Shown: one piece after another, positions 1-64,000 of the stretch
Layout of the letters: every line of letters begins with the position of its first letter
Numbering within the stretch: the first letter of the stretch is position 1
Source: Veillonella sp. VA137
GTDB taxonomy: Bacteria; Bacillota; Negativicutes; Veillonellales; Veillonellaceae
NCBI RefSeq assembly: GCF_003992015.1
Contig: NZ_RQVK01000003.1
Location: 1-64,000, forward strand
Reading direction: 5' to 3'
DNA length: 64,000 nt
Position numbers and translations under genes: made by a program
The notes under the pieces: model-generated
The model's database searches: none
Seen by the model: the letters and a program-made list of their open reading frames with translations, nothing else
What the model was told of the DNA's origin: nothing

Positions 1-29
1 CCATTAAACCGTCCTTCACCTAAGGTTTA
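1..29 (-). pseudogene. Remnant of a paralog of the immunity-like gene at 857-1612
   Basis: Read on the minus strand these bases encode TLGEGRFNG, matching the segment KTLGEGRFNGK of the protein at 857-1612. The reading frame is preceded by a TAA stop formed where the 43-bp direct repeat begins, so at least this end is broken. The rest of the gene, if any, lies beyond the left edge. Seen directly; the interpretation as a recombined paralog is inference. Confidence 0.5.
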
Positions 30-67
30 GTCATTATAGTTTTCATCATGTGTATACTCTTTATAAT
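25..67. repeat. 43-bp direct repeat, copy A
   Basis: Identical over 43 bases to 1629-1671, in the same orientation, 1.6 kb away. Copy A abuts the gene remnant at 1-29; copy B lies between the DUF4143 ATPase gene and the immunity-like gene. It starts gtttagtcatt and ends ctctttataat. It is non-coding and AT-rich. Confidence 0.85.
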
Positions 68-123
68 ATTCTAGTATTCCTCAATGAAAAATCAATTTTA
101 ATCTATTCTTTTTTCAATTTTTA

Positions 124-798
124 TTATCTATATCCAAAAATAATAAAACATTTTTCAACATCATCATATTCATAAGGAATACTAAATTTATTAAGCATAC
201 GCTCTATTTCTGATTGTTTATCAGTAACACATGTTTTTGGCTCAATTAAACGTCCTTGACCAAGAACTTTCTCAAATTTACTTCTAATTTTAAACCATTC
301 AACAATTCTCATATTCATATGAAAAAAATGTTCATCAGCATCAATCGTCCAATATATGCTAGGCTCTTCTTCATCAAAAAACGTCTTATATTGTATCGGG
401 ATGTCTCTCATGTTCTCCATGATGGAATCTATCAGTTCTTTCCATTTTGTATTGTTCATAAAAGAGGTTAGATTTCTTTCTTCAAGAACCTGCTTAATTT
501 TTTCTTTTTCAGTTTTTTTGTTGTTATATTTCCCATTTTCAATCTCGTCTATAATGTGTTGCATAACAGATAACTCTCTATTATCTAGTTCTTTATAAAC
601 ATAAGATGGCGATATACATTGTTTATCTCTTTGTACATAATACCACCCGTAATGCATCCAACCAGTCACTATAAAATGGAAATCTCCCTCCCAACTTATA
701 TCGAAATAAATTCTATCGTCAACTTTAGAACTACTTATTTTTATAACTCCACTTCTCGAATTTAGTTTTTCACATAAAATAGTATGTATTGATTGCAT
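124..798 (-). CDS. Hypothetical protein, immunity-like
   Basis: A 224-residue soluble, acidic protein with no signal peptide or membrane segment; I do not recognise a named family with certainty. It contains a central NNTKWKELIDSIMENM segment and an aromatic-rich N-terminal half. Residues VLGQGRLIEPKT resemble the TLGEGRFNGK stretch in the neighbouring 857-1612 protein and in the broken remnant at 1-29, so the three may be distant relatives. The AT-rich composition and small soluble acidic products are typical of immunity genes in polymorphic-toxin arrays, but no toxin gene is visible here. That function is inference. Confidence 0.6.
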   Translation of the reverse strand: MQSIHTILCEKLNSRSGVIKISSSKVDDRIYFDISWEGDFHFIVTGWMHYGWYYVQRDKQCISPSYVYKELDNRELSVMQHIIDEIENGKYNNKKTEKEKIKQVLEERNLTSFMNNTKWKELIDSIMENMRDIPIQYKTFFDEEEPSIYWTIDADEHFFHMNMRIVEWFKIRSKFEKVLGQGRLIEPKTCVTDKQSEIERMLNKFSIPYEYDDVEKCFIIFGYR

Positions 799-856
799 CT
801 ATCACTATTTCTCCTTACACCTTCAAATTTACCTGTCTATTTCTAATACAAACATT

Positions 857-1612
857 TTATTCTTCAAACTTTTCCTCAACATTAAAAATCACTTCACAAT
901 CGCAACCAGCACCATTTTCTCGCAAAAATTCTATAACCTTTTCAATATCCATATTTTTATCTTTCAAAAACTCATTTGTTAAAGAAAAATCGTGATTACA
1001 CTCTACCGTTTCTGATTTATCATTTAGATAATCAAATAATTCATAAAATAATTTCTTTTCCATCGGTAAGTTCTCTTCAAATTCTTCCATTTGTTTGACT
1101 TGATATTCTTGTAATAATTTTCTCTTCTCAAATTTGTTCATGAGCTTTTCTCCTTTATAAAATTGTTGTTTTAAATCATTTATTTTTTTTACCTTATACA
1201 CCATATCTCCACTATTCCAAATATACATAATTGCCGTCACTGGTCTTTTTCCGTCTTCCCGAAGCCATCCTGTAAATGTAGTTGTATTGCCATAATAGCC
1301 TTCAATAATGATTTCAAATTCTGAGTCTGTATATTCATCCATAAATTGTTGTAAACCAATAGACTTTCCATTGAAACGCCCTTCACCCAAGGTTTTGTTA
1401 AATATCAATACATCGCAAAGGTCGATATCACATTTTTCAAAACATATTTCACCTGGATACGATCTTTCTTCACCTTCTACAAATTCATATATTTTATTCA
1501 CTTGTAACGTCAAAGTTTCGTTGTAATATGTGATTTCTTTCACCCTACTATCATGAAGGCTAAAAAGGATGTTGCTATTTCTATCGTGTATAAATTTCAT
1601 ACCATTACTCAT
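857..1612 (-). CDS. Immunity-like protein fused to a DUF2695 domain
   Basis: A 251-residue frame with two parts. Residues 1 to about 150 form an unrecognised beta-rich segment containing the TLGEGRFNGK motif shared with nearby sequences. Residues 158-251 look like a complete DUF2695 protein: an N-terminal helix, then ECNHDFSLTNEFL and a C-terminal GCDCEVIFNVEE signature. The methionine at residue 158 is preceded by a good ribosome binding site, so the second part may also be translated separately as a 94-residue protein (857-1141). Either two genes fused by stop-codon loss, or one gene with an internal start. Function unknown; the locus suggests an immunity role. Confidence 0.6.
   Translation of the reverse strand: MSNGMKFIHDRNSNILFSLHDSRVKEITYYNETLTLQVNKIYEFVEGEERSYPGEICFEKCDIDLCDVLIFNKTLGEGRFNGKSIGLQQFMDEYTDSEFEIIIEGYYGNTTTFTGWLREDGKRPVTAIMYIWNSGDMVYKVKKINDLKQQFYKGEKLMNKFEKRKLLQEYQVKQMEEFEENLPMEKKLFYELFDYLNDKSETVECNHDFSLTNEFLKDKNMDIEKVIEFLRENGAGCDCEVIFNVEEKFEE
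1148..1153 (-). promoter_or_regulatory. Internal ribosome binding site for a DUF2695 start at 1141
   Basis: On the minus strand GGAGAA lies 6 bases before an in-frame ATG at 1141, inside the 857-1612 frame. DUF2695 proteins are usually about 90-100 residues, matching the 94 residues that would start here. Confidence 0.5.
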
Positions 1613-1628
1613 AATATCACCTTAATAT

Positions 1629-1671
1629 GTTTAGTCATTATAGTTTTCATCATGTGTATACTCTTTATAAT
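1629..1671. repeat. 43-bp direct repeat, copy B
   Basis: Exact second copy of 25-67. It ends 4 bases before the stop of the DUF4143 ATPase gene (1675) and starts 17 bases upstream of the 857-1612 start codon, so it fills nearly all of this intergenic gap. Confidence 0.85.
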
Positions 1672-1674
1672 CTT

Positions 1675-2982
1675 CTATAAATCCAGTGCTGTTTCATCCA
1701 AGAGAAAGTCCTCTACTCCAATATATAAAATTCCATCATCATCAAATCTAGGCACTATGTTGTTTCTAACTATAACAATTTTCTTAAATGAATCTCCCGT
1801 TCTTCTCAAGGATTCCGTTTCTTGTACTTGTTTTTCTTTTGTATCAACATTAAGTGCCGATTGAATATAATATCTATTACTTCCTCTATTGATAACAAAG
1901 TCTACTTCTAAATTTTTTCTAACCGTTTTTTTATTCTCATCTTTATAGTTATATTCCACAACACCAACATCTACATTTAGTCCCCTCATACGAAGTTCAT
2001 TATATATTACATTCTCCATAATATGTGACTGCTCATTCTGTCTGAAATTTAACCTTGCATTTCTAAGCCCAATATCTGAAAAATAGTATTTGTACGGAGA
2101 TGATATATATTTCCTTCCTTTCACATCGTATCTTCTAGCCTTTTCAATTAAAAAAGCATCAATAAAATAATCCAAGTAATTACTTACTGTAAGCTGAGAT
2201 ATCTTTATATTTTTTTCTGACATAAAAGTATTCGCCAGCTTAGTTGGATTAGATAAAGAACCAATAGATGAAGATATAATATCCAACAAATCATCCATGA
2301 TAGATGCATCTTTAAGAATTTTATTGCGCTCCATGACATCTTTAATATAGGTGCTTGTAAACACATTCTTCAAATACTCGCTCTTTTTTTCATGATTACT
2401 TAGCTGTACAGACATTGGCATGCCACCGTACAAACAATATTCATCAAAAGCCTTTCCCTTGTCGCCTTCATAACATGAATAAAATTCTGCAAATGAAAAT
2501 GGATATACTCTTATTTCATCACCACGATCTCTAAACTGCGTTAGCACATCTGATGAAAGCATCTTTGAATTACTGCCAGTAATATATACATCTACATTCG
2601 GAATTTTCATAAGCCCAAGCACCAAATCAACAAAGTTTACCTTTGAGTCAGTGCCTTCCAGATATGGATTAGAAATTTCTTCTACAAATTGAATTTCATC
2701 GATAAAAATATAATATTTACGTCCATTATCTTGTATTTTATCTCTTAAATAATCATCTAGCTCAATTGGATTTCTGTATTTGATATTCTTCAGACTATCA
2801 AGTGCAATCATTATAATTTGATCTTCACACACTTCACTAGAAAGTAAATACTTTCTATATAGTTCAAATAAAAGATAAGATTTTCCACATCTTCTAATAC
2901 CTGTAATAATCTTTACTCTTCCATTATCTTTTTTGTCGATAAGTTGATTTAAATATCTTGGTCTTTGTACTTCCACTCTCAT
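1675..2982 (-). CDS. ATP-binding protein of the AAA_14/DUF4143 family
   Basis: A 435-residue protein with the usual two-part architecture. The N-terminal P-loop ATPase has a Walker A GIRRCGKS at residues 28-35 and a Walker B IFIDE near 92-96. A DUF4143 C-terminal half contains the YYFSDIGLRN segment and a late VDFVINRG stretch like a nuclease-fold core. Length is typical. Members are common in anaerobes' accessory regions and their biological role is not settled. It precedes the immunity-like genes on the same strand. The start is the first ATG and overlaps nothing; low GC matches the rest of this locus. Confidence 0.85.
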   Translation of the reverse strand: MRVEVQRPRYLNQLIDKKDNGRVKIITGIRRCGKSYLLFELYRKYLLSSEVCEDQIIMIALDSLKNIKYRNPIELDDYLRDKIQDNGRKYYIFIDEIQFVEEISNPYLEGTDSKVNFVDLVLGLMKIPNVDVYITGSNSKMLSSDVLTQFRDRGDEIRVYPFSFAEFYSCYEGDKGKAFDEYCLYGGMPMSVQLSNHEKKSEYLKNVFTSTYIKDVMERNKILKDASIMDDLLDIISSSIGSLSNPTKLANTFMSEKNIKISQLTVSNYLDYFIDAFLIEKARRYDVKGRKYISSPYKYYFSDIGLRNARLNFRQNEQSHIMENVIYNELRMRGLNVDVGVVEYNYKDENKKTVRKNLEVDFVINRGSNRYYIQSALNVDTKEKQVQETESLRRTGDSFKKIVIVRNNIVPRFDDDGILYIGVEDFLLDETALDL

Positions 2983-3129
2983 ACCCCATTTAATAATATA
3001 TTGTAAATACGCATTTTTATTAAATCTATTTACTATATTATAGCATTCTTAACCCACAACTCCAATTAGCACTTTTAAAATAAATGCGTATTTACTACTT
3101 TTAATTAAATCATTGTAAAATAAAGCAAA

Positions 3130-3180
3130 AAACGCCACATACTTTCACCCTATAACAGGCTATGAAAGTACATGACGTTT
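3130..3180. terminator. Imperfect hairpin between the ATPase and transporter genes
   Basis: Arms around tactttca (3140-3147) and tgaaagta (3163-3170), extended imperfectly to aaacg/cgttt. It sits 57 bases after the transporter stop on the minus strand, with an A/T run following on that strand, so it probably terminates the 3237-4175 transcript. Confidence 0.5.
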
Positions 3181-3236
3181 CTAATAGATATGTAATTGTC
3201 TAATGCACTAGTACCCAAAGTACCCTAACTTTCAGA

Positions 3237-4175
3237 TTAGTGTGTACTTTTAGAATCATTACGACGGCAAATGCCCGCAAAGATAGATCCTGTAAAGTTG
3301 TGGATAATAGAGAACACGGCGCCTGCTACGGCTGCTTGTGGTGTAAAGTGTTTCAATGCCAAACTAGCTGCCAAGGCAGAGTTTTGCATCGCCACTTCGA
3401 TTTGCATAGCACGACGATCTGGTACGGTAGAACCGAACAGACGACAAATGAAATATGTCACTACATAACCGCTCACATTTTGCACCAAGCAAGCCAAGAA
3501 AATCATCACACCATGGGCTAAAATATTATCACGGCTAACGGCAGTGACACCAGCTAAGATGATCAATACAGCTACGGCACCTACTGTTGGCAAGACTTCT
3601 TTCACAGGTTCAATGCGAGAACCGATGAAATAGTTCACAATAATCCCTAGTGCAATTGGCACGGCAATGATTTTCACGATGGACATGAACATTGGCCAGA
3701 ATGCAATATCTACGGTTTGTCCTGCGTATAACACGATGAAGAGCGGTGTTAATACGGGCGCTAATAACGTGGATACTGTTGTGGCAGATACGGACAATGG
3801 CACATTACCATTTGCCAAGAATGTCATTACATTAGATGCGGTACCGCCTGGTGCTGCCCCTAACAAGATAAATCCTAAGGCGATTTCTGGTGGGAATCCA
3901 AACAAGGTACCTACTAACCAACCTGCTAGTGGCATCCACAAGAATTGAATCAAGGATACCAAGATCACTTGCCACGGTTGTTTAAATACGTCTAAAAATA
4001 CTTTTCCTGTTAATGTTAAGCCCATGCTGAACATAACTAATTGTAACAAAGGAACTGTTTGTTTCGCTGCGCCCATGAATAGTTCTGGCACTAAAAATGC
4101 GATAACTGCCATAGCTAACACAATCCATGCTAGGTAATCATTGAACAAGCGATTAATACTACGAATAAAATTCAT
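3237..4175 (-). CDS. Bile acid:sodium symporter (BASS) family transporter
   Basis: A 312-residue, very hydrophobic protein with about nine to ten membrane segments, of the SBF/BASS family. It contains the family's LGAAPGGTASNVMTFLANGN stretch near residues 104-123 and a C-terminal NSALAASLA segment, both near the sodium/substrate-binding crossover region. Bacterial BASS proteins move organic anions such as bile acids, pantoate or keto acids with Na+; the substrate here cannot be read from sequence. Single gene with its own hairpin downstream; separated from the cupin operon by a 343-bp gap. Confidence 0.9.
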   Translation of the reverse strand: MNFIRSINRLFNDYLAWIVLAMAVIAFLVPELFMGAAKQTVPLLQLVMFSMGLTLTGKVFLDVFKQPWQVILVSLIQFLWMPLAGWLVGTLFGFPPEIALGFILLGAAPGGTASNVMTFLANGNVPLSVSATTVSTLLAPVLTPLFIVLYAGQTVDIAFWPMFMSIVKIIAVPIALGIIVNYFIGSRIEPVKEVLPTVGAVAVLIILAGVTAVSRDNILAHGVMIFLACLVQNVSGYVVTYFICRLFGSTVPDRRAMQIEVAMQNSALAASLALKHFTPQAAVAGAVFSIIHNFTGSIFAGICRRNDSKSTH

Positions 4176-4518
4176 ATGTAACCTACTTTCTATAAAAAAT
4201 GAGAACTTTTCAATTATAACAAATATTTCTCTCTAATAAAAGGGATTTATCTTAAATTTATAATATATTTGTCCATTTATGTGTTACAACTATTAGCTGT
4301 GATGTCCATCGTATAGTTTTCGTCCTACTCCCCTGATCATAACTAGGATCCGTTATTTTATATCAGAAAATGTTATCTACTTAATTGTATAATGCAATTT
4401 CACTTTAAAATAAAAAAGAAACATAAGTGACGATAACTCCTAACATCAACATTAGATGCCTAGATTCCTCATCACTTATATTTCTTCCTTGTGAGACAGT
4501 TGTATGTAAACTGATTAA
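4176..4518. other. Intergenic region, 343 bp
   Basis: The left part is the 5' region of the BASS transporter gene. The right part holds the terminator hairpin at 4412-4486. I see no open frame of note and no other recognisable element. Confidence 0.5.
4412..4486 (-). terminator. Terminator of the zwf-pgl-tatA-HMA-cupin operon
   Basis: Arms 4416-4430 and 4472-4486 pair over 15 bases with one mismatch, with a 41-base loop. On the minus strand the second arm runs into TTCTTTTTTATTTT. It lies 33 bases beyond the cupin stop. Confidence 0.7.
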
Positions 4519-4959
4519 CTAGCTATTTAAAAACTCCTCGATTACAGGATTTTTCATCATCTCAGCTTGCTCTGCCTCTGTAATAACTTGTACTTTATCT
4601 CGGTCCACATTAACCAAGCAGAGGAATCCTAAATGATCGTCTTGGTTCGCACGGAATTGGTGTGCCATCAATTTAGGAATTTCAATCATATCCCCTTCTT
4701 GTACGTTTTCCACGGTGTCGCCTAGTAAACATTGGCCTTTCCCACGGAAGATCATGACCATATGCGTATGTTCATGGCGCTCCATAGTGCTATACCCACC
4801 TGGTTGTACCTCAAAATAACGGAATTGGCATGGAATATCCCAAGCTCCATCAAACAAAACTTGACGGGTCACATCTTTAAAAGGGCTATTATCTTGCTTG
4901 TACACCAACGTGTCGACTCCATCCCAGGTGTATTCTTTTTGATTAAACTTGCGTATCAT
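4519..4959 (-). CDS. Cupin-domain protein
   Basis: A 146-residue single-domain cupin. Motif 1 is visible as GGYSTMERHEHTH (His62, His64, His66), followed by motif 2 EGDMIEIPKLMAHQF with His100, giving a plausible metal site. Small stand-alone cupins of this type are usually cytoplasmic metal-dependent enzymes or sensors, but the substrate is not deducible. It is the last gene after zwf-pgl-tatA-HMA, separated from the HMA gene by 93 bp, and is followed by a clear terminator. Confidence 0.85.
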   Translation of the reverse strand: MIRKFNQKEYTWDGVDTLVYKQDNSPFKDVTRQVLFDGAWDIPCQFRYFEVQPGGYSTMERHEHTHMVMIFRGKGQCLLGDTVENVQEGDMIEIPKLMAHQFRANQDDHLGFLCLVNVDRDKVQVITEAEQAEMMKNPVIEEFLNS

Positions 4960-5052
4960 ACTAACTCCTATAAAAGGGCCATCTTGGAATCAATCCAGAT
5001 AGCCCCTCCTTGTATTCTAATATATACCTGGCATATCACCAGATAGTACGCC

Positions 5053-5358
5053 TTATTTGAATATTTTCTTAATAGCGCCCAAAATGCCGCCATGTTCATG
5101 AACATAGTCTTTCACAGATTCCACTTCAAAACCTGTTTCGTCGATAGCTGCACGAATGGTTGCTTCATCCGTTTTAGTATGGTCAAAGCGAATACGCACT
5201 TCTTTTGTTTTTAAATCTACAGTGGATTCTAGTACGCCTGGTAACCCACGAACAGCACCATTCACAGTATTTTCACAGTTCACGCACATCATACCTGGCA
5301 CGTGAAATAATTTTGTAGTCACATTACCTGTGCTACCACAACCGCAATCTTTACACAT
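5053..5358 (-). CDS. Heavy-metal-associated (HMA) domain protein
   Basis: A 101-residue protein built around one HMA (ferredoxin-fold metal-binding) domain. The conserved GMMCVNCENTV carries the CxxC at Cys25/Cys28. A second cysteine cluster, CKDCGCG, is at the very N-terminus, and a basic tail HEHGGILGAIKKIFK follows the domain. HMA proteins of this size bind Cu(I) or other soft metals as chaperones; no P-type ATPase partner is in the window. It follows tatA by only 8 bp, so the two are co-transcribed. Confidence 0.85.
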   Translation of the reverse strand: MCKDCGCGSTGNVTTKLFHVPGMMCVNCENTVNGAVRGLPGVLESTVDLKTKEVRIRFDHTKTDEATIRAAIDETGFEVESVKDYVHEHGGILGAIKKIFK

Positions 5359-5366
5359 AGTTCCTC

Positions 5367-5591
5367 CTAATTATTTTGTTTATGACTATTAGTAGCACCA
5401 GCTTCTACATCAATAGTTTCCGCTTTTGCAGGCTCTTCTTTAGCTACTTTTTTATCGCCACTAACAGCATCTTTAAATTCATTAATACCTTTACCGATGG
5501 CCTTACCAATTTCAGGTAATTTTTTAGGACCAAAGATAACAAGAGCAATAATTAAAATAAGAAATAATTCTTGTGTGCCAAAATTAAACAT
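5367..5591 (-). CDS. tatA: Twin-arginine translocase subunit TatA
   Basis: A 74-residue TatA/E protein: a short N-terminal periplasmic segment, one membrane helix (about residues 8-22), the conserved [16 protein letters not shown] hinge and amphipathic helix, and a charged disordered tail. TatA oligomers form the translocation path for folded proteins with twin-arginine signals. No tatC is present in the window. Located between pgl (26 bp) and the HMA gene (8 bp) on the same strand. Confidence 0.95.
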
Positions 5592-5617
5592 GCCTAATAC
5601 CTCCTATTTCAAATCAA

Positions 5618-6367
5618 TTAATTTTTATGGGCAGAATCATCTACATACCATTCTACTGGTTCATGAGTTAATACCGCACCTGGTAAACAATGGTCTACTC
5701 GATCCTCCCAAGAATATTCTTCATATTCCTTACGTTGGCGAAGCACGCGTGCTAAGGCCGCCTCTTTAGAAGCACCTACCACCGTGAACCACACAGATTT
5801 CGCATTCACCAGCATTGGGAATGTTAATGTCACACGTTCCCATACTTTGCCATCTTTTACGGCCACTACCATACGATCACGTTCATACAAAGCTTCAGAT
5901 TTAGGGAATAGGGACGCTGTATGTCCATCATCACCTAAGCCTAGTAAGACTAAATCTATGGATTCCTTTTCTGTACGCTTCAAGACCATTTTTACTTCTT
6001 GTTCATATTTATCTGCTGCTTCCTCCACAGTACCATTATTTGTTGGTACTGGATAATAGTGAGCAGCTCCCATAATATTTCCAAATAAGCGATCTTTTGC
6101 ACGGCCAAAATTATTATCTGGATTCGACTGTGGTACAAATCGTTCATCTACCCAAAGGAAGAAAATATGCTCCCAATCGATACGATTTGTATACTCATCA
6201 GAATCGAGCAAAGAAAATAATGCATTCGGAGTGGTACCTCCAGATACAGCCACCACACAAGCGCCTGTTTCTGCAATGCATTCATTTGTATAGGTTAAAA
6301 ATCGATCGGCCACTGCTTTCGCCACGTCATCTCCTGTAGGAAATGCATGAATTATATCTCTCGCCAC
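5618..6367 (-). CDS. pgl: 6-phosphogluconolactonase
   Basis: 249 residues, hydrolysing 6-phosphogluconolactone in the oxidative pentose phosphate pathway. Family signatures are [17 protein letters not shown], the WVDERFVP segment and [15 protein letters not shown]. The frame extends upstream into zwf, but the best start is GTG at 6367: GGAGG lies 9 bases before it and the protein then begins [10 protein letters not shown], as expected for the family. It overlaps the zwf stop by 16 bp, so translation is probably coupled with zwf, which makes its substrate. Confidence 0.93.
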
Positions 6368-7875
6368 GACCAAGATCCTCCTTCTAATAACTCTTCCGCT
6401 TCTTTTGGTCCCGCACTGAAAGCTGGGTAGAAGCATAACGGTGTTTCTTCATCATTTCGTTCCCATGCTTCAATCAATGGCTTAAATAAGCGCCATGATT
6501 TTTCTACCGCATCGTTGCGAACGAATAGTGTTTGGTCTCCTAATAAACCATCTAAAATCAATCTTTCATAAGCATCTGGAATGTCTGCTAATTCCTTAGA
6601 ATTGCTATAAGAAAAATCCATTTCTAGGGTGTTAACACTCAGCTTAGATCCTGGAGATTTCACCTCTAAGGACAATCCCATTCCTTCATTTGGTTGCATG
6701 CGAAGAACCAATACGTTTTGGTTAAAGTCTTTCGCATGGAACGGTTTAAAGATGGAGTGCGGAATTGGTTTGAAAGTTATGGCAATTTCGCTAGATTTCT
6801 TCGGCAATCGTTTTCCTGTGCGAAGATAGAACGGCACATCACGCCATCTCCAGTTATCTATGAATAATTTTAATGCCACATAGGTTTCTGTCGTAGACGT
6901 CGGTGGCACATTTTCTTCCTTCCGATACTCTGGGGCTGGACGTTCTGTATTACCAGAATCTGCATATTGACCACGCACTGCAATATCGCCTAATTTTTGA
7001 CGATGTAAACTGCGAATAGAGGAAATTAACTTACCAATTTCATCACGGTAATCGTCAGCATTAAAACTAGCAGGTGGTTCCATGGCAATCAAAGATAATA
7101 CTTGAATCATATGGTTTTGCACCATATCACGCAAAGCGCCTGCCCCATCATAATAGCCTGCACGTTTTTCTACGCCTAATTCTTCGGCTACAGTAATTTC
7201 TACACGCTCAATATATTTGCGATTCCAAAGCGGTTCAAATATAGCATTGGCGAAACGAAGCATTAAAATATTCTGTACCGTTTCTTTCCCTAAATAATGA
7301 TCGATACGATAGGTTTGCTCTTCCGTAATATATTGTTTCAAGGATTCATCTAATGCAATAGCACTTTCTAAATCATGTCCAAATGGTTTTTCAATGATGA
7401 CACGGGACCAAGAACCTACTTCTTCTAACAGCTTTGCCCCATGTAATTCACGTACAATAGGTTCAAATAACTCTGGTGGCATGGCTAGATAAAATAGTGC
7501 ATTCCCGCCTGTACAATGAGCATCTGCCACACGCTCTAATTCTTCGCGCAACGCTACATACGTAGACGGCTCTGTATATTGACCAGCTACATAGGAAAAG
7601 CGTTCAATAAATGCTTGTTCTTCTGCATTGGGTTCACGGTCACCTAAGATGGATGCTTTCACTTGTTCACGAAATTCATCGTGGCTCATCGCTGTCCGTG
7701 CTACGCCCACTACGGCTACCTTCGGTGAAAGTAAACCACGTTGAAACAAGGAATAAATAGCTGGCAACAATTTACGCTTCGTCAGGTCTCCGGAGGCCCC
7801 AAAGATAACAATGGCACCTGCCCCTGGTGTATGTTCAATACATAATTCTTCTTTTACATTATAGGACACATTCAT
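6352..7875 (-). CDS. zwf: Glucose-6-phosphate 1-dehydrogenase
   Basis: A 507-residue protein of full family length, oxidising glucose 6-phosphate with NADP+ in the cytoplasm. The nucleotide-binding [11 protein letters not shown] is at residues 26-36 and the substrate-binding active-site motif RIDHYLGKE at 190-198. First gene of the minus-strand set zwf-pgl-tatA-HMA-cupin. A promoter (7930-7957) lies just upstream, back-to-back with the rpsD promoter. An N-terminal extension of about 18 residues precedes the Rossmann motif; no RBS evidence argues against this ATG. Confidence 0.97.
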
Positions 7876-7929
7876 GGTGAATCTCCTCTTACATCAGTTT
7901 CCACTGGAAACACTAATACTGTACCTTTT

Positions 7930-7957
7930 ATTATAGCACAAACCCCACTATTGACAA
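7930..7957 (-). promoter_or_regulatory. zwf promoter
   Basis: Minus-strand -35 TTGTCA (7952-7957) and -10 TATAAT (7930-7935) with a 16-bp spacer, about 55 bp upstream of the zwf start. Divergent from the rpsD promoter. Confidence 0.6.
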
Positions 7958-7970
7958 TGGTCATCGACCT

Positions 7971-7999
7971 TTGACTTTTTCATTTTCATAGGGTATAAT
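7971..7999 (+). promoter_or_regulatory. rpsD promoter
   Basis: -35 TTGACT (7971-7976) and -10 TATAAT (7994-7999) with a 17-bp spacer. It leaves a leader of roughly 45 nt before rpsD. Confidence 0.75.
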
Positions 8000-8050
8000 A
8001 ATTAAGCACAATTTGTGCAAAGTTTTATTAATCTATGAGGTGATAATCAC

Positions 8051-8638
8051 ATGGCAACGAGAAGAGAAGCACGATTTAAGTTATGCCGTCGCTTCGGTGT
8101 GAACGTTTTCGGTCACGCGAAGGCTTTAAAACGTGTAAAAAAAGACCAACGTCAAAAGAAAATGTCTGAATATGGTCTTCAATTATTAGAAAAACAAAAA
8201 GTTAAAGCATACTACAACTTGCTAGAACGCCAGTTCGTACGCTATTACGATAAAGCGAAAAAAATGCACGGTGTTACAGGCCAAAACATGTTGAAATTGT
8301 TGGAATGCCGTTTGGACAACCTTGTATATCGCATTGGCTTCGGTAACTCCATCCGTCAAGCACGTCAAATGGTAAACCATGGCCACATTCTTGTTAACGG
8401 CAAACGCGTTGACATCCCTTCTTACCAATGTAAACCAGGTGATGTAATTGAACTTCGTGAAGCTAGCCGTGACAACGAAATGTTCAAAGTGAACTTCCAA
8501 GAACTTCGTTCTTTCGAACTTCCTTACATCGAAAAAAATCTTGACGCTTTCCAAGGCACATTAACTCGCCTTCCTGAACGTGAAGAACTTCCTATCGAAG
8601 TAAACGAGACACTAATCGTCGAATTGTACTCCAAATAA
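8051..8638 (+). CDS. rpsD: 30S ribosomal protein S4
   Basis: 195 residues. S4 is a primary 16S rRNA-binding protein. The S4 RNA-binding domain is recognisable as [42 protein letters not shown], about residues 85-130 (quoted as blocks: [32 protein letters not shown]). The N-terminus is short, keeping only one cysteine (CRRFGV), so it is the zinc-free form. It stands alone with its own promoter and terminator rather than in the alpha operon, as in Bacillus; autoregulation through the leader is possible but I see no specific structure. Confidence 0.97.
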
Positions 8639-8650
8639 TAGGATACTACA

Positions 8651-8682
8651 GCAACCAGTCTTCGGATTGGTTGCTTTTTTTT
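8651..8682 (+). terminator. rpsD terminator
   Basis: Perfect hairpin: gcaaccagtc, loop ttcg, gattggttgc, with one G-T pair, followed by eight T. Confidence 0.95.
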
Positions 8683-8694
8683 ATGCTTTCATAG

Positions 8695-8723
8695 TTGAAA
8701 TTATTGTGGGCAGTTTATATAAT
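8695..8723 (+). promoter_or_regulatory. Promoter of the exported-protein gene
   Basis: -35 TTGAAA (8695-8700), 17-bp spacer, -10 TATAAT (8718-8723). The -10 lies inside the left arm of an inverted repeat (8716-8748). Confidence 0.65.
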
Positions 8724-8748
8724 GAAAGTATATATCATTCATTATATA
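8716..8748. repeat. Inverted repeat over a promoter -10
   Basis: TATATAATGA (8716-8725) and TCATTATATA (8739-8748) are perfect reverse complements, 13 bp apart. The left arm contains the -10 box, so the pair could be an operator or a 5'-end RNA hairpin. Confidence 0.5.
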
Positions 8749-8765
8749 GTAAGCGAGGTGCGATT

Positions 8766-9311
8766 ATGAAAAAACTGTTTCTTCTACTAACGATTTTTTC
8801 GCTTTTTTCAATGTCAGCATTTGCCGTTTCATTAGATGAGCTAAGAAATACACCTGAAAGATATAAACTAGTCCAAGCTAATTCATTAGGTGAAGAGTAT
8901 ATCGATATTAATTCAATAAGTGTAATGATATATAATCCACCTTACTATACTATTAACGCAACCACTTATATTGTTGCTTATGACAAAACTGTAATAATGC
9001 AACTTGATAACATTTTCTTTTATAATTACAATCAATCTGTAAATTCTTTAGTAAAAAAATTTATTACACCTGAAGAAGTAACCGCTCGTATAAAAAAAGA
9101 CACAGGTATAAAATCCCAAATTAAAGGTGCTGCAGTTTTCAATTATGATGGAAGTATCCAAGAAACTTATTACCAATATAATTTATCTAACTCAATGTAC
9201 ATCCCTTTAAAAGCCGATATCTTCTTAGCTACGTACATGTCAGCATTATATAGTTTTTACAAATCTTACAACATGTATTTTAATCCACCTTCTAAAGGTC
9301 AGTTATTTTAA
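8766..9311 (+). CDS. Exported hypothetical protein
   Basis: 181 residues with a clear Sec signal peptide (MKKLFLLLTIFSLFSMSAFA, cleavage near residue 20). The mature part is tyrosine- and asparagine-rich with no family I can name. The frame is open further upstream, but the start at 8766 is favoured by the signal peptide and by GAGGTG 6-7 bases before the ATG. It has its own promoter and sits between the rpsD terminator and the YnfA-like gene, which starts 11 bp after its stop, so the two may be co-transcribed. Likely periplasmic; function unknown. Confidence 0.7.
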   Translation: MKKLFLLLTIFSLFSMSAFAVSLDELRNTPERYKLVQANSLGEEYIDINSISVMIYNPPYYTINATTYIVAYDKTVIMQLDNIFFYNYNQSVNSLVKKFITPEEVTARIKKDTGIKSQIKGAAVFNYDGSIQETYYQYNLSNSMYIPLKADIFLATYMSALYSFYKSYNMYFNPPSKGQLF

Positions 9312-9322
9312 AGGTAACCACT

Positions 9323-9652
9323 ATGTCACAAATTCTTTTATCAATATTTTACTTCATTCTAGCTGGCATTGCCGAAATCGGCGGTGGCTATTTAGTATGG
9401 CTTTACCTGAAAGACGATAAAAGCCCGTGGTATATGCTCGCAGGTGCTATTACCCTCATCATTTATGGTATCATTCCTACCCTTCAGGAGGCTCCCTTCG
9501 GAAAAGTCTATGCTGCCTATGGCGGCATCTTCATTGCCCTCTCTATTTTATGGGGCTATTATGTGGATGGCATTACACCCGATCGATATGATATCATCGG
9601 CGGTATTGTGTCTATCATCGGGGTGTTGATTATTATGTATTATCCTCGGTAA
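9323..9652 (+). CDS. YnfA/UPF0060 family membrane protein
   Basis: 109 residues with four membrane helices. The family signature is clear: an AGIAEIGGGYLVWLYL segment in helix 1, then APFGKVYAAYGGIFI and the WGYYVDGITPDRYDIIGG region before the last helix. YnfA proteins are SMR-like inner-membrane proteins of uncertain transport role. Starts 11 bp after the exported-protein gene; a bidirectional terminator follows. Confidence 0.9.
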   Translation: MSQILLSIFYFILAGIAEIGGGYLVWLYLKDDKSPWYMLAGAITLIIYGIIPTLQEAPFGKVYAAYGGIFIALSILWGYYVDGITPDRYDIIGGIVSIIGVLIIMYYPR

Positions 9653-9677
9653 TAACGTTAATTACAACTATATATAC

Positions 9678-9731
9678 AAAAATCTCTAGTCAAAGCGATG
9701 CCTTACGCACTCGCTTACACTAGAGATTTTT
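9678..9731. terminator. Bidirectional terminator
   Basis: Arms aaaaatctctagt (9678-9690) and actagagattttt (9719-9731), with a shorter inner stem (aagcga/tcgctt). It separates the convergent YnfA-like and DUF362-like genes and has A/T runs on both sides. Confidence 0.8.
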
Positions 9732-9739
9732 ATTATCTA

Positions 9740-10582
9740 TTAAATTTTTTCACCATAGAAGATCAATTCTTCATCTTTCACAAGAGCATAGGAACGTGTA
9801 CCAAGTCCCATGCGGTCTGCACGTAGTAAGATGGCTTGCCATTCGCTGTTAGGGGAAATATCTTTGAAATAATCCCACGTACGTTTTTCTACTGTGCTTA
9901 ATACGCCATGTTCAACTGGTGTAGCTTGGGTAATAATGTCTCCCAAAGCTTCATCCATAGCCACCATGTCATAGGATACAACAATGCCTAAGTTACCTAC
10001 GATTTCGTTAGTAGCACCAGCCTCTTTCAGCTTATCTTGGTTCACATAATCCGCCACAATGTCCATCGCTACCCCTACATGGAATCGTTGACGATTTCTA
10101 GTGGCAGCTGCTGCATATTCAGCTACCGCTTTATGATGCTCTGTACCTGTTAAGGCTACCAATTCACGACGACCTTCTAGGCTCGCAGAGTACCACCCTG
10201 TATTGTTCACAGCCCCAGAGAATCCGCTGTACTCATTCGCTTTAATGTGATTCACAGAAATCACCACATCACTGGTAGCAATGCGTTCGTCGATATAGGC
10301 TACCTTCACAGATTCACCATCAGGAATGATGACCTCACAAGAATGGTTGCTAGGCTCATCCACATAAACCACCGTTCCACCTTCGGATTCAATGCGAGCT
10401 TTCATATATGCCACTACCGTTTCATACGCCTCATAATCGCTGTGCAAATCATTGCGAAGTAGAGCTACCTTTTTGCCAGCGCAACCAATTTCATCAAAAC
10501 CAATTTTGCGCAACAAAAAATCTAATCGTTTATGAATTAATTCTTGATTAACCTCTTGTAAAGGGGAGTAATATACTTCCAT
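9740..10582 (-). CDS. DUF362-like protein
   Basis: A 280-residue soluble protein. The middle segment SVNHIKANEYSGFSGAVNNTGW resembles the conserved core of DUF362 proteins, where a Lys-containing strand is followed by a glycine-rich turn and Asn. The rest shows alternating alpha/beta pattern and no iron-sulfur cysteine motifs, unlike the ferredoxin-fused versions. Function is not established; some relatives carry out redox or cofactor-related chemistry. Monocistronic: it is preceded by the tRNA-Ser terminator and followed by the bidirectional terminator. The family assignment is moderate, from pattern only. Confidence 0.55.
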   Translation of the reverse strand: MEVYYSPLQEVNQELIHKRLDFLLRKIGFDEIGCAGKKVALLRNDLHSDYEAYETVVAYMKARIESEGGTVVYVDEPSNHSCEVIIPDGESVKVAYIDERIATSDVVISVNHIKANEYSGFSGAVNNTGWYSASLEGRRELVALTGTEHHKAVAEYAAAATRNRQRFHVGVAMDIVADYVNQDKLKEAGATNEIVGNLGIVVSYDMVAMDEALGDIITQATPVEHGVLSTVEKRTWDYFKDISPNSEWQAILLRADRMGLGTRSYALVKDEELIFYGEKI

Positions 10583-10612
10583 ATCATGCCTCCTACAACT
10601 ACGTCATTTTGT

Positions 10613-10644
10613 AAAAAAGGGCTGCATCTACTGACACAGCCCTT
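10613..10644 (-). terminator. Terminator of tadA-tRNA-Ser
   Basis: Minus-strand hairpin AAGGGCTG (10637-10644) with CAGCCCTT (10617-10624), then a run of T (complement of 10613-10618). It begins 8 bases after the tRNA 3' end. Confidence 0.9.
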
Positions 10645-10651
10645 ACTTTGG

Positions 10652-10739
10652 CGGAGAGAGGGGGATTTGAACCCCCGCGCCAGTTTCCTGACCTACCGCA
10701 TTTCGAGTGCGGACTCTTCAGCCACTTGAGTACCTCTCC
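10652..10739 (-). tRNA. tRNA-Ser(CGA)
   Basis: 88 nt, class II tRNA. Acceptor GGAGAGG pairs with the 3' UCUCUCC; discriminator G. The anticodon stem CCGCA/UGCGG encloses CUCGAAA, anticodon CGA reading UCG. There is a long variable arm, and a T-arm GGGGG-UUCAAAU-CCCCC. CCA is not encoded. Its first 47 nt coincide with the end of the tadA frame on the same strand. Confidence 0.95.
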
Positions 10740-11190
10740 GTATACGACGGCGTTCTTTGAAAAAATCTTTCATAATTTGACTGCATTCCTCTTGCAATAC
10801 ACCCGCCAACACCTGTGGTTCATGGTTTAGATTTGGATGTGAAAGTACATTAAACAAAGATTCTACCGCACCGCCCTTATAATCGCTACTGCCATAGACA
10901 ACGCGATCAATGCGACTGTTAATTATGGCACCAGCACACATAGGGCACGGCTCTATCGTAACATAAAGCGTGCAACCGGTCAACCGCCACCTTTCAAGCA
11001 TGGCATTCGCTTCACGGATGACAAGGACCTCTGCATGAGCCGTCGCATCATGGTCAATCTCGCGTCTATTGTGATGACGACTGATAACCTTGCCTTCATG
11101 CACCAACACAGCTCCAATAGGGATCTCGCCCATATCATAAGCCTTCCGTGCCTCTACCAAGGCTTCACGCATATACTCTTCATCAGTCAT
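10693..11190 (-). CDS. tadA: tRNA-specific adenosine deaminase TadA
   Basis: 165 residues; deaminates A34 to inosine in tRNA-Arg(ACG). Zinc/catalytic motifs are HAE at residues 52-54 and PCPMC at 81-85. The frame is open further upstream, but ATG 11190 is preceded by AAGGAAG at good spacing and starts the protein at MTDEEYMREAL, the family's usual point. Odd feature: the last 15 residues (from Arg151) and the stop are encoded inside tRNA-Ser on the same strand; the normal TadA C-terminus ends around KERRR. The message and the tRNA must therefore share a precursor. Confidence 0.93.
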   Translation of the reverse strand: MTDEEYMREALVEARKAYDMGEIPIGAVLVHEGKVISRHHNRREIDHDATAHAEVLVIREANAMLERWRLTGCTLYVTIEPCPMCAGAIINSRIDRVVYGSSDYKGGAVESLFNVLSHPNLNHEPQVLAGVLQEECSQIMKDFFKERRRIRRGTQVAEESALEMR

Positions 11191-11325
11191 ACAGTCACTT
11201 CCTTTCCAATTGCCGCTATTCAATAGAATACCATACTTTCAGAGAATCGTCACTTCTTAAGCTAATTATGATATAATAAAGAGTACATGCAAACATTTTG
11301 ATGACTTCACTGAGGTGACAATCTT

Positions 11326-12210
11326 ATGGAACAACGAGCTTTTAGTAAAATCAATGTGGGGCTTGCTATCACGGGCAAACGTGATGACGGGTACCACAAT
11401 ATAGATACCATTTTTCAATCTATTTTCTTAGGGGATTCCCTCTATTTCGCACGCCACCATTCTGTGGTGTTCTCTGGCGATGCGCCTGAACTGCCGTATT
11501 ATATGGCACAATTAATTCCCTATACAGAAAGTAATATTGCTATGAAAGCCCTTCGTATGGTGCAAGACTATACGGGCTGTAAACAAGGGGCTGCCATTCA
11601 CTTGTTAAAACGAGTTCCTCCTTGTGCTGGCATGGGCGGTGGCAGTGGTGACGGTGCCGCTATGTTACTAGGTCTTAATAAATTTTGGGATCTTCGCTTA
11701 ACCGATGAGGAACTATTGACCATGGCAACTAAACTTGGTTCTGATGTACCTTTCTTACTGAAAGGCGGTACTGCCCGTGGCACTGGTCGAGGAGAACAAT
11801 TAGAAGTCTTGCCAACTAGTAGCGCTCAATGGCTACTAATCGTAAAACCAGAAGTGAGCATTTCCACGGCAGAAGCCTACGGAAGATTCACGGGGACTTC
11901 TCGTGTCACTTCAGACACGATGGATACCGTTACCACACATATGAACGCCAAAGACTTTCATCAAGCTTTTATTAGTAGTGACAACACCTTTGAAGAATTA
12001 ATATTCCCTATCCATCCAGAACTTGCATCATGTAAGCAATTTTTCTTAGACCGTAGATTTCCTACCATCATGACTGGTAGCGGTCCTACTATGGTGGTTC
12101 TATTGGAAAAAGCACTCGATGCGATTCGATTACAAGAAGACATCAAAACAGCTGGTCATAACTGGCTTTCACTAATTACGAAAACACATGATGAGGAGGC
12201 CCTACGATGA
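11326..12210 (+). CDS. ispE: 4-diphosphocytidyl-2-C-methyl-D-erythritol kinase
   Basis: 294 residues, GHMP kinase family; phosphorylates CDP-ME in the MEP isoprenoid pathway. The N-terminal FSKINVGLAITGKRDDGYHNI and the ATP-binding PPCAGMGGGSGDGAAMLLGL are textbook, and TGSGPTMVVL is the C-terminal motif. RBS GAGGTGA precedes the ATG. A -10 TATAAT sits at 11272-11277 without a strong -35. The stop overlaps the GntR gene start by 4 bp (ATGA), so the two are translationally coupled. Confidence 0.96.
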   Translation: MEQRAFSKINVGLAITGKRDDGYHNIDTIFQSIFLGDSLYFARHHSVVFSGDAPELPYYMAQLIPYTESNIAMKALRMVQDYTGCKQGAAIHLLKRVPPCAGMGGGSGDGAAMLLGLNKFWDLRLTDEELLTMATKLGSDVPFLLKGGTARGTGRGEQLEVLPTSSAQWLLIVKPEVSISTAEAYGRFTGTSRVTSDTMDTVTTHMNAKDFHQAFISSDNTFEELIFPIHPELASCKQFFLDRRFPTIMTGSGPTMVVLLEKALDAIRLQEDIKTAGHNWLSLITKTHDEEALR

Positions 12211-12896
12211 ATACACCACGTTTACAACCCATTCGTTTAGACGCGTACAAACCGCTTCGTGAAATTGTTAGCGATGCGTTACGCCAAGCTATTCGTGACG
12301 GTCTATTGCCACCAGGCGAACGCCTCATGGAGATTCCTTTGGCGGAAGAGCTCGGTGTGAGCCGTACTCCTATTCGTGAGGCAATCCGCATTTTAGAGCA
12401 AGAAGGTCTTGTGGTGATGATTCCGCGCCGTGGCACCTATGTGGCAGATATGAGTTTGAAAGATGTGACAGAGGTCTTTGAACTTCGCTCTATCTTGGAA
12501 GAGCTCGCTGCAGAACTCGCTGCAGAGCGTATTACCAACGAAGAAATCGAGGTCTTAGAGCAACATCTGGTAGAAATCGGCAACTACATGAACGAAAATA
12601 ATTTAGACAAAGTCGTACAAGCCGATATTCTATTCCACGAAATTCTTTATAAAGCGTCTCGTAATGATCGTCTTGTGGAAATGATAAACAATCTACGAGA
12701 ACAAACGTTGCGCTTCCGTACATTGTCTATGAGTCAAACAGGTCGTCTCGCCAAAACTTGGGATGAACATCGTCAGCTGGTGGAGGCAATCTCCGATCGC
12801 GATGTAGAACGAGCTCGCCAGATTGCTCGCATCCATATGGAAGAATCTGAAAAAACATTGTTAGAAGGTATGCAATTAAAAAGCCATGAAGGCTAA
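12207..12896 (+). CDS. GntR-family transcriptional regulator (FadR/FCD subgroup)
   Basis: 229 residues. The N-terminal winged helix-turn-helix spans about residues 10-75 (PLREIVSDALRQAI, then GVSRTPIREAIRILEQEG and the GTYVAD wing). An all-helical FCD ligand-binding domain follows. FCD regulators usually sense small carboxylates through a metal site. It overlaps ispE by 4 bp, an arrangement also seen in other Firmicutes, and has a strong terminator 31 bp after its stop. Target genes unknown. Confidence 0.92.
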   Translation: MNTPRLQPIRLDAYKPLREIVSDALRQAIRDGLLPPGERLMEIPLAEELGVSRTPIREAIRILEQEGLVVMIPRRGTYVADMSLKDVTEVFELRSILEELAAELAAERITNEEIEVLEQHLVEIGNYMNENNLDKVVQADILFHEILYKASRNDRLVEMINNLREQTLRFRTLSMSQTGRLAKTWDEHRQLVEAISDRDVERARQIARIHMEESEKTLLEGMQLKSHEG

Positions 12897-12926
12897 TGTA
12901 TCTTTCACATATCATAATTGAAATAG

Positions 12927-12950
12927 AAAGGGTCCTTATAGGACCCTTTT
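12927..12950 (+). terminator. Terminator of ispE-gntR
   Basis: Hairpin AAAGGGTCCT/AGGACCCTTT with a 3-4 base loop and a short T run. Confidence 0.9.
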
Positions 12951-12995
12951 CTAGTTATCTATATATACATAAAATCATATTAGTATAGCATCTAC

Positions 12996-13120
12996 AACAA
13001 AAGAGGAATGGCCCTGTATTCTCAGTTCCATTCCTCGTTTTTAAGTTCTATACCATTTTAGTTCTATCATATGTTTTGGCTCTATCATATATTTTGTAGG
13101 GACAGCAAAAGCCATCCCCC
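12996..13120 (-). ncRNA. Candidate structured element, copy A (double hairpin)
   Basis: On the minus strand: hairpin 2 (GGGAUGGC, UUUU, GCUGUCCC; 13099-13118), an AU-rich linker, then hairpin 1 (GAGGAATGG/CCATTCCTC; 13003-13036) followed by TTTTGTT. Copy B at 35765-35856 has the same order and loop. The G-U pairs in hairpin 2 form only on the minus strand. It could be a conserved 3'-UTR terminator module or a small RNA; no family recognised. Confidence 0.5.
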
Positions 13121-13152
13121 AAGATATATTTTTTATGCATACCATAGACATC

Positions 13153-13182
13153 CCATAGGCAGATCATTCAATCTGCTTATGG
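13153..13182. repeat. Hairpin just after gltB
   Basis: CCATAGGCAGAT (13153-13164), 6-base loop, ATCTGCTTATGG (13171-13182), 8 bases past the gltB stop. There is no T run, so it is more likely a 3'-end stabiliser than a terminator. The candidate double-hairpin element follows. Confidence 0.5.
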
Positions 13183-13190
13183 TCCAACCT

Positions 13191-17777
<4,587 letters not shown>

Positions 17778-17991
17778 AACCCTCTCCTCCTGTAGGCTCT
17801 CTATTACAACACTAGCGTACTTAACACTAGGTATACATATACTGAAAGTTCTAATTCATATGTCAACTGACTGTACTTTACAGTAGTTCGGCTACATGCT
17901 GTATTAGCATCCACCTACTATATACTCACTCTGTAAAGAATTAGCCTCTTATGATAATCAGTAACTACATTTCATAATAATCATAAAATAT

Positions 17992-18018
17992 AGTTCTAAT
18001 TCTATAGAATATAGAACT
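17992..18018. promoter_or_regulatory. Palindrome at the gltB transcription start
   Basis: AGTTCTA (17992-17998) and TAGAACT (18012-18018) flank ATTCTATAGAAT, itself a perfect palindrome. It lies directly downstream of the predicted -10 on the minus strand, so it is a candidate operator or 5'-end hairpin. Confidence 0.5.
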
Positions 18019-18025
18019 GTATACT

Positions 18026-18054
18026 ATACTAGCAAAAATTATATTATTTTTCAA
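18026..18054 (-). promoter_or_regulatory. gltB promoter
   Basis: Minus-strand -35 TTGAAA (18049-18054), 17-bp spacer, -10 TAGTAT (18026-18031). Predicted leader about 240 nt. Confidence 0.55.
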
Positions 18055-18237
18055 TACATATTACTTATGTATACATGTATTCTTAAATAATCCATCTCTT
18101 TTTACTTCTTACCCCATGACTTCAAACTCATATATTATTGTGTATCATCTATTAACTCTTCAAAAATCTATACATTTACTTTCATGGGGTCTTTCAACAT
18201 TACTTTCATCCACACCCTTATATATGCCTACTATGCA

Positions 18238-18274
18238 AGAAAACGCACAGCTACCCTAAGGTAACCATGCGTTT
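18238..18274 (-). terminator. ilvE terminator
   Basis: AAACGCA (18241-18247) and TGCGTTT (18268-18274) with inner TACC/GGTA. On the minus strand it is followed by TTTTCTTG. Confidence 0.75.
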
Positions 18275-18296
18275 ACGTCATTGTAAAAGTATTCTA

Positions 18297-19316
18297 TTAT
18301 ACGATGCGAACAATCCAACCTTCTGGCGCTTCGATTTCACCATGTTGAATGCCAAGTAATGTTTCGCGCAATTTTGTTAATGTTGGTCCCATTTCATCCA
18401 TGCCGCTTGGGAAGAAGATATCTTCTTCTTTTGTATGAACCATGCCAACAGGAGAAATAACAGCTGCTGTACCGCAGAGACCACATTCAGCGAAGTCTTT
18501 CAATTCTTCTTTATACACTTCACGATGTTCCACCGTCATACCCAAATAATGTTCAGCTACATACATCAAGGAACGACGAGTAATCGATGGAAGAATACTA
18601 TTTGATTTAGGCGTTACTAATTTACCATCTTTCGTGATGAAAATAAAGTTTGCTCCACCAGTTTCTTCTACCTTTGTACGAGTTTGTGGATCCAAGTACA
18701 TATTCTCTGCATACCCTGCTTCGTGGGCTGCTTCTAGCGCATGCAAGCTCATAGCATAGTTCAAACCCGCTTTAATATGACCTGTACCATGCGGTGCTGC
18801 ACGGTCAAAATCGGAGATTTGGATTTTCAATGGCTTCACGCCGCCTTTGAAATAATCCCCTACAGGAGTACCAAAAATACGGAATTGGAACTCATCTGCC
18901 GGTTTTACACCGATAACACTGTTCGTACCCATCAAGAATGGACGAAGATACAAACTACCACCTGTGCTATACGGAGGCACAAACTCTTGGTTCGCTTTTA
19001 CCACTTCTTTCACAGCCTCGATAAAACGATCTGTTGGAAATGGTTGCATTACAAGATATTTCGCAGAATCATACATACGCTCAGCATTTAAATCTGGACG
19101 GAAACACACAATATGACCATCTTTTGTGTAATATGCTTTCAAACCTTCAAAAATTGTTTGCGCATATTGGAATACACCAGCACATTCATTAAGGACAATA
19201 TTCGCCTCATCCGTCAAACCGCCTTCATCCCATTGACCATCCTTGAAATTAGACACATAACGGAATGGCGTTTCTTTATAACTAAAATCTAAATTGTTCA
19301 TATCAATCTTTGCCAT
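18297..19316 (-). CDS. ilvE: Branched-chain-amino-acid aminotransferase
   Basis: 339 residues, fold-type IV PLP enzyme of the longer (BCAT type II) group, transferring the amino group between glutamate and branched-chain keto acids. The PLP lysine is in GTGHIKAGLNYA (about residue 183); FEGLKAY and the C-terminal CGTAAVISPVG are also typical. The promoter at 19430-19458 gives about a 105-nt leader; a terminator follows. It shares strand with gltB, which supplies its glutamate, but the two are separately transcribed. Confidence 0.96.
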   Translation of the reverse strand: MAKIDMNNLDFSYKETPFRYVSNFKDGQWDEGGLTDEANIVLNECAGVFQYAQTIFEGLKAYYTKDGHIVCFRPDLNAERMYDSAKYLVMQPFPTDRFIEAVKEVVKANQEFVPPYSTGGSLYLRPFLMGTNSVIGVKPADEFQFRIFGTPVGDYFKGGVKPLKIQISDFDRAAPHGTGHIKAGLNYAMSLHALEAAHEAGYAENMYLDPQTRTKVEETGGANFIFITKDGKLVTPKSNSILPSITRRSLMYVAEHYLGMTVEHREVYKEELKDFAECGLCGTAAVISPVGMVHTKEEDIFFPSGMDEMGPTLTKLRETLLGIQHGEIEAPEGWIVRIV

Positions 19317-19429
19317 ACTGTCCTCCTATAATTCCATACCTGTGAAAGCCGTGAAAGTACACGTATATCCGTCCTTCTAGCCCTTCACATCATATGAATA
19401 TTTACTGATTTGTATTTTATATAAAAACT

Positions 19430-19458
19430 ATTATACACCCAACACGGAAAATGTACAA
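19430..19458 (-). promoter_or_regulatory. ilvE promoter
   Basis: Minus-strand -35 TTGTAC (19453-19458), 17-bp spacer, -10 TATAAT (19430-19435). Confidence 0.7.
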
Positions 19459-19508
19459 GAGTTTACCAATTAAACCTGCTTTAAGTAATGTCACTTTTTT
19501 ATGAAGCC

Positions 19509-20135
19509 TTACATTGATTGAATACATACAAGATCATCAAGTGTTAGCTCCTTGTCTATTACATCATCCCAACCCGCATCCTTATATATTTTCTCCAAGA
19601 TACTATGCGCAATCCAAGACCCACCTAATAGATATCCAGCATTAGTAGATTGATATACTTCTACATAAAACCACTTTGCTTCGGTCTCCTCATTCTCTTC
19701 ATCTGCTGATATTTGATGAAGCAACATAGTAGCTAGATCATGAATCTTTTGTATTTTCTCCGCATCAATTTTATAAAAAGAGTCAGTAATGGTAGGTACG
19801 CCTTCTCCATGACCTACCTTTCGTACATGATTCCTCAACGCACTATCATTCTTCAAGGTACTTATATCGTTTGCTTTATCCCAACACATTTCATGAAGAA
19901 TCATCATATCAGCTTTTGCTATGTCCATATGATTAGCATAAAAACTATACACATATTTTTTCTCATTAGGTCTATCTTCCACAATTTTAATAAGAAGATT
20001 ATCCATCACTGCTGCAGGATTTTCTATTAGCTTAATCCCCTCTATCCGTTCATAATAGGAATCTATGTATCCCTCAACTTGTCTCATCACCAATATGAGA
20101 TATTTCCTACGTTCTACATACTTTTGGTCTATCAA
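19509..20135 (-). CDS. Hypothetical protein, AT-rich locus
   Basis: A 208-residue soluble, acidic, mostly helical protein without recognised domain. It has a KVGHGEGVPTITDSFYKID segment in the middle and a C-terminal half ending DWIDK-like acidic helices (DDVIDKELTLDDLVCIQSM). It follows the 300-residue gene by 31 bp on the same strand. Size, acidity and low GC resemble immunity proteins; this is inference. Confidence 0.55.
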   Translation of the reverse strand: MIDQKYVERRKYLILVMRQVEGYIDSYYERIEGIKLIENPAAVMDNLLIKIVEDRPNEKKYVYSFYANHMDIAKADMMILHEMCWDKANDISTLKNDSALRNHVRKVGHGEGVPTITDSFYKIDAEKIQKIHDLATMLLHQISADEENEETEAKWFYVEVYQSTNAGYLLGGSWIAHSILEKIYKDAGWDDVIDKELTLDDLVCIQSM

Positions 20136-20166
20136 ATCACTTTCACCTCTATGTATACTACTCCTT

Positions 20167-21069
20167 TTACCACTCTTCAGTCACATACAAGGTAAACTCC
20201 TTTTTCCATGATTCTGGTATAGGCGTACTTTCATAAAACCAATAACATATACAATATTTTATAAAATTTAAGCAAACTTTAATTGGCACATCATCATAAT
20301 ACTTACCCTCATTTCTACAATAGGAAACAAAATCTTTTAAGAAAAACACAATTTGTTTCGGCTTTGTCGTATCTCTCAACCCTCTAAGCATATATTGTTC
20401 TAGTTCATCCAATGAGTCAATCTTTCCATTTACATACTTAGACATAGTATGAATAAATTCCGCAGTATCATGTGCTTCTGTTAGGTCCACTACAAATGTA
20501 TCTTCATCAGTTACTATCTTGTCTCGCAACAAATCATACTCTGATTCTTCCAAATAAATAATTTCATTATGGGGCGGATCTATCGTTTCTGTCCAAGAAG
20601 TCTCTTGCACATAGTATAACTTGCACAGCTCTAATGGTATGGATGACCAAGATTCCATAGCTTCTGTTTCAACAGCCCATCTAGGCATAACATTACCAGC
20701 AAAAAACGTCCACACCAATAGAGCATCTAAATCTCTATGCATATTAAAAGAAAATATGTCCCTCAAATAACCTAGAATTCCACTTTTTCTTTTCATCGCT
20801 ATATCCAGATTTCTAAAAATGATATAGAGTTCTCGAACGGGTTCCACTCCTTTAGCATTACCATATAATAGGATATCTTCCAAATGATATAAATTTATAA
20901 TTCTTTCATCAATGAGAAACTTTTCCTTAACAACCTTGTATATATCATCCCAAGTATCGATATGATTTCCATCAAGTTCTATCATCATTCTATGGTCCGT
21001 GCTATTTTCCATATGCAAAGACTTATACTGTGTTTCCGAAATCGCTTCCATAGAAACTATACGTGCCAA
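20167..21069 (-). CDS. Hypothetical protein, possibly barstar-like at its N-terminus
   Basis: 300 residues, soluble and acidic. Residues about 28-75 (MIELDGNHIDTWDDIYKVV, then INLYHLEDILLYGNA) recall the barstar pattern of a strand, a helix and an NLxxLxDxL motif. The remainder is unrecognised, with a DLDALLVWTFFAG segment and many aromatic residues. If it is barstar-like it could neutralise an RNase, but no nuclease gene is nearby. Same strand as 19509-20135 and likely co-transcribed with it. The family link is weak. Confidence 0.5.
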   Translation of the reverse strand: MARIVSMEAISETQYKSLHMENSTDHRMMIELDGNHIDTWDDIYKVVKEKFLIDERIINLYHLEDILLYGNAKGVEPVRELYIIFRNLDIAMKRKSGILGYLRDIFSFNMHRDLDALLVWTFFAGNVMPRWAVETEAMESWSSIPLELCKLYYVQETSWTETIDPPHNEIIYLEESEYDLLRDKIVTDEDTFVVDLTEAHDTAEFIHTMSKYVNGKIDSLDELEQYMLRGLRDTTKPKQIVFFLKDFVSYCRNEGKYYDDVPIKVCLNFIKYCICYWFYESTPIPESWKKEFTLYVTEEW

Positions 21070-21109
21070 TGTATTTCCCCCTTTCTCTTTTTATATTCTA
21101 GCAGAAAAT

Positions 21110-21523
21110 TTATACATTCCACCATTTAGTAAATATATATATACCCTCGATACAAACAGCACTATAAAAAATATATTTTAAAATATTGCGCACTGTCGAA
21201 TTAAACCAATACAATAACTCTTTATGTGTCCAATAATAATATCCTACAATCGTATATAGAACCAGCACTAAAGAGTTCCACTTTATCAAATAATTTGTGA
21301 AGCCATAGCGAACATATATAAAAAAAGCCACGATGAACAACAACGTACGTAACAGATGAATCACTACATTTGTAAAAGCAGTATATCGTTCGTAATTATA
21401 TTTCCAACAATACACACATAAAGGAATCAACCCGATGCAATGATAAAAGAAAAACAAAGTATCTTCAGTTTCAGCACCATAATCATGCAATGTATTAAGT
21501 ATAAGTTTAACTAATTCAAGCAT
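21110..21523 (-). CDS. Small membrane protein
   Basis: 137 residues with about four hydrophobic segments (near 20-38, 50-70, 74-95 and 112-130), aromatic-rich. No family recognised. Its start overlaps the end of the 21516-21887 gene by 8 bp, implying coupling, and it precedes the two soluble hypothetical genes on the same strand. Confidence 0.6.
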   Translation of the reverse strand: MLELVKLILNTLHDYGAETEDTLFFFYHCIGLIPLCVYCWKYNYERYTAFTNVVIHLLRTLLFIVAFFIYVRYGFTNYLIKWNSLVLVLYTIVGYYYWTHKELLYWFNSTVRNILKYIFYSAVCIEGIYIFTKWWNV

Positions 21524-21887
21524 GATCCACCTCTTTTAGTGGAAGTACTAACTTTTTTAAAAATCTAAAAAGACCACTATTAATACTAAATCCAGCTAGT
21601 ATAAAACATAATCCATTAAAAGGAGGGATGAATATTAAAATCGCCCAAATCGGTGGTATCTGCATAGATCTAAATCGTTTGATAATAAAAAGAAACAACA
21701 AATACTGTATACCACCTACAAACAATAATGCTATTACAATTAAAATCTCAAGGCTTACTCCATTTTTTTCTAAAATAGATCCAGGTATACCTACTCCCCA
21801 GCCCCATAAAAAAATCCACCATAGACTTTTCCAAAAATCTTTTGCAGTCATAGGTTTATATGGATTGAAAGTATCTTTTATCGTCAT
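21516..21887 (-). CDS. Small membrane protein
   Basis: 123 residues, with three to four hydrophobic segments after an N-terminal MTAKDFWKSLWW. That beginning recalls DUF805-type membrane proteins, but the match is too short to assign. First gene of the minus-strand, AT-rich set of four (21.9 to 19.5 kb). It overlaps the next gene by 8 bp. Confidence 0.6.
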   Translation of the reverse strand: MTIKDTFNPYKPMTAKDFWKSLWWIFLWGWGVGIPGSILEKNGVSLEILIVIALLFVGGIQYLLFLFIIKRFRSMQIPPIWAILIFIPPFNGLCFILAGFSINSGLFRFLKKLVLPLKEVDHA

Positions 21888-22074
21888 TTATATCCACCAA
21901 TTCTCTCTATAAAACATCTAACAAGCAATATACTTCTCAATTTATATCTAATTATATTTTATCACAACAAATATCCATCTCCTAGAATTGCCCTCATTCG
22001 TAGATCATCTCAAGGTGTTCCTATTCTCTTGAGCTTACATGCTTAGAAGATTGGAACATGTGCCGAAAAAACTT

Positions 22075-22228
22075 CATAAGTCGTAGCCTGTGAATATATT
22101 ACGCATACATTACACAAACAAAGAAGCGCGCGGCATATTCCGGAGCAAACCTACCGTAGAATCAGTTTGTGGAGGAATGTGCCGCGATCTTCCATTTGCA
22201 AGAGATACTGCACAGGCTACAAATGGAG
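22075..22228 (+). ncRNA. Structured RNA, probable 6S RNA
   Basis: Closing stem GTAGCCTGTG (22083-22092) with CACAGGCTAC (22211-22220). Then a large A-rich internal bulge, and a terminal stem CGCGGCATATTCC (22129-22141) with GGAATGTGCCGCG (22174-22186), continued by GCAAAC/GTTTGT. A small hairpin (ATCTT...AGAGAT) lies in the 3' side of the bulge. This layout is that of 6S RNA, the RNA polymerase regulator. The wobble pairs exist only if transcribed from the plus strand. Exact ends unknown; a terminator lies at 22293-22334. Confidence 0.6.
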
Positions 22229-22292
22229 CCAGCGTATATGTTCCGCTCTTCCCTTTGCCTAATCAAGACCGCCCCAAGATGGAATAGAATAG

Positions 22293-22334
22293 AAAAGACT
22301 CCTATGGGATAATCCCCATAAGAGTCTTTTCGTC
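22293..22334. terminator. Bidirectional terminator after the structured RNA and the hydrogenase gene
   Basis: AAAAGACTC (22293-22301) and GAGTCTTTT (22322-22330) with inner TATGGG/CCCATA. Plus-strand tail TTTTCGTCTT. It probably serves the RNA and, from the other side, the hydrogenase message. Confidence 0.75.
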
Positions 22335-22437
22335 TTGCAGTATGTTGTCATCCTAAGATGACTATATAATAACTTCGTTCAGCAGCAAACCAACTTACAC
22401 ATTCGCTGACTCACCGGAGTTGAAGTTACTAACTAAA

Positions 22438-23880
22438 TTATTCCGGCTTTTTAAATTTTGGAGATGTTGGACATGTTTCAGGAGTCACGTCTTTACGAGC
22501 TCCTAAATCACCACTGCGATCTACATAGGTAGTATGTAACAATTCATGCGCAATGTGTCCTAATGGTTTTTCCAAGAAATTAGCATATGCATCTTTAATT
22601 TCAGGGTTTTCATAAGAAGAACGAAGCTTCATGTTGGAATCCCAGTTATAAAGGCCTTCAATACGTTCACCTTTTACTTTATTGGCAACTGGTAATTTAG
22701 CACGTGGTTGTCCGCCACCGCCGATACAGCCACCTGGACAAGCCATCATTTCAATGAAATCATATGTTTTACCAGATGCTTTCAATTCATTCAAGAATTC
22801 ACGGATATTTTTACCACCATGACAAACAGCCACGTTGATGGTATGTCCACCGATTTCTACGGTTGCTTCTTTCACACCGTCCATACCACGCACATCTGTT
22901 AAGTTAAGAAGTGGAGCTGGAGATGGTTCGTCACCAGTGATGAATTTGTAGGATGCACGCATCGCTGCTTCCATAACACCACCAGTATTACCGAAGATAA
23001 CACCGCCACCAGTAGCAGCACCGATGAATTTATCGTATGCAGAGTCTTCTACTGCGGCAAAATCTAATTCTGCTTCACGAATCCATTGTGCAAATTCACG
23101 TGTAGTGATACAGATATCTGTATCTGGACCCAAGTCTTCTCCAGTGAAACGAGCTGCATTATTTTGCTCAGGACGACGAATTTCCGCTTTTTTAGCAGTA
23201 CAAGGAGCTACGGATACGGATACAATTTTCTTAGGATCAATGTTCATATTTTTTGCAAAATATGTTTTGACCATAGCAGATTCCATAGCGATACAGCTAC
23301 GAGCTGAAGAGATATGTGGTACGTATTCTGGGAAGAATGTTTCACAGAATTTTACCCATGCTGGACAACAGCTAGTAAATTGTGGCAATGGACCTGTACC
23401 ATGTAATTTACGTTCTAATAGTTCGTTTGCTTCTTCCATGATAGTTAAGTCAGCACCGAAGTTAGTATCAACTACATAGTCAGCACCTAACGCACGAAGA
23501 GCACCTACCATTTTGCCTTCTTGGTATGTACCAGGCTCAAATCCAAATTCTTCACCGATGGACACACGAACAGCTGGGGCTGTTTGGATAACAACGATTT
23601 TCTCTGGATCTGCAATGGCTTCTTTTACTTTATCTAATTCTGTACGTTCGTACATTGCGCCGAATGGGCAAATAACAGCACATTGACCACATTGGATACA
23701 GATAGGATTATCTCCTGTTGCTTCCAAATCGTAGTAATCAAGTACGCTCATAGTGTCAGCACATGCTTTACGACAAAGAGTACAGTTCTTACATTTTTCT
23801 AAATCATGAATAATCGCCACATTATCCTCAGCAATAGGGGCACGGCGATCAAGATGTTGGAATCGACTTTCGAAACTCAT
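22438..23880 (-). CDS. [FeFe] hydrogenase, monomeric
   Basis: 480 residues. Two [4Fe-4S] clusters are supplied near the N-terminus by CKNCTLCRKAC and CIQCGQCAVIC. The catalytic H-cluster motifs follow: TSCCPAW, PCTAKKAE and MACPGGCIGGGGQP. It reduces protons (or oxidises H2) with ferredoxin, disposing of electrons from lactate or pyruvate oxidation. I place the start at 23880 (MSFESRF), with GAGGTG 7 bases ahead, rather than at the GTG 15 bases upstream. The C-terminal tail has extra residues after the small H-cluster domain. Monocistronic. Confidence 0.95.
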   Translation of the reverse strand: MSFESRFQHLDRRAPIAEDNVAIIHDLEKCKNCTLCRKACADTMSVLDYYDLEATGDNPICIQCGQCAVICPFGAMYERTELDKVKEAIADPEKIVVIQTAPAVRVSIGEEFGFEPGTYQEGKMVGALRALGADYVVDTNFGADLTIMEEANELLERKLHGTGPLPQFTSCCPAWVKFCETFFPEYVPHISSARSCIAMESAMVKTYFAKNMNIDPKKIVSVSVAPCTAKKAEIRRPEQNNAARFTGEDLGPDTDICITTREFAQWIREAELDFAAVEDSAYDKFIGAATGGGVIFGNTGGVMEAAMRASYKFITGDEPSPAPLLNLTDVRGMDGVKEATVEIGGHTINVAVCHGGKNIREFLNELKASGKTYDFIEMMACPGGCIGGGGQPRAKLPVANKVKGERIEGLYNWDSNMKLRSSYENPEIKDAYANFLEKPLGHIAHELLHTTYVDRSGDLGARKDVTPETCPTSPKFKKPE

Positions 23881-24196
23881 TTTTATGCACCTCACATAGT
23901 GTAAACAATACTAGTTATGTATTCATTAACTTTCCGTCATATTATAACAAAATAAGTATTGAATGTGTAAAAAATCTACTTCATAAGTTAGTATGTATTC
24001 ATTTTTGTTATGACAAAAATCACGATTTCCACCTGAAATATATTTTTATATTATTTTTTTAGTATATATTAATATTACACCTTGTTTTACAACGCAATTT
24101 CTATCATCTATATTTCAAAATTCATATACCCTAAAATTTACTAGGATTTTACCCTCAGTAGCACAAAACAGGAGAGTTCCCCCTCCTGTTTCTATT
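23881..24196. other. Hydrogenase upstream region, 316 bp
   Basis: AT-rich, without a gene. It contains a -10 TATAAT on the minus strand (23941-23946) with a weak TTTACA about 19 bp upstream, and two 12-bp direct repeats TATGTATTCATT (23916-23927 and 23992-24003) on either side of that promoter. The meaB terminator is at 24163-24191. Confidence 0.5.
24163..24191 (-). terminator. Terminator of mutA-mutB-meaB
   Basis: AAACAGGAG (24166-24174) with CTCCTGTTT (24183-24191), then TTTTG on the minus strand, 5 bases past the meaB stop. Confidence 0.85.
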
Positions 24197-25381
24197 TTAT
24201 TTCAACTCAAATAATGGGGTGTTCTTTGCTTGATCCCCCAAAGCTGTTTGTGTAAACGTATTAATAAATTGTTGCACTGCCAATGTAGGAGTTAAGCGGC
24301 CCTCAATAACTGCATCTTCAATGCCTCCACGGCAAGATACAATTTCTGGTGCACGATAGAACAAGTTTTGTAGATGTTCTTCTACCATGGAATATACCCA
24401 CGATAAGGTTTGATCACGGCGGCGTGCTTGTAGCACTCCATTGCCTTCACATTGTTCCATGAATTTTTCGATAACCCCTTGCCATAACTCCATGATGCCA
24501 TCCCCAGTGTAGGCAGAACATGTGTAGGCATGAGTTGTCCACTGTTCCGTGGCATCACGAATAAACCATAAAATACGTTCGTATTCTTGGCGTGTCACTT
24601 TGGCACGTTGCAAGTTATCTCCATCGGCCTTATTAACAACAATGGCATCTGCCAACTCCATAACGCCTTTTTTCATACCTTGTAATTCATCACCAGCACC
24701 AGTCAATACAACCAGTAAGAAGAAGTCTACCATGGAACGCACTGTCGTTTCACTTTGACCTACCCCTACGGTTTCTACTAGGATTGTATCATACCCTGCC
24801 GCTTCACATAACAGCAAGGTTTCTCTACTTTTACGAGTCAAACCGCCCAATGTCCCACCTGATGGAGATGGACGAATAAAGGCATTCGGTTCCCGTGAAA
24901 GTTGCTCCATCCGCGTTTTATCCCCTAGGATAGATCCGCCTGTCACTGTACTCGATGGATCCACCGCAAGAACAGCCACCTTATGACCATTTTGACATAG
25001 CTTTGTGCCCAGTGCTTCAATCAAAGTCGATTTACCAGCACCCGGTACCCCTGTAATCCCTACACGAGTGGACTTGCCTGTGTACGGCAACAAACGTTGA
25101 ATCACTTGCTGCGCCATTTCAAAATGAGCTGCTGCATTACTTTCAATTAAGGTAATGGCACGGGATAAAATCATCCGATTACCAGCCAGTACCCCCTCCA
25201 CATAGTCATCAACGGTCAATTTTTTCCGTTTTACTACCTTAGGAGCTACCGGCTTTTGTGGTGCATGGGTATGTGCATCCATCCCATCATGGCCACCGTC
25301 CACACCGCGCATAACACGGCATGCAAATTTATCATCTTTCTCCTCAGGAACCCAAGAAGGCTTATAGGTATCATCACTCAT
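24197..25381 (-). CDS. meaB: Methylmalonyl-CoA mutase-associated GTPase MeaB (first copy)
   Basis: 394 residues; G3E-family GTPase that gates cofactor loading and protects methylmalonyl-CoA mutase. P-loop GVPGAGKST, the DPSSTVTGGSILGDKTRM switch region, ETVGVGQSE and NKADG. It carries an N-terminal extension of about 55 residues (HDGMDAHTHAPQKPVAPK) that the second copy at 43410 lacks. Start at 25381, preceded by AAGGAGGG. Third gene of the riboswitch-led operon mutA-mutB-meaB, so it presumably serves that heterodimeric mutase. Confidence 0.93.
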   Translation of the reverse strand: MSDDTYKPSWVPEEKDDKFACRVMRGVDGGHDGMDAHTHAPQKPVAPKVVKRKKLTVDDYVEGVLAGNRMILSRAITLIESNAAAHFEMAQQVIQRLLPYTGKSTRVGITGVPGAGKSTLIEALGTKLCQNGHKVAVLAVDPSSTVTGGSILGDKTRMEQLSREPNAFIRPSPSGGTLGGLTRKSRETLLLCEAAGYDTILVETVGVGQSETTVRSMVDFFLLVVLTGAGDELQGMKKGVMELADAIVVNKADGDNLQRAKVTRQEYERILWFIRDATEQWTTHAYTCSAYTGDGIMELWQGVIEKFMEQCEGNGVLQARRRDQTLSWVYSMVEEHLQNLFYRAPEIVSCRGGIEDAVIEGRLTPTLAVQQFINTFTQTALGDQAKNTPLFELK

Positions 25382-25508
25382 AAGACACCCTCCTTTCACC
25401 GATTCGAATATGACAAACACGCAATCAGTAGCCAGCTACAAAGTAGCACGAGGCACTGACTACGTGTCATGTCTTACCTATATACGTATATCAGATTTTG
25501 AATACTAA

Positions 25509-27692
25509 TTATTCTTCCTCTTCTAGACGTTCTTCTAACAATTCAAGTACTTTTTTAGCACATACTGGAATGATGGTACCAGGTCCAAAGATTGCTGCTG
25601 CACCATGCTCATAGAGATAATCATAATCTTGAGCTGGGATAACGCCACCGATAACAACCATAATATCTTCACGGCCTAATTTTTTAAGCTCTTCACATAA
25701 TTGAGGCATCAATGTTTTGTGACCGGCTGCTAAGGAACTCATACCTACGATATGTACGTCATTATCTACTGCATCTTTTGCTGCTTCTTCTGGAGTTTGG
25801 AATAAAGGTCCGATATCTACGTCATAGCCCATATCTGCGAAGGCTGTAGAAATTACCTTAGCTCCGCGGTCATGACCATCTTGACCCATTTTCGCTACGA
25901 AAATACGTGGACGGCGACCATGTTTTTCTTCAAATTTTTCAGTCATGCTGCGTACTTCTGTGATTACATCATCATCGCTGAATTCACTGCTGTATACACC
26001 GGAAATAGAGCGAATAATCGCTTTATGACGGCCACATACTTTTTCTACTGCATCAGAGATTTCACCTTTAGAGGCACGAGCACGAGCTGCTTCTACGGCT
26101 AATTCAAGCAAGTTTCCTTCTCCTGTTTCCATCGCTTTTGTAATTGCATCCAAACAGCTACGTACTTTGTCATTATCACGATTAGCACGCAATGTTTTCA
26201 ATCGTTCGATCTGTGCCAAACGTACCGCTGTATTATCAACTTCTAAGATATCTAGTGGATCTTCTTTATCAAGACGCAAGTAGTTAACACCGACGATTTT
26301 TTCACTGCCGGAGTCAATGTGCGCTTGGCGACGAGCTGCCGCTTCTTCGATACGCATTTTTGGAAGACCTGTATCAATCGCTTTAGACATACCACCCAAA
26401 GCTTCAACTTCTTGAATATGAGCCCAAGCTTTACGGATCAATTGGTTAGTCAAGAATTCTACATAGTAAGAACCGCCCCATGGGTCGATAACTTTACATA
26501 CGTTAGTTTCATCTTGGATATACAATTGCGTATTACGAGCAATACGCGCCGAGAAGTCTGTAGGCAACGCAATCGCTTCGTCAAGAGCATTTGTATGTAA
26601 GGATTGAGTATGACCCAAAGCTGCTGCCATCGCTTCGATACAAGTACGAGTGATGTTATTGAATGGATCTTGTTCTGTTAAAGACCAACCAGATGTTTGG
26701 GAGTGAGTACGCAATGCCATAGATTTAACATTTTTTGGACCAAAGGATTTAACAATCTTAGCCCATAACATACGGCCTGCACGCATTTTAGCGATTTCCA
26801 TGAAGTAGTTTTTACCCATCGCCCAGAAGAAGGATAAGCGCGGTGCGAATTGGTCAACTGTAAGACCCGCTGCCACACCTGTACGCAAGTATTCCAAACC
26901 ATCGGCCAAGGTGTACCCTAATTCGATATCTGCTGTAGCACCTGCTTCTTGCATGTGGTAACCAGAAATGGAAATACTATTGAATTTAGGCATGTATTTA
27001 GATGTATAGGCGAAGATATCACCGATGATACGCATAGAAGCTGCTGGTGGATAAATGTAAGTATTACGCACCATGAACTCTTTCAAAATATCATTTTGGA
27101 TCGTACCTGCCATAACGGATTTATCTACGCCTTGTTCTTCACCGGCTAAGATATAGAAAGCCATAACTGGTAATACGGCGCCATTCATTGTCATAGATAC
27201 AGACATTTGATCCAATGGAATACCAGAGAACAAGATTTCCATATCTAGAATGGAGTCTACCGCAACGCCGGCTTTACCAACGTCACCGACTACACGAGGG
27301 TGGTCGGAGTCATAACCACGGTGAGTAGCCAAGTCGAAGGCGATAGACAAACCTTTTTGACCTGCCGCTAAGTTACGACGGTAAAAGGCATTGGATTCTT
27401 CCGCTGTGGAGAAACCTGCATACTGACGTACTGTCCAAGGCCGTTGTACATACATGGTGCCATAGGGTCCACGAAGATACGGAGGAATACCCGCTACATA
27501 TTGTAAATGGTTACATTGATCATAAATGGAGGCATCATACACAGGACCCACATCGATTTGTTCCATAGTACGAATGAAGTTGTCATCATAGGACTTGCCA
27601 GTTTCAGCTTGTAATTGCTCTTTCCATGCATCAAAATCGGATGCTTTTGGGCTAGCAGCTGTAAAAGGAATATTTCTAAAATCCGGAATCAT
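25509..27692 (-). CDS. mutB: Methylmalonyl-CoA mutase, large (B12-binding) subunit
   Basis: 727 residues: N-terminal TIM-barrel catalytic domain and C-terminal cobalamin-binding domain with the base-off motif GQDGHDRG. Residues matching Propionibacterium MutB Tyr89 (RQYAGFS) and Arg207 ([12 protein letters not shown]) are present, which specify methylmalonyl-CoA rather than isobutyryl-CoA. Its ATG follows the mutA stop directly (TAGATG), so translation is coupled. It interconverts succinyl-CoA and (R)-methylmalonyl-CoA with adenosylcobalamin. Confidence 0.97.
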
Positions 27693-29867
27693 CTACATCA
27701 TTCCTTTCTCGCGTTGCATTGCTAATAATGTTTGATAGCAATTGGAGCGTACACTAATATAATCATCCATGCCTGCTGCATCGCAAAGTTCTTTCAACTC
27801 TGGAGATGGAGCCCCTGCCAAGAATACTTTCATAGCTGGGCGAGCGGCTTTGATTGCTTTTGTCACTGCTGGTGCCAATTCTGGGTATGTATCATCAGTG
27901 GAACATACGATTGTCACATCTGCATTCGATGCTAAGGCAGCTGCTACCGCTGCGTCTACAGTTGGGAATCCATCATTGGTAAGCACATCAAATTCAGCTA
28001 CTTGCATAAAGGAAGTAACGAAATCGGCTCTCGCTTTATGTTGAGGAATTGGGCCCATGTTAGCCAAGAAGATTTTAACATTGTCCCCATTATGTGTTTC
28101 TTTAAAGTTTTCAGTGCGCATACGCAATTCTTCGTATTGTTCTGTCCAACGATGAGATAGAATTGCTTTCACAGTGATACCTTCACTGCCATCTGCTAAG
28201 GCTTCAAAAACTTGTCCAAAGCTAGCGCCCGCTACTAATGCAGTATACGCAGCACTTACCAAAGAACCAATTTCACTGAAGTCGGATTCTTGTAGTTTTT
28301 TTAGAGCTAATTCAGCTGCATCAGTTGTACCCACATTAGCTAATGCTGCTACACGAGCTTGGCGTAAGCCCTCAAAATCTACCACTGGTACTTCTAGTAA
28401 TTCTTCCGTCATGTTTGGATACATGTTACTACCAACGGCACGATCTTTACGGGTTGCCAAGTTTTTAAAGCGGCTTTGTAAAATAGCATCCACGGCTTCT
28501 TGCGTTTCACCAGATACTAATGTTTCTAAGATGCCACCTTTACCTTCTAATTCTTGGAACAGTGCCCAAGATTTTTCAGTTAATTCTTGTGTTAATGGTT
28601 CTAAGTACCAGCTACCACCGGCAGGGTCAACTGGTTGAATGAAGTTGAACTCTTGTTGCTCCATGATTTGAATATTACGGGCAATACGGCGAGAGAATTC
28701 ATCACTTGGACGAATGCAGCCATCAAGAGGTCGTACAAACATACCATCCATACCACCAACTACTGCGGAGAAGGATTGAGAACCAGCACGTAATAAGTTT
28801 ACATATGGATCAAATACAGTTTGTGTAAAGTGAGATGTACTTACGAACAAGTTAATTTTCTTCGCTTCTTCATCACCGCCACAATGTTCAATAATTTGAG
28901 CCCATACCATTTTTATAGCACGTAGTTTAGCTATTTCCATGAAGAAATTAGCTCCTACACTGACATGGAAACGAATTTGTTTTGCAAATGTATTCACATC
29001 GATACCACGGCGTTCCATTTCACGCAAGTATGTGACAGCTGTAGACATAGCAAAGCCTAATTCTTGTACGTCATTGCCACCGCCATTATGGTATACATCT
29101 GTATCTACCAAAACTGTGCGCAATTGTGGTGCATGTGCAGATGCCCAAGCAATGGTATGTGCCATATCATCAAAATATTCGTCCATAGGGCGTGGTAAAT
29201 GACCATCTTGTGCCAAAGTACCAATTGGGTCCGCCCCAATCATACCGGACAAGGATTTTACATCCACCCCTTGCGATTCGCAAAGCGCATGTAATGCAGC
29301 CGCCCAGCATACGCTACTAGCACCTGTACGAATATCTAATTCTTTTGTAGTTAAGTCCATGCCTTTTAATAAAGCTTCCACTTCTTCTACAGTAGACAAA
29401 GACACCCCTGCGTCAGCCACATCTTTAGCTTCAGCTTTCGTAGCATCTTGTCCTTTCCGTGTAGCACTGTCCAGTGTGAAACTGATAGCTGTGCTACCTT
29501 TATCTAATTCAAATTGTAACATGTCATGCATGTCAGCAATTGTTTTTCCGTCACAACGTTGTGCAATTGTCCAAGGTGTATGGATATATCCACTAGCTTT
29601 CGCACCCCGTAAATTGCTATCACGACCAGGATATGTCAAGTTTTGAGTCAATCCCTCTTGGTCGCTCAACCAATACATTGGTTGTAAAGTAATTCCTTCG
29701 TATGTTTTTGTATACATACTTTTTTGGAAATCTTTCCCTTTCAAGATACCTTCTACCGTCGTTTTCCACTCCTCGTAGGTAGGGATAGAAAACTCATCAA
29801 ACGATACATCTGGTAGCTCAAACTGTTCTTCGTGAACTTGTGGTTCATGATGCTTGTCTTGTCCCAT
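27693..29867 (-). CDS. mutA: Methylmalonyl-CoA mutase, small (non-catalytic) subunit
   Basis: 724 residues, same fold as MutB but degenerate. The position of the cobalamin motif reads MGPIPQHKARADF instead of DxHxxG, so it does not bind B12, as in Propionibacterium MutA. It is the structural partner of MutB, which follows without any gap. The leader is about 490 nt and contains a cobalamin riboswitch with a terminator. RBS AAAGGAAG precedes the ATG. Confidence 0.95.
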   Translation of the reverse strand: MGQDKHHEPQVHEEQFELPDVSFDEFSIPTYEEWKTTVEGILKGKDFQKSMYTKTYEGITLQPMYWLSDQEGLTQNLTYPGRDSNLRGAKASGYIHTPWTIAQRCDGKTIADMHDMLQFELDKGSTAISFTLDSATRKGQDATKAEAKDVADAGVSLSTVEEVEALLKGMDLTTKELDIRTGASSVCWAAALHALCESQGVDVKSLSGMIGADPIGTLAQDGHLPRPMDEYFDDMAHTIAWASAHAPQLRTVLVDTDVYHNGGGNDVQELGFAMSTAVTYLREMERRGIDVNTFAKQIRFHVSVGANFFMEIAKLRAIKMVWAQIIEHCGGDEEAKKINLFVSTSHFTQTVFDPYVNLLRAGSQSFSAVVGGMDGMFVRPLDGCIRPSDEFSRRIARNIQIMEQQEFNFIQPVDPAGGSWYLEPLTQELTEKSWALFQELEGKGGILETLVSGETQEAVDAILQSRFKNLATRKDRAVGSNMYPNMTEELLEVPVVDFEGLRQARVAALANVGTTDAAELALKKLQESDFSEIGSLVSAAYTALVAGASFGQVFEALADGSEGITVKAILSHRWTEQYEELRMRTENFKETHNGDNVKIFLANMGPIPQHKARADFVTSFMQVAEFDVLTNDGFPTVDAAVAAALASNADVTIVCSTDDTYPELAPAVTKAIKAARPAMKVFLAGAPSPELKELCDAAGMDDYISVRSNCYQTLLAMQREKGMM

Positions 29868-30083
29868 AGTCTAGCTTCCTTTCTCTGACCACATAGGCAT
29901 ACGTTCCCTTACTCAAACCACTTTTCTAGTGAGATTTGCCTCATCATAGAGATTCTAATAGCTTATGTAATCGTTGCAGCTCTCATAAAAATAAAATAAA
30001 CAATTAGAAACTGGGTATACCCTACCCACCCCTATAACTCATCACCCTACCTAGTCTCTTACTGAAAGATATAACTATCATTC

Positions 30084-30116
30084 ATAAAAGAAAAACCGTT
30101 TTCGATTGAAAACGGT
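30084..30116 (-). terminator. Riboswitch-associated intrinsic terminator
   Basis: Minus strand ACCGTTTTC, loop AATC, GAAAACGGT, then TTTTTCTTTT. It lies between the cobalamin aptamer and mutA, so it is the expected off-switch. Confidence 0.85.
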
Positions 30117-30139
30117 AGGTTATGATTTAGCGTATGCAC

Positions 30140-30345
30140 TTAGCGCAAAACCATCTCTACCCGTCTCTCGCGGATCTAACGACATGCTTCTTACGGCAGT
30201 TCTTCTGACTCAGGATCTTCGCTACGCTTCGCCTTCCCAGTTTCCCAGTGACGCTACATGAAGTTTCGCTCCCCTTTACAGCGGCGGGACCGTGTTGGCT
30301 TTTCACCAAGCTTCCCTATTAAGCCTCGCGGCACCAGTAAGGCGA
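30140..30345 (-). promoter_or_regulatory. Cobalamin riboswitch
   Basis: On the minus strand the B12-element consensus is read in order: GGTGCC, AATAGGGAA, GGTGAAAAGCC, CACGGTCCCGCCGCTGTAA, GGGAGCG, CACTGGGAA, CTGGGAAGGC, and GATCCTGAGTCAG before AACTGCCG. The aptamer core is about 30188-30345; the rest is expression platform leading to the terminator at 30084-30116. It binds adenosylcobalamin or a related cobalamin and presumably reduces mutAB-meaB transcription when B12 is plentiful. Confidence 0.95.
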
Positions 30346-30363
30346 ATATAAAGTTATACCTTG

Positions 30364-30392
30364 ATTATAAACTGTTTTATGAAAGAATAGAA
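30364..30392 (-). promoter_or_regulatory. Promoter of the riboswitch-mutAB operon
   Basis: -10 TATAAT on the minus strand (30364-30369), with a weak -35 TTCTAT (30387-30392) at 17 bp. The predicted start just precedes the riboswitch 5' end. Confidence 0.5.
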
Positions 30393-30515
30393 CGGCATTT
30401 ACAGGCTATAACAACATTTCACATCGACATAATCTTCAGTTATCATAAGATACCTATAATGCATTTTACAGTCTTACTAACGCAATGGTTAGCATCTATC
30501 TCATAATAGACCTCC

Positions 30516-30537
30516 TATTCATTACTAACAGTTATTT
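30516..30537. promoter_or_regulatory. LysR-type dyad, site 1
   Basis: The core ATTACTAACAGTTAT (30521-30535) is a T-N11-A dyad with one mismatch. The whole 22-bp stretch matches 48399-48420 at 21 of 22 positions. It lies between the LysR gene and the mutAB promoter. Confidence 0.5.
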
Positions 30538-30629
30538 AATGCATAATCAACATTTATTCTTAATATAAAACAGAGGTACGCCTACAGTAGCATACCTCTG
30601 TTCTATCGCTCATATTCTATTACAAAAGC

Positions 30630-31565
30630 TTATTTCTTTTTCCATTCCATGACTTCAAAACCATAGTTACGAATATGTTCTTTCAATAGTTTTAAATATT
30701 TTTTCGCAATGGGACTTGGCTCTAGCATATGTGGCATTAAGTACCCCATAGTCATCGTATCTTCTACATCTAGAGGAATGGCGATGATCTTATCGTCATT
30801 TAATTCACGGCTCAAAATACCAGAACTAATAGTATATCCATTCAAACCAACCATTAAATTAAAAATAGTGGCACGATCCGATACTTTTATGGTCATTTTT
30901 CTGTCCAAAGTACTTAAAATTTCCTCTGAAAAATAGAAGGAATTATCTTCTCCCTGATCATAGCACAAGTAAGGGAAATCCTCTAGTTCTTCCAAGGTAA
31001 TTTTATCTTGGTTTGCCAAGGGATGTTCGCGGCACAAAAATACATGTGGTTCCGCTTCAAATAATGGGTAGAACGTCAATTTATACTCTTTAAATAACTT
31101 TTCCATCACTTGACGATTAAAATTATTCAAATACAAAATACCCAATTCGCTTTTGAAAGTAGCTAAATCCTCAAATATATTTTGCGTTTCTGTTTCCCGC
31201 AAACCAAATTGATACTCATCAGTATCTACACTTTTTATAAGCTCTACGAAAGCATGTACCACAAAGGCATAATGCTGAGCAGAAATAAAGAAGTGTTCTT
31301 TTCGTTTGGTATTCGATTTATATCGCTCTTCTAATAATTGAATTTGATCTAGTACTTGTCGAGCATAAATCATAAATTCACGTCCATCATGGGTTAAGGT
31401 TACCCCTGACTTAGTACGCAACAATAATTGAACACCCATTTCGTGTTCTAGTTCTTTTACCGCATTGGATAAGCTAGGTTGGGATAAATATAATTCCTTA
31501 GCCGCTTCATTAATAGATCCTTTTTCTGCAATTTTTTCTAAATATTGTAATTGTTGTATTCTCAT
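30630..31565 (-). CDS. LysR-family transcriptional regulator
   Basis: 311 residues. The winged helix-turn-helix is at residues 1-60 (MRIQQLQYLEKIAEKGSINEAA start, then LYLSQPSLSNAVKELE), followed by a periplasmic-binding-protein-like effector domain. Same strand as, and directly upstream of, the riboswitch-mutAB operon, with a LysR-type T-N11-A dyad lying in between. It could also serve the DcuC/M20 genes upstream. The effector is not deducible; regulation of mutAB is inference. Confidence 0.93.
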   Translation of the reverse strand: MRIQQLQYLEKIAEKGSINEAAKELYLSQPSLSNAVKELEHEMGVQLLLRTKSGVTLTHDGREFMIYARQVLDQIQLLEERYKSNTKRKEHFFISAQHYAFVVHAFVELIKSVDTDEYQFGLRETETQNIFEDLATFKSELGILYLNNFNRQVMEKLFKEYKLTFYPLFEAEPHVFLCREHPLANQDKITLEELEDFPYLCYDQGEDNSFYFSEEILSTLDRKMTIKVSDRATIFNLMVGLNGYTISSGILSRELNDDKIIAIPLDVEDTMTMGYLMPHMLEPSPIAKKYLKLLKEHIRNYGFEVMEWKKK

Positions 31566-31821
31566 CTGTTTTGGCCTTTTCTATATCTATCATGAAGTAC
31601 ACCCTTTTTCATTACTTTCATAGGAATGAAAAACCTAACGAGTAAGGTACGAATACTTACACGTTAGGTACTTCATGTTGTTAACGATTCCATTATTCAC
31701 CCTCAGGGGGTAATAGTCTTGTACAACTATAATACATAAAAGACCACTCATCGTCAACATTTAATTTCTATCAAATCCTTAGGAATTATAATCAATCCCT
31801 ATCTTATGCCTCTTTCACTCA

Positions 31822-33183
31822 TTAATGGAAAATTAAAATACAAATCGTAGAGGTAATGAATGTAATTAATACTGGCACTGCAGTTCGTTTTACTAAATCA
31901 AAACTAGAAATATTTGCCACACCAGCTACTGCAATCATAACCGCACTAATTGGGCTCAACAAACGTCCAACAGAGGCCGCATTTTGCATACCTAGTAGCA
32001 TGGTAATCGCATTACCACCTAATTCTTTAGCAAAATTTGGCACTAATGGTGAGAATGCAAACATAGATGCTACACCAGAGCCCATAACAATGCTCAATAC
32101 TAAAATAATACCAGATACGATAACCCCTACAATATCGGCTTGGATAGAGAAGGTTTTAATGAATGCTACGAACTCATTCACAATCCCTAAGGATGTCAAA
32201 CCGAATGCAAAGGTTTCCCCTGCTACAATCAATGTTACCGTATTGGTAAATTGGTCCCCCATACCTTTAAAGAAAGTTTGAATAGACGCAGCTACCTTTC
32301 GGAAATCACGTAAGCGAATCAATTCAAATATCATGGCGATGAATAAGCTTAGGAACATAGCCAAGTTAACATTCATCTTAATGCCTGCAATACCATATTT
32401 ACTAAATCCTAACATAAATACAAGTGGCAAGAATGGCAATATTAAATACGCAAGAGGTCCTACTGCTACTTCTTCTTGTGGTTCTGTATGTACAACTTCG
32501 GAAGGAACATGACCAGATTTTTTATCCATATATTGTTGCCATATGTAATGTGCAATAGCTGTCACAATACCACTGATAATGTATACCTTCAATTGATAGC
32601 CTACGAAGTATTCTTCTACTCCTAAGCCCACCGTTTTAGATACTAATAAGCTTGTAGCAGAAGCTGGTCCAATGTCCAACAAATGACCAGTAGCTACCGC
32701 TGCTGCTGCCCCTACCGGGCTTACGCCTAAACGCACCAAGATAGGGAAGATGGTCACCATCATCAACATCGCTAAACCAGATGCACTTGGGATTACCAAG
32801 GACATAAACATATTTAATAAGAATGTTAAAGATAATACTAAATAAGGAGCTTTCATCGCTTGCAAAGGTTTTATTGCAGTTGTAACCAAGCGAGAGCTAG
32901 CACCAATATGATCCATGTATTTAGCAAAGCCAGTACATGTCATAATCATGAGACCCAACCCTGCTGCATCCTTTGCAGTGGTATTATTAATCCACTCAAA
33001 AGCATCAAAGAACATCATGCCTGTTCCTTTTTTCGCATCTACAAACTCCGTTGTATAGCCAAGGAAGTACGCCCCTAGCATCATGATTAAACCGCCTAAC
33101 AACAATACTGTTTGTGCTTTAAACTTTTTAATCACCAATGTACCTGCGCCTAAAATTATGATAGCGCACAACAATAAATTCAT
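31822..33183 (-). CDS. DcuC-family C4-dicarboxylate carrier
   Basis: 453 residues, about 12 membrane segments, DcuC/YfcC-like ion transporter superfamily. The central segment MSLVIPSASGLAMLMMVTIFP and the later GSGVASMFAFSPLVP are typical. DcuC exchanges or exports dicarboxylates such as succinate in anaerobes. I place the start at 33183 (MNLLLCAII), with GGAGAAG 8 bases ahead, rather than 7 codons upstream. It follows the M20 hydrolase gene by 35 bp, so the two form an operon; an alternative substrate linked to the hydrolase product (a carboxylated peptide or aminobenzoyl compound) is possible. Confidence 0.85.
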   Translation of the reverse strand: MNLLLCAIIILGAGTLVIKKFKAQTVLLLGGLIMMLGAYFLGYTTEFVDAKKGTGMMFFDAFEWINNTTAKDAAGLGLMIMTCTGFAKYMDHIGASSRLVTTAIKPLQAMKAPYLVLSLTFLLNMFMSLVIPSASGLAMLMMVTIFPILVRLGVSPVGAAAAVATGHLLDIGPASATSLLVSKTVGLGVEEYFVGYQLKVYIISGIVTAIAHYIWQQYMDKKSGHVPSEVVHTEPQEEVAVGPLAYLILPFLPLVFMLGFSKYGIAGIKMNVNLAMFLSLFIAMIFELIRLRDFRKVAASIQTFFKGMGDQFTNTVTLIVAGETFAFGLTSLGIVNEFVAFIKTFSIQADIVGVIVSGIILVLSIVMGSGVASMFAFSPLVPNFAKELGGNAITMLLGMQNAASVGRLLSPISAVMIAVAGVANISSFDLVKRTAVPVLITFITSTICILIFH

Positions 33184-33218
33184 AACTGCTTCTCCCTTAC
33201 CCATTCAAAATAGGCTAC

Positions 33219-34379
33219 TTAATAATTTGCTTTCGACTGTTGAAAGTCTTCTTGAATCTGAGCCAATAAGCCCGGTGTGGTAAGAATTTCCTCTACTGTA
33301 AGAGCGATTCCCTTAGCACCGTACATAATGGCATCCTCTGCTAGCTGAGTTTTTCCATTATCTAACCATTCTTGGGAATGACTAGTCACCCCTCTGCCTA
33401 CAAATTTAACCCGCAAACAAGCTCCTGGTACGCGGAAAGTAACACTGGAAAAGTCTGTAGAGCCAGTGACTTTACGTGGCTCAGAAATATCTGGTGCCCC
33501 CACTTGTTCCGCATTTTTTAAGAGTAAATCATTTAGACTTTGCACATTGACCTTATTATCATAGGCTTTCACTTCATCCCATTCCATAGTAGCTCCCACT
33601 TGCAAGGCTGCCCCTTGCGCCACTTGTTTCACGCGCTCCACCACTTCATCTAAGCGAATGCGACTAGAGGAACGAATATACCACTGTGTACACGCATAAT
33701 CTGGCACGATATTCGCTGCCTTACCACCATCTGTGATAATCCCATGCATACGTACTTCTGTAGGCACATGTTCTCGAAGATATTCCATGCCATTAAAGAA
33801 TAACAATACCGCATCCAAAGCACTAATCCCTTTTTCTGGGGCAATCGCAGCATGCGCTGACTTACCATGGAATTTAATATTCACCAAGTTAAGCGCCAGG
33901 GACTTGCCATCTACCGTTGTGGAATCACTACCGTGCATCATAAATGCTACATCTAAGTCGTCGAATACGCCCTCTTTGGCCATCACTAACTTACCTGATG
34001 CAGTCTCTTCTGCTGGAGTCCCATATACCACCAATGTGGCTGGCACTTGCAAGGTACGACGTAAACCAATAGCTGCTGCACAGATGGAAGGCCCTTGCAG
34101 ATTATGCCCACAAGCATGACCCAAACCTTCTAAGGCATCATATTCGCAGAGAAGCCCAATTTTCGGTCCTCCTCCTTGCACATGGTACACAGCACGAAAT
34201 GCGGTTTGTAAACCACTCACTTCACGGTCTACAGTAAACCCTTCACTTTCCAGTAAATCTGTTAATTTACCATGGGCTAAAAACTCTTCATTCCCTAGTT
34301 CTGGATGGTCGAAGAAAAAATCATTTAATGTTTTCATGGATCCTCGCAAGGATTCAATTTCTTCTAGTAATTGACTCAT
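33219..34379 (-). CDS. M20-family amidohydrolase
   Basis: 386 residues, M20D-like metallo-amidohydrolase. Visible motifs: HPELGNEE near the N-terminus, the metal-site EYDALEGLGHACGHN (Asp, His-His), TPAEETASGK (Glu-Glu) and the dimerisation-domain FHGKSAHAA. This resembles AbgB/aminoacylase-type enzymes that hydrolyse N-acyl amino acids or aminobenzoyl-glutamate. The start at 34379 has AAAGGAG before it; a longer frame upstream lacks such a site. First gene of an operon with the DcuC-type carrier. Confidence 0.9.
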   Translation of the reverse strand: MSQLLEEIESLRGSMKTLNDFFFDHPELGNEEFLAHGKLTDLLESEGFTVDREVSGLQTAFRAVYHVQGGGPKIGLLCEYDALEGLGHACGHNLQGPSICAAAIGLRRTLQVPATLVVYGTPAEETASGKLVMAKEGVFDDLDVAFMMHGSDSTTVDGKSLALNLVNIKFHGKSAHAAIAPEKGISALDAVLLFFNGMEYLREHVPTEVRMHGIITDGGKAANIVPDYACTQWYIRSSSRIRLDEVVERVKQVAQGAALQVGATMEWDEVKAYDNKVNVQSLNDLLLKNAEQVGAPDISEPRKVTGSTDFSSVTFRVPGACLRVKFVGRGVTSHSQEWLDNGKTQLAEDAIMYGAKGIALTVEEILTTPGLLAQIQEDFQQSKANY

Positions 34380-34723
34380 CACTTTCTCCTTTCTTGCACA
34401 ATAAGCATGCACAACTCTATGACTACAGGAATTACATTCCCTCATTTTTCTCTTTTTCTGAAAGTCCTACTATAACTAACTAGCAATAGCAGTATTCCGA
34501 ATACTTCTATTATATAGATTTCTAGTGAAAGTTCCAATACATATAGCATAGGATTCCTCAATTTTCTCTATGCTAATTTCATATGCATCCCCTCCTAATT
34601 TCTATTGTCCATTATATATTTATAGTTTTTTCCTATAACGCACAATATATATTATCAATTGGTCTATATAGAAAAAAATTGGTATCATAGAAACATCTTT
34701 TACTAATAAGAAAGGAACTAGCC
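34380..34723. other. Divergent intergenic region between the M20 gene and metF, 344 bp
   Basis: AT-rich, no gene. Two TTGGT-centred repeats (34659-34663 and 34679-34683, spaced 20 bp) precede metF, followed by a good RBS AAAGGA. No clear -35/-10 pair could be assigned on either strand. Confidence 0.45.
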
Positions 34724-35605
34724 ATGAGCGATACTATACAACAAAAACGGCCAACATTATCTTACGAAATATTCCCTCCTAACACACAAGTAGGAGATGA
34801 AAAAATCATTACTGTCTTAGATGAATTAAAAAGCCTAAAACCAGAGTTCATCTCTGTTACCTGCAGCAATAAACAACGCAATATCGAAGAAACAACTATC
34901 AAGTTGTCCAACTATGTACAAAATACATTGCATATCCCTACAAAAGCCCATTTACCAGCTATTTATTTATCTAAAGAGCAAGTGCGATCCGTTATTGATC
35001 AATTAAATCAACTAGGTATCCACAAGCTACTAGCACTTCGTGGTGATATTTTAGAAGATCTACCACCAGTAGGAGACTTTAAATATGCTTCAGAACTCGT
35101 ACATTTTGTAAAAGAGTATGCTCCGCATTTCCAAGTTTCTGGCGCTTGCTATCCAGAAGTACATCCAGATTCACCTAACCAATTACAGGACATTAAATTC
35201 TTAAAAGAAAAAGTAGATGCTGGCTGTGAACTATTAGTCACACAATTTTTCTTAGATAACAATGTATTCTATGACTTCCAAGAAAAATGCGCCTTAGCAG
35301 GCATTGATGTGCCAATCTTAGCAGGGGTAATGCCTATCATCAACCGCAACCAAGCTTTGCGTCTATTAACAAGCAATGCTACCGCTATTCCACGCAAATT
35401 TAAAGCTATTTTAGACAAATACGAGCATGATCCAATCGCCCTTCGTGATGCTGGCCTTGCTTACGCCTTAAATCAAATCGTTGACCTTGTAACAGAAGGC
35501 GTATCTGGTATTCATTTATACACAATGAACCAATCTAATACAGCTTTGTATATCGAAAATGCTGCACGTTCTTTATTTAGCTCTCCTATTTATGAAAGTA
35601 TATAA
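34724..35605 (+). CDS. metF: Methylenetetrahydrofolate reductase
   Basis: 293 residues, the bacterial single-domain length. It is a TIM barrel binding FAD and reduces methylene-THF to methyl-THF for methionine synthesis. Signatures: LSYEIFPPNT near the N-terminus (active-site Glu), ALRGD around residue 105, VSGACYPEVHP and VTQFFLDN. Single plus-strand gene among minus-strand neighbours, with its own terminator downstream. RBS AAAGGA upstream of ATG. Confidence 0.95.
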   Translation: MSDTIQQKRPTLSYEIFPPNTQVGDEKIITVLDELKSLKPEFISVTCSNKQRNIEETTIKLSNYVQNTLHIPTKAHLPAIYLSKEQVRSVIDQLNQLGIHKLLALRGDILEDLPPVGDFKYASELVHFVKEYAPHFQVSGACYPEVHPDSPNQLQDIKFLKEKVDAGCELLVTQFFLDNNVFYDFQEKCALAGIDVPILAGVMPIINRNQALRLLTSNATAIPRKFKAILDKYEHDPIALRDAGLAYALNQIVDLVTEGVSGIHLYTMNQSNTALYIENAARSLFSSPIYESI

Positions 35606-35660
35606 ATAAGATTAACCATATAGCCTTCAACACTTATAGCATACAGACAAATTATAATAA

Positions 35661-35712
35661 AAATGCTCTACACAGTGTCTCTCTCAAAGAGAACCTAAGT
35701 AGGGCATTTTTT
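35661..35712 (+). terminator. metF terminator
   Basis: AAATGCTCTAC pairs with GTAGGGCATTT (G-T and one mismatch), inner ctctc/gag pairs, followed by six T. Confidence 0.8.
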
Positions 35713-35764
35713 ATACATTTTAGCCCTACTAGTATAGATGTGTTGCCAGAACAAACCTACAAAA

Positions 35765-35856
35765 TAAAAGAGGAAAGTTGATCGAAATACATCAACTTTC
35801 CTTTATTGGTTCTATAATATATATATTTTTTGGAGAATAGCAAAAGCCATCCTCCT
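35765..35856 (-). ncRNA. Candidate structured element, copy B (double hairpin)
   Basis: Minus strand: hairpin 2 GGAGGAUGGC, UUUU, GCUAUUCUCC (35832-35855), an AU-rich linker with TTATAGAACC, then hairpin 1 (AGGAAAGTTGAT with ATCAACTTTCCT, 35771-35802) and TCTTTTATTTT. Same order, same UUUU loop and same linker words as copy A at 12996-13120, but the arm sequences differ with pairing kept. It lies about 155 bp after alr. Confidence 0.5.
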
Positions 35857-36012
35857 CAAACCTTTTCTATTCGTCTCATTATTCATATTGTAAAGAAAAT
35901 TAAATGATATGCTTATTTTTATATAAAAATAGTCATTCCATTCAGTTTCCTTACATTTTAAATCTTGACAGCTAAGAATTGACTAGTCATACTTATGCTT
36001 TATCCATATCCT

Positions 36013-37122
36013 CTAAATATAATGTCGTGGTACCCGCTCTGAAAAATTACAGAATATTTCATAAGGAATGGTCCCAACCAAATAAGCCAATTCAAGGGCT
36101 GTAATACTCTCTTGCCCTTGTTGTCCTAATAGCACAACAGCATCTCCTGGAGCTACAGTAATATGACTTGGTACTTTCACCATAAATTGGTCCATACAGA
36201 TACGCCCTACTATAGGGCAGCGTGTACCATGGATAAGCACAGAGCCTTTATTAGACAACGCCCTAGGATATCCATCGGCATAACCCACAGGTATAGTAGC
36301 GATCGTTTCCTCAGCCATCGTTGTATAGGTACTTCCATAACCGATAGATGACCCTTTGGGTAAATGTTGTACATGTACTACCTTACTATATAAACTCAAA
36401 GCTGGTTTCAATCCCAATCGATTAGGCACATCCATGGAAGGCATAATGCCATATTGAATAATACCTGGTCGAGCATCGTTAAATAAACTATCTCTTACTG
36501 CTAACAATCCAGCACTATTAGCTAAAGAAAAGCGATAATCCTCAGTACGATTGGCACGAATTAACTCCACCACATCTCGAAATTGTTGTACTTGTTGATT
36601 GGCATGAGTTTGATCCGCAGCATCGCCATTGGCTAGGTGTGTAAAAAATCCATCTACTCGTAAATATTCATAAGACTCTACTGTTTCTAAAAATGCTAAT
36701 ACATCATCTGGCTTACTACCGATACGATGCATACCTGTATCTACAGCAATAGCACACTCTACAATTGTTTCATGTCGACGAGCACATTCATTCAACGCTT
36801 CTAAATCTGTGGATTCACAAATAGCAGGTCTAGAATGCCCTTCTATCACTAAATCAAAGGATTGGGGCAGCGTCAGACCTAATAGATAAATAGGTACCGT
36901 TATACCTGCCTCACGCAAAGGAATCGCCTCTTCTGGAAAAGCTACGGCTAGCGACTCATACCCTTCCTCTACGGCAATACGTCCTACCATAACACTACCA
37001 TGTCCATAAGCATTTGCTTTCACCACTGCAGTACTCGTGCACCACTCTGGTAAACAATCTTTAATTTTCCGTAAATTACTTCGTATTTGTGCTGTATCAA
37101 TTTCTACATATGTAGGTCTCAC
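36013..37122 (-). CDS. alr: Alanine racemase
   Basis: 369 residues, fold-type III PLP enzyme giving D-alanine for peptidoglycan. The PLP lysine is in AVVKANAYGHG (about residue 34); the second catalytic residue region is VGRICMDQFMV (Tyr-loop region preceded by SIGYGSTYTT). Length is typical. Monocistronic, with the double-hairpin element downstream. Confidence 0.96.
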   Translation of the reverse strand: MRPTYVEIDTAQIRSNLRKIKDCLPEWCTSTAVVKANAYGHGSVMVGRIAVEEGYESLAVAFPEEAIPLREAGITVPIYLLGLTLPQSFDLVIEGHSRPAICESTDLEALNECARRHETIVECAIAVDTGMHRIGSKPDDVLAFLETVESYEYLRVDGFFTHLANGDAADQTHANQQVQQFRDVVELIRANRTEDYRFSLANSAGLLAVRDSLFNDARPGIIQYGIMPSMDVPNRLGLKPALSLYSKVVHVQHLPKGSSIGYGSTYTTMAEETIATIPVGYADGYPRALSNKGSVLIHGTRCPIVGRICMDQFMVKVPSHITVAPGDAVVLLGQQGQESITALELAYLVGTIPYEIFCNFSERVPRHYI

Positions 37123-37287
37123 ACATTCACCTTCTTATTATTAGTATATAAAACCTAGTATTAACTACTATTTATTAAACTATTATAATAGCTCCTAACT
37201 ATTCTAAATAATTATTTGCATTACTAATGTACCATGCTATAAAAGTATATGCAATCCTTTTAGATTATTTCTTTTAATACCTTTCAT

Positions 37288-37340
37288 AAAAAGGACTGAC
37301 TACAAAATCTTGCAAACAAGATTCTGCGTCAGTCCTTATC
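37288..37340 (-). terminator. Terminator of the DASS transporter operon
   Basis: AAGGACTGAC (37291-37300) with GTCAGTCCTT (37329-37338) and an inner AATCTTG/CAAGATT stem. T run on the minus strand. Confidence 0.9.
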
Positions 37341-37386
37341 TATTACCTATTTAATTTTACATTATACCTAAGCAAAGTATGTTACA

Positions 37387-38682
37387 TTATGGCATATTGA
37401 AAGGCCATACCATTGGAATCACGATAAGACTTACGATGAAGCAAACCAGGATTAATGGAGTACCTGCTTTCACATAATCCATAAATTTGTAATTACCAGG
37501 TGTTAATACAATTGTATTAGGTGGTGTACCTACTGGTGTAGCGAATGCGCAAGATGCGGCAACGCCAATCGCCATAAGTACTGCATGAGGGCTTGCGCCC
37601 ATCGCTTGAGCAATGGAGATACCAATTGGTGCTAACAATGCGCAAGATGCTGTATTGGACATAAATTGTGTTAATACGCAAGATAAGATAAATAATACAG
37701 CTGTTGCAAAGTAAGGACTTGGGTTATCACCCATGATACCTACTACTGCATTGGCAATCATTTTACCAGCCCCAGAATCATTCATCGCGGCCGCTACTGG
37801 CATCATGCCAGCAAATAGGAAAATAGTTACCCAATCTATCGATTGATATGCTTGTTTCTCTTTTAAGCAACCAGCTAATACGGCTAAAATAGCACCTACG
37901 ATAGCGGCTACATGAAGAGGAACGTTAATACCAATGCTTTTCAATGGATCAGACAATGCCATGAATAATACAACACCTAATAAGATAATACCAGAGTACC
38001 ACATTTTTTTAGGATCATTAGAAATTTCACTAGCATCTACTTCTTGTTCTACTTCAGCATCTGCATTACCATCATGTTTAGGTAAAAAAAGTTTACCAAT
38101 TGTTACCATGTAGATCATAAATGCAACTGTTAAAGGAATACCAATCCATGCAAATTCAAAGAAACCGAATTGAGGTAGTTTAGCTTGGCCTAATGCACCA
38201 TTGATGATGATGTTAGGAGGTGTACCTACTAAAGTGATGATACCACCAATCCCTGCTGCAAATGCCATAGGCATCAATTGACGGGACGCTGGGATTTTAG
38301 CAGATGCACAAATACCAATAACTACTGGCAATAACGCTGCTGCCGTACCTGTGTTAGAAAGCACAGATGACATACCTGCTGTTACAAGCATCAAAGCAAT
38401 CATAAGACCATTTTCACTTTTACCTGCTTTATTAACAACGGAAATACCAATTTTTTGTGCTAAACCAGTATGGAATAATGCAGCACCAATAATAAACATA
38501 CCTGCGAATAAAACTACTGTACTATCAGATAAACCACTAAATACTTGTTTCATTGGAATTACACCTAATAAACCAAGTGCCATAGCACCACCGATAGACG
38601 TAATTGCAAGTGGAATAATTTCTGTTACAAATAATAACGCCATTACACCAAGGACAATTAAGGTTTGTACAGCCGGATCCAT
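37387..38682 (-). CDS. DASS/SLC13-family anion:sodium symporter
   Basis: 431 residues with about 11-12 membrane segments. The family's two SNT-type motifs are visible: SVLSNTGTAAALLPV (about residue 105) and QFMSNTASCALLAPIG (about 345), and each repeat also has a GTPPN (LVGTPPNIIING and TPVGTPPNTIVLTPGNY). These carriers import succinate, malate or related dicarboxylates with Na+. Start at 38682, with GGGAGGAG upstream; the longer frame begins with TTG and lacks a site. It follows a small membrane-protein gene; an AAAGCGCTTT palindrome lies in between. Confidence 0.93.
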   Translation of the reverse strand: MDPAVQTLIVLGVMALLFVTEIIPLAITSIGGAMALGLLGVIPMKQVFSGLSDSTVVLFAGMFIIGAALFHTGLAQKIGISVVNKAGKSENGLMIALMLVTAGMSSVLSNTGTAAALLPVVIGICASAKIPASRQLMPMAFAAGIGGIITLVGTPPNIIINGALGQAKLPQFGFFEFAWIGIPLTVAFMIYMVTIGKLFLPKHDGNADAEVEQEVDASEISNDPKKMWYSGIILLGVVLFMALSDPLKSIGINVPLHVAAIVGAILAVLAGCLKEKQAYQSIDWVTIFLFAGMMPVAAAMNDSGAGKMIANAVVGIMGDNPSPYFATAVLFILSCVLTQFMSNTASCALLAPIGISIAQAMGASPHAVLMAIGVAASCAFATPVGTPPNTIVLTPGNYKFMDYVKAGTPLILVCFIVSLIVIPMVWPFNMP

Positions 38683-38725
38683 AAGAATCAACTCCTCCCT
38701 AAGGGATACATTCCTTATTAGCCGC

Positions 38726-38735
38726 AAAGCGCTTT
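38726..38735. promoter_or_regulatory. cre-like palindrome, site 2
   Basis: AAAGCGCTTT at the end of the small membrane-protein gene, 44 bp upstream of the DASS start. Identical to the core at 39046-39055. Confidence 0.4.
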
Positions 38736-38997
38736 AAAAAAAAGCGTATATAATATAGGAAGATAGGCCAATAAGAAATAACATAATCGCCGCTACTCCA
38801 TACCCTTCTGCTGTACAAGGGTATCCAAAATGTAGCCACTCTCCAAGTAGGCCACGGCGGAGAAAAAAGCTATATGTTTTTCGTTTTTGAAACCATTTAG
38901 ATTTTCGCTCTTCACCTAATAGGAGTGCGGTGATGATAAAAATAAAAAGCGCAATACAAATACAAGCAAAAACCTTTCCTTCGTCTGATAATATCAT
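38734..38997 (-). CDS. Small membrane protein upstream of the DASS transporter
   Basis: 87 residues with two membrane helices (about 12-28 and 63-82) separated by a basic, aromatic loop (KSKWFQKRKTYSFF). No family recognised. The start at 38997 is chosen because GAGGTG lies 6 bases before it; six codons further upstream are in frame but cover that site. It probably shares the transcript with the DASS transporter, and might be an accessory subunit; that is inference. Confidence 0.55.
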   Translation of the reverse strand: MILSDEGKVFACICIALFIFIITALLLGEERKSKWFQKRKTYSFFLRRGLLGEWLHFGYPCTAEGYGVAAIMLFLIGLSSYIIYAFF

Positions 38998-39044
38998 AGG
39001 CGTCACCTCATACATAATAAAAGTGAAAAAAGTCTGAGTATTTC

Positions 39045-39056
39045 TAAAGCGCTTTA
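39045..39056. promoter_or_regulatory. cre-like palindrome, site 1
   Basis: TAAAGCGCTTTA, a perfect 12-bp palindrome resembling LacI/CcpA-family operators, 48 bp upstream of the small gene's start and just downstream of a TATAGT box on the minus strand. Confidence 0.5.
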
Positions 39057-39097
39057 AGACAAACTATATAGTTCATCATAAAAGTATCTGTAATAGC

Positions 39098-39126
39098 CTA
39101 GGCAACCCTTTTAGGCGGATTGCCTA
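39098..39126 (-). terminator. Hairpin after mmdB
   Basis: TAGGCAACCC and GGATTGCCTA arms, 15 bp past the mmdB stop. No T run follows, so termination here is likely weak. Confidence 0.5.
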
Positions 39127-39140
39127 GACACTGTTACAAA

Positions 39141-40256
39141 TTATTTCATCATAGCAAGCATTGTACCAGCTGCTACAGCTGTACCGATAACACCTGCTAC
39201 ATTTGGCCCCATCGCATGCATTAATAGGAAGTTCGAAGGGTTTGCCTGTGAACCCACTACTTGCGATACGCGGGCTGCCATTGGCACCGCAGATACACCA
39301 GCAGAACCGATCAATGGGTTTGTTTTACCACCGTCTGCCCAGCACATTAATTTACCGAAAATAACACCACCAGCGGTACCACCGATGAAGGCAACTAAAC
39401 CTAATACGATAATTTTAATGGTTTCTAAATTTAAGAAACTGTCTGCTGTCATTGTAAGACCTGTACCAGTAGCTAAGAAGATTGTTACTGTGTTAATTAA
39501 AGCGTTTTCAGAAGTATCTGCCAAACGAGCTGTTACACCAGATTCACGGAATAAATTACCAAGCATCAACATGCCTAATAAAGAAGTGATCGGTGGTAAC
39601 AACAAGGAAATGGAAATTGTCGCTACTACTGGGAAAACAACTTTTTCAAAACGAGTTACTTCACGCAATTGTTCCATTACGATTTCACGGTCTTTTTGAG
39701 TTGTAAATAACTTCATAACCGGAGGTTGAATCAATGGTACAAGAGACATATAGGAATATGCCGCTACTGCGATAGCACCTAATAACTCAGGAGCTAATTT
39801 TGAAGCTAAGTAAATGGATGTAGGACCGTCAGCACCACCGATGATACCGATAGCTGCTGCTTGTTTCGCAGTAAATCCAACCATCATCGCTCCACCAAGA
39901 GCCACGAATACGCCGATTTGAGCTGCTGCGCCTAATAATAATGTTTTAGGATTTGCAATGAGTGGACCGAAGTCAGTCATAGCACCTACCCCTAGGAAGA
40001 TAAGAGGTGGGAAAATTTCGTATTTAATCCCTAATCCAATGAGGTTCATAACACCTTCATGGAAACCATTATTAGGAATATTAGCCAAAATACATCCAAA
40101 TGCGATTGGACTCAACAATAGAGGTTCAAAGCCTTTCGCAAAAGCTAAATACAATAAGATAATTCCTACAAGGATCATGATACCATGACCCATTGTGAAA
40201 CTAATAAAACCACTATCCACCCAAACAGAGTTGAGTGCAACAAGAAAAGCGTCCAT
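39141..40256 (-). CDS. mmdB: Methylmalonyl-CoA decarboxylase, beta subunit
   Basis: 371 residues with about nine to ten membrane segments; the carboxybiotin decarboxylase and sodium pump of the complex. Conserved stretches include [15 protein letters not shown], the ion-site [11 protein letters not shown], and [20 protein letters not shown] near the C-terminus. It removes CO2 from carboxybiotin on MmdC and moves Na+ outward. Last gene of the mmdADECB set, 56 bp after mmdC. Confidence 0.96.
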
Positions 40257-40312
40257 ATGGAGTTCCTCCTTAAGAAATAGAAGGGTTTAGTTTAAGCAGT
40301 ATAAATTTATGA

Positions 40313-40672
40313 TTAGCCTAAAACAACTAAAGCGTCGCCAGTTGCTACAGTTTGGTTAGCTGCTACGCGAACTTCAGCTACTGTTGCATCATGTGGAGCA
40401 TAGATTTCATTTTGCATTTTCATAGCTTCTAAAATGCAAAGAAGATCGCCTTTTTTAACTGCTTGACCAGCTGTAACTGCTACGGATAAGATTTTACCTG
40501 GCATTGGGCATTTTACTGTTTCTGCGCCTGCTGGAACTGGAGCTGCTGCTGGAGCTGCTTTAGGAGCTGGAGCTGCTGCTTTAGGAGCTGCTGCTACTGG
40601 AGCTGCGCCGCCAACTTCATTTACTTCTACTTCATAAACTGTACCGTTTACTGTAACATTGAACTTTTTCAT
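40313..40672 (-). CDS. mmdC: Methylmalonyl-CoA decarboxylase, gamma subunit (biotin carrier)
   Basis: 119 residues. Short N-terminal domain, an Ala/Pro-rich flexible linker (about residues 22-50), then a biotinyl domain with the biotinylated Lys85 in EAMKMQ. The linker swings carboxybiotin between MmdA and MmdB. It lies 59 bp after mmdE. Confidence 0.96.
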   Translation of the reverse strand: MKKFNVTVNGTVYEVEVNEVGGAAPVAAAPKAAAPAPKAAPAAAPVPAGAETVKCPMPGKILSVAVTAGQAVKKGDLLCILEAMKMQNEIYAPHDATVAEVRVAANQTVATGDALVVLG

Positions 40673-40731
40673 TATAACTTCCTCCTGAATTACCTATTTG
40701 TAATGAAACTTTTTCATAAGCTTAGATTAGC

Positions 40732-40896
40732 TTATAGGGCCTGTAAACGACTAGCTAGTCGCCAAGAATTAGACACTACTGGGCGAATGGATGCAATTTG
40801 ATTTTGCGAATAGCCCATAGCAACGATAGCACTGACAATAGCTGCTACAACTTCTGTTTCTTTGTTTGCAGCTTGTGCGTTGGTAGTCTTATTCAT
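40732..40896 (-). CDS. mmdE: Methylmalonyl-CoA decarboxylase, epsilon subunit
   Basis: A 54-residue protein, small enough to be missed by routine gene calling. It starts MNKTTNAQAANKE and contains EVVAAIVSAIVAMGYSQ followed by IASIRPVVSNSW, which matches the C-terminal part of MmdD (VVAAIVAAVCAMGYSKSQ) almost residue for residue. GGAGGAG precedes the ATG at good distance, and the gene falls exactly in the epsilon position of the Veillonella parvula mmdADECB order. It stabilises the complex. Confidence 0.92.
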   Translation of the reverse strand: MNKTTNAQAANKETEVVAAIVSAIVAMGYSQNQIASIRPVVSNSWRLASRLQAL

Positions 40897-40912
40897 TAAG
40901 TTCTCCTCCAAA

Positions 40913-41239
40913 CTATCTGGTTACATTCCTACCTAGCAGTCTACCGTCCAATTTCCAACCTGTGCTCACAATCGGTCTTACGGAAGCAATTTGTGATTTG
41001 GAATATCCCATCGCACATACTGCTGCCACAATGGCTGCAACCACTTCATCATGTTTTGTTGTGGTACTTGCCACACTAGGAGCTGTGGCTGATGGTACCT
41101 CTGCTACCTCAGCCTTAGTTGACTTTTTTTTTGTAGGATCTACTAGATAAATAATATGCATAAGCACGCCTAACAAAATTAGAACGGCGAATACAATTGT
41201 CATATTGATGGCCATAATTAGCCACGGATTATCTGTCAT
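40913..41239 (-). CDS. mmdD: Methylmalonyl-CoA decarboxylase, delta subunit
   Basis: 108 residues: one N-terminal membrane helix (about 7-30), an Ala/Pro/Thr linker, and a C-terminal segment homologous to the whole of MmdE. It anchors the carboxyltransferase and biotin carrier to the membrane. It starts 80 bp after mmdA and is followed after 16 bp by mmdE. Confidence 0.95.
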   Translation of the reverse strand: MTDNPWLIMAINMTIVFAVLILLGVLMHIIYLVDPTKKKSTKAEVAEVPSATAPSVASTTTKHDEVVAAIVAAVCAMGYSKSQIASVRPIVSTGWKLDGRLLGRNVTR

Positions 41240-41319
41240 ACTTTCACCTCATTAATAGAGAACCATGATAGTAGAATCATGCAAGAAGCAAAGTGTGTAG
41301 TATGCCTCTAGGAAATAGT

Positions 41320-42849
41320 TTATAGAGGGATATTACCGTGTTTTTTCGGAGCACGGGTTTCGCGTTTACTTGCCAACATTGCTAATGCATTGATGATAGC
41401 AGGTCGAGTATGTTTAGGTTCAATTACCACGTCAACGAATCCACGTTCAGCAGCTTTGTATGGAGTTGCAAACTCTTCTACGTATTTAGCTGTTTTTTCA
41501 TCTTTATCTTCATCGCGTTTGAAAATAATGTTCGCTGCACCAGCAGGTCCCATTACAGCAATTTCAGATGTAGGCCATGCATACACTTGGTCTGCACCCA
41601 AATCTTGGGAACACATTGCAAGGTAAGATCCACCATATGCTTTACGAGTGATAACAGTAATTTTAGGTACTGTTGCTTCAGAGTAAGCATATAACATTTT
41701 CGCACCGTGACGAATGATGCCGCCCCATTCTTGGTTTGTGCCCGGTAGGAAGCCCGGTACGTCAACGAAGTTTACAACAGGGATATTGAAAGCATCGCAG
41801 AAACGGATAAAGCGGGAAGATTTGTCAGATGCATTGATATCTAAGCAACCTGCCATTACGCGTGGTTGGTTAGCAATGATACCTACGCTTTGTCCAGCAA
41901 AACGTGCGAAACATGTAATGATATTTTGTGCGTAGTGTGGTTGTACTTCATAGTATTCACCATTATCTACTGTTGCACGAATCACATCAAACATGTCGTA
42001 AGGCATATTTGGATTATCTGGAAGTAAAGTATTTAAACCTTCATCTTCACGAGCTGGGTCATCACCAGTGTCAACTAATGGAGTATCTTCCATATTGTTA
42101 CTTGGTAAGAAGCTCAACAAGTAACGAATTTGTGCTAAGCAATCATCTTCGTTTTCTGTTGCAAAGTGAGCTACACCAGATACACTGTTATGAGCCATTG
42201 CACCACCAAGATCTTCTGCTGTTACTTCTTCTGCTGTTACAGATTTGATAACTGCTGGACCAGTGATGAACATTTGAGATGTATGTTTAACCATGTAAAT
42301 GAAGTCAGTTAATGCTGGAGAGTATACCGCACCACCTGCACATGGTCCCATGATAACGGAAATTTGTGGGATAACGCCAGAAGCGTTAGTGTTTTCAAAG
42401 AAGATTTTACCGTAGCCAGCTAATGCGTCTACTGCTTCTTGAATACGAGCTCCACCGGAGTCATTGATGCCGATAATAGGAGCGCCCATTTTCATTGCCA
42501 TACGTTGTGCTTTAACGATTTTAGCAGCATGCATTTCCCCAAGGGAACCACCTTCTACTGTAAAATCTTGAGCAAAAGCAAATACCAAACGTCCGTCGAT
42601 AGTGCCGTAACCAGTCACTACGCCTTCACCTGGTAATTCTTTTTTCTCTTGACCGAAGTTCACACAACGATGTTTAACGAATTGATCTAATTCAACAAAG
42701 CTATTTTCGTCGAATAATTTTTCAATACGTTCACGAGCTGTATATTTACCGCTCGCATGTTGTTTTTCTACGCGTTTTTCACCGCCACCTTGTTTAACAG
42801 TGGACAGCTTTTTGTGCAATAATTCAATTTTTTCCTGAACCGTTGCCAT
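41320..42849 (-). CDS. mmdA: Methylmalonyl-CoA decarboxylase, alpha subunit (carboxyltransferase)
   Basis: 509 residues, crotonase-fold carboxyltransferase with N- and C-terminal halves. It moves the carboxyl of (S)-methylmalonyl-CoA to biotin on MmdC. Motifs include [29 protein letters not shown] with the oxyanion glycines, and the second-half [29 protein letters not shown] before the ATG. First of the decarboxylase genes, 36 bp after the epimerase. Confidence 0.97.
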
Positions 42850-42885
42850 TTTACACCTCCATAGAATAATTACGGATATAGTTTA

Positions 42886-43308
42886 TTATTTCATACGTTG
42901 GCAAAGTTCTAATAAAACACCGCCAGTAGCTTTTGGATGAAGGAATGCAATTGCAGATCCACCAGCACCATAGCGAGGTTCTTCGTCGATTAATTGAACA
43001 CCTTTTGCTTTTAAGTCAGCAATCGCTGCTTTGATGTCATCAACGCGAAGTGCTACGTGTTGGATACCATTACGGCCACCATTTTTTTCGATGAAACGAC
43101 CGATAGGGCCATCTGGAGTTGTAGATTCTAAGAACTCAAGTTCAGCATCACCGCAAGGGAAAAAGCTTACTTTTACTTTTTGCTCTTCAACTACTTCATC
43201 TTCTGGTAGATGTTCCATACCAAGTGCGTTTTTATAAAACTCTTTTGTTGCTGCCAAGTCAGATACACCGATACCGATGTGGTCTACTTGTAATACTTTG
43301 AATGCCAT
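42886..43308 (-). CDS. mce: Methylmalonyl-CoA epimerase
   Basis: 140 residues, vicinal-oxygen-chelate fold of two beta-alpha-beta-beta-beta repeats. Metal ligands: His10 in VDHIGIGV, the central His in NGIQHVALRV, and the C-terminal Glu in GVLLELCQ. It interconverts (R)- and (S)-methylmalonyl-CoA, linking the mutase to the decarboxylase, and sits between their genes. A 101-bp gap separates it from the upstream meaB. Confidence 0.96.
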   Translation of the reverse strand: MAFKVLQVDHIGIGVSDLAATKEFYKNALGMEHLPEDEVVEEQKVKVSFFPCGDAELEFLESTTPDGPIGRFIEKNGGRNGIQHVALRVDDIKAAIADLKAKGVQLIDEEPRYGAGGSAIAFLHPKATGGVLLELCQRMK

Positions 43309-43409
43309 AATAACTCTCCTTTCAAATGAGCTGCAACTCGAAAGTGATTTTTGTCATCTTTCGATTACTTATATGATACCACGATATTAGATTTTTATCA
43401 TTCTTTTTA

Positions 43410-44351
43410 TTATCTTTTTAAGGACTTTTCTAATACCGAGTTAACAACACTATAAGGGTCATTAGTTCTATTATTAACAGCTGCTACATCTTGTTTGAAA
43501 GCGTCGCTTTCAACCACATGTTCATGAACATAACGCATAATTTGCTCATTGATCATCGCTACTAGTTCATCATGCGTACGTTCTGCACGGCGAGCTGCTA
43601 ATTCTCCACTATCTTCAAGATATTCAAAGTGTTCATCTAGTGCTTCCACTAATTCATCAACACCTTCATCTTTACTAGCGATAGTTCTCTTAATTGGTGG
43701 TCTCCAATCAAGTTCACGAGAATCTAAGTCTAGCATCATTTCAATTTCAACATTAAGCTTATCACAGCCATCGCGATCTGCTTTATTGATAGCGAATACA
43801 TCGCCAATCTCTAAAATACCCGCTTTGATTGCTTGGATATCATCACCTAAACCTGGTACCAATACAACCAATGTAGTATCTGCATTTTTAACGATATCTA
43901 CTTCAGATTGTCCAACACCTACGGTTTCGATGATAACAAGATCCATGCCAAATGCATCCATTAATTTAACAACATCTGCTGTTTTTTTAGATAATCCACC
44001 TAGGCTACCACGTGTACCCATACTACGGATAAATACATTTTCATTTAATGTCAAATCATTCATCCGAATACGGTCACCTAAAATAGCACCACCTGAGAAT
44101 GGACTGGTTGGGTCAACAGCAACGATGCCGATTCTCTTACCTTGTTCTAGATAATGCTTAACCACTTTATCTGTCAATGTACTTTTACCAGCCCCTGGAG
44201 CACCTGTGATACCCAAGATACGAGCCTTACCAGTACGTGGATAGATAGATTTCATAATGTCGATCGCATTATCGTATTCATTTTCTACAGCCGTAATCGA
44301 CCGAGCCAAAGCAAGACGAGAACCTTCTAATAGTTCTTTGATTAAATCCAT
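43410..44351 (-). CDS. meaB: Methylmalonyl-CoA mutase-associated GTPase MeaB (second copy)
   Basis: 313 residues, G3E GTPase: P-loop GAPGAGKST, DPTSPFSGGAILGDRIRM, ETVGVGQSE and NKADRDG. It lacks the N-terminal extension of the copy at 24197. Start at 44351 (MDLIKELLEG); the upstream in-frame ATG lies in the loop of a hairpin (44380-44409) and is less likely. Located directly after the split mutase genes and presumably dedicated to them. Confidence 0.93.
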   Translation of the reverse strand: MDLIKELLEGSRLALARSITAVENEYDNAIDIMKSIYPRTGKARILGITGAPGAGKSTLTDKVVKHYLEQGKRIGIVAVDPTSPFSGGAILGDRIRMNDLTLNENVFIRSMGTRGSLGGLSKKTADVVKLMDAFGMDLVIIETVGVGQSEVDIVKNADTTLVVLVPGLGDDIQAIKAGILEIGDVFAINKADRDGCDKLNVEIEMMLDLDSRELDWRPPIKRTIASKDEGVDELVEALDEHFEYLEDSGELAARRAERTHDELVAMINEQIMRYVHEHVVESDAFKQDVAAVNNRTNDPYSVVNSVLEKSLKR

Positions 44352-44379
44352 ATTGTCACCGTCCCAATTATATATACGT

Positions 44380-44409
44380 CTAGGCTCGAACATACATGCC
44401 CGAGCCTAG
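44380..44409. repeat. Hairpin between mutase B12 subunit and meaB
   Basis: CTAGGCTCG (44380-44388) and CGAGCCTAG (44401-44409), perfect 9-bp stem and 12-base loop. No T run; possibly an RNA processing or stability element adjusting MeaB levels within the operon. Confidence 0.5.
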
Positions 44410-44419
44410 CTCAAGTATA

Positions 44420-44815
44420 TTATTTTACGTTAGCTTTGATGAATTCAATTACATCAGCTGTTGGAGTGCCTGGTGTGAATACTGCGGATACGCCAGCTTC
44501 TTTTAAGCCAGGGATATCAGCGTCAGGAATAACGCCACCGCCAACTACTAATACATCGCCCATGCCTTTTTCTTTAAGCATTTCAACGATTTTAGGGAAC
44601 AATGTGTTGTGCGCGCCAGAAAGAAGAGATAACGCAACTACGTTAACGTCTTCAGAAAGAGCAGCTTCAACGATTTGTTCTGGAGTTTGACGAAGACCTG
44701 TGTAGATAACTTCGAAACCAGCATCGCGAAGTGCGCGTGCTACTACTTTTGCACCACGGTCATGACCATCAAGACCTGGTTTTGCTACGATTACTCTGAT
44801 ACGTTTTTCTGCCAT
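44420..44815 (-). CDS. Methylmalonyl-CoA mutase, separate cobalamin-binding subunit
   Basis: 131 residues, a stand-alone B12-binding domain. DGHDRG supplies the His that displaces dimethylbenzimidazole; [13 protein letters not shown] and VVGGGVIPD complete the cofactor pocket. It pairs with the 548-residue catalytic subunit just upstream (30-bp gap). This split arrangement is typical of archaeal and some bacterial mutases, unlike the fused MutB at 25509. Confidence 0.95.
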
Positions 44816-44845
44816 GATGTTATACCTCCAAATAGGTTCGATTAA

Positions 44846-46492
44846 TTATAGTGTGGAATGAGCTTGGTATTCACCGAATACGCCGCGCAATACGTTACAA
44901 ATTTCACCTAATGTAGCATATGTTTTAACGGCAGCCAAGATTAATGGCATCAAGTTTACAGATTCATCTTCTGCACCAGCTTTTAATGCTGCTAATGCTG
45001 CATCAACTGCTGCTTGATCACGGTCTGCACGAACTTGTTGTGTTTTCTTGGATTGGTTGATACCTACAGAAGCATCGATGCGAAGAAGACCTTCAACTGG
45101 TTTTTCCTCAACTTGGAATTTGTTAACACCTACGATTGTACGAAGGCCAGATTCCACTTCCATTTGCCATTTATAAGCAGACTCTTGGATTTCTTTTTGG
45201 ATGTAACCTTTTTCGATTGCTTCAACAGCGCCACCCATTTCATCGATTTTTTGGATGTATGCTTTAGCTTCTTCATAGATAGCATTAGTCATAGCTTCTA
45301 CATAGTAAGAACCACCCAATGGGTCAACTACGTCAGCTAAACCGGATTCGTAAGCAACGATTTGTTGAGTACGAAGAGCGATTTGTACAGATGCTTCAGT
45401 TGGAAGAGCCAATGCTTCGTCACGAGAGTTAGTATGTAAGGATTGAGTACCACCCATTACAGCAGCTGCAGTTTGAAGAGCAACACGAACGATGTTGTTG
45501 TCAACTTGTTGTGCAGTCAACATAGAACCAGCTGTTTGAGTATGTACACGTAACATCATGGATTTAGGTTTTTTAGCACCAAAACGTTCTTTCAAGATAT
45601 GTGCCCATAGACGACGGGATGCACGGAATTTCGCAACTTCTTCTAATACGTTGTTGTGTGCGTTCCAGAAGAAGGATAAACGACCTGCAAAATCGTCAAC
45701 TTCCAAGCCAGCTTTAAGAGCTGCTTCGATGTATGCAATACCATCAGCAATTGTGAAAGCGATTTCTTGCGCAGCAGTGGAACCAGCTTCACGAATATGG
45801 TAACCGGAGATGGAGATAGTATTCCATTTTGGCACATATTGAGAGCAATATTCGAAAATATTAGTGATCAAACGCATGGATGGTTTTGGAGGGAAGATGT
45901 AAGTTCCGCGAGCTGCGTACTCTTTCAAAATATCATTTTGAATTGTACCGCGAAGTTCAGTGGAAGGTACACCTTGTTTTTCAGCAACTGCAATGTACAT
46001 AGCAAGAAGTACAGATGCAGGAGCGTTGATTGTCATAGAAGTGGAAACTTTACCTAAGTCGATACCTTGGAACAAGATTTCCATATCTTTTAAGGAGTCA
46101 ATCGCAACACCTACTTTACCAACTTCGCCTTCAGCCATAGCGTCGTCAGAGTCATAACCGATTTGTGTTGGTAAGTCGAATGCGCAAGAAAGACCTGTTG
46201 CACCGGACTCGATTAAGTAACGGTAACGTTTGTTGGACTCTTCAGCAGTTGCGAAACCAGCATACATACGCATTGTCCAGAAACGGCCACGGTACATAGT
46301 AGGTTGCACACCACGAGTATAAGGATAGAATCCTGGGAATCCAAGATCACGTTCATAATCAAAACCTTCTAAATCAAGCGGTGTGTATACCGGTTGTTCT
46401 GGTAAGTTTTGACGAGCAGGTACTTTCTCACAGTTTTTAGCGTACGCTGCATCATATTCAGCAAGTTTGGCTTTTAAGTTGTCATTAGCCAT
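44846..46492 (-). CDS. Methylmalonyl-CoA mutase, catalytic subunit (split type)
   Basis: 548 residues, TIM-barrel mutase domain without a B12 domain. The residues matching MutB Tyr89 (MRMYAGFA) and Arg207 ([12 protein letters not shown]) are both kept, indicating methylmalonyl-CoA/succinyl-CoA specificity; isobutyryl-CoA mutases have Phe and Gln there. Of three close ATG codons, the one at 46492 has AGGAGG at proper spacing. It follows the CoA-transferase by about 20 bp. With the small B12 subunit it makes methylmalonyl-CoA from succinyl-CoA. Confidence 0.95.
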
Positions 46493-46513
46493 GTTCATCA
46501 TCCTCCTATAAAA

Positions 46514-48022
46514 TTAACCTTGTTTTTTCATGCTTCCTGTTTCAGTGAAGCGTTTATGCCAAGAAAGAGCTTCATCTAATAAGATAGGTGTATGGGCGCC
46601 ATTTGTCTTTTCAATAGCTCTTTCGAGGTAGTTAAGTAATTCTTGTTTGTAGTCTGGGTGAGCACAGTTTTCAATGATTTTGTATGCTCTTTCAATTGGA
46701 GCCAAACCACGAACATCGGCAATACCTTGTTCTGTACAGAATACTTGTACATCATGTTCTGTATGGTCAATGTGAGATACAAAAGGAACGATGGAGCTGA
46801 TATCTCCGCCTTTTGCTACAGAGTTCGTACAGAAAATGGAGATATAACCATTTCGAGTGAAGTCCCCGGAACCACCGATACCATTCATCATTTTGCTACC
46901 CATAATGTGAGTAGAGTTTACATTACCGAAGATATCGAACTCGATTGCTGTATTCATAGTGATTACACCAAGTCTACGAGCTAAACCAGGGTTATTGGAA
47001 ATCTCTTGCGGACGCAATAGAATGTGTTTACTGTATTTGTCGATATTGTCATAGAAGCGTTTCAATCCATCTGGAGATGGGGACAATGCTGTACCAGAGC
47101 AATCTGTTACTTTACCTGCATCAATTAAATCCAACATGCCATCTTGGATAACTTCAGTGAAAATAGATAAGTTTGTGAAAGGACCTTCTGCCAAACCTGA
47201 TACAACTGCATTCGCTACAGAACCTACGCCAGATTGTAATGGCAACAAGTTTTCAGGTAAGCGACCTGCTTTTACCTCTTCTAAGAAGAAGTTAATCAAA
47301 TGTTGACTCATCGCTTTTGCATCATCATCGATTGGTGCTAGTGGACGAGTTGTGTCAGGTACATCACATGGAACGATAGCTACGATTTTCGCAGGATCAC
47401 ATGGGATGTAATCTGTTCCGATACGATCGCCAGCCGCTTTGATCGGGAATGGCTCACGGTATGGAGGATCTTGTGGTTCATAGATATCGTGCATACCTAC
47501 CAAGGACATTGGTTGAGATACGTTTACTTCTACGATAACTTTTTTAGCTTGACTCACAAATGTTGGAGAGTTACCAACGGATGTACTAGGAACGATACCA
47601 CCATCTTCACGGATGCAAACCGCTTCAATGATAGCTACGTCAGTGTCACCGAAGAAACCATAACGGATTTGTTGAGCCATTTGGCTAAGGTGCATATCAA
47701 TATAACGAATTTTTTGGCTATTCAAAGCTTTGCGAGTATCGTTATTTGTTTGATATGGGAAGCGACGACGAATACCGTTTACACGAGTTAATGCTCCGTC
47801 TGCTTCATCACCAACTGATGCACCAGTCCAAAGATCAATTTGGAAAGGATCTGATTCCATGCGTTTTGCTAGAGCCAATGGCACTGCTTTAGGGTAACCA
47901 GATGGTGTAAAACCACTGATACCTACATGGTCTCCTGGATTAATCAATTTAGCTGCTTCTTCTGCTGTAGTAATTTTTGCTTGCAACGCTGCGCCTTGCA
48001 CGCGATCTAAAATGTCGATCAT
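46514..48022 (-). CDS. scpC: Succinate/propionate CoA-transferase
   Basis: 502 residues, acetyl-CoA hydrolase/transferase (Cat1) family. The catalytic Glu is in IFTEVIQDGM (about residue 289); glycine-rich NGIGGSGDFTRNG near residue 390 lines the CoA site. In this operon it most likely moves CoA from propionyl-CoA to succinate, closing the succinate decarboxylation cycle; acetate could also be used. First gene of the ten-gene operon down to mmdB; promoter at 48188-48216. Confidence 0.93.
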   Translation of the reverse strand: MIDILDRVQGAALQAKITTAEEAAKLINPGDHVGISGFTPSGYPKAVPLALAKRMESDPFQIDLWTGASVGDEADGALTRVNGIRRRFPYQTNNDTRKALNSQKIRYIDMHLSQMAQQIRYGFFGDTDVAIIEAVCIREDGGIVPSTSVGNSPTFVSQAKKVIVEVNVSQPMSLVGMHDIYEPQDPPYREPFPIKAAGDRIGTDYIPCDPAKIVAIVPCDVPDTTRPLAPIDDDAKAMSQHLINFFLEEVKAGRLPENLLPLQSGVGSVANAVVSGLAEGPFTNLSIFTEVIQDGMLDLIDAGKVTDCSGTALSPSPDGLKRFYDNIDKYSKHILLRPQEISNNPGLARRLGVITMNTAIEFDIFGNVNSTHIMGSKMMNGIGGSGDFTRNGYISIFCTNSVAKGGDISSIVPFVSHIDHTEHDVQVFCTEQGIADVRGLAPIERAYKIIENCAHPDYKQELLNYLERAIEKTNGAHTPILLDEALSWHKRFTETGSMKKQG

Positions 48023-48187
48023 ACTACCATCTCCTTTAGTTTGAATGACTTATTCAGCTATCTAACAATCACACTATACATTCAATTCTTTTATTTCTAT
48101 TATGAAAGAAATTTCTTACTTACAAAACTGCTAAAGAAATATAAGATTAAATATCTACTCAAAGTGTGACATTTGTTAATTCCCATA

Positions 48188-48216
48188 AATACTACTCATT
48201 TTTCTTATTATTGTCA
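48188..48216 (-). promoter_or_regulatory. Promoter of the scpC-mmdB operon
   Basis: Minus strand -35 TTGACA (48211-48216), 17-bp spacer, -10 TAGTAT (48188-48193). Confidence 0.75.
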
Positions 48217-48398
48217 ACCATATATGCAAATATATGCATAATAGGCATACAGAACAGATAAATCCAATGCGAGTATAACTTTTTGTTATACCCTTTATCT
48301 ACCTATATCTATAAATGTTGGTGTAGTACAACTTTTTTCGATATTTCAACTCTTATGCATACACTCTATTTATGTTTATGCATTTCTATGTGTTATAT

Positions 48399-48420
48399 TA
48401 TTCATAACTAACAGTTATTT
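48399..48420. promoter_or_regulatory. LysR-type dyad, site 2
   Basis: Core ATAACTAACAGTTAT (48404-48418) is a perfect dyad with a 3-bp centre and fits T-N11-A. The 22-bp stretch matches 30516-30537 at 21 positions. Confidence 0.5.
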
Positions 48421-48650
48421 GCTTTTATTATTTTTTGTTATATCCCAAATCATATTTCTTAATCCGCTTCATAGTCTGCGTTAAAACTATATCACCTGTG
48501 ATAGGTTCACACTTTATTTCTTAACCTTACTGCCAAGAAATACTCTCTTATAATTGGCAGCTCAGCATTCTCATTCATCTATAGTCATTGATATATGTAA
48601 ATATTGTTATAGTCCTCATACAATCTAAATACAATGATTACCACATATAA

Positions 48651-48690
48651 AAAGTATAGAGATTGTCATAAGACCTTCTCTATACTTTTA
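48651..48690 (-). terminator. Terminator of folC/O-antigen-ligase-like genes
   Basis: AAAGTATAGAGA with TCTCTATACTTT, followed by an A/T-rich run, just past the stop at 48696. Confidence 0.8.
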
Positions 48691-48695
48691 ATTTT

Positions 48696-49901
48696 TTATA
48701 TTGTTTTTTTATTTCGTATGACACTCATAGAAAAGCCTAATAGTTGCCACAAGACCATACTTACTTGCTGGCTATATAAAGCATGATCAAAGAGACCGCT
48801 TACCAAAACAACTACGGTGATTAAGGTCATACTATAGCGATATGGAATGGAAAGGCACTTTTGTTTTTGTACATTTCTACTATGCCCTAGCAATATTGCT
48901 AACAACAAGCACAAGGAAATGGGGCCCGTTTCTGCAGCCACTTGCAAATACAAATTATGAGCATGATAGATTATGACCGTTGGATCTTGGATAAAGTAAT
49001 TATAGTCTGGATAGGTCATCCAAAACGCATCCCAACCAATACCAAAGACAGGAAAATCTTCTATCATGTACATAGTACTATCCCACAATGCCCACCGAAG
49101 CATGACCGATGTATCTTGCCCACTAAAAAGGGACCATAATCGACTGGATACTTCCCCATGGTAAAAGAATAACACTAACGGCACTACTAGAAGAGCATAT
49201 AATAATCTTCGCTCTACACAAATACCTGCTACAAATACAACAATAGCCAAACTAAGCCACATGCCTCTCGAATAGGTAAGAACAAGGCATAATAGCATAA
49301 ATACGACAGCTAATGCCATGTAAGCAAAGCGTTTCCAATCTTTAGCTTTCAATACCTGTATCGTTCCTAATCCACCAATGGACAGGACAAACAATAAATA
49401 CTCACCCAATAAATTAGGGTTCTGTAACGTCCCATACATGCGCCGCATGAGTCCTGGAAAATAAACATTATCCACCCATTCATGAATATGTTCCGGAGTC
49501 ATATAAAAATACTGATATCCCGCACCTAAGCACACGAGAACTCCAGTCATACAAAATAAGGACAAAAACGTTTTCTGCCGTCTTTCAGTATCTATATAAT
49601 ATGTCATCAACCAATAGATACTGCCATACATACCTATATGGTAGAACCAGCTCATAGCCGACCATTGTATATTCATGGAATTAACGATAGAAATTCCTGT
49701 CCAAAGAATAAATCCCAGAACTGCCCATTGTAGCCAATGTAAGGCCCCAGAAAATCGTTGCCTATCAAATAGCAATGCCAATATCCCCGCCACAAGGACA
49801 AGAATATTGCCTCCTATAGGTAATAAGGGAATACACACCGTTGCTCCATAGAGTAGATAGACTATCCACTGATCTATAGATAGTCTACGTAGGGCATCCA
49901 T
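48696..49901 (-). CDS. O-antigen ligase/polymerase-like membrane protein (Wzy_C family)
   Basis: 401 residues with about 11 membrane segments and one long extracytoplasmic loop holding YGTLQNPNLLGEYLL and IGWDAFWMTYPDY...IIYHAHNLYLQVAAETG. The HNLYLQ...ETG signature is that of the O-antigen ligase (WaaL)/polymerase group, which join lipid-linked sugar chains; this fits a diderm such as Veillonella. I prefer the start at 49901, whose ATG overlaps the folC stop (TAATG), over the ATG 27 bases upstream. Acceptor and sugar unknown. Confidence 0.88.
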   Translation of the reverse strand: MDALRRLSIDQWIVYLLYGATVCIPLLPIGGNILVLVAGILALLFDRQRFSGALHWLQWAVLGFILWTGISIVNSMNIQWSAMSWFYHIGMYGSIYWLMTYYIDTERRQKTFLSLFCMTGVLVCLGAGYQYFYMTPEHIHEWVDNVYFPGLMRRMYGTLQNPNLLGEYLLFVLSIGGLGTIQVLKAKDWKRFAYMALAVVFMLLCLVLTYSRGMWLSLAIVVFVAGICVERRLLYALLVVPLVLFFYHGEVSSRLWSLFSGQDTSVMLRWALWDSTMYMIEDFPVFGIGWDAFWMTYPDYNYFIQDPTVIIYHAHNLYLQVAAETGPISLCLLLAILLGHSRNVQKQKCLSIPYRYSMTLITVVVLVSGLFDHALYSQQVSMVLWQLLGFSMSVIRNKKTI

Positions 49902-51193
49902 TAGTGCCCCATTTCTTGGGCGAGCCATTGTTGCACATCACCAAGAATGTATAAAGATCCCACCACAGCGATGATATCGCCTTCCTTAGTTAGTTTCATA
50001 GCATGGTCTAAGCCCTCTTGGATTGTCTCCATAGGATCTGCTTGGACGGGCATTTGTTTTGCCAACTGTTGCGGTGCAATGCCTCGTGGTGTTGGCGCTG
50101 GCACCGTAATCACTCGATCTTTTTGTCCTACTAAATAGCTGACCATAGTGGATACATCTTTATCTTCCAAAATTGATAAAACCACAGTTTTCGCTTTGTC
50201 TGGATACAGTTCATTGAAAGTCATAGAAAAAGCTTCTGCTCCGCTCGCATTATGAGCCCCATCTAAAATGATTGTCCTGCCATGGACTTTGAAGGTTTCA
50301 AACCGTCCTGGCCAAGCAGCACGAGCCAATCCTTCACGGTACGTTTCTTCACTCACTGCTGGTTCTTTGTCTTTCAAAATTTGCAATACCCTTGCTGCAC
50401 ACGCTAAATTTAGGGCTTGATGGATACCATGCATGGATGTGAAGAGCATGTCTTTATGGCCTGCTTTATCTTTTACTGTAATCATTTGTCCCATCGCCAT
50501 CGCACTGCGACTATCGATGGTAAAGTCCTCATTGAACACATGATAGGTCACGCCTAGAGAACGAGCCGTTTCCTTGATCACATCAAGAGCGCTCCCTTGA
50601 GCTGCTGTTACAAGAGGCACTCCTTGTTTGATGATACCTGCTTTATGGCGGGCAATCTCCTCTACGGTATCTCCACAGTACGCTTGATGGTCAATGGTCA
50701 CGTTTGTAATTACTGCCACTTCTGGAGTAATGACATTCGTAGAGTCTAGTAATCCACCTAAGCCTACTTCGATAACGGCATAGTCCACACCTTGTTCTTG
50801 GAAGAATAGGAACGCCGCTGCTGTTAAGATTTCAAATTGTGTGGGTGCTTCCACACCGCGATCCATAATAGTTTTCACAGCATGGCTTACACGTTCAATC
50901 AAATCAGCAAAGGCCTCTTCTGTAATATAGGCCGTATTCACACGCATACGTTCTGTATAGGATTGGAGATGCGGGGACGTAAATGTCCCCACTCGAAGCC
51001 CGCTCATATACAAGCCATAGGTAATATACGTAGAAACAGACCCTTTCCCATTTGTTCCTGTGACATGTATGGTTTTATATGTATGTTGTGGATTTCCTAG
51101 CTCTTCTAATAGCGCTGTAATCCGTTCTAATCCTGGATGAATCCCAAAGGAGGCTACCTCTTCTAGGTAGGCAATCGCTTCCGTATAATTCAT
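49901..51193 (-). CDS. folC: Folylpolyglutamate synthase / dihydrofolate synthase
   Basis: 430 residues, Mur-ligase family. ATP site HVTGTNGKGSVSTYIT at about residues 43-58, FTSPHL, then VEVGLGGLLDSTNVI and the C-terminal DGAHNASGAEAF. It adds glutamates to folates and possibly makes dihydrofolate. It follows valS by 11 bp, so T-box readthrough probably also feeds it; the O-antigen-ligase-like gene overlaps its stop. Confidence 0.96.
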   Translation of the reverse strand: MNYTEAIAYLEEVASFGIHPGLERITALLEELGNPQHTYKTIHVTGTNGKGSVSTYITYGLYMSGLRVGTFTSPHLQSYTERMRVNTAYITEEAFADLIERVSHAVKTIMDRGVEAPTQFEILTAAAFLFFQEQGVDYAVIEVGLGGLLDSTNVITPEVAVITNVTIDHQAYCGDTVEEIARHKAGIIKQGVPLVTAAQGSALDVIKETARSLGVTYHVFNEDFTIDSRSAMAMGQMITVKDKAGHKDMLFTSMHGIHQALNLACAARVLQILKDKEPAVSEETYREGLARAAWPGRFETFKVHGRTIILDGAHNASGAEAFSMTFNELYPDKAKTVVLSILEDKDVSTMVSYLVGQKDRVITVPAPTPRGIAPQQLAKQMPVQADPMETIQEGLDHAMKLTKEGDIIAVVGSLYILGDVQQWLAQEMGH

Positions 51194-51204
51194 GATGGAT
51201 CTCC

Positions 51205-53865
51205 TTATGCTAATGTTTTTAAGAACTCTTCACGTTCGTTCAAGGCTTGTTGTTTTTGTTTGTATTCTTCCAATTTTTCTTTTTCTTTCGCCACTACCGC
51301 TTCAGGGGCTTTCGCTAAGAATCCTTGGTTGTTCAATTTGCCTTCTAAACGAGCGATTTCTTTCAATACTGTGGCTTGTTCTTTGGCGATACGTTCTTTT
51401 TCTTTGTCTGCGTCAATTAAATCTTTCAACAACAAGTACACTTCTAAGCCGTTCACCACAGTTACTGTAGCATTTTCTGGTTTTGGCGCATCTGGTGAAA
51501 GTACCGTCACTTTTTCAGCCCAACCTAAGGTATGGAAGTAATCACCATGGGTTTCTAAGATACCTTTCAACTCTTCTGTAGCAGGCACTAAGATAACTTC
51601 AGAACGTTTACCCATTGGTACATTCATTTCTGCACGCATGTTACGAATACCTTTGATACCGTCCATCATCACATTCATATATGCTGCTGCAGAGCTGAAC
51701 CCTTCCATGGATAATGTACTTGGCCATGGAGCGACCATGATGCTCTCTCCTTCATGTGGCAAATGTTGCCAAATATGTTCTGTTACGAATGGCATGAATG
51801 GGTGCAATAATTCCATCATATGACGAAGGATGGATACCAATAGGTATTGAGCTGTTTGACGGTCACGGCCACCTTCTTTGTTGTACAAACGAGGTTTCGC
51901 TAATTCAATGTACCAGTCGCAGTACGTATTCCAAATGAAATCGTATACAGCGCTCGCTGCTTCCCCTAATTCAAATTTATCAAGGTTATTCGTAATATTA
52001 GTCACTGTTTTATTGTATTCTTCTAGAATCCATTTATCCGCCAATGTGTAGTCTTCTGCGCTTGGTACAAAGCTTTCATCAAAGCCTTCTAAATTCATCA
52101 ATACGAATTTGGATGCATTCCAGATTTTGTTGGCAAAATTACGATTTGCTTCCACACGTTCCATGTAGAAACGCATATCGTTCCCTGGCGTATTCCCTGT
52201 TACCAAGGTAAAGCGCAACGCATCGGCACCGTATTCTTCAATCACTTCTAATGGATTGATACCATTGCCCAAGGATTTACTCATTTTACGACCTTGGCTA
52301 TCACGTACTAAACCATGAATGAAGACGTGTTTGAAAGGAATTTCTTCTTTAAATTCTAAGCCCATGAAAATCATACGAGCTACCCAGAAGAAGATGATGT
52401 CGTAGCCTGTTACCATAACGCTTGTAGGATACCAATGTTTCACTTCCTCTGTATTGTCAGGCCAACCCATTGTGGCAAATGGCCATAACGCAGAGCTGAA
52501 CCATGTATCTAATACGTCTGGATCTTGTTCTACTTTGCCATGGCAATGTGGACATTCTGTCAACGTTTCTGCTGTTACGATGGTTTCTCCACAATCTTGG
52601 CAGTACCAAGCTGGGATACGATGTCCCCACCACAATTGACGAGAAATACACCAATCACGAATAGATTCTAACCAGTTAGTATACGTTTTTGTAAAACGTT
52701 CTGGTACAAATTCAATAGATTTATCACGTACCACTTCTAAGGCAGGTTTTGCCAATGGTTCCATAGATACAAACCATTGTTTCGACACCATAGGTTCTAC
52801 TGTCGTGTTACAACGGGAACAATGGCCTACACTATGACCATGTTCTTCCACTTTTTCTAATAAACCTTGCGCCTCTAATTCTGCTACTACTTGTTTACGT
52901 GCTAATTCACGAGGCATGTTCACAAAGTGTCCTGCTCCTGCATTCATAGTGCCATCTGGATTCATCACCACGATGCTTTCTAAATTATGGCGTTGTCCCA
53001 TTTCAAAGTCATTAGGGTCATGGGCTGGCGTGATTTTTACGCAACCAGTACCGAACGATTGATCTACATATTCATCAGCAATGATTGGGATATGACGATT
53101 TACGAATGGAAGCAATAATTCTTTACCTACTAAATGGGCATAGCGTTCATCATTAGGGTTCACCGCTACAGCTACGTCACCAAACATCGTTTCAGGGCGT
53201 GTGGTAGCTACGGTTAAGAATGTATCTTCCTCCCCGATAACAGGGTATTTAATATGCCACAAATGACCATTTTCATCTTCGTGTTCTACTTCGATATCGG
53301 ATAAGGCTGTCAAACAATTAGGGCACCAGTTAGTGATGCGTTCTCCGCGATAGATTAAACCTTTTTCGTATAATTCTACGAATACTTTTAATACCGCTTC
53401 ATGGTAACCTTCATCCAAAGTAAAACGCTCTCTCGTCCAATCGCAAGAAGCGCCTAAACTACGGATTTGTTTTACGATGGTGCTACCGTACTCTTGTTTC
53501 CACTCCCATACACGTTTTAAGAACTCTTCACGACCTAAATCATGACGAGATTTTCCCTCTGTTTTCATGATATTTTCTTCTACTTTTACTTGCGTTGCAA
53601 TCCCTGCATGGTCTGTACCAGGCATCCACAACACATTGTAACCTTGCATACGTTTCGTACGAATCAAAATATCTTGCAAGGTGTTATCAAGGGCATGACC
53701 CATGTGCAATTGACCTGTTACATTTGGTGGTGGTAACACAATACTGAACGGCTCTTTATTCGTATCTACTTCCTCGTGAAAGTACCCTTTCTCTTCCCAA
53801 TATGTGTACCATTGTTGTTCAATCTCTTTTGGATTGTACGTTGTGAGATTTTTATATTCCTTCAT
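51205..53865 (-). CDS. valS: Valyl-tRNA synthetase
   Basis: 886 residues, class I synthetase. HIGH motif as HMGHALD after PPPNVTGQL (about residue 47-60); KMSKS as [11 protein letters not shown] (about residue 525); editing domain between; C-terminal coiled coil ([24 protein letters not shown], quoted as [10 protein letters not shown] ... ARLEGKL). RBS AGGAGG before the ATG. Its T-box leader lies 1.6 kb upstream, with the AlbA_2 gene in between. Confidence 0.98.
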
Positions 53866-53891
53866 ATGTCCTCCTAATTTGGATATAATAA

Positions 53892-55445
53892 TTATTTTAT
53901 TAATTGGTACTTTCTACCTTTATTATTACCAATTCCTTTGATTTTACCATCTTTCACTAATTCCTGTAATAAATATCTTGCTCTCGACGCTTGTAACCCC
54001 AACAATTCCGCGATATCCTTCGCCTTAAAAAATAGATTCATTTCAGCAAAAATAAGTATTTGCTTTTTTTGTTCATTTTTTATCGTTGTTTTATCGCCGG
54101 TCTTGACCGCCGGTCTTATATCGCCACTATCAGAACTATTTCCTTTAACATCAGGATTGATAGCCCCTTTATCGCCGTTCTCATCATCTTTTATCGCCGG
54201 TCTTATATCGCCACCATCAGAACTATTTTCCTTACTATCAAGATTGATAGCCCCTTTATCGCCGTTTTTTACTGCCGTTCTTTTATCATATTCATAGTTC
54301 AAATTTTTAAGTACAGCAAAAAAAGAACTTTGAGTGGAACGAAACTCTGGACGTAAAGATGCATTATATTCTTCTTGTGACTCGTAGATATCCAACACTT
54401 TTTTTAGCCCACTGCCCCGTCGCTCCATTAAGTGCATTCTACTAAATACATCAGCAATCATAGGATTTCTACGTTTAGATGATATATTCGATATGTTTAA
54501 CTCTTGAATAAAAGTTCCATCCATCATCCCCCCAGGAGAATATATTTCTAATCTATCATCATACATATCAATATGAACTTCTGAACCTAATTCACCATAA
54601 TCACGATGAATCAAAGCATTTACCAATACTTCTTGTATTGCTCGCTCTGGATAATCAGGATATTCCACGCGATATGTATCAACTTTTTTCCAACGTTTTT
54701 TAGAATTGGTTTTTATAAAGTCTATACTATTTTGTAACAATAACAAAAGACTACCTTCAAACTCTTTATCATCAAGAGCCTCTTCTCTACCATTCGTTTT
54801 ATCAAGGCCATTCCATCTTGTGGCGAATACCCTTGACTGACGAACTAATGGTTCATCAGCTAATAACGCTCCTGCATTCGTAAGATAATGATCACTACTT
54901 ACTAACCCAAAAGATAATAAATCATTGTCTCGCAAATCATTCCCTGTTCGCTGAAAGTATACAGATTTTAACTTAGAAAATGCAGCTCGTTCTATCGAAA
55001 TAGTTGTTGATATGGTGTCAAATGTTTTATTCATACCTCGTAAAATAAGGCTATTTAATTGCACGCTGCTGGCTGCAACGCTTTCATTTCCAACTCGTAT
55101 AAAGGCAAGCCTATTTCCACTATCTACATAATAATAGGGAGTTTCGTTTCCCTCATACACCTGTAACATAATAAGATCTTTATTATCATTCCTGATGACT
55201 TCTAAATTAACTCTAGGTGTAGGGTCTAGCTTGGTCTTAATTATCGCGCTAATGAACTCAGAATCACCTTTTGCATCATCTAATCCTACGAGCCTATCTT
55301 CATCATCGATTCCCCAAATAAGCACCCCGCCTTTTGAATTGGCAAATGCACTAACAGATTTTAGCCAACTTTTAGGTTTATGCCGTTCGAGCTGTACTTT
55401 TTTATCGTAAGAACTAGTTTCTCCGATATAGTTTACTAAATCCAT
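53892..55445 (-). CDS. AlbA_2 (Schlafen-like) DNA-binding regulator between T-box and valS
   Basis: 517 residues. N-terminal AlbA_2 domain (about 10-130: [19 protein letters not shown], then a second strand region), a central GHKL-like ATP-binding C-terminal domain ([29 protein letters not shown]), a low-complexity insert with two 29-residue tandem repeats (about 388-446), and a C-terminal winged helix ([20 protein letters not shown]). Such proteins are putative transcription regulators or defence-associated. The gene starts 22 bp after the T-box terminator and ends 26 bp before valS, so it is transcribed under valine-tRNA control. Confidence 0.88.
54109..54282. repeat. Two tandem 87-bp repeats inside the AlbA_2 gene
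   Basis: Units 54109-54195 and 54196-54282, both starting GCCGGTCTTATATCGCCAC and both ending near GATAGCCCCTTTATCGCC. Each encodes 29 residues including NGDKGAIN and SSDxGDIRPA. The length keeps the frame, so copy number can vary. Confidence 0.8.
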
Positions 55446-55466
55446 AGTTTTCCCTCTTCAAAACAT

Positions 55467-55503
55467 CAAAAAGACCCCTTCGTCCATTAGGACGAAAGGG
55501 TCT
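55467..55503 (-). terminator. T-box terminator
   Basis: GACCC(T)TTCGTCC with GGACGAA(G)GGGTC, loop TAAT, then TTTTT on the minus strand; competes with the antiterminator. Confidence 0.9.
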
Positions 55504-55700
55504 ATACTTCCGCGGTACCACCTAGATTATTGCCGTAGCAATCACTCACTATCGTTAACGCTGATCAGCGGGCACACTTACTCTAGTTCACCATGCCAAC
55601 TCCGAGGCTACCCTCTTCCTACTACATACATTGTTCCACCAACCCAATGCTCTCTGTGATGCGTTCAAAAGATTTTTCCTCTTCTTAGTTATTATCTATA
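55467..55700 (-). promoter_or_regulatory. T-box leader (valine)
   Basis: On the minus strand: stem I with GTTGGTGGAAC, a specifier region GGGTAGCCTCGGAG in which GUA (Val) falls at the expected place, the T-box sequence AATCTAGGTGGTACCGCGG (complement of about 55508-55530), and a terminator GACCCTTTCGTCC...GGACGAAGGGGTC followed by TTTTT (55467-55503). Uncharged tRNA-Val stabilises the antiterminator and allows transcription of AlbA_2-valS-folC. The specifier call is by pattern only. Confidence 0.92.
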
Positions 55701-55707
55701 TAGTATT

Positions 55708-55737
55708 AGTATACGTGAAAGTATGCAACACCGTCAA
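55708..55737 (-). promoter_or_regulatory. Promoter of the T-box operon
   Basis: Minus strand -35 TTGACG (55732-55737), 18-bp spacer, -10 TATACT (55708-55713). Confidence 0.7.
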
Positions 55738-55758
55738 TATATGAAGCTACAAAACTAT

Positions 55759-56352
55759 CTACTTTATAAAAGACACATTCATTTCATCTAAGGACTTCGT
55801 TAAACTAGGCACATACACTTTCAAAAATAGATCTACCTCTGGCAATTGCATCTGTACTAATCGTTCGTGAATCGTATCATAGGCTGCATTAAACTCGTCA
55901 TTACCTGCGGCTTTTTCTGTTACGCATTTCATGAATGCTGATAAAGTGTCCGCTGCTTTCACTAGTACTTCGTATTCCTCTGGAACAGATACTAAGGCTT
56001 CCTCATAGACTGGTTGCACCGGTTCTGGCAACGTACGCCATAAGGTTTCATTAGCCAACTGTTCCACTTCCCCATATAGGGCACGCAATTTAGGGTTAAA
56101 ATATTTCACTGGCGTGGGCATATCTCCTGTAAATACTTCGCTCACATCATGATACATGGCCAGTACCGCTAATCGGTTCACATCCACAGTTCCCTCAAAA
56201 TATGTATTCCGAAGCACTCCTAATTGATGGGCAATCATAGCCGTTTCTAAACTATGACCTTGCAAGTTTTCTACTTCGGTATTGCGCATCAAGCTCCAAC
56301 GTTGAATATATTTCATACGCCCTAAAAGGGCAAAAAAATGACTTTCTTCCAT
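55759..56352 (-). CDS. YfbR-like 5'-deoxynucleotidase (HD domain)
   Basis: 197 residues, all-helical HD-domain phosphohydrolase. Metal-binding His in QGHSLETAMIAHQLG, the HD pair in AMYHDVSEVFTGDMPTP, and Asp in VKAADTLSAF match YfbR, which dephosphorylates deoxyribonucleoside 5'-monophosphates. Length is as for E. coli YfbR. Monocistronic, divergent from cbiZ and just upstream of the T-box promoter. Confidence 0.93.
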   Translation of the reverse strand: MEESHFFALLGRMKYIQRWSLMRNTEVENLQGHSLETAMIAHQLGVLRNTYFEGTVDVNRLAVLAMYHDVSEVFTGDMPTPVKYFNPKLRALYGEVEQLANETLWRTLPEPVQPVYEEALVSVPEEYEVLVKAADTLSAFMKCVTEKAAGNDEFNAAYDTIHERLVQMQLPEVDLFLKVYVPSLTKSLDEMNVSFIK

Positions 56353-56554
56353 GGTACATGCCTCCTTAATCCATTATACTCATTATACAAAAAAAAGCCC
56401 ATTATCGCTATTCCGGTAATGAGTTGTTTAGTACGTCCCAATAGTTATTATGTTAATCTCTGATACATAAAATATACTAAATTCAATATCCCCTATGTTC
56501 CGTTTTATGGTACTATAACTATATAAAATCTCATGTTACTTACTAGGAGGATAT

Positions 56555-57289
56555 ATGCCCAATCACAATCAATATAAGGCCCCTACTACACTACGTAGTG
56601 GTGGCTATGTAGATATACACAATTCTGCCATTACTGTGACTTATGATATGCCTTATTATGCCATCAGCACGAGCCCTTTCAACGGTGGCTTGCACCATGT
56701 CATGGCTGTGCGCAATCAACAACTCACATTTTTCGTCAATGATGAAAGTGAATTACCTGGTGGATCCACGTCTGCTTATTTAGCAAAAGAATGCGTACAA
56801 CTAGACCTACCGATTCATTTTTGTACAGCCTTATTGACTAGCGCTTCTATGGAGCGACATGCCTATGTATGCTTACAAGAGGGAACCATCATAGTCGAAG
56901 TCATTGCTACAGCAGGTGTTGAAAAAACAGCGCATCGAGCAGGCGATGGCTATACATACTACGAAAAAGATGGCGCCTTCCATGCCGGAGGCACCATCAA
57001 CCTATTAGTGTTTACCAACTGCGCCCTCACCGACGGGGCTCTCACAAAATCATTGCTAACTATAACGGAAGCCAAAACCGTAGCACTCCAATCCAAGGGA
57101 ATCACTAGCATCCTATCTGGACAACTAGCTACAGGCACATCCACAGATGGTGTCATCATGACCATTGATCCGAACGGAGAGCTCCTCACAGACTCAGGCA
57201 CGTTCTCCCAGTTTGGCGACACCTTAGCCAAAGCCGTACGAAGTGCTATAGAAACAGCATTAGAGAATGCAGATACCTTGGATTTATAA
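56555..57289 (+). CDS. cbiZ: Adenosylcobinamide amidohydrolase CbiZ
   Basis: 244 residues, single CbiZ domain. Recognisable segments: ISTSPFNGGLHHVMAVRN near the N-terminus, LTSASMERHAYVC, then VIATAGVEKTAHRAGD and INLLVFTNCALTDGAL, and ATGTSTDGVI. CbiZ cleaves the side chain of adenosylcobinamide or pseudocobalamin to adenosylcobyric acid, letting the cell salvage and remodel scavenged corrinoids. This fits the two B12-dependent mutases. Own RBS AGGAGG; convergent with the asparaginase gene. No other B12 gene is adjacent. Confidence 0.88.
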   Translation: MPNHNQYKAPTTLRSGGYVDIHNSAITVTYDMPYYAISTSPFNGGLHHVMAVRNQQLTFFVNDESELPGGSTSAYLAKECVQLDLPIHFCTALLTSASMERHAYVCLQEGTIIVEVIATAGVEKTAHRAGDGYTYYEKDGAFHAGGTINLLVFTNCALTDGALTKSLLTITEAKTVALQSKGITSILSGQLATGTSTDGVIMTIDPNGELLTDSGTFSQFGDTLAKAVRSAIETALENADTLDL

Positions 57290-57299
57290 CTATTAGGGC

Positions 57300-57354
57300 T
57301 TATTGTGCTACCATTCCGTTAACCTAGATCTCCGTAGAGTGCATAGCACAATAA
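57300..57354. terminator. Shared hairpin between cbiZ and asparaginase
   Basis: TTATTGTGCTA (57300-57310) with TAGCACAATAA (57344-57354), a 33-base loop; lies between the two convergent stops. T run is weak on both sides. Confidence 0.6.
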
Positions 57355-57362
57355 TAAACGCC

Positions 57363-58340
57363 TTAATAGAGTGTAAACAGTTTCTCTAAATCTTCTCGAC
57401 TTCGTTCTTGTTGTAACGCCAACATCAAAAGTATTCTAGCTTTCACAGGTGACAAAGAATCGCTAACGATTAATCCCTCTTTCACATCCGATGAATTACT
57501 AGATACAATACCATTCCCAATGCGGGATGACCGCACTTTGGGAATGGTAATTTTTTTGAGCGTATCTCGTACACCCTGTGGCAATGTGCCATGCCCAAAA
57601 CCACCCACAATTAACCCCTGTGATCGACTTGCTACCATAGTTAGTATTTCTGTATCCATACCTCCATAGAGATTCACAATTCCCACTTGTGGCAATTCCA
57701 CTTCCTCACGCAAAATAAATTCGCTGTCACTTGTATGCTTACGACACGGAGTATAGTAAAAATAAGCTGTTCCATTTTGTACGCAACCCATATGACCTAA
57801 TTGGGCGTTTCCAAAGGTAGCCACATCAGTAGTGTGTAGCTTTGCCACCTCTCTAGCGCTATCAATGTAGCCATTCATGACCACTAATACCCCCTGGTTC
57901 CAAGCATTGTCACTGCGTGCTACTTGTACAGCTTGCAGCAAATTCACCGGACCATCCGCACTGAGTGCTGTAGCAGGACGCATGGAACCAGTCATCACGA
58001 CCGGTTTCTTCGTATGTACCGTCAATTGCAAGAAATATGCAGTTTCCTCCATCGTATCTGTGCCGTGGGTAATAACAATACCACCTATATCATCTCGCTC
58101 AGCCACTTCATTCACAAGTAGTGCTAAGCGTACCCAACGATAGGGGCTCATTTCAGAACTATCGATATTAGAGAATTGGACACTTTCAAACGGGCCATAC
58201 CCCTCCAAAGCTGGCACAGCTTGCATCAAATCATCCACACCTATGGATCCCGATCTATATTCTGTTAATGCACTAGACCCATTTCCTGTACCTGCAATGG
58301 TACCTCCTGTGCCTATCATCATAATCTTTGTATCCTTCAT
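57363..58340 (-). CDS. L-asparaginase
   Basis: 325 residues, bacterial type I/II asparaginase. First catalytic Thr in MIGTGGTIAGTG (residue 13-14), second in VITHGTDTMEETAYFL (about residue 91), with GSMRPATALSADGP between. No signal peptide, so probably cytoplasmic; hydrolyses asparagine to aspartate and ammonia, feeding fumarate/succinate. Divergent from pepD. Confidence 0.95.
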   Translation of the reverse strand: MKDTKIMMIGTGGTIAGTGNGSSALTEYRSGSIGVDDLMQAVPALEGYGPFESVQFSNIDSSEMSPYRWVRLALLVNEVAERDDIGGIVITHGTDTMEETAYFLQLTVHTKKPVVMTGSMRPATALSADGPVNLLQAVQVARSDNAWNQGVLVVMNGYIDSAREVAKLHTTDVATFGNAQLGHMGCVQNGTAYFYYTPCRKHTSDSEFILREEVELPQVGIVNLYGGMDTEILTMVASRSQGLIVGGFGHGTLPQGVRDTLKKITIPKVRSSRIGNGIVSSNSSDVKEGLIVSDSLSPVKARILLMLALQQERSREDLEKLFTLY

Positions 58341-58507
58341 GTGATAACCTCCTTTGAAATCACTATTTTTATTATAGCATTCCTTGGCACACCATTGACA
58401 TAAACTTTCATCATAAAAGAATCCTTTATTCTTATATTGACCCCTTACGACTAATGGAGTATAGTTATTTTATTGAGTATTTCATCCATCCTAAGAAAGG
58501 GTTTATT

Positions 58508-59953
58508 ATGACACATACTAACTATACAACGAATGTATTACATTGGTTCCGTGAAATCAGTCAAATCCCTCGTGAATCTGGCAATGAGCAGGGTATTAGC
58601 GATTTTCTAATGCAATTTGCCAAAGATAGAGGTTTAGACGCAGAACAAGACGAAGCATTAAACGTAATCATTCGTGCTAATGCAACTGCTGGCTATGAAA
58701 ATCATCCATCTATCATTTTACAAGGTCATATTGATATGGTGGCAGAAAAATCTGACACATCTACGCACGATTTTTCCAAGGACCCAATCGAGCTGATTGA
58801 AGAAGGTGAATGGTTACACGCCAATGAAACTACTCTAGGTGCCGATAATGGCATTGCTGTGGCGATGGCACTGGCTGTCCTAGATGATCCAACCATCCCT
58901 CATGGACCTTTAGAATGTCTATTTACTACTAATGAAGAAACAGGTATGAACGGCGCTATGGCTGTAAAAGGTAACCGCCTACACGGACAATATTTGCTCA
59001 ATATCGATACAGAACAAGAACATGAATTTATTGTAGCCTGTGCTGGGGGCTGTCGTTTGGACCTTACTTTACCAACGAACGCAGTACCAGCACCAGCTGG
59101 ATTAACTGCTTTGAAAGTCTCCGTAGATGAACTCCATGGTGGTCACTCTGGCATTGAAATTGGCGAACAACTTGGTAATGCTCTGACAATCCTAGCTCGC
59201 TTATTAGTGGAAGCACAACAAGAATCTCCTATTTCTTTAAGCAATTTTACAGGTGGTTCTAAACATAATGCGATCCCTCGCTTTGCAGAGGCAACGATTC
59301 TTTGCCAACCTTCTGATGCAGACGCATTACAAGCTCATATCCAAGCAAACACTGAGATTATTCGTCACGAATTATCTCCACAAGATCCAAATCTACAAGT
59401 GAAAGTTACTCCTTGTGACACTCCTGCTACGATCTATAGCGATGAGCAAGCACATAGCTTCTTGCAATTCTTGTACTTAGCACCTCATGGTGTATTTGGT
59501 ATGAGTAAAAAGTTAGAAGGCTTAGTAGATACCAGTAACAATATCGCTATCGTCGAAGATAATGACACACAATTAGATATTCTTATCTCCGTACGTAGCT
59601 TGACTATGAGTCAACTAGCTTACCTACGTAACCGCATCATGACATTGGCAAAAATACATGGCTTCACTGCTTCTGAGCAAGGTCGTTACCCTGCTTGGGA
59701 ATACGAACGCGGTAGCCGTTTAGAGGAACAAGCGATCGCTCTATACAAAGAGGTAATCGGTGTAGAACCTCATGTAACAGCCGTGCATGCAGGCCTTGAA
59801 TGTGGCTTACTAAAAGCACAATTACCAAATACACAAATGATTAGCTTTGGTCCTACTATCTTAGGCGCTCATACACCAAAAGAACGGTTACACTTGCCAG
59901 CAGTAGATACAGTGTCCAAATTCTTATTAACCTTATTAGAAAAACTACAATAA
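58508..59953 (+). CDS. pepD: Aminoacyl-histidine dipeptidase (PepD, M20C)
   Basis: 481 residues, zinc peptidase. LQGHIDMVAEK holds the first metal His-Asp, TLGADNGIAVAMAL the bridging Asp, TTNEETGMNGA the Glu-Glu pair; EIGEQLGNALTILARLL and HAGLECGLL follow. Cleaves X-His and related dipeptides. I start it at 58508 (MTHTNYTTNV), 8 bases after AAAGGG; the longer frame begins 18 codons earlier without a site. Followed by a strong terminator. Confidence 0.93.
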   Translation: MTHTNYTTNVLHWFREISQIPRESGNEQGISDFLMQFAKDRGLDAEQDEALNVIIRANATAGYENHPSIILQGHIDMVAEKSDTSTHDFSKDPIELIEEGEWLHANETTLGADNGIAVAMALAVLDDPTIPHGPLECLFTTNEETGMNGAMAVKGNRLHGQYLLNIDTEQEHEFIVACAGGCRLDLTLPTNAVPAPAGLTALKVSVDELHGGHSGIEIGEQLGNALTILARLLVEAQQESPISLSNFTGGSKHNAIPRFAEATILCQPSDADALQAHIQANTEIIRHELSPQDPNLQVKVTPCDTPATIYSDEQAHSFLQFLYLAPHGVFGMSKKLEGLVDTSNNIAIVEDNDTQLDILISVRSLTMSQLAYLRNRIMTLAKIHGFTASEQGRYPAWEYERGSRLEEQAIALYKEVIGVEPHVTAVHAGLECGLLKAQLPNTQMISFGPTILGAHTPKERLHLPAVDTVSKFLLTLLEKLQ

Positions 59954-60030
59954 TGCTATCAACAAGGGGAGTCGCTATGCGGTTCCCCTCTGTTATATAC
60001 ATATTAGCTTTGTGTATTGCATAACACAGC

Positions 60031-60083
60031 AAAAGAGCTGTACTCACATGTCACATAGACATGCTAGTACAGCTCTTTTTATA
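60031..60083. terminator. Bidirectional terminator pepD / methyltransferase
   Basis: AAAAGAGCTGTACT (60031-60044) with AGTACAGCTCTTTT (60066-60079) and an inner CATGTC/GACATG stem, T run on the plus strand. Confidence 0.95.
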
Positions 60084-60126
60084 ATCATCTTACTGGGTCC
60101 ACTACCTAAGCTACCTGCCAATAGTT

Positions 60127-61698
60127 CTAGTTATTACGCAAGAACCCCAGTTGACCTAAAACCTCTAATGTATTATCTACCACAGTACGGCCTTTTAACG
60201 CCACCACTTCACCAGATGGTTTCGTTTCATCTACTTTCAAAATTTCATCCGCTACTTTGTATAGCTCTTCTAAAGTTTTTGGCGTTTCTAATTGTTTCAT
60301 CATCAGCACATGCGCAGAGTTAAATCCTGTAATGCTGTCATTGTACAAATCGGAGATGTTAATAAATCTGGATCCACCTCGATCCACAACAGTTTGTACA
60401 TAATTAGCCATCTCTTTTGATACCGTAGACACACCTTCTTTGAATGTGGTGATTTCTTTTTTCTCTGTCACAGGTGCAATAAATCCACACAACAAGAAAC
60501 GAATCAACATGCTATATAATTCCACATCATCATGCTCTGTATCATCTTGTAGTCGTTTTAGATCTGCTTTACAATCAGCAACGGTGAACATTTCTCCTTT
60601 ACGACATTGATTAACAATGGCTTGTTCTACCATATTTGTTGTATCCTGTAACTCCTTACCCTTATTGATCATACCGAAATAGAGGGAATCAAGAGTGGTA
60701 ATTAAAAACTCTTCATTATGACGTAGTAAATGAGCTTGTGACTCATGGCATAATAAGGAACGACGGAATTGGGTATCGAAATAGAAATCTAGAATTTGTT
60801 CTTTCGTATTCCAATCTCCACCAGACATAGCTTCAATTAATTCTCTGCGTTCTTTTTTCATCCACGTAATAGCAGACAGTTGGAAATCTGTATCCGCTAC
60901 ATAGACTAATTTATGTTTGTTAGCGCGGCCAATAAAATCCGTTATATATACAGGGTCATTAATAGGCTCTAAATATTCGTGAGCAATATAATATGTTTTA
61001 TGATCTAACGCAGAATCAAAGCTATCTGTTTTCCAGCCTAATTTAGGTACCACATCCTTAGAGCCTTTGATAAGCTCATTCATATGATGTACGAAGGAAA
61101 TCCCTTTTTCTGTGCGAGGTAATAAATCCATATCCTGATCATACCGTGTAGCAAAGAGCATCATCTCTCGCACTTGATCCAATCGATGCCAACCTGGATA
61201 TACATTATAAGAAACGTAGGCTACCCCACGCTCGGACAAATTCACATTACAGATCTCTAAAATTTTTTCTTTCACCACATCTGGCACCCAAGACCAAATA
61301 CCATGAACGATGATGTAATCGAATGTGCCAAAATCTTTGTCAATTTTTAGAATATCTTGTTCTATCAGTTTTACATTTTTTAAATCAATAGCTGTAATGA
61401 TTTCATTGCCGATTTCAATTTGAGACCCACTAAGATCCACCCCTACAAAAGATGCCTCTGGATGATACACAGCTTGACCGATGATGTTACCACCCATAGA
61501 ACAACCTAGTTCTAATACTCGAGCCTCTTTCGCTGGCACTGGATTCAAGCCCCATAATTTTGCCTTTGCCTCTAAACTGTTTACAGAGGTTACACCAAAG
61601 GATTTAGACGGATATACCAATTCATTATAGGAGTCCTTTAAATGTTTAATCACGGCCGTTTCTTCTTTAGAAATTGTTGTTTTCTTGTTTACGTTCAT
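60127..61698 (-). CDS. SAM-dependent methyltransferase with regulatory domain (PKMT-like)
   Basis: 523 residues. N-terminal class I methyltransferase with motif I VLELGCSMGGN (about residue 63), followed by VGVDLSGSQIE and YIIVHGIWSWVPD; a middle methyltransferase-regulatory domain (YVSYNVYPGWH and following); and a C-terminal winged-helix-like segment. This architecture is that of protein-lysine methyltransferases described in Rickettsia and relatives; the target here is unknown. Start at 61698 (MNVNKKT) after AAAGG. Single gene. Confidence 0.85.
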   Translation of the reverse strand: MNVNKKTTISKEETAVIKHLKDSYNELVYPSKSFGVTSVNSLEAKAKLWGLNPVPAKEARVLELGCSMGGNIIGQAVYHPEASFVGVDLSGSQIEIGNEIITAIDLKNVKLIEQDILKIDKDFGTFDYIIVHGIWSWVPDVVKEKILEICNVNLSERGVAYVSYNVYPGWHRLDQVREMMLFATRYDQDMDLLPRTEKGISFVHHMNELIKGSKDVVPKLGWKTDSFDSALDHKTYYIAHEYLEPINDPVYITDFIGRANKHKLVYVADTDFQLSAITWMKKERRELIEAMSGGDWNTKEQILDFYFDTQFRRSLLCHESQAHLLRHNEEFLITTLDSLYFGMINKGKELQDTTNMVEQAIVNQCRKGEMFTVADCKADLKRLQDDTEHDDVELYSMLIRFLLCGFIAPVTEKKEITTFKEGVSTVSKEMANYVQTVVDRGGSRFINISDLYNDSITGFNSAHVLMMKQLETPKTLEELYKVADEILKVDETKPSGEVVALKGRTVVDNTLEVLGQLGFLRNN

Positions 61699-61842
61699 TA
61701 TCAATGCCTTTCTTACTAATTGATTTGTATATATACTTTCATTTGCACTGCTATGCTCTAACCATATGTAATGTAATCAATTTATTATAACAGACCACCA
61801 CAACTTTTACTAATATCCTATAAACATTATTGACAAATTTTC

Positions 61843-62352
61843 TTATAAAATATGCAATACTTGTAAAAGTATAACAATCGTGTAAATGGCAAATCCCGCA
61901 TATAGAATATGTAATATCCGGTTCACTATAACCTCTAGGTTCATACGACCCTTTTTAAATAGTCTTTCATGGCGTACTAAAAAGAGATCCGGTTGACGAG
62001 AATTAGATGCACTTAGAACAATGCGATAGGCCTCAATGGCAGAACGGATGCCCACTATAATACTTACGCAAACGAGGCCGACTAATAAAGTATCTAGCCA
62101 TTGAGGCTCACGTATGAAGCCTTTCACTAGCAAAATGCCTAATACATCTGCAGCCCCTGTAAAAATGATTCCGCTCATGGCCAAACCAGCCACTGCCTTA
62201 GGCGAAATAAAGTTTAAAACCTCCTGCAATGCATGACCCGCATTCTCGGCTTTTTCCTCTTTTGACTCCGATTGTATCCATCTGTGAATTGACCACAATT
62301 GGTATATGGTCCATGCTGTCAAATACGCTAAATACATGTGTAGTTCTGTCAT
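61843..62352 (-). CDS. Hypothetical membrane protein
   Basis: 169 residues with about four membrane helices (near 5-20, 50-70, 80-100 and 148-166) and a basic cytoplasmic stretch (RHERLFKKGRM). No family recognised. The start at 62352 (MTELHMYL) is preceded by GGAGGG 5-6 bases ahead; nine more codons upstream are open but lack a site. Confidence 0.6.
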   Translation of the reverse strand: MTELHMYLAYLTAWTIYQLWSIHRWIQSESKEEKAENAGHALQEVLNFISPKAVAGLAMSGIIFTGAADVLGILLVKGFIREPQWLDTLLVGLVCVSIIVGIRSAIEAYRIVLSASNSRQPDLFLVRHERLFKKGRMNLEVIVNRILHILYAGFAIYTIVILLQVLHIL

Positions 62353-62684
62353 ACAATCCCTCCATCCTGCTTTACTCACTCAAATTTGATATGCTAACTT
62401 CTAAATATCTTAAGGTCTCCTCCCTTTTATTTTCTAAACTTTATCTTTGATGTACTAGCATCTATACACCAAATAAATCTACATTATACGCAGATAGTTC
62501 GGCGAATCTTCTATAATCCATACTAACACAGTACGTTAAAATGTACTACTAGAAAATGATTCATGATGTCGTTAGAAACTCATTTATTTGTCGATTGTAA
62601 GACTAATACAATCATTTCCTTTACTAATGAAAGAATACCTAGCCTACTAGATAGGTTAGGTATTCTTAGTCCTTTAGAAAAGTA
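62353..62684. other. Intergenic region, 332 bp
   Basis: AT-rich. Holds the terminator of the PepSY gene at 62631-62667 and the 5' region of the membrane-protein gene; nothing else recognised. Confidence 0.5.
62631..62667 (-). terminator. Terminator of the PepSY gene
   Basis: AAGAATACCTA (62631-62641) with TAGGTATTCTT (62657-62667), followed on the minus strand by TCATTAG; 18 bp past the stop. Confidence 0.75.
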
Positions 62685-63098
62685 TTAATGTCCTTCTTTA
62701 ACTTGGAAGATTTCCCCAGTCACAGCGTCGATTTTAATTTCTACTTCACGTGTTAAGGTTTCCCCATCGATTTCATAATGAGCACGTCCATGATCTGTAT
62801 CGAATTTAACTTTTTCAATGCGATAGTCAGGGTATGCTGCTTTAAAGATTTCCATCGCTTTTTCTTGCGTAATTTGAACTTGTTGCTGTGTTGCTTGTGG
62901 CGCTACGGCTCCAGTTTGTTGTACAGTACCATTTGTCGTTCCTGTTGGTGTTCCATTCACCACTGGTGCTACTTGGACTGACCCTTTTACAGCTGGAATA
63001 GCACGTGTATACTGTTCACGATCTTGATACCAAAACCACCCCATAGCACATGCCGTCACAATGGCGCCTACAAAAAAAGAAATAATGCTTCGTTTCAT
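62685..63098 (-). CDS. PepSY-domain protein, membrane-anchored
   Basis: 137 residues: an N-terminal membrane anchor or signal (SIISFFVGAIVTACAMGWF), a Thr/Gln/Pro-rich spacer (about 45-75), and one PepSY domain (ITQEKAMEIFKAAYPD to DAVTGEIFQVKEG). PepSY domains are thought to inhibit or modulate peptidases or bind ligands outside the cytoplasm. Single gene. Confidence 0.88.
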   Translation of the reverse strand: MKRSIISFFVGAIVTACAMGWFWYQDREQYTRAIPAVKGSVQVAPVVNGTPTGTTNGTVQQTGAVAPQATQQQVQITQEKAMEIFKAAYPDYRIEKVKFDTDHGRAHYEIDGETLTREVEIKIDAVTGEIFQVKEGH

Positions 63099-63394
63099 AC
63101 TATGTCTCCTTACTCAATTTCACAGTCTTAATACTTATATAGAAATTGGCGATCGCCTATACTACATTTACATAGTACATCTATATAACACACCTACGCA
63201 TATCTACATATTTCTATATAATTTATAAAAATATAGTATCATATCTCTATTTCTGTGAGCAAGAAGTGTTCCGAAACTTCATGAAACTTTTAAATTACTA
63301 TTATACTACCTAGCATTACAGCATCTAGAAATAGCAAGGTTTCCATCATGTCTCTATATTAGTATTCTATGGCACCAGAGTTCTGTTGAAAACC

Positions 63395-64000
63395 TCACAG
63401 TACATCATAGATTTTATAATGTCCTAAGACTTGTAAGTAATTAGACAGATCTTGAACTTCTGTTAAAGCTTGTTGTACTTCTGCTTCACGGCCTTCCCCT
63501 TCTATGTCAATGTAGAAAAAGTACTCCCACGGCGTGTGCATACATGGTCGTGACTTGATATTCACCATGTTCAGCTGATGATTTTCAAAGACTCGTAATA
63601 CTTTCACCAGTGCTCCTGGAGTATTCGGTGTTTGTACAATGATACTTAACTTATGGGCATCATGAATCACTACATCCTTGTGGGTAATAATGAAGAATCG
63701 TGTAAAGTTTTCCTTAAAGTTTGCAATGTCTGGCGCCAACAGTGTGAGACCATATAAATCTTTCGCAGATTCATTGGCAATGCATGCTTTCGTTATATCC
63801 TGGGTATCACTTACATATTTCGCGCTCATGGCTGTATTGTTCATAGGACTTAGTTGCCACGAGCTGTGAGTCGCCAAAAATTGTGAGCATTGCATGAGGG
63901 CTTGCTCATGAGAGTACACCTCTTGAATCGTATCTAGGCTAGCACCTTGCACGCCCAATAAACTATGGCTAATACGGTGGCGTACTTCTCCCACGATGTG
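63395..64000 (-). CDS. pheA: Prephenate dehydratase, C-terminal part (runs off the window)
   Basis: The visible 202 codons are open to the right edge. They begin IVGEVRHRISHSLLG, from the second half of the prephenate dehydratase catalytic domain, followed by YSHEQALMQCSQFL and TKACIAN (catalytic region), then a FFIITHKD linker and a C-terminal ACT domain (LSIIVQTPNTPGALVKVLRVF, quoted in part) with the ESRP-like NIKSRP motif that binds phenylalanine. Converts prephenate to phenylpyruvate; feedback control through ACT expected. Whether a chorismate mutase domain precedes it cannot be seen. Confidence 0.92.
   Translation of the reverse strand, partial: HIVGEVRHRISHSLLGVQGASLDTIQEVYSHEQALMQCSQFLATHSSWQLSPMNNTAMSAKYVSDTQDITKACIANESAKDLYGLTLLAPDIANFKENFTRFFIITHKDVVIHDAHKLSIIVQTPNTPGALVKVLRVFENHQLNMVNIKSRPCMHTPWEYFFYIDIEGEGREAEVQQALTEVQDLSNYLQVLGHYKIYDVL

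Follow-up and report, generated by a model that had tools for sequence, protein, structure and literature searches.

A candidate Schlafen-type RNase gene between a tRNA-Val T-box leader and valS in Veillonella

The window analysed here, the first 64,000 nucleotides of contig NZ_RQVK01000003.1 of Veillonella sp. VA137, carries on its minus strand a promoter, a T-box leader and a terminator, followed in that order by an open reading frame (ORF) of 517 amino acids, valS and folC. The features of this locus are:

55708..55737, minus strand: sigma-70-type promoter of the T-box operon, TTGACG-18-TATACT, matching the consensus at 10 of 12 positions
55485..55695, minus strand: T-box leader RNA of the tRNA-Val type (Rfam RF00230)
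55609..55611, minus strand: specifier codon GUA (Val), from the Rfam alignment and its match to tRNA-Val(UAC)
55511..55523, minus strand: T-box motif AGGUGGUACCGCG, whose UGGU pairs with the tRNA end ACCA
55472..55503, minus strand: intrinsic terminator of the T-box, with a stem of 14 pairs
53892..55445, minus strand: gene for the 517-aa SLFN_AlbA_2 / HATPase_c_4 / winged-helix protein (type A cassette), from ORF and domain scan
51205..53865, minus strand: valS, valyl-tRNA synthetase, with its own Shine-Dalgarno sequence at 53870-53875
49901..51193, minus strand: folC-like Mur ligase family gene, next in the operon, from ORF and domain scan

An earlier note on this DNA had described the leader as complete, with promoter, GUA specifier, T-box sequence and terminator, and all four elements were found. 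The RF00230 covariance model scores 121.5 bits in the window against a cutoff of 93 (E 2e-26), and its alignment places GUA at the specifier. The genomic copies of tRNA-Val(UAC) carry a 3' end A-CCA that pairs with the T-box UGGU, and specifier codon and tRNA end both fit this one tRNA. The leader is kept in all six Veillonella genomes compared, and the stretch that holds the specifier, GGGUAGCC, is invariant in 8 species. The five other T-boxes of the genome all precede their usual genes: four of them directly precede thrS, ileS, glyQ and trpE, with no gene intervening, and the fifth precedes leuA across approximately 460 bp containing no ORF of at least 120 aa. The T-box targets known so far are overwhelmingly genes of amino acid synthesis, amino acid transport and tRNA charging. 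In the leuA leader (contig C3 of the same genome, 68031-71231), a second strong terminator-like hairpin lies some 280 nt further on, before leuA, suggesting that two attenuators may be arranged in series. The window also holds a cobalamin riboswitch on the minus strand (30178-30354, 92.2 bits).

The spacing of these elements supports a location of the AlbA_2 gene inside the predicted T-box/valS transcription unit. The terminator stem and the ATG of the AlbA_2 gene are separated by 26 nt, which leaves no room for a private promoter between terminator and ORF, and a further 26 nt separate its stop codon from valS, with no terminator found in that gap. A candidate internal promoter before valS (ATTACA-18-TAAAAT, 53970-53941) belongs to a class of matches no commoner than chance. 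The proposed order, with the AlbA_2 gene between a Val T-box and valS/folC, was thus borne out, and the same layout recurs in two further species, which excludes both a chance ORF and an assembly artefact. Two arrangements that would have spoken against it, a separate promoter and terminator for the AlbA_2 gene and a second T-box before valS, were both looked for; neither was found, the covariance search returning a single T-box at the valS locus.

Among 80 other Negativicutes, a T-box motif is present within 2.6 kb upstream of valS in 72, and in 67 of these it lies within approximately 190 nt. The statement that T-boxes normally abut their synthetase therefore holds as a rule, but not as a universal one: Val T-box operons of Streptococcus with a hypothetical first gene (spr0489, str0474) were described in 2008 by Wels et al. 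(PMC2494555). In one genus (g4, 7 genomes) the motif sits 73-81 nt from valS, and most genomes of another (g3) have no valS T-box. The sole clear intervening gene among the 72 was found in a distant Negativicutes genome (G116), where the T-box motif lies approximately 600 nt before valS and the intervening ORF, of approximately 155 aa, is GNAT acetyltransferase-like by eye.

The 517-aa protein is composed of three predicted domains and a linker, encoded as follows:

55071..55421, minus strand: Schlafen AlbA_2 domain, with catalytic-type residues E9, D14 and D48, from alignment and structures
54309..54587, minus strand: HATPase_c_4 domain (PF13749), residues 287-379 (E 1.8e-26)
54108..54266, minus strand: 87-bp repeat, 1.8 copies, encoding a disordered linker (pLDDT below 50 at residues 392-452)
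53928..54068, minus strand: C-terminal winged helix, residues 460-506, from a FaeA profile match and the predicted fold

The SLFN_AlbA_2 domain (PF04326) is recognized at 78.2 bits against a cutoff of 25.3 (E 1e-21), and the AlphaFold2 model has a mean pLDDT of 80.6, with residues 392-452 forming the disordered linker. The 87-bp repeat has the same copy number in three species, in which the linker sequence varies more strongly than the other parts of the protein. Over the full length, DIP2311 (3lmm) is the closest match in fold, with Schlafen domains next. The old annotation as a RecG ATP-dependent DNA helicase was rejected, as the Pfam scan detects no helicase domain and only HATPase_c_4, a family whose Pfam description mentions RecG. 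A Z-DNA-binding role for the winged helix was likewise rejected: its fold is Zalpha-like (TM 0.8-0.9 over approximately 62 residues), but the Asn, Tyr and Pro-Trp residues that are key in Zalpha are absent, and the domain was treated as a generic winged helix. The PADLOC matches, to pAgo fusions and PDC candidate proteins, were all partial.

To characterize residue conservation, an alignment of 34 relatives was compared with solved structures. E9, D14 and D48 align with E218, E223 and D261 of the 5yd0 sequence, positions that a constant offset of 13 converts to E205, E210 and D248 of rat SLFN13, the three positions on which tRNA cleavage by that enzyme depends (PMC5862951). The SLFN13 carboxylate triad is matched, with D14 replacing the usual glutamate; across the 34 relatives E9 never varies, position 14 is always D or E, and D48 is retained in 33. 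The residues of the ATPase motifs (E272, N276, H280, R281, S303-G306 and G344-G346) are likewise without variation, and conservation is lowest in the winged helix.

These observations bear on the earlier suggestion that the protein is a regulator of DNA or stress, according to which AlbA_2 and winged helix would bind DNA or RNA and regulate their own operon or stress genes, with no role as a nuclease. The presence of a C-terminal winged helix fits such a function, as does the long-standing annotation of AlbA_2 as DNA-binding (PMC6299218), but the retention of a nuclease-type triad in 34 distant relatives, the weak conservation of the winged helix and the lack of conserved target genes near family members make it improbable. 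We regard the protein instead as a candidate Schlafen-type RNase of the defence kind, which is the likelier assignment given the aligned SLFN13 triad and a report on bacterial Schlafens (PMC12839542). That report describes Schlafen-HATPase-wHTH proteins as effectors that are widespread and linked to BREX, and ascribes an anti-phage role to bacterial Schlafens; the RNases it presents share the domain order of the Veillonella protein: Schlafen/AlbA_2, minimal histidine-kinase ATPase, winged helix. They differ in context. PglZ, a BREX core gene, is encoded in none of the six genus genomes, and the Veillonella gene occurs singly, in an essential operon headed by a T-box; given that the genus is without PglZ, its product would be a stand-alone effector. 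Of the structurally solved counterparts, mammalian SLFN13 (PDB 5yd0, PMC5862951) aligns through a single AlbA_2 lobe and its three catalytic carboxylates; it joins two lobes in one chain and is devoid of the bacterial HATPase and winged helix, and the Veillonella protein is a putative RNase. DIP2311 of Corynebacterium diphtheriae (PDB 3lmm) has the same domain set and is the best full-length match in both fold and sequence, although at approximately 16% identity, and is itself uncharacterised, with no known T-box context.

The occupancy of the T-box/valS interval was compared across six genomes of six Veillonella species (G000-G005, G000 being the window genome). The type A gene is present at the same site in three of them (G000, G001 and G003; 93-96% identical), and G002 carries in exactly the same interval a 461-aa AlbA_2/HATPase/DeoR-HTH protein, type B, that is 29% identical to A. 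In G004 and G005 the site is empty, with T-box and valS 98 and 124 nt apart; searches of these two empty sites for AlbA_2 remnants found none, the only similarity beyond brief chance matches being the shared ribosome-binding end. The flanks are conserved across all three allele types, A and B alleles have the same 3' end before valS, AAAATAATTATTATATCCAAAATAGGAGG, and the T-box of G002 is also preceded by a promoter at the same site.

A tree inferred from valS and folC groups the four occupied species in one clade (100% support), in which the B-bearing G002 nests among the A-bearing species (96%). The simplest history has A gained first and later swapped for B; it is also possible that A was regained by exchange. 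Synonymous divergence is 0.19-0.26 for A, 0.31-0.42 for valS and 0.43-0.66 for folC, with bootstrap ranges that separate A from valS in two of three pairs and from folC in all three, and these lower values suggest that type A has been exchanged between species. The earlier note had considered a recent insertion. The empty sites of the two sister species uphold the insertion, but it is not recent at the level of strains: it goes back to the common ancestor of the four-species clade or earlier. Since then the gene appears to have passed between species, and one species now has B at the site. The gene could in principle be a neutral passenger that landed after the terminator by chance, is tolerated since valS has a ribosome-binding site of its own, and is heading to loss. 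Two species with an empty site, in a sample of few genomes, would agree with this, yet the type A frames are intact in three species with a dN/dS of 0.08-0.17, which points to selection for function, and the gene was replaced by another AlbA_2 gene rather than decaying, so that we deem a passenger very improbable.

The six genus genomes encode 12 AlbA_2 domains, four of which, of two unrelated types, lie in the T-box/valS interval. If insertion were random over approximately 2,000 genes, the arrival of two types in one interval by accident would be unlikely; part of this coincidence could stem from flank-mediated exchange of a gene that was already docked. Elsewhere in the genus, contig C7 of G001 holds, near the contig end and away from valS (1064-2262), a broken relative of the G002 AlbA_2 gene, 68% identical to it over residues 1-236. 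The stretch upstream of a yfbR-like gene also varies between species, as G004 has two genes there that fit no clear Pfam family, and G002 and G003 have an additional large ORF.

Relatives of the type A protein in GTDB genomes are 43-62% identical to it and occur in Bacillota, Bacteroidota and Spirochaetota. No T-box motif was detected within 700 nt upstream of these relatives at loci outside Veillonella, nor within 1,500 nt upstream of nine further Negativicutes relatives, indicating that the T-box link is a local event of Veillonella. Clustering of 244 neighbouring ORFs for a conserved partner gene gave no cluster present in more than two loci, and judged by such neighbourhoods the family appears elsewhere as a mobile solo gene. 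Relatives were also found in uncultured phage-labelled fragments (up to 54% identity) and in five viral contigs; the search for a close plasmid relative returned none, the one plasmid match being 45% identical.

Taken together, these data lead us to favour, with reasonable though far from full confidence, a promoterless, exchangeable Schlafen-type defence gene docked in the essential, tRNA-Val-controlled valS operon, in the interval that extends from the Val T-box terminator to the valS ribosome-binding site. From this architecture, AlbA_2 gene, valS and folC would be co-transcribed from the T-box promoter. With charged tRNA-Val, most transcripts would stop at 55472, keeping the Schlafen-like protein and ValS basal; by the known T-box mechanism, uncharged tRNA-Val would pair with GUA and with the UGGU bulge, causing read-through, and the Schlafen-like protein and valS would rise together. 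The protein would most likely be a stand-alone defence effector, a putative AlbA_2 RNase of the SLFN13 kind that its HATPase and winged-helix parts, and not its expression level, would restrain and trigger. The docking site, which two unrelated AlbA_2 genes appear to have used, would supply a reliable, moderate promoter and tie loss of the gene to an essential operon. We find this mechanism plausible, and we infer co-transcription, induction by uncharged tRNA-Val, RNase activity and a defence role.

The same arrangement might alternatively reflect a dedicated coupling, in which the T-box raises the Schlafen-like RNase when valine runs short or a phage imposes a translation crisis, so that tRNA or rRNA is cut and growth or infection arrested. 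The concentration of AlbA_2 domains, of two unrelated types, in this interval is in keeping with such a role, as are tRNA cleavage by related Schlafens (PMC5862951), the T-box kept intact in all occupied species and the lack of any other promoter for the A gene. However, a T-box responds to uncharged tRNA that is intact and carries its CCA end, and tRNA cut by the enzyme would therefore give no feedback; valS would be induced simultaneously, relieving the stress; and the link to a T-box is confined to one clade, the relatives checked elsewhere being without it. We thus consider a dedicated coupling unlikely, and passive docking better supported than a dedicated starvation response. Its specific form, a tRNA-sensing riboswitch that gates a Schlafen-type tRNA/rRNA nuclease, with uncharged tRNA-Val raising ValS together with a translation-arresting defence enzyme, seems slightly more doubtful still; if true, the operon would link charging status to antiviral or dormancy control, and such effectors would have a docking site in the T-box/valS interval.

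Genes lying between a Val T-box and valS have a precedent (PMC2494555). The Streptococcus genes spr0489 and str0474 likewise follow a Val T-box and are of undescribed function, annotated as Val-tRNA-ligase related; they have not been described as Schlafen-type, whereas the Veillonella interval is filled by exchangeable AlbA_2 genes in some species and empty in their sisters. New here are the Schlafen-type nature of the cargo and the set of empty, A and B alleles at one site, and none of the literature we searched linked T-boxes to phage defence. T-box control of a probable Schlafen defence RNase would bring tRNA sensing and a tRNA/rRNA-cutting family together in a single transcript, and the empty, A-type and B-type alleles of sister species provide a natural comparison for asking whether synthetase operons may act as docking sites for defence genes.
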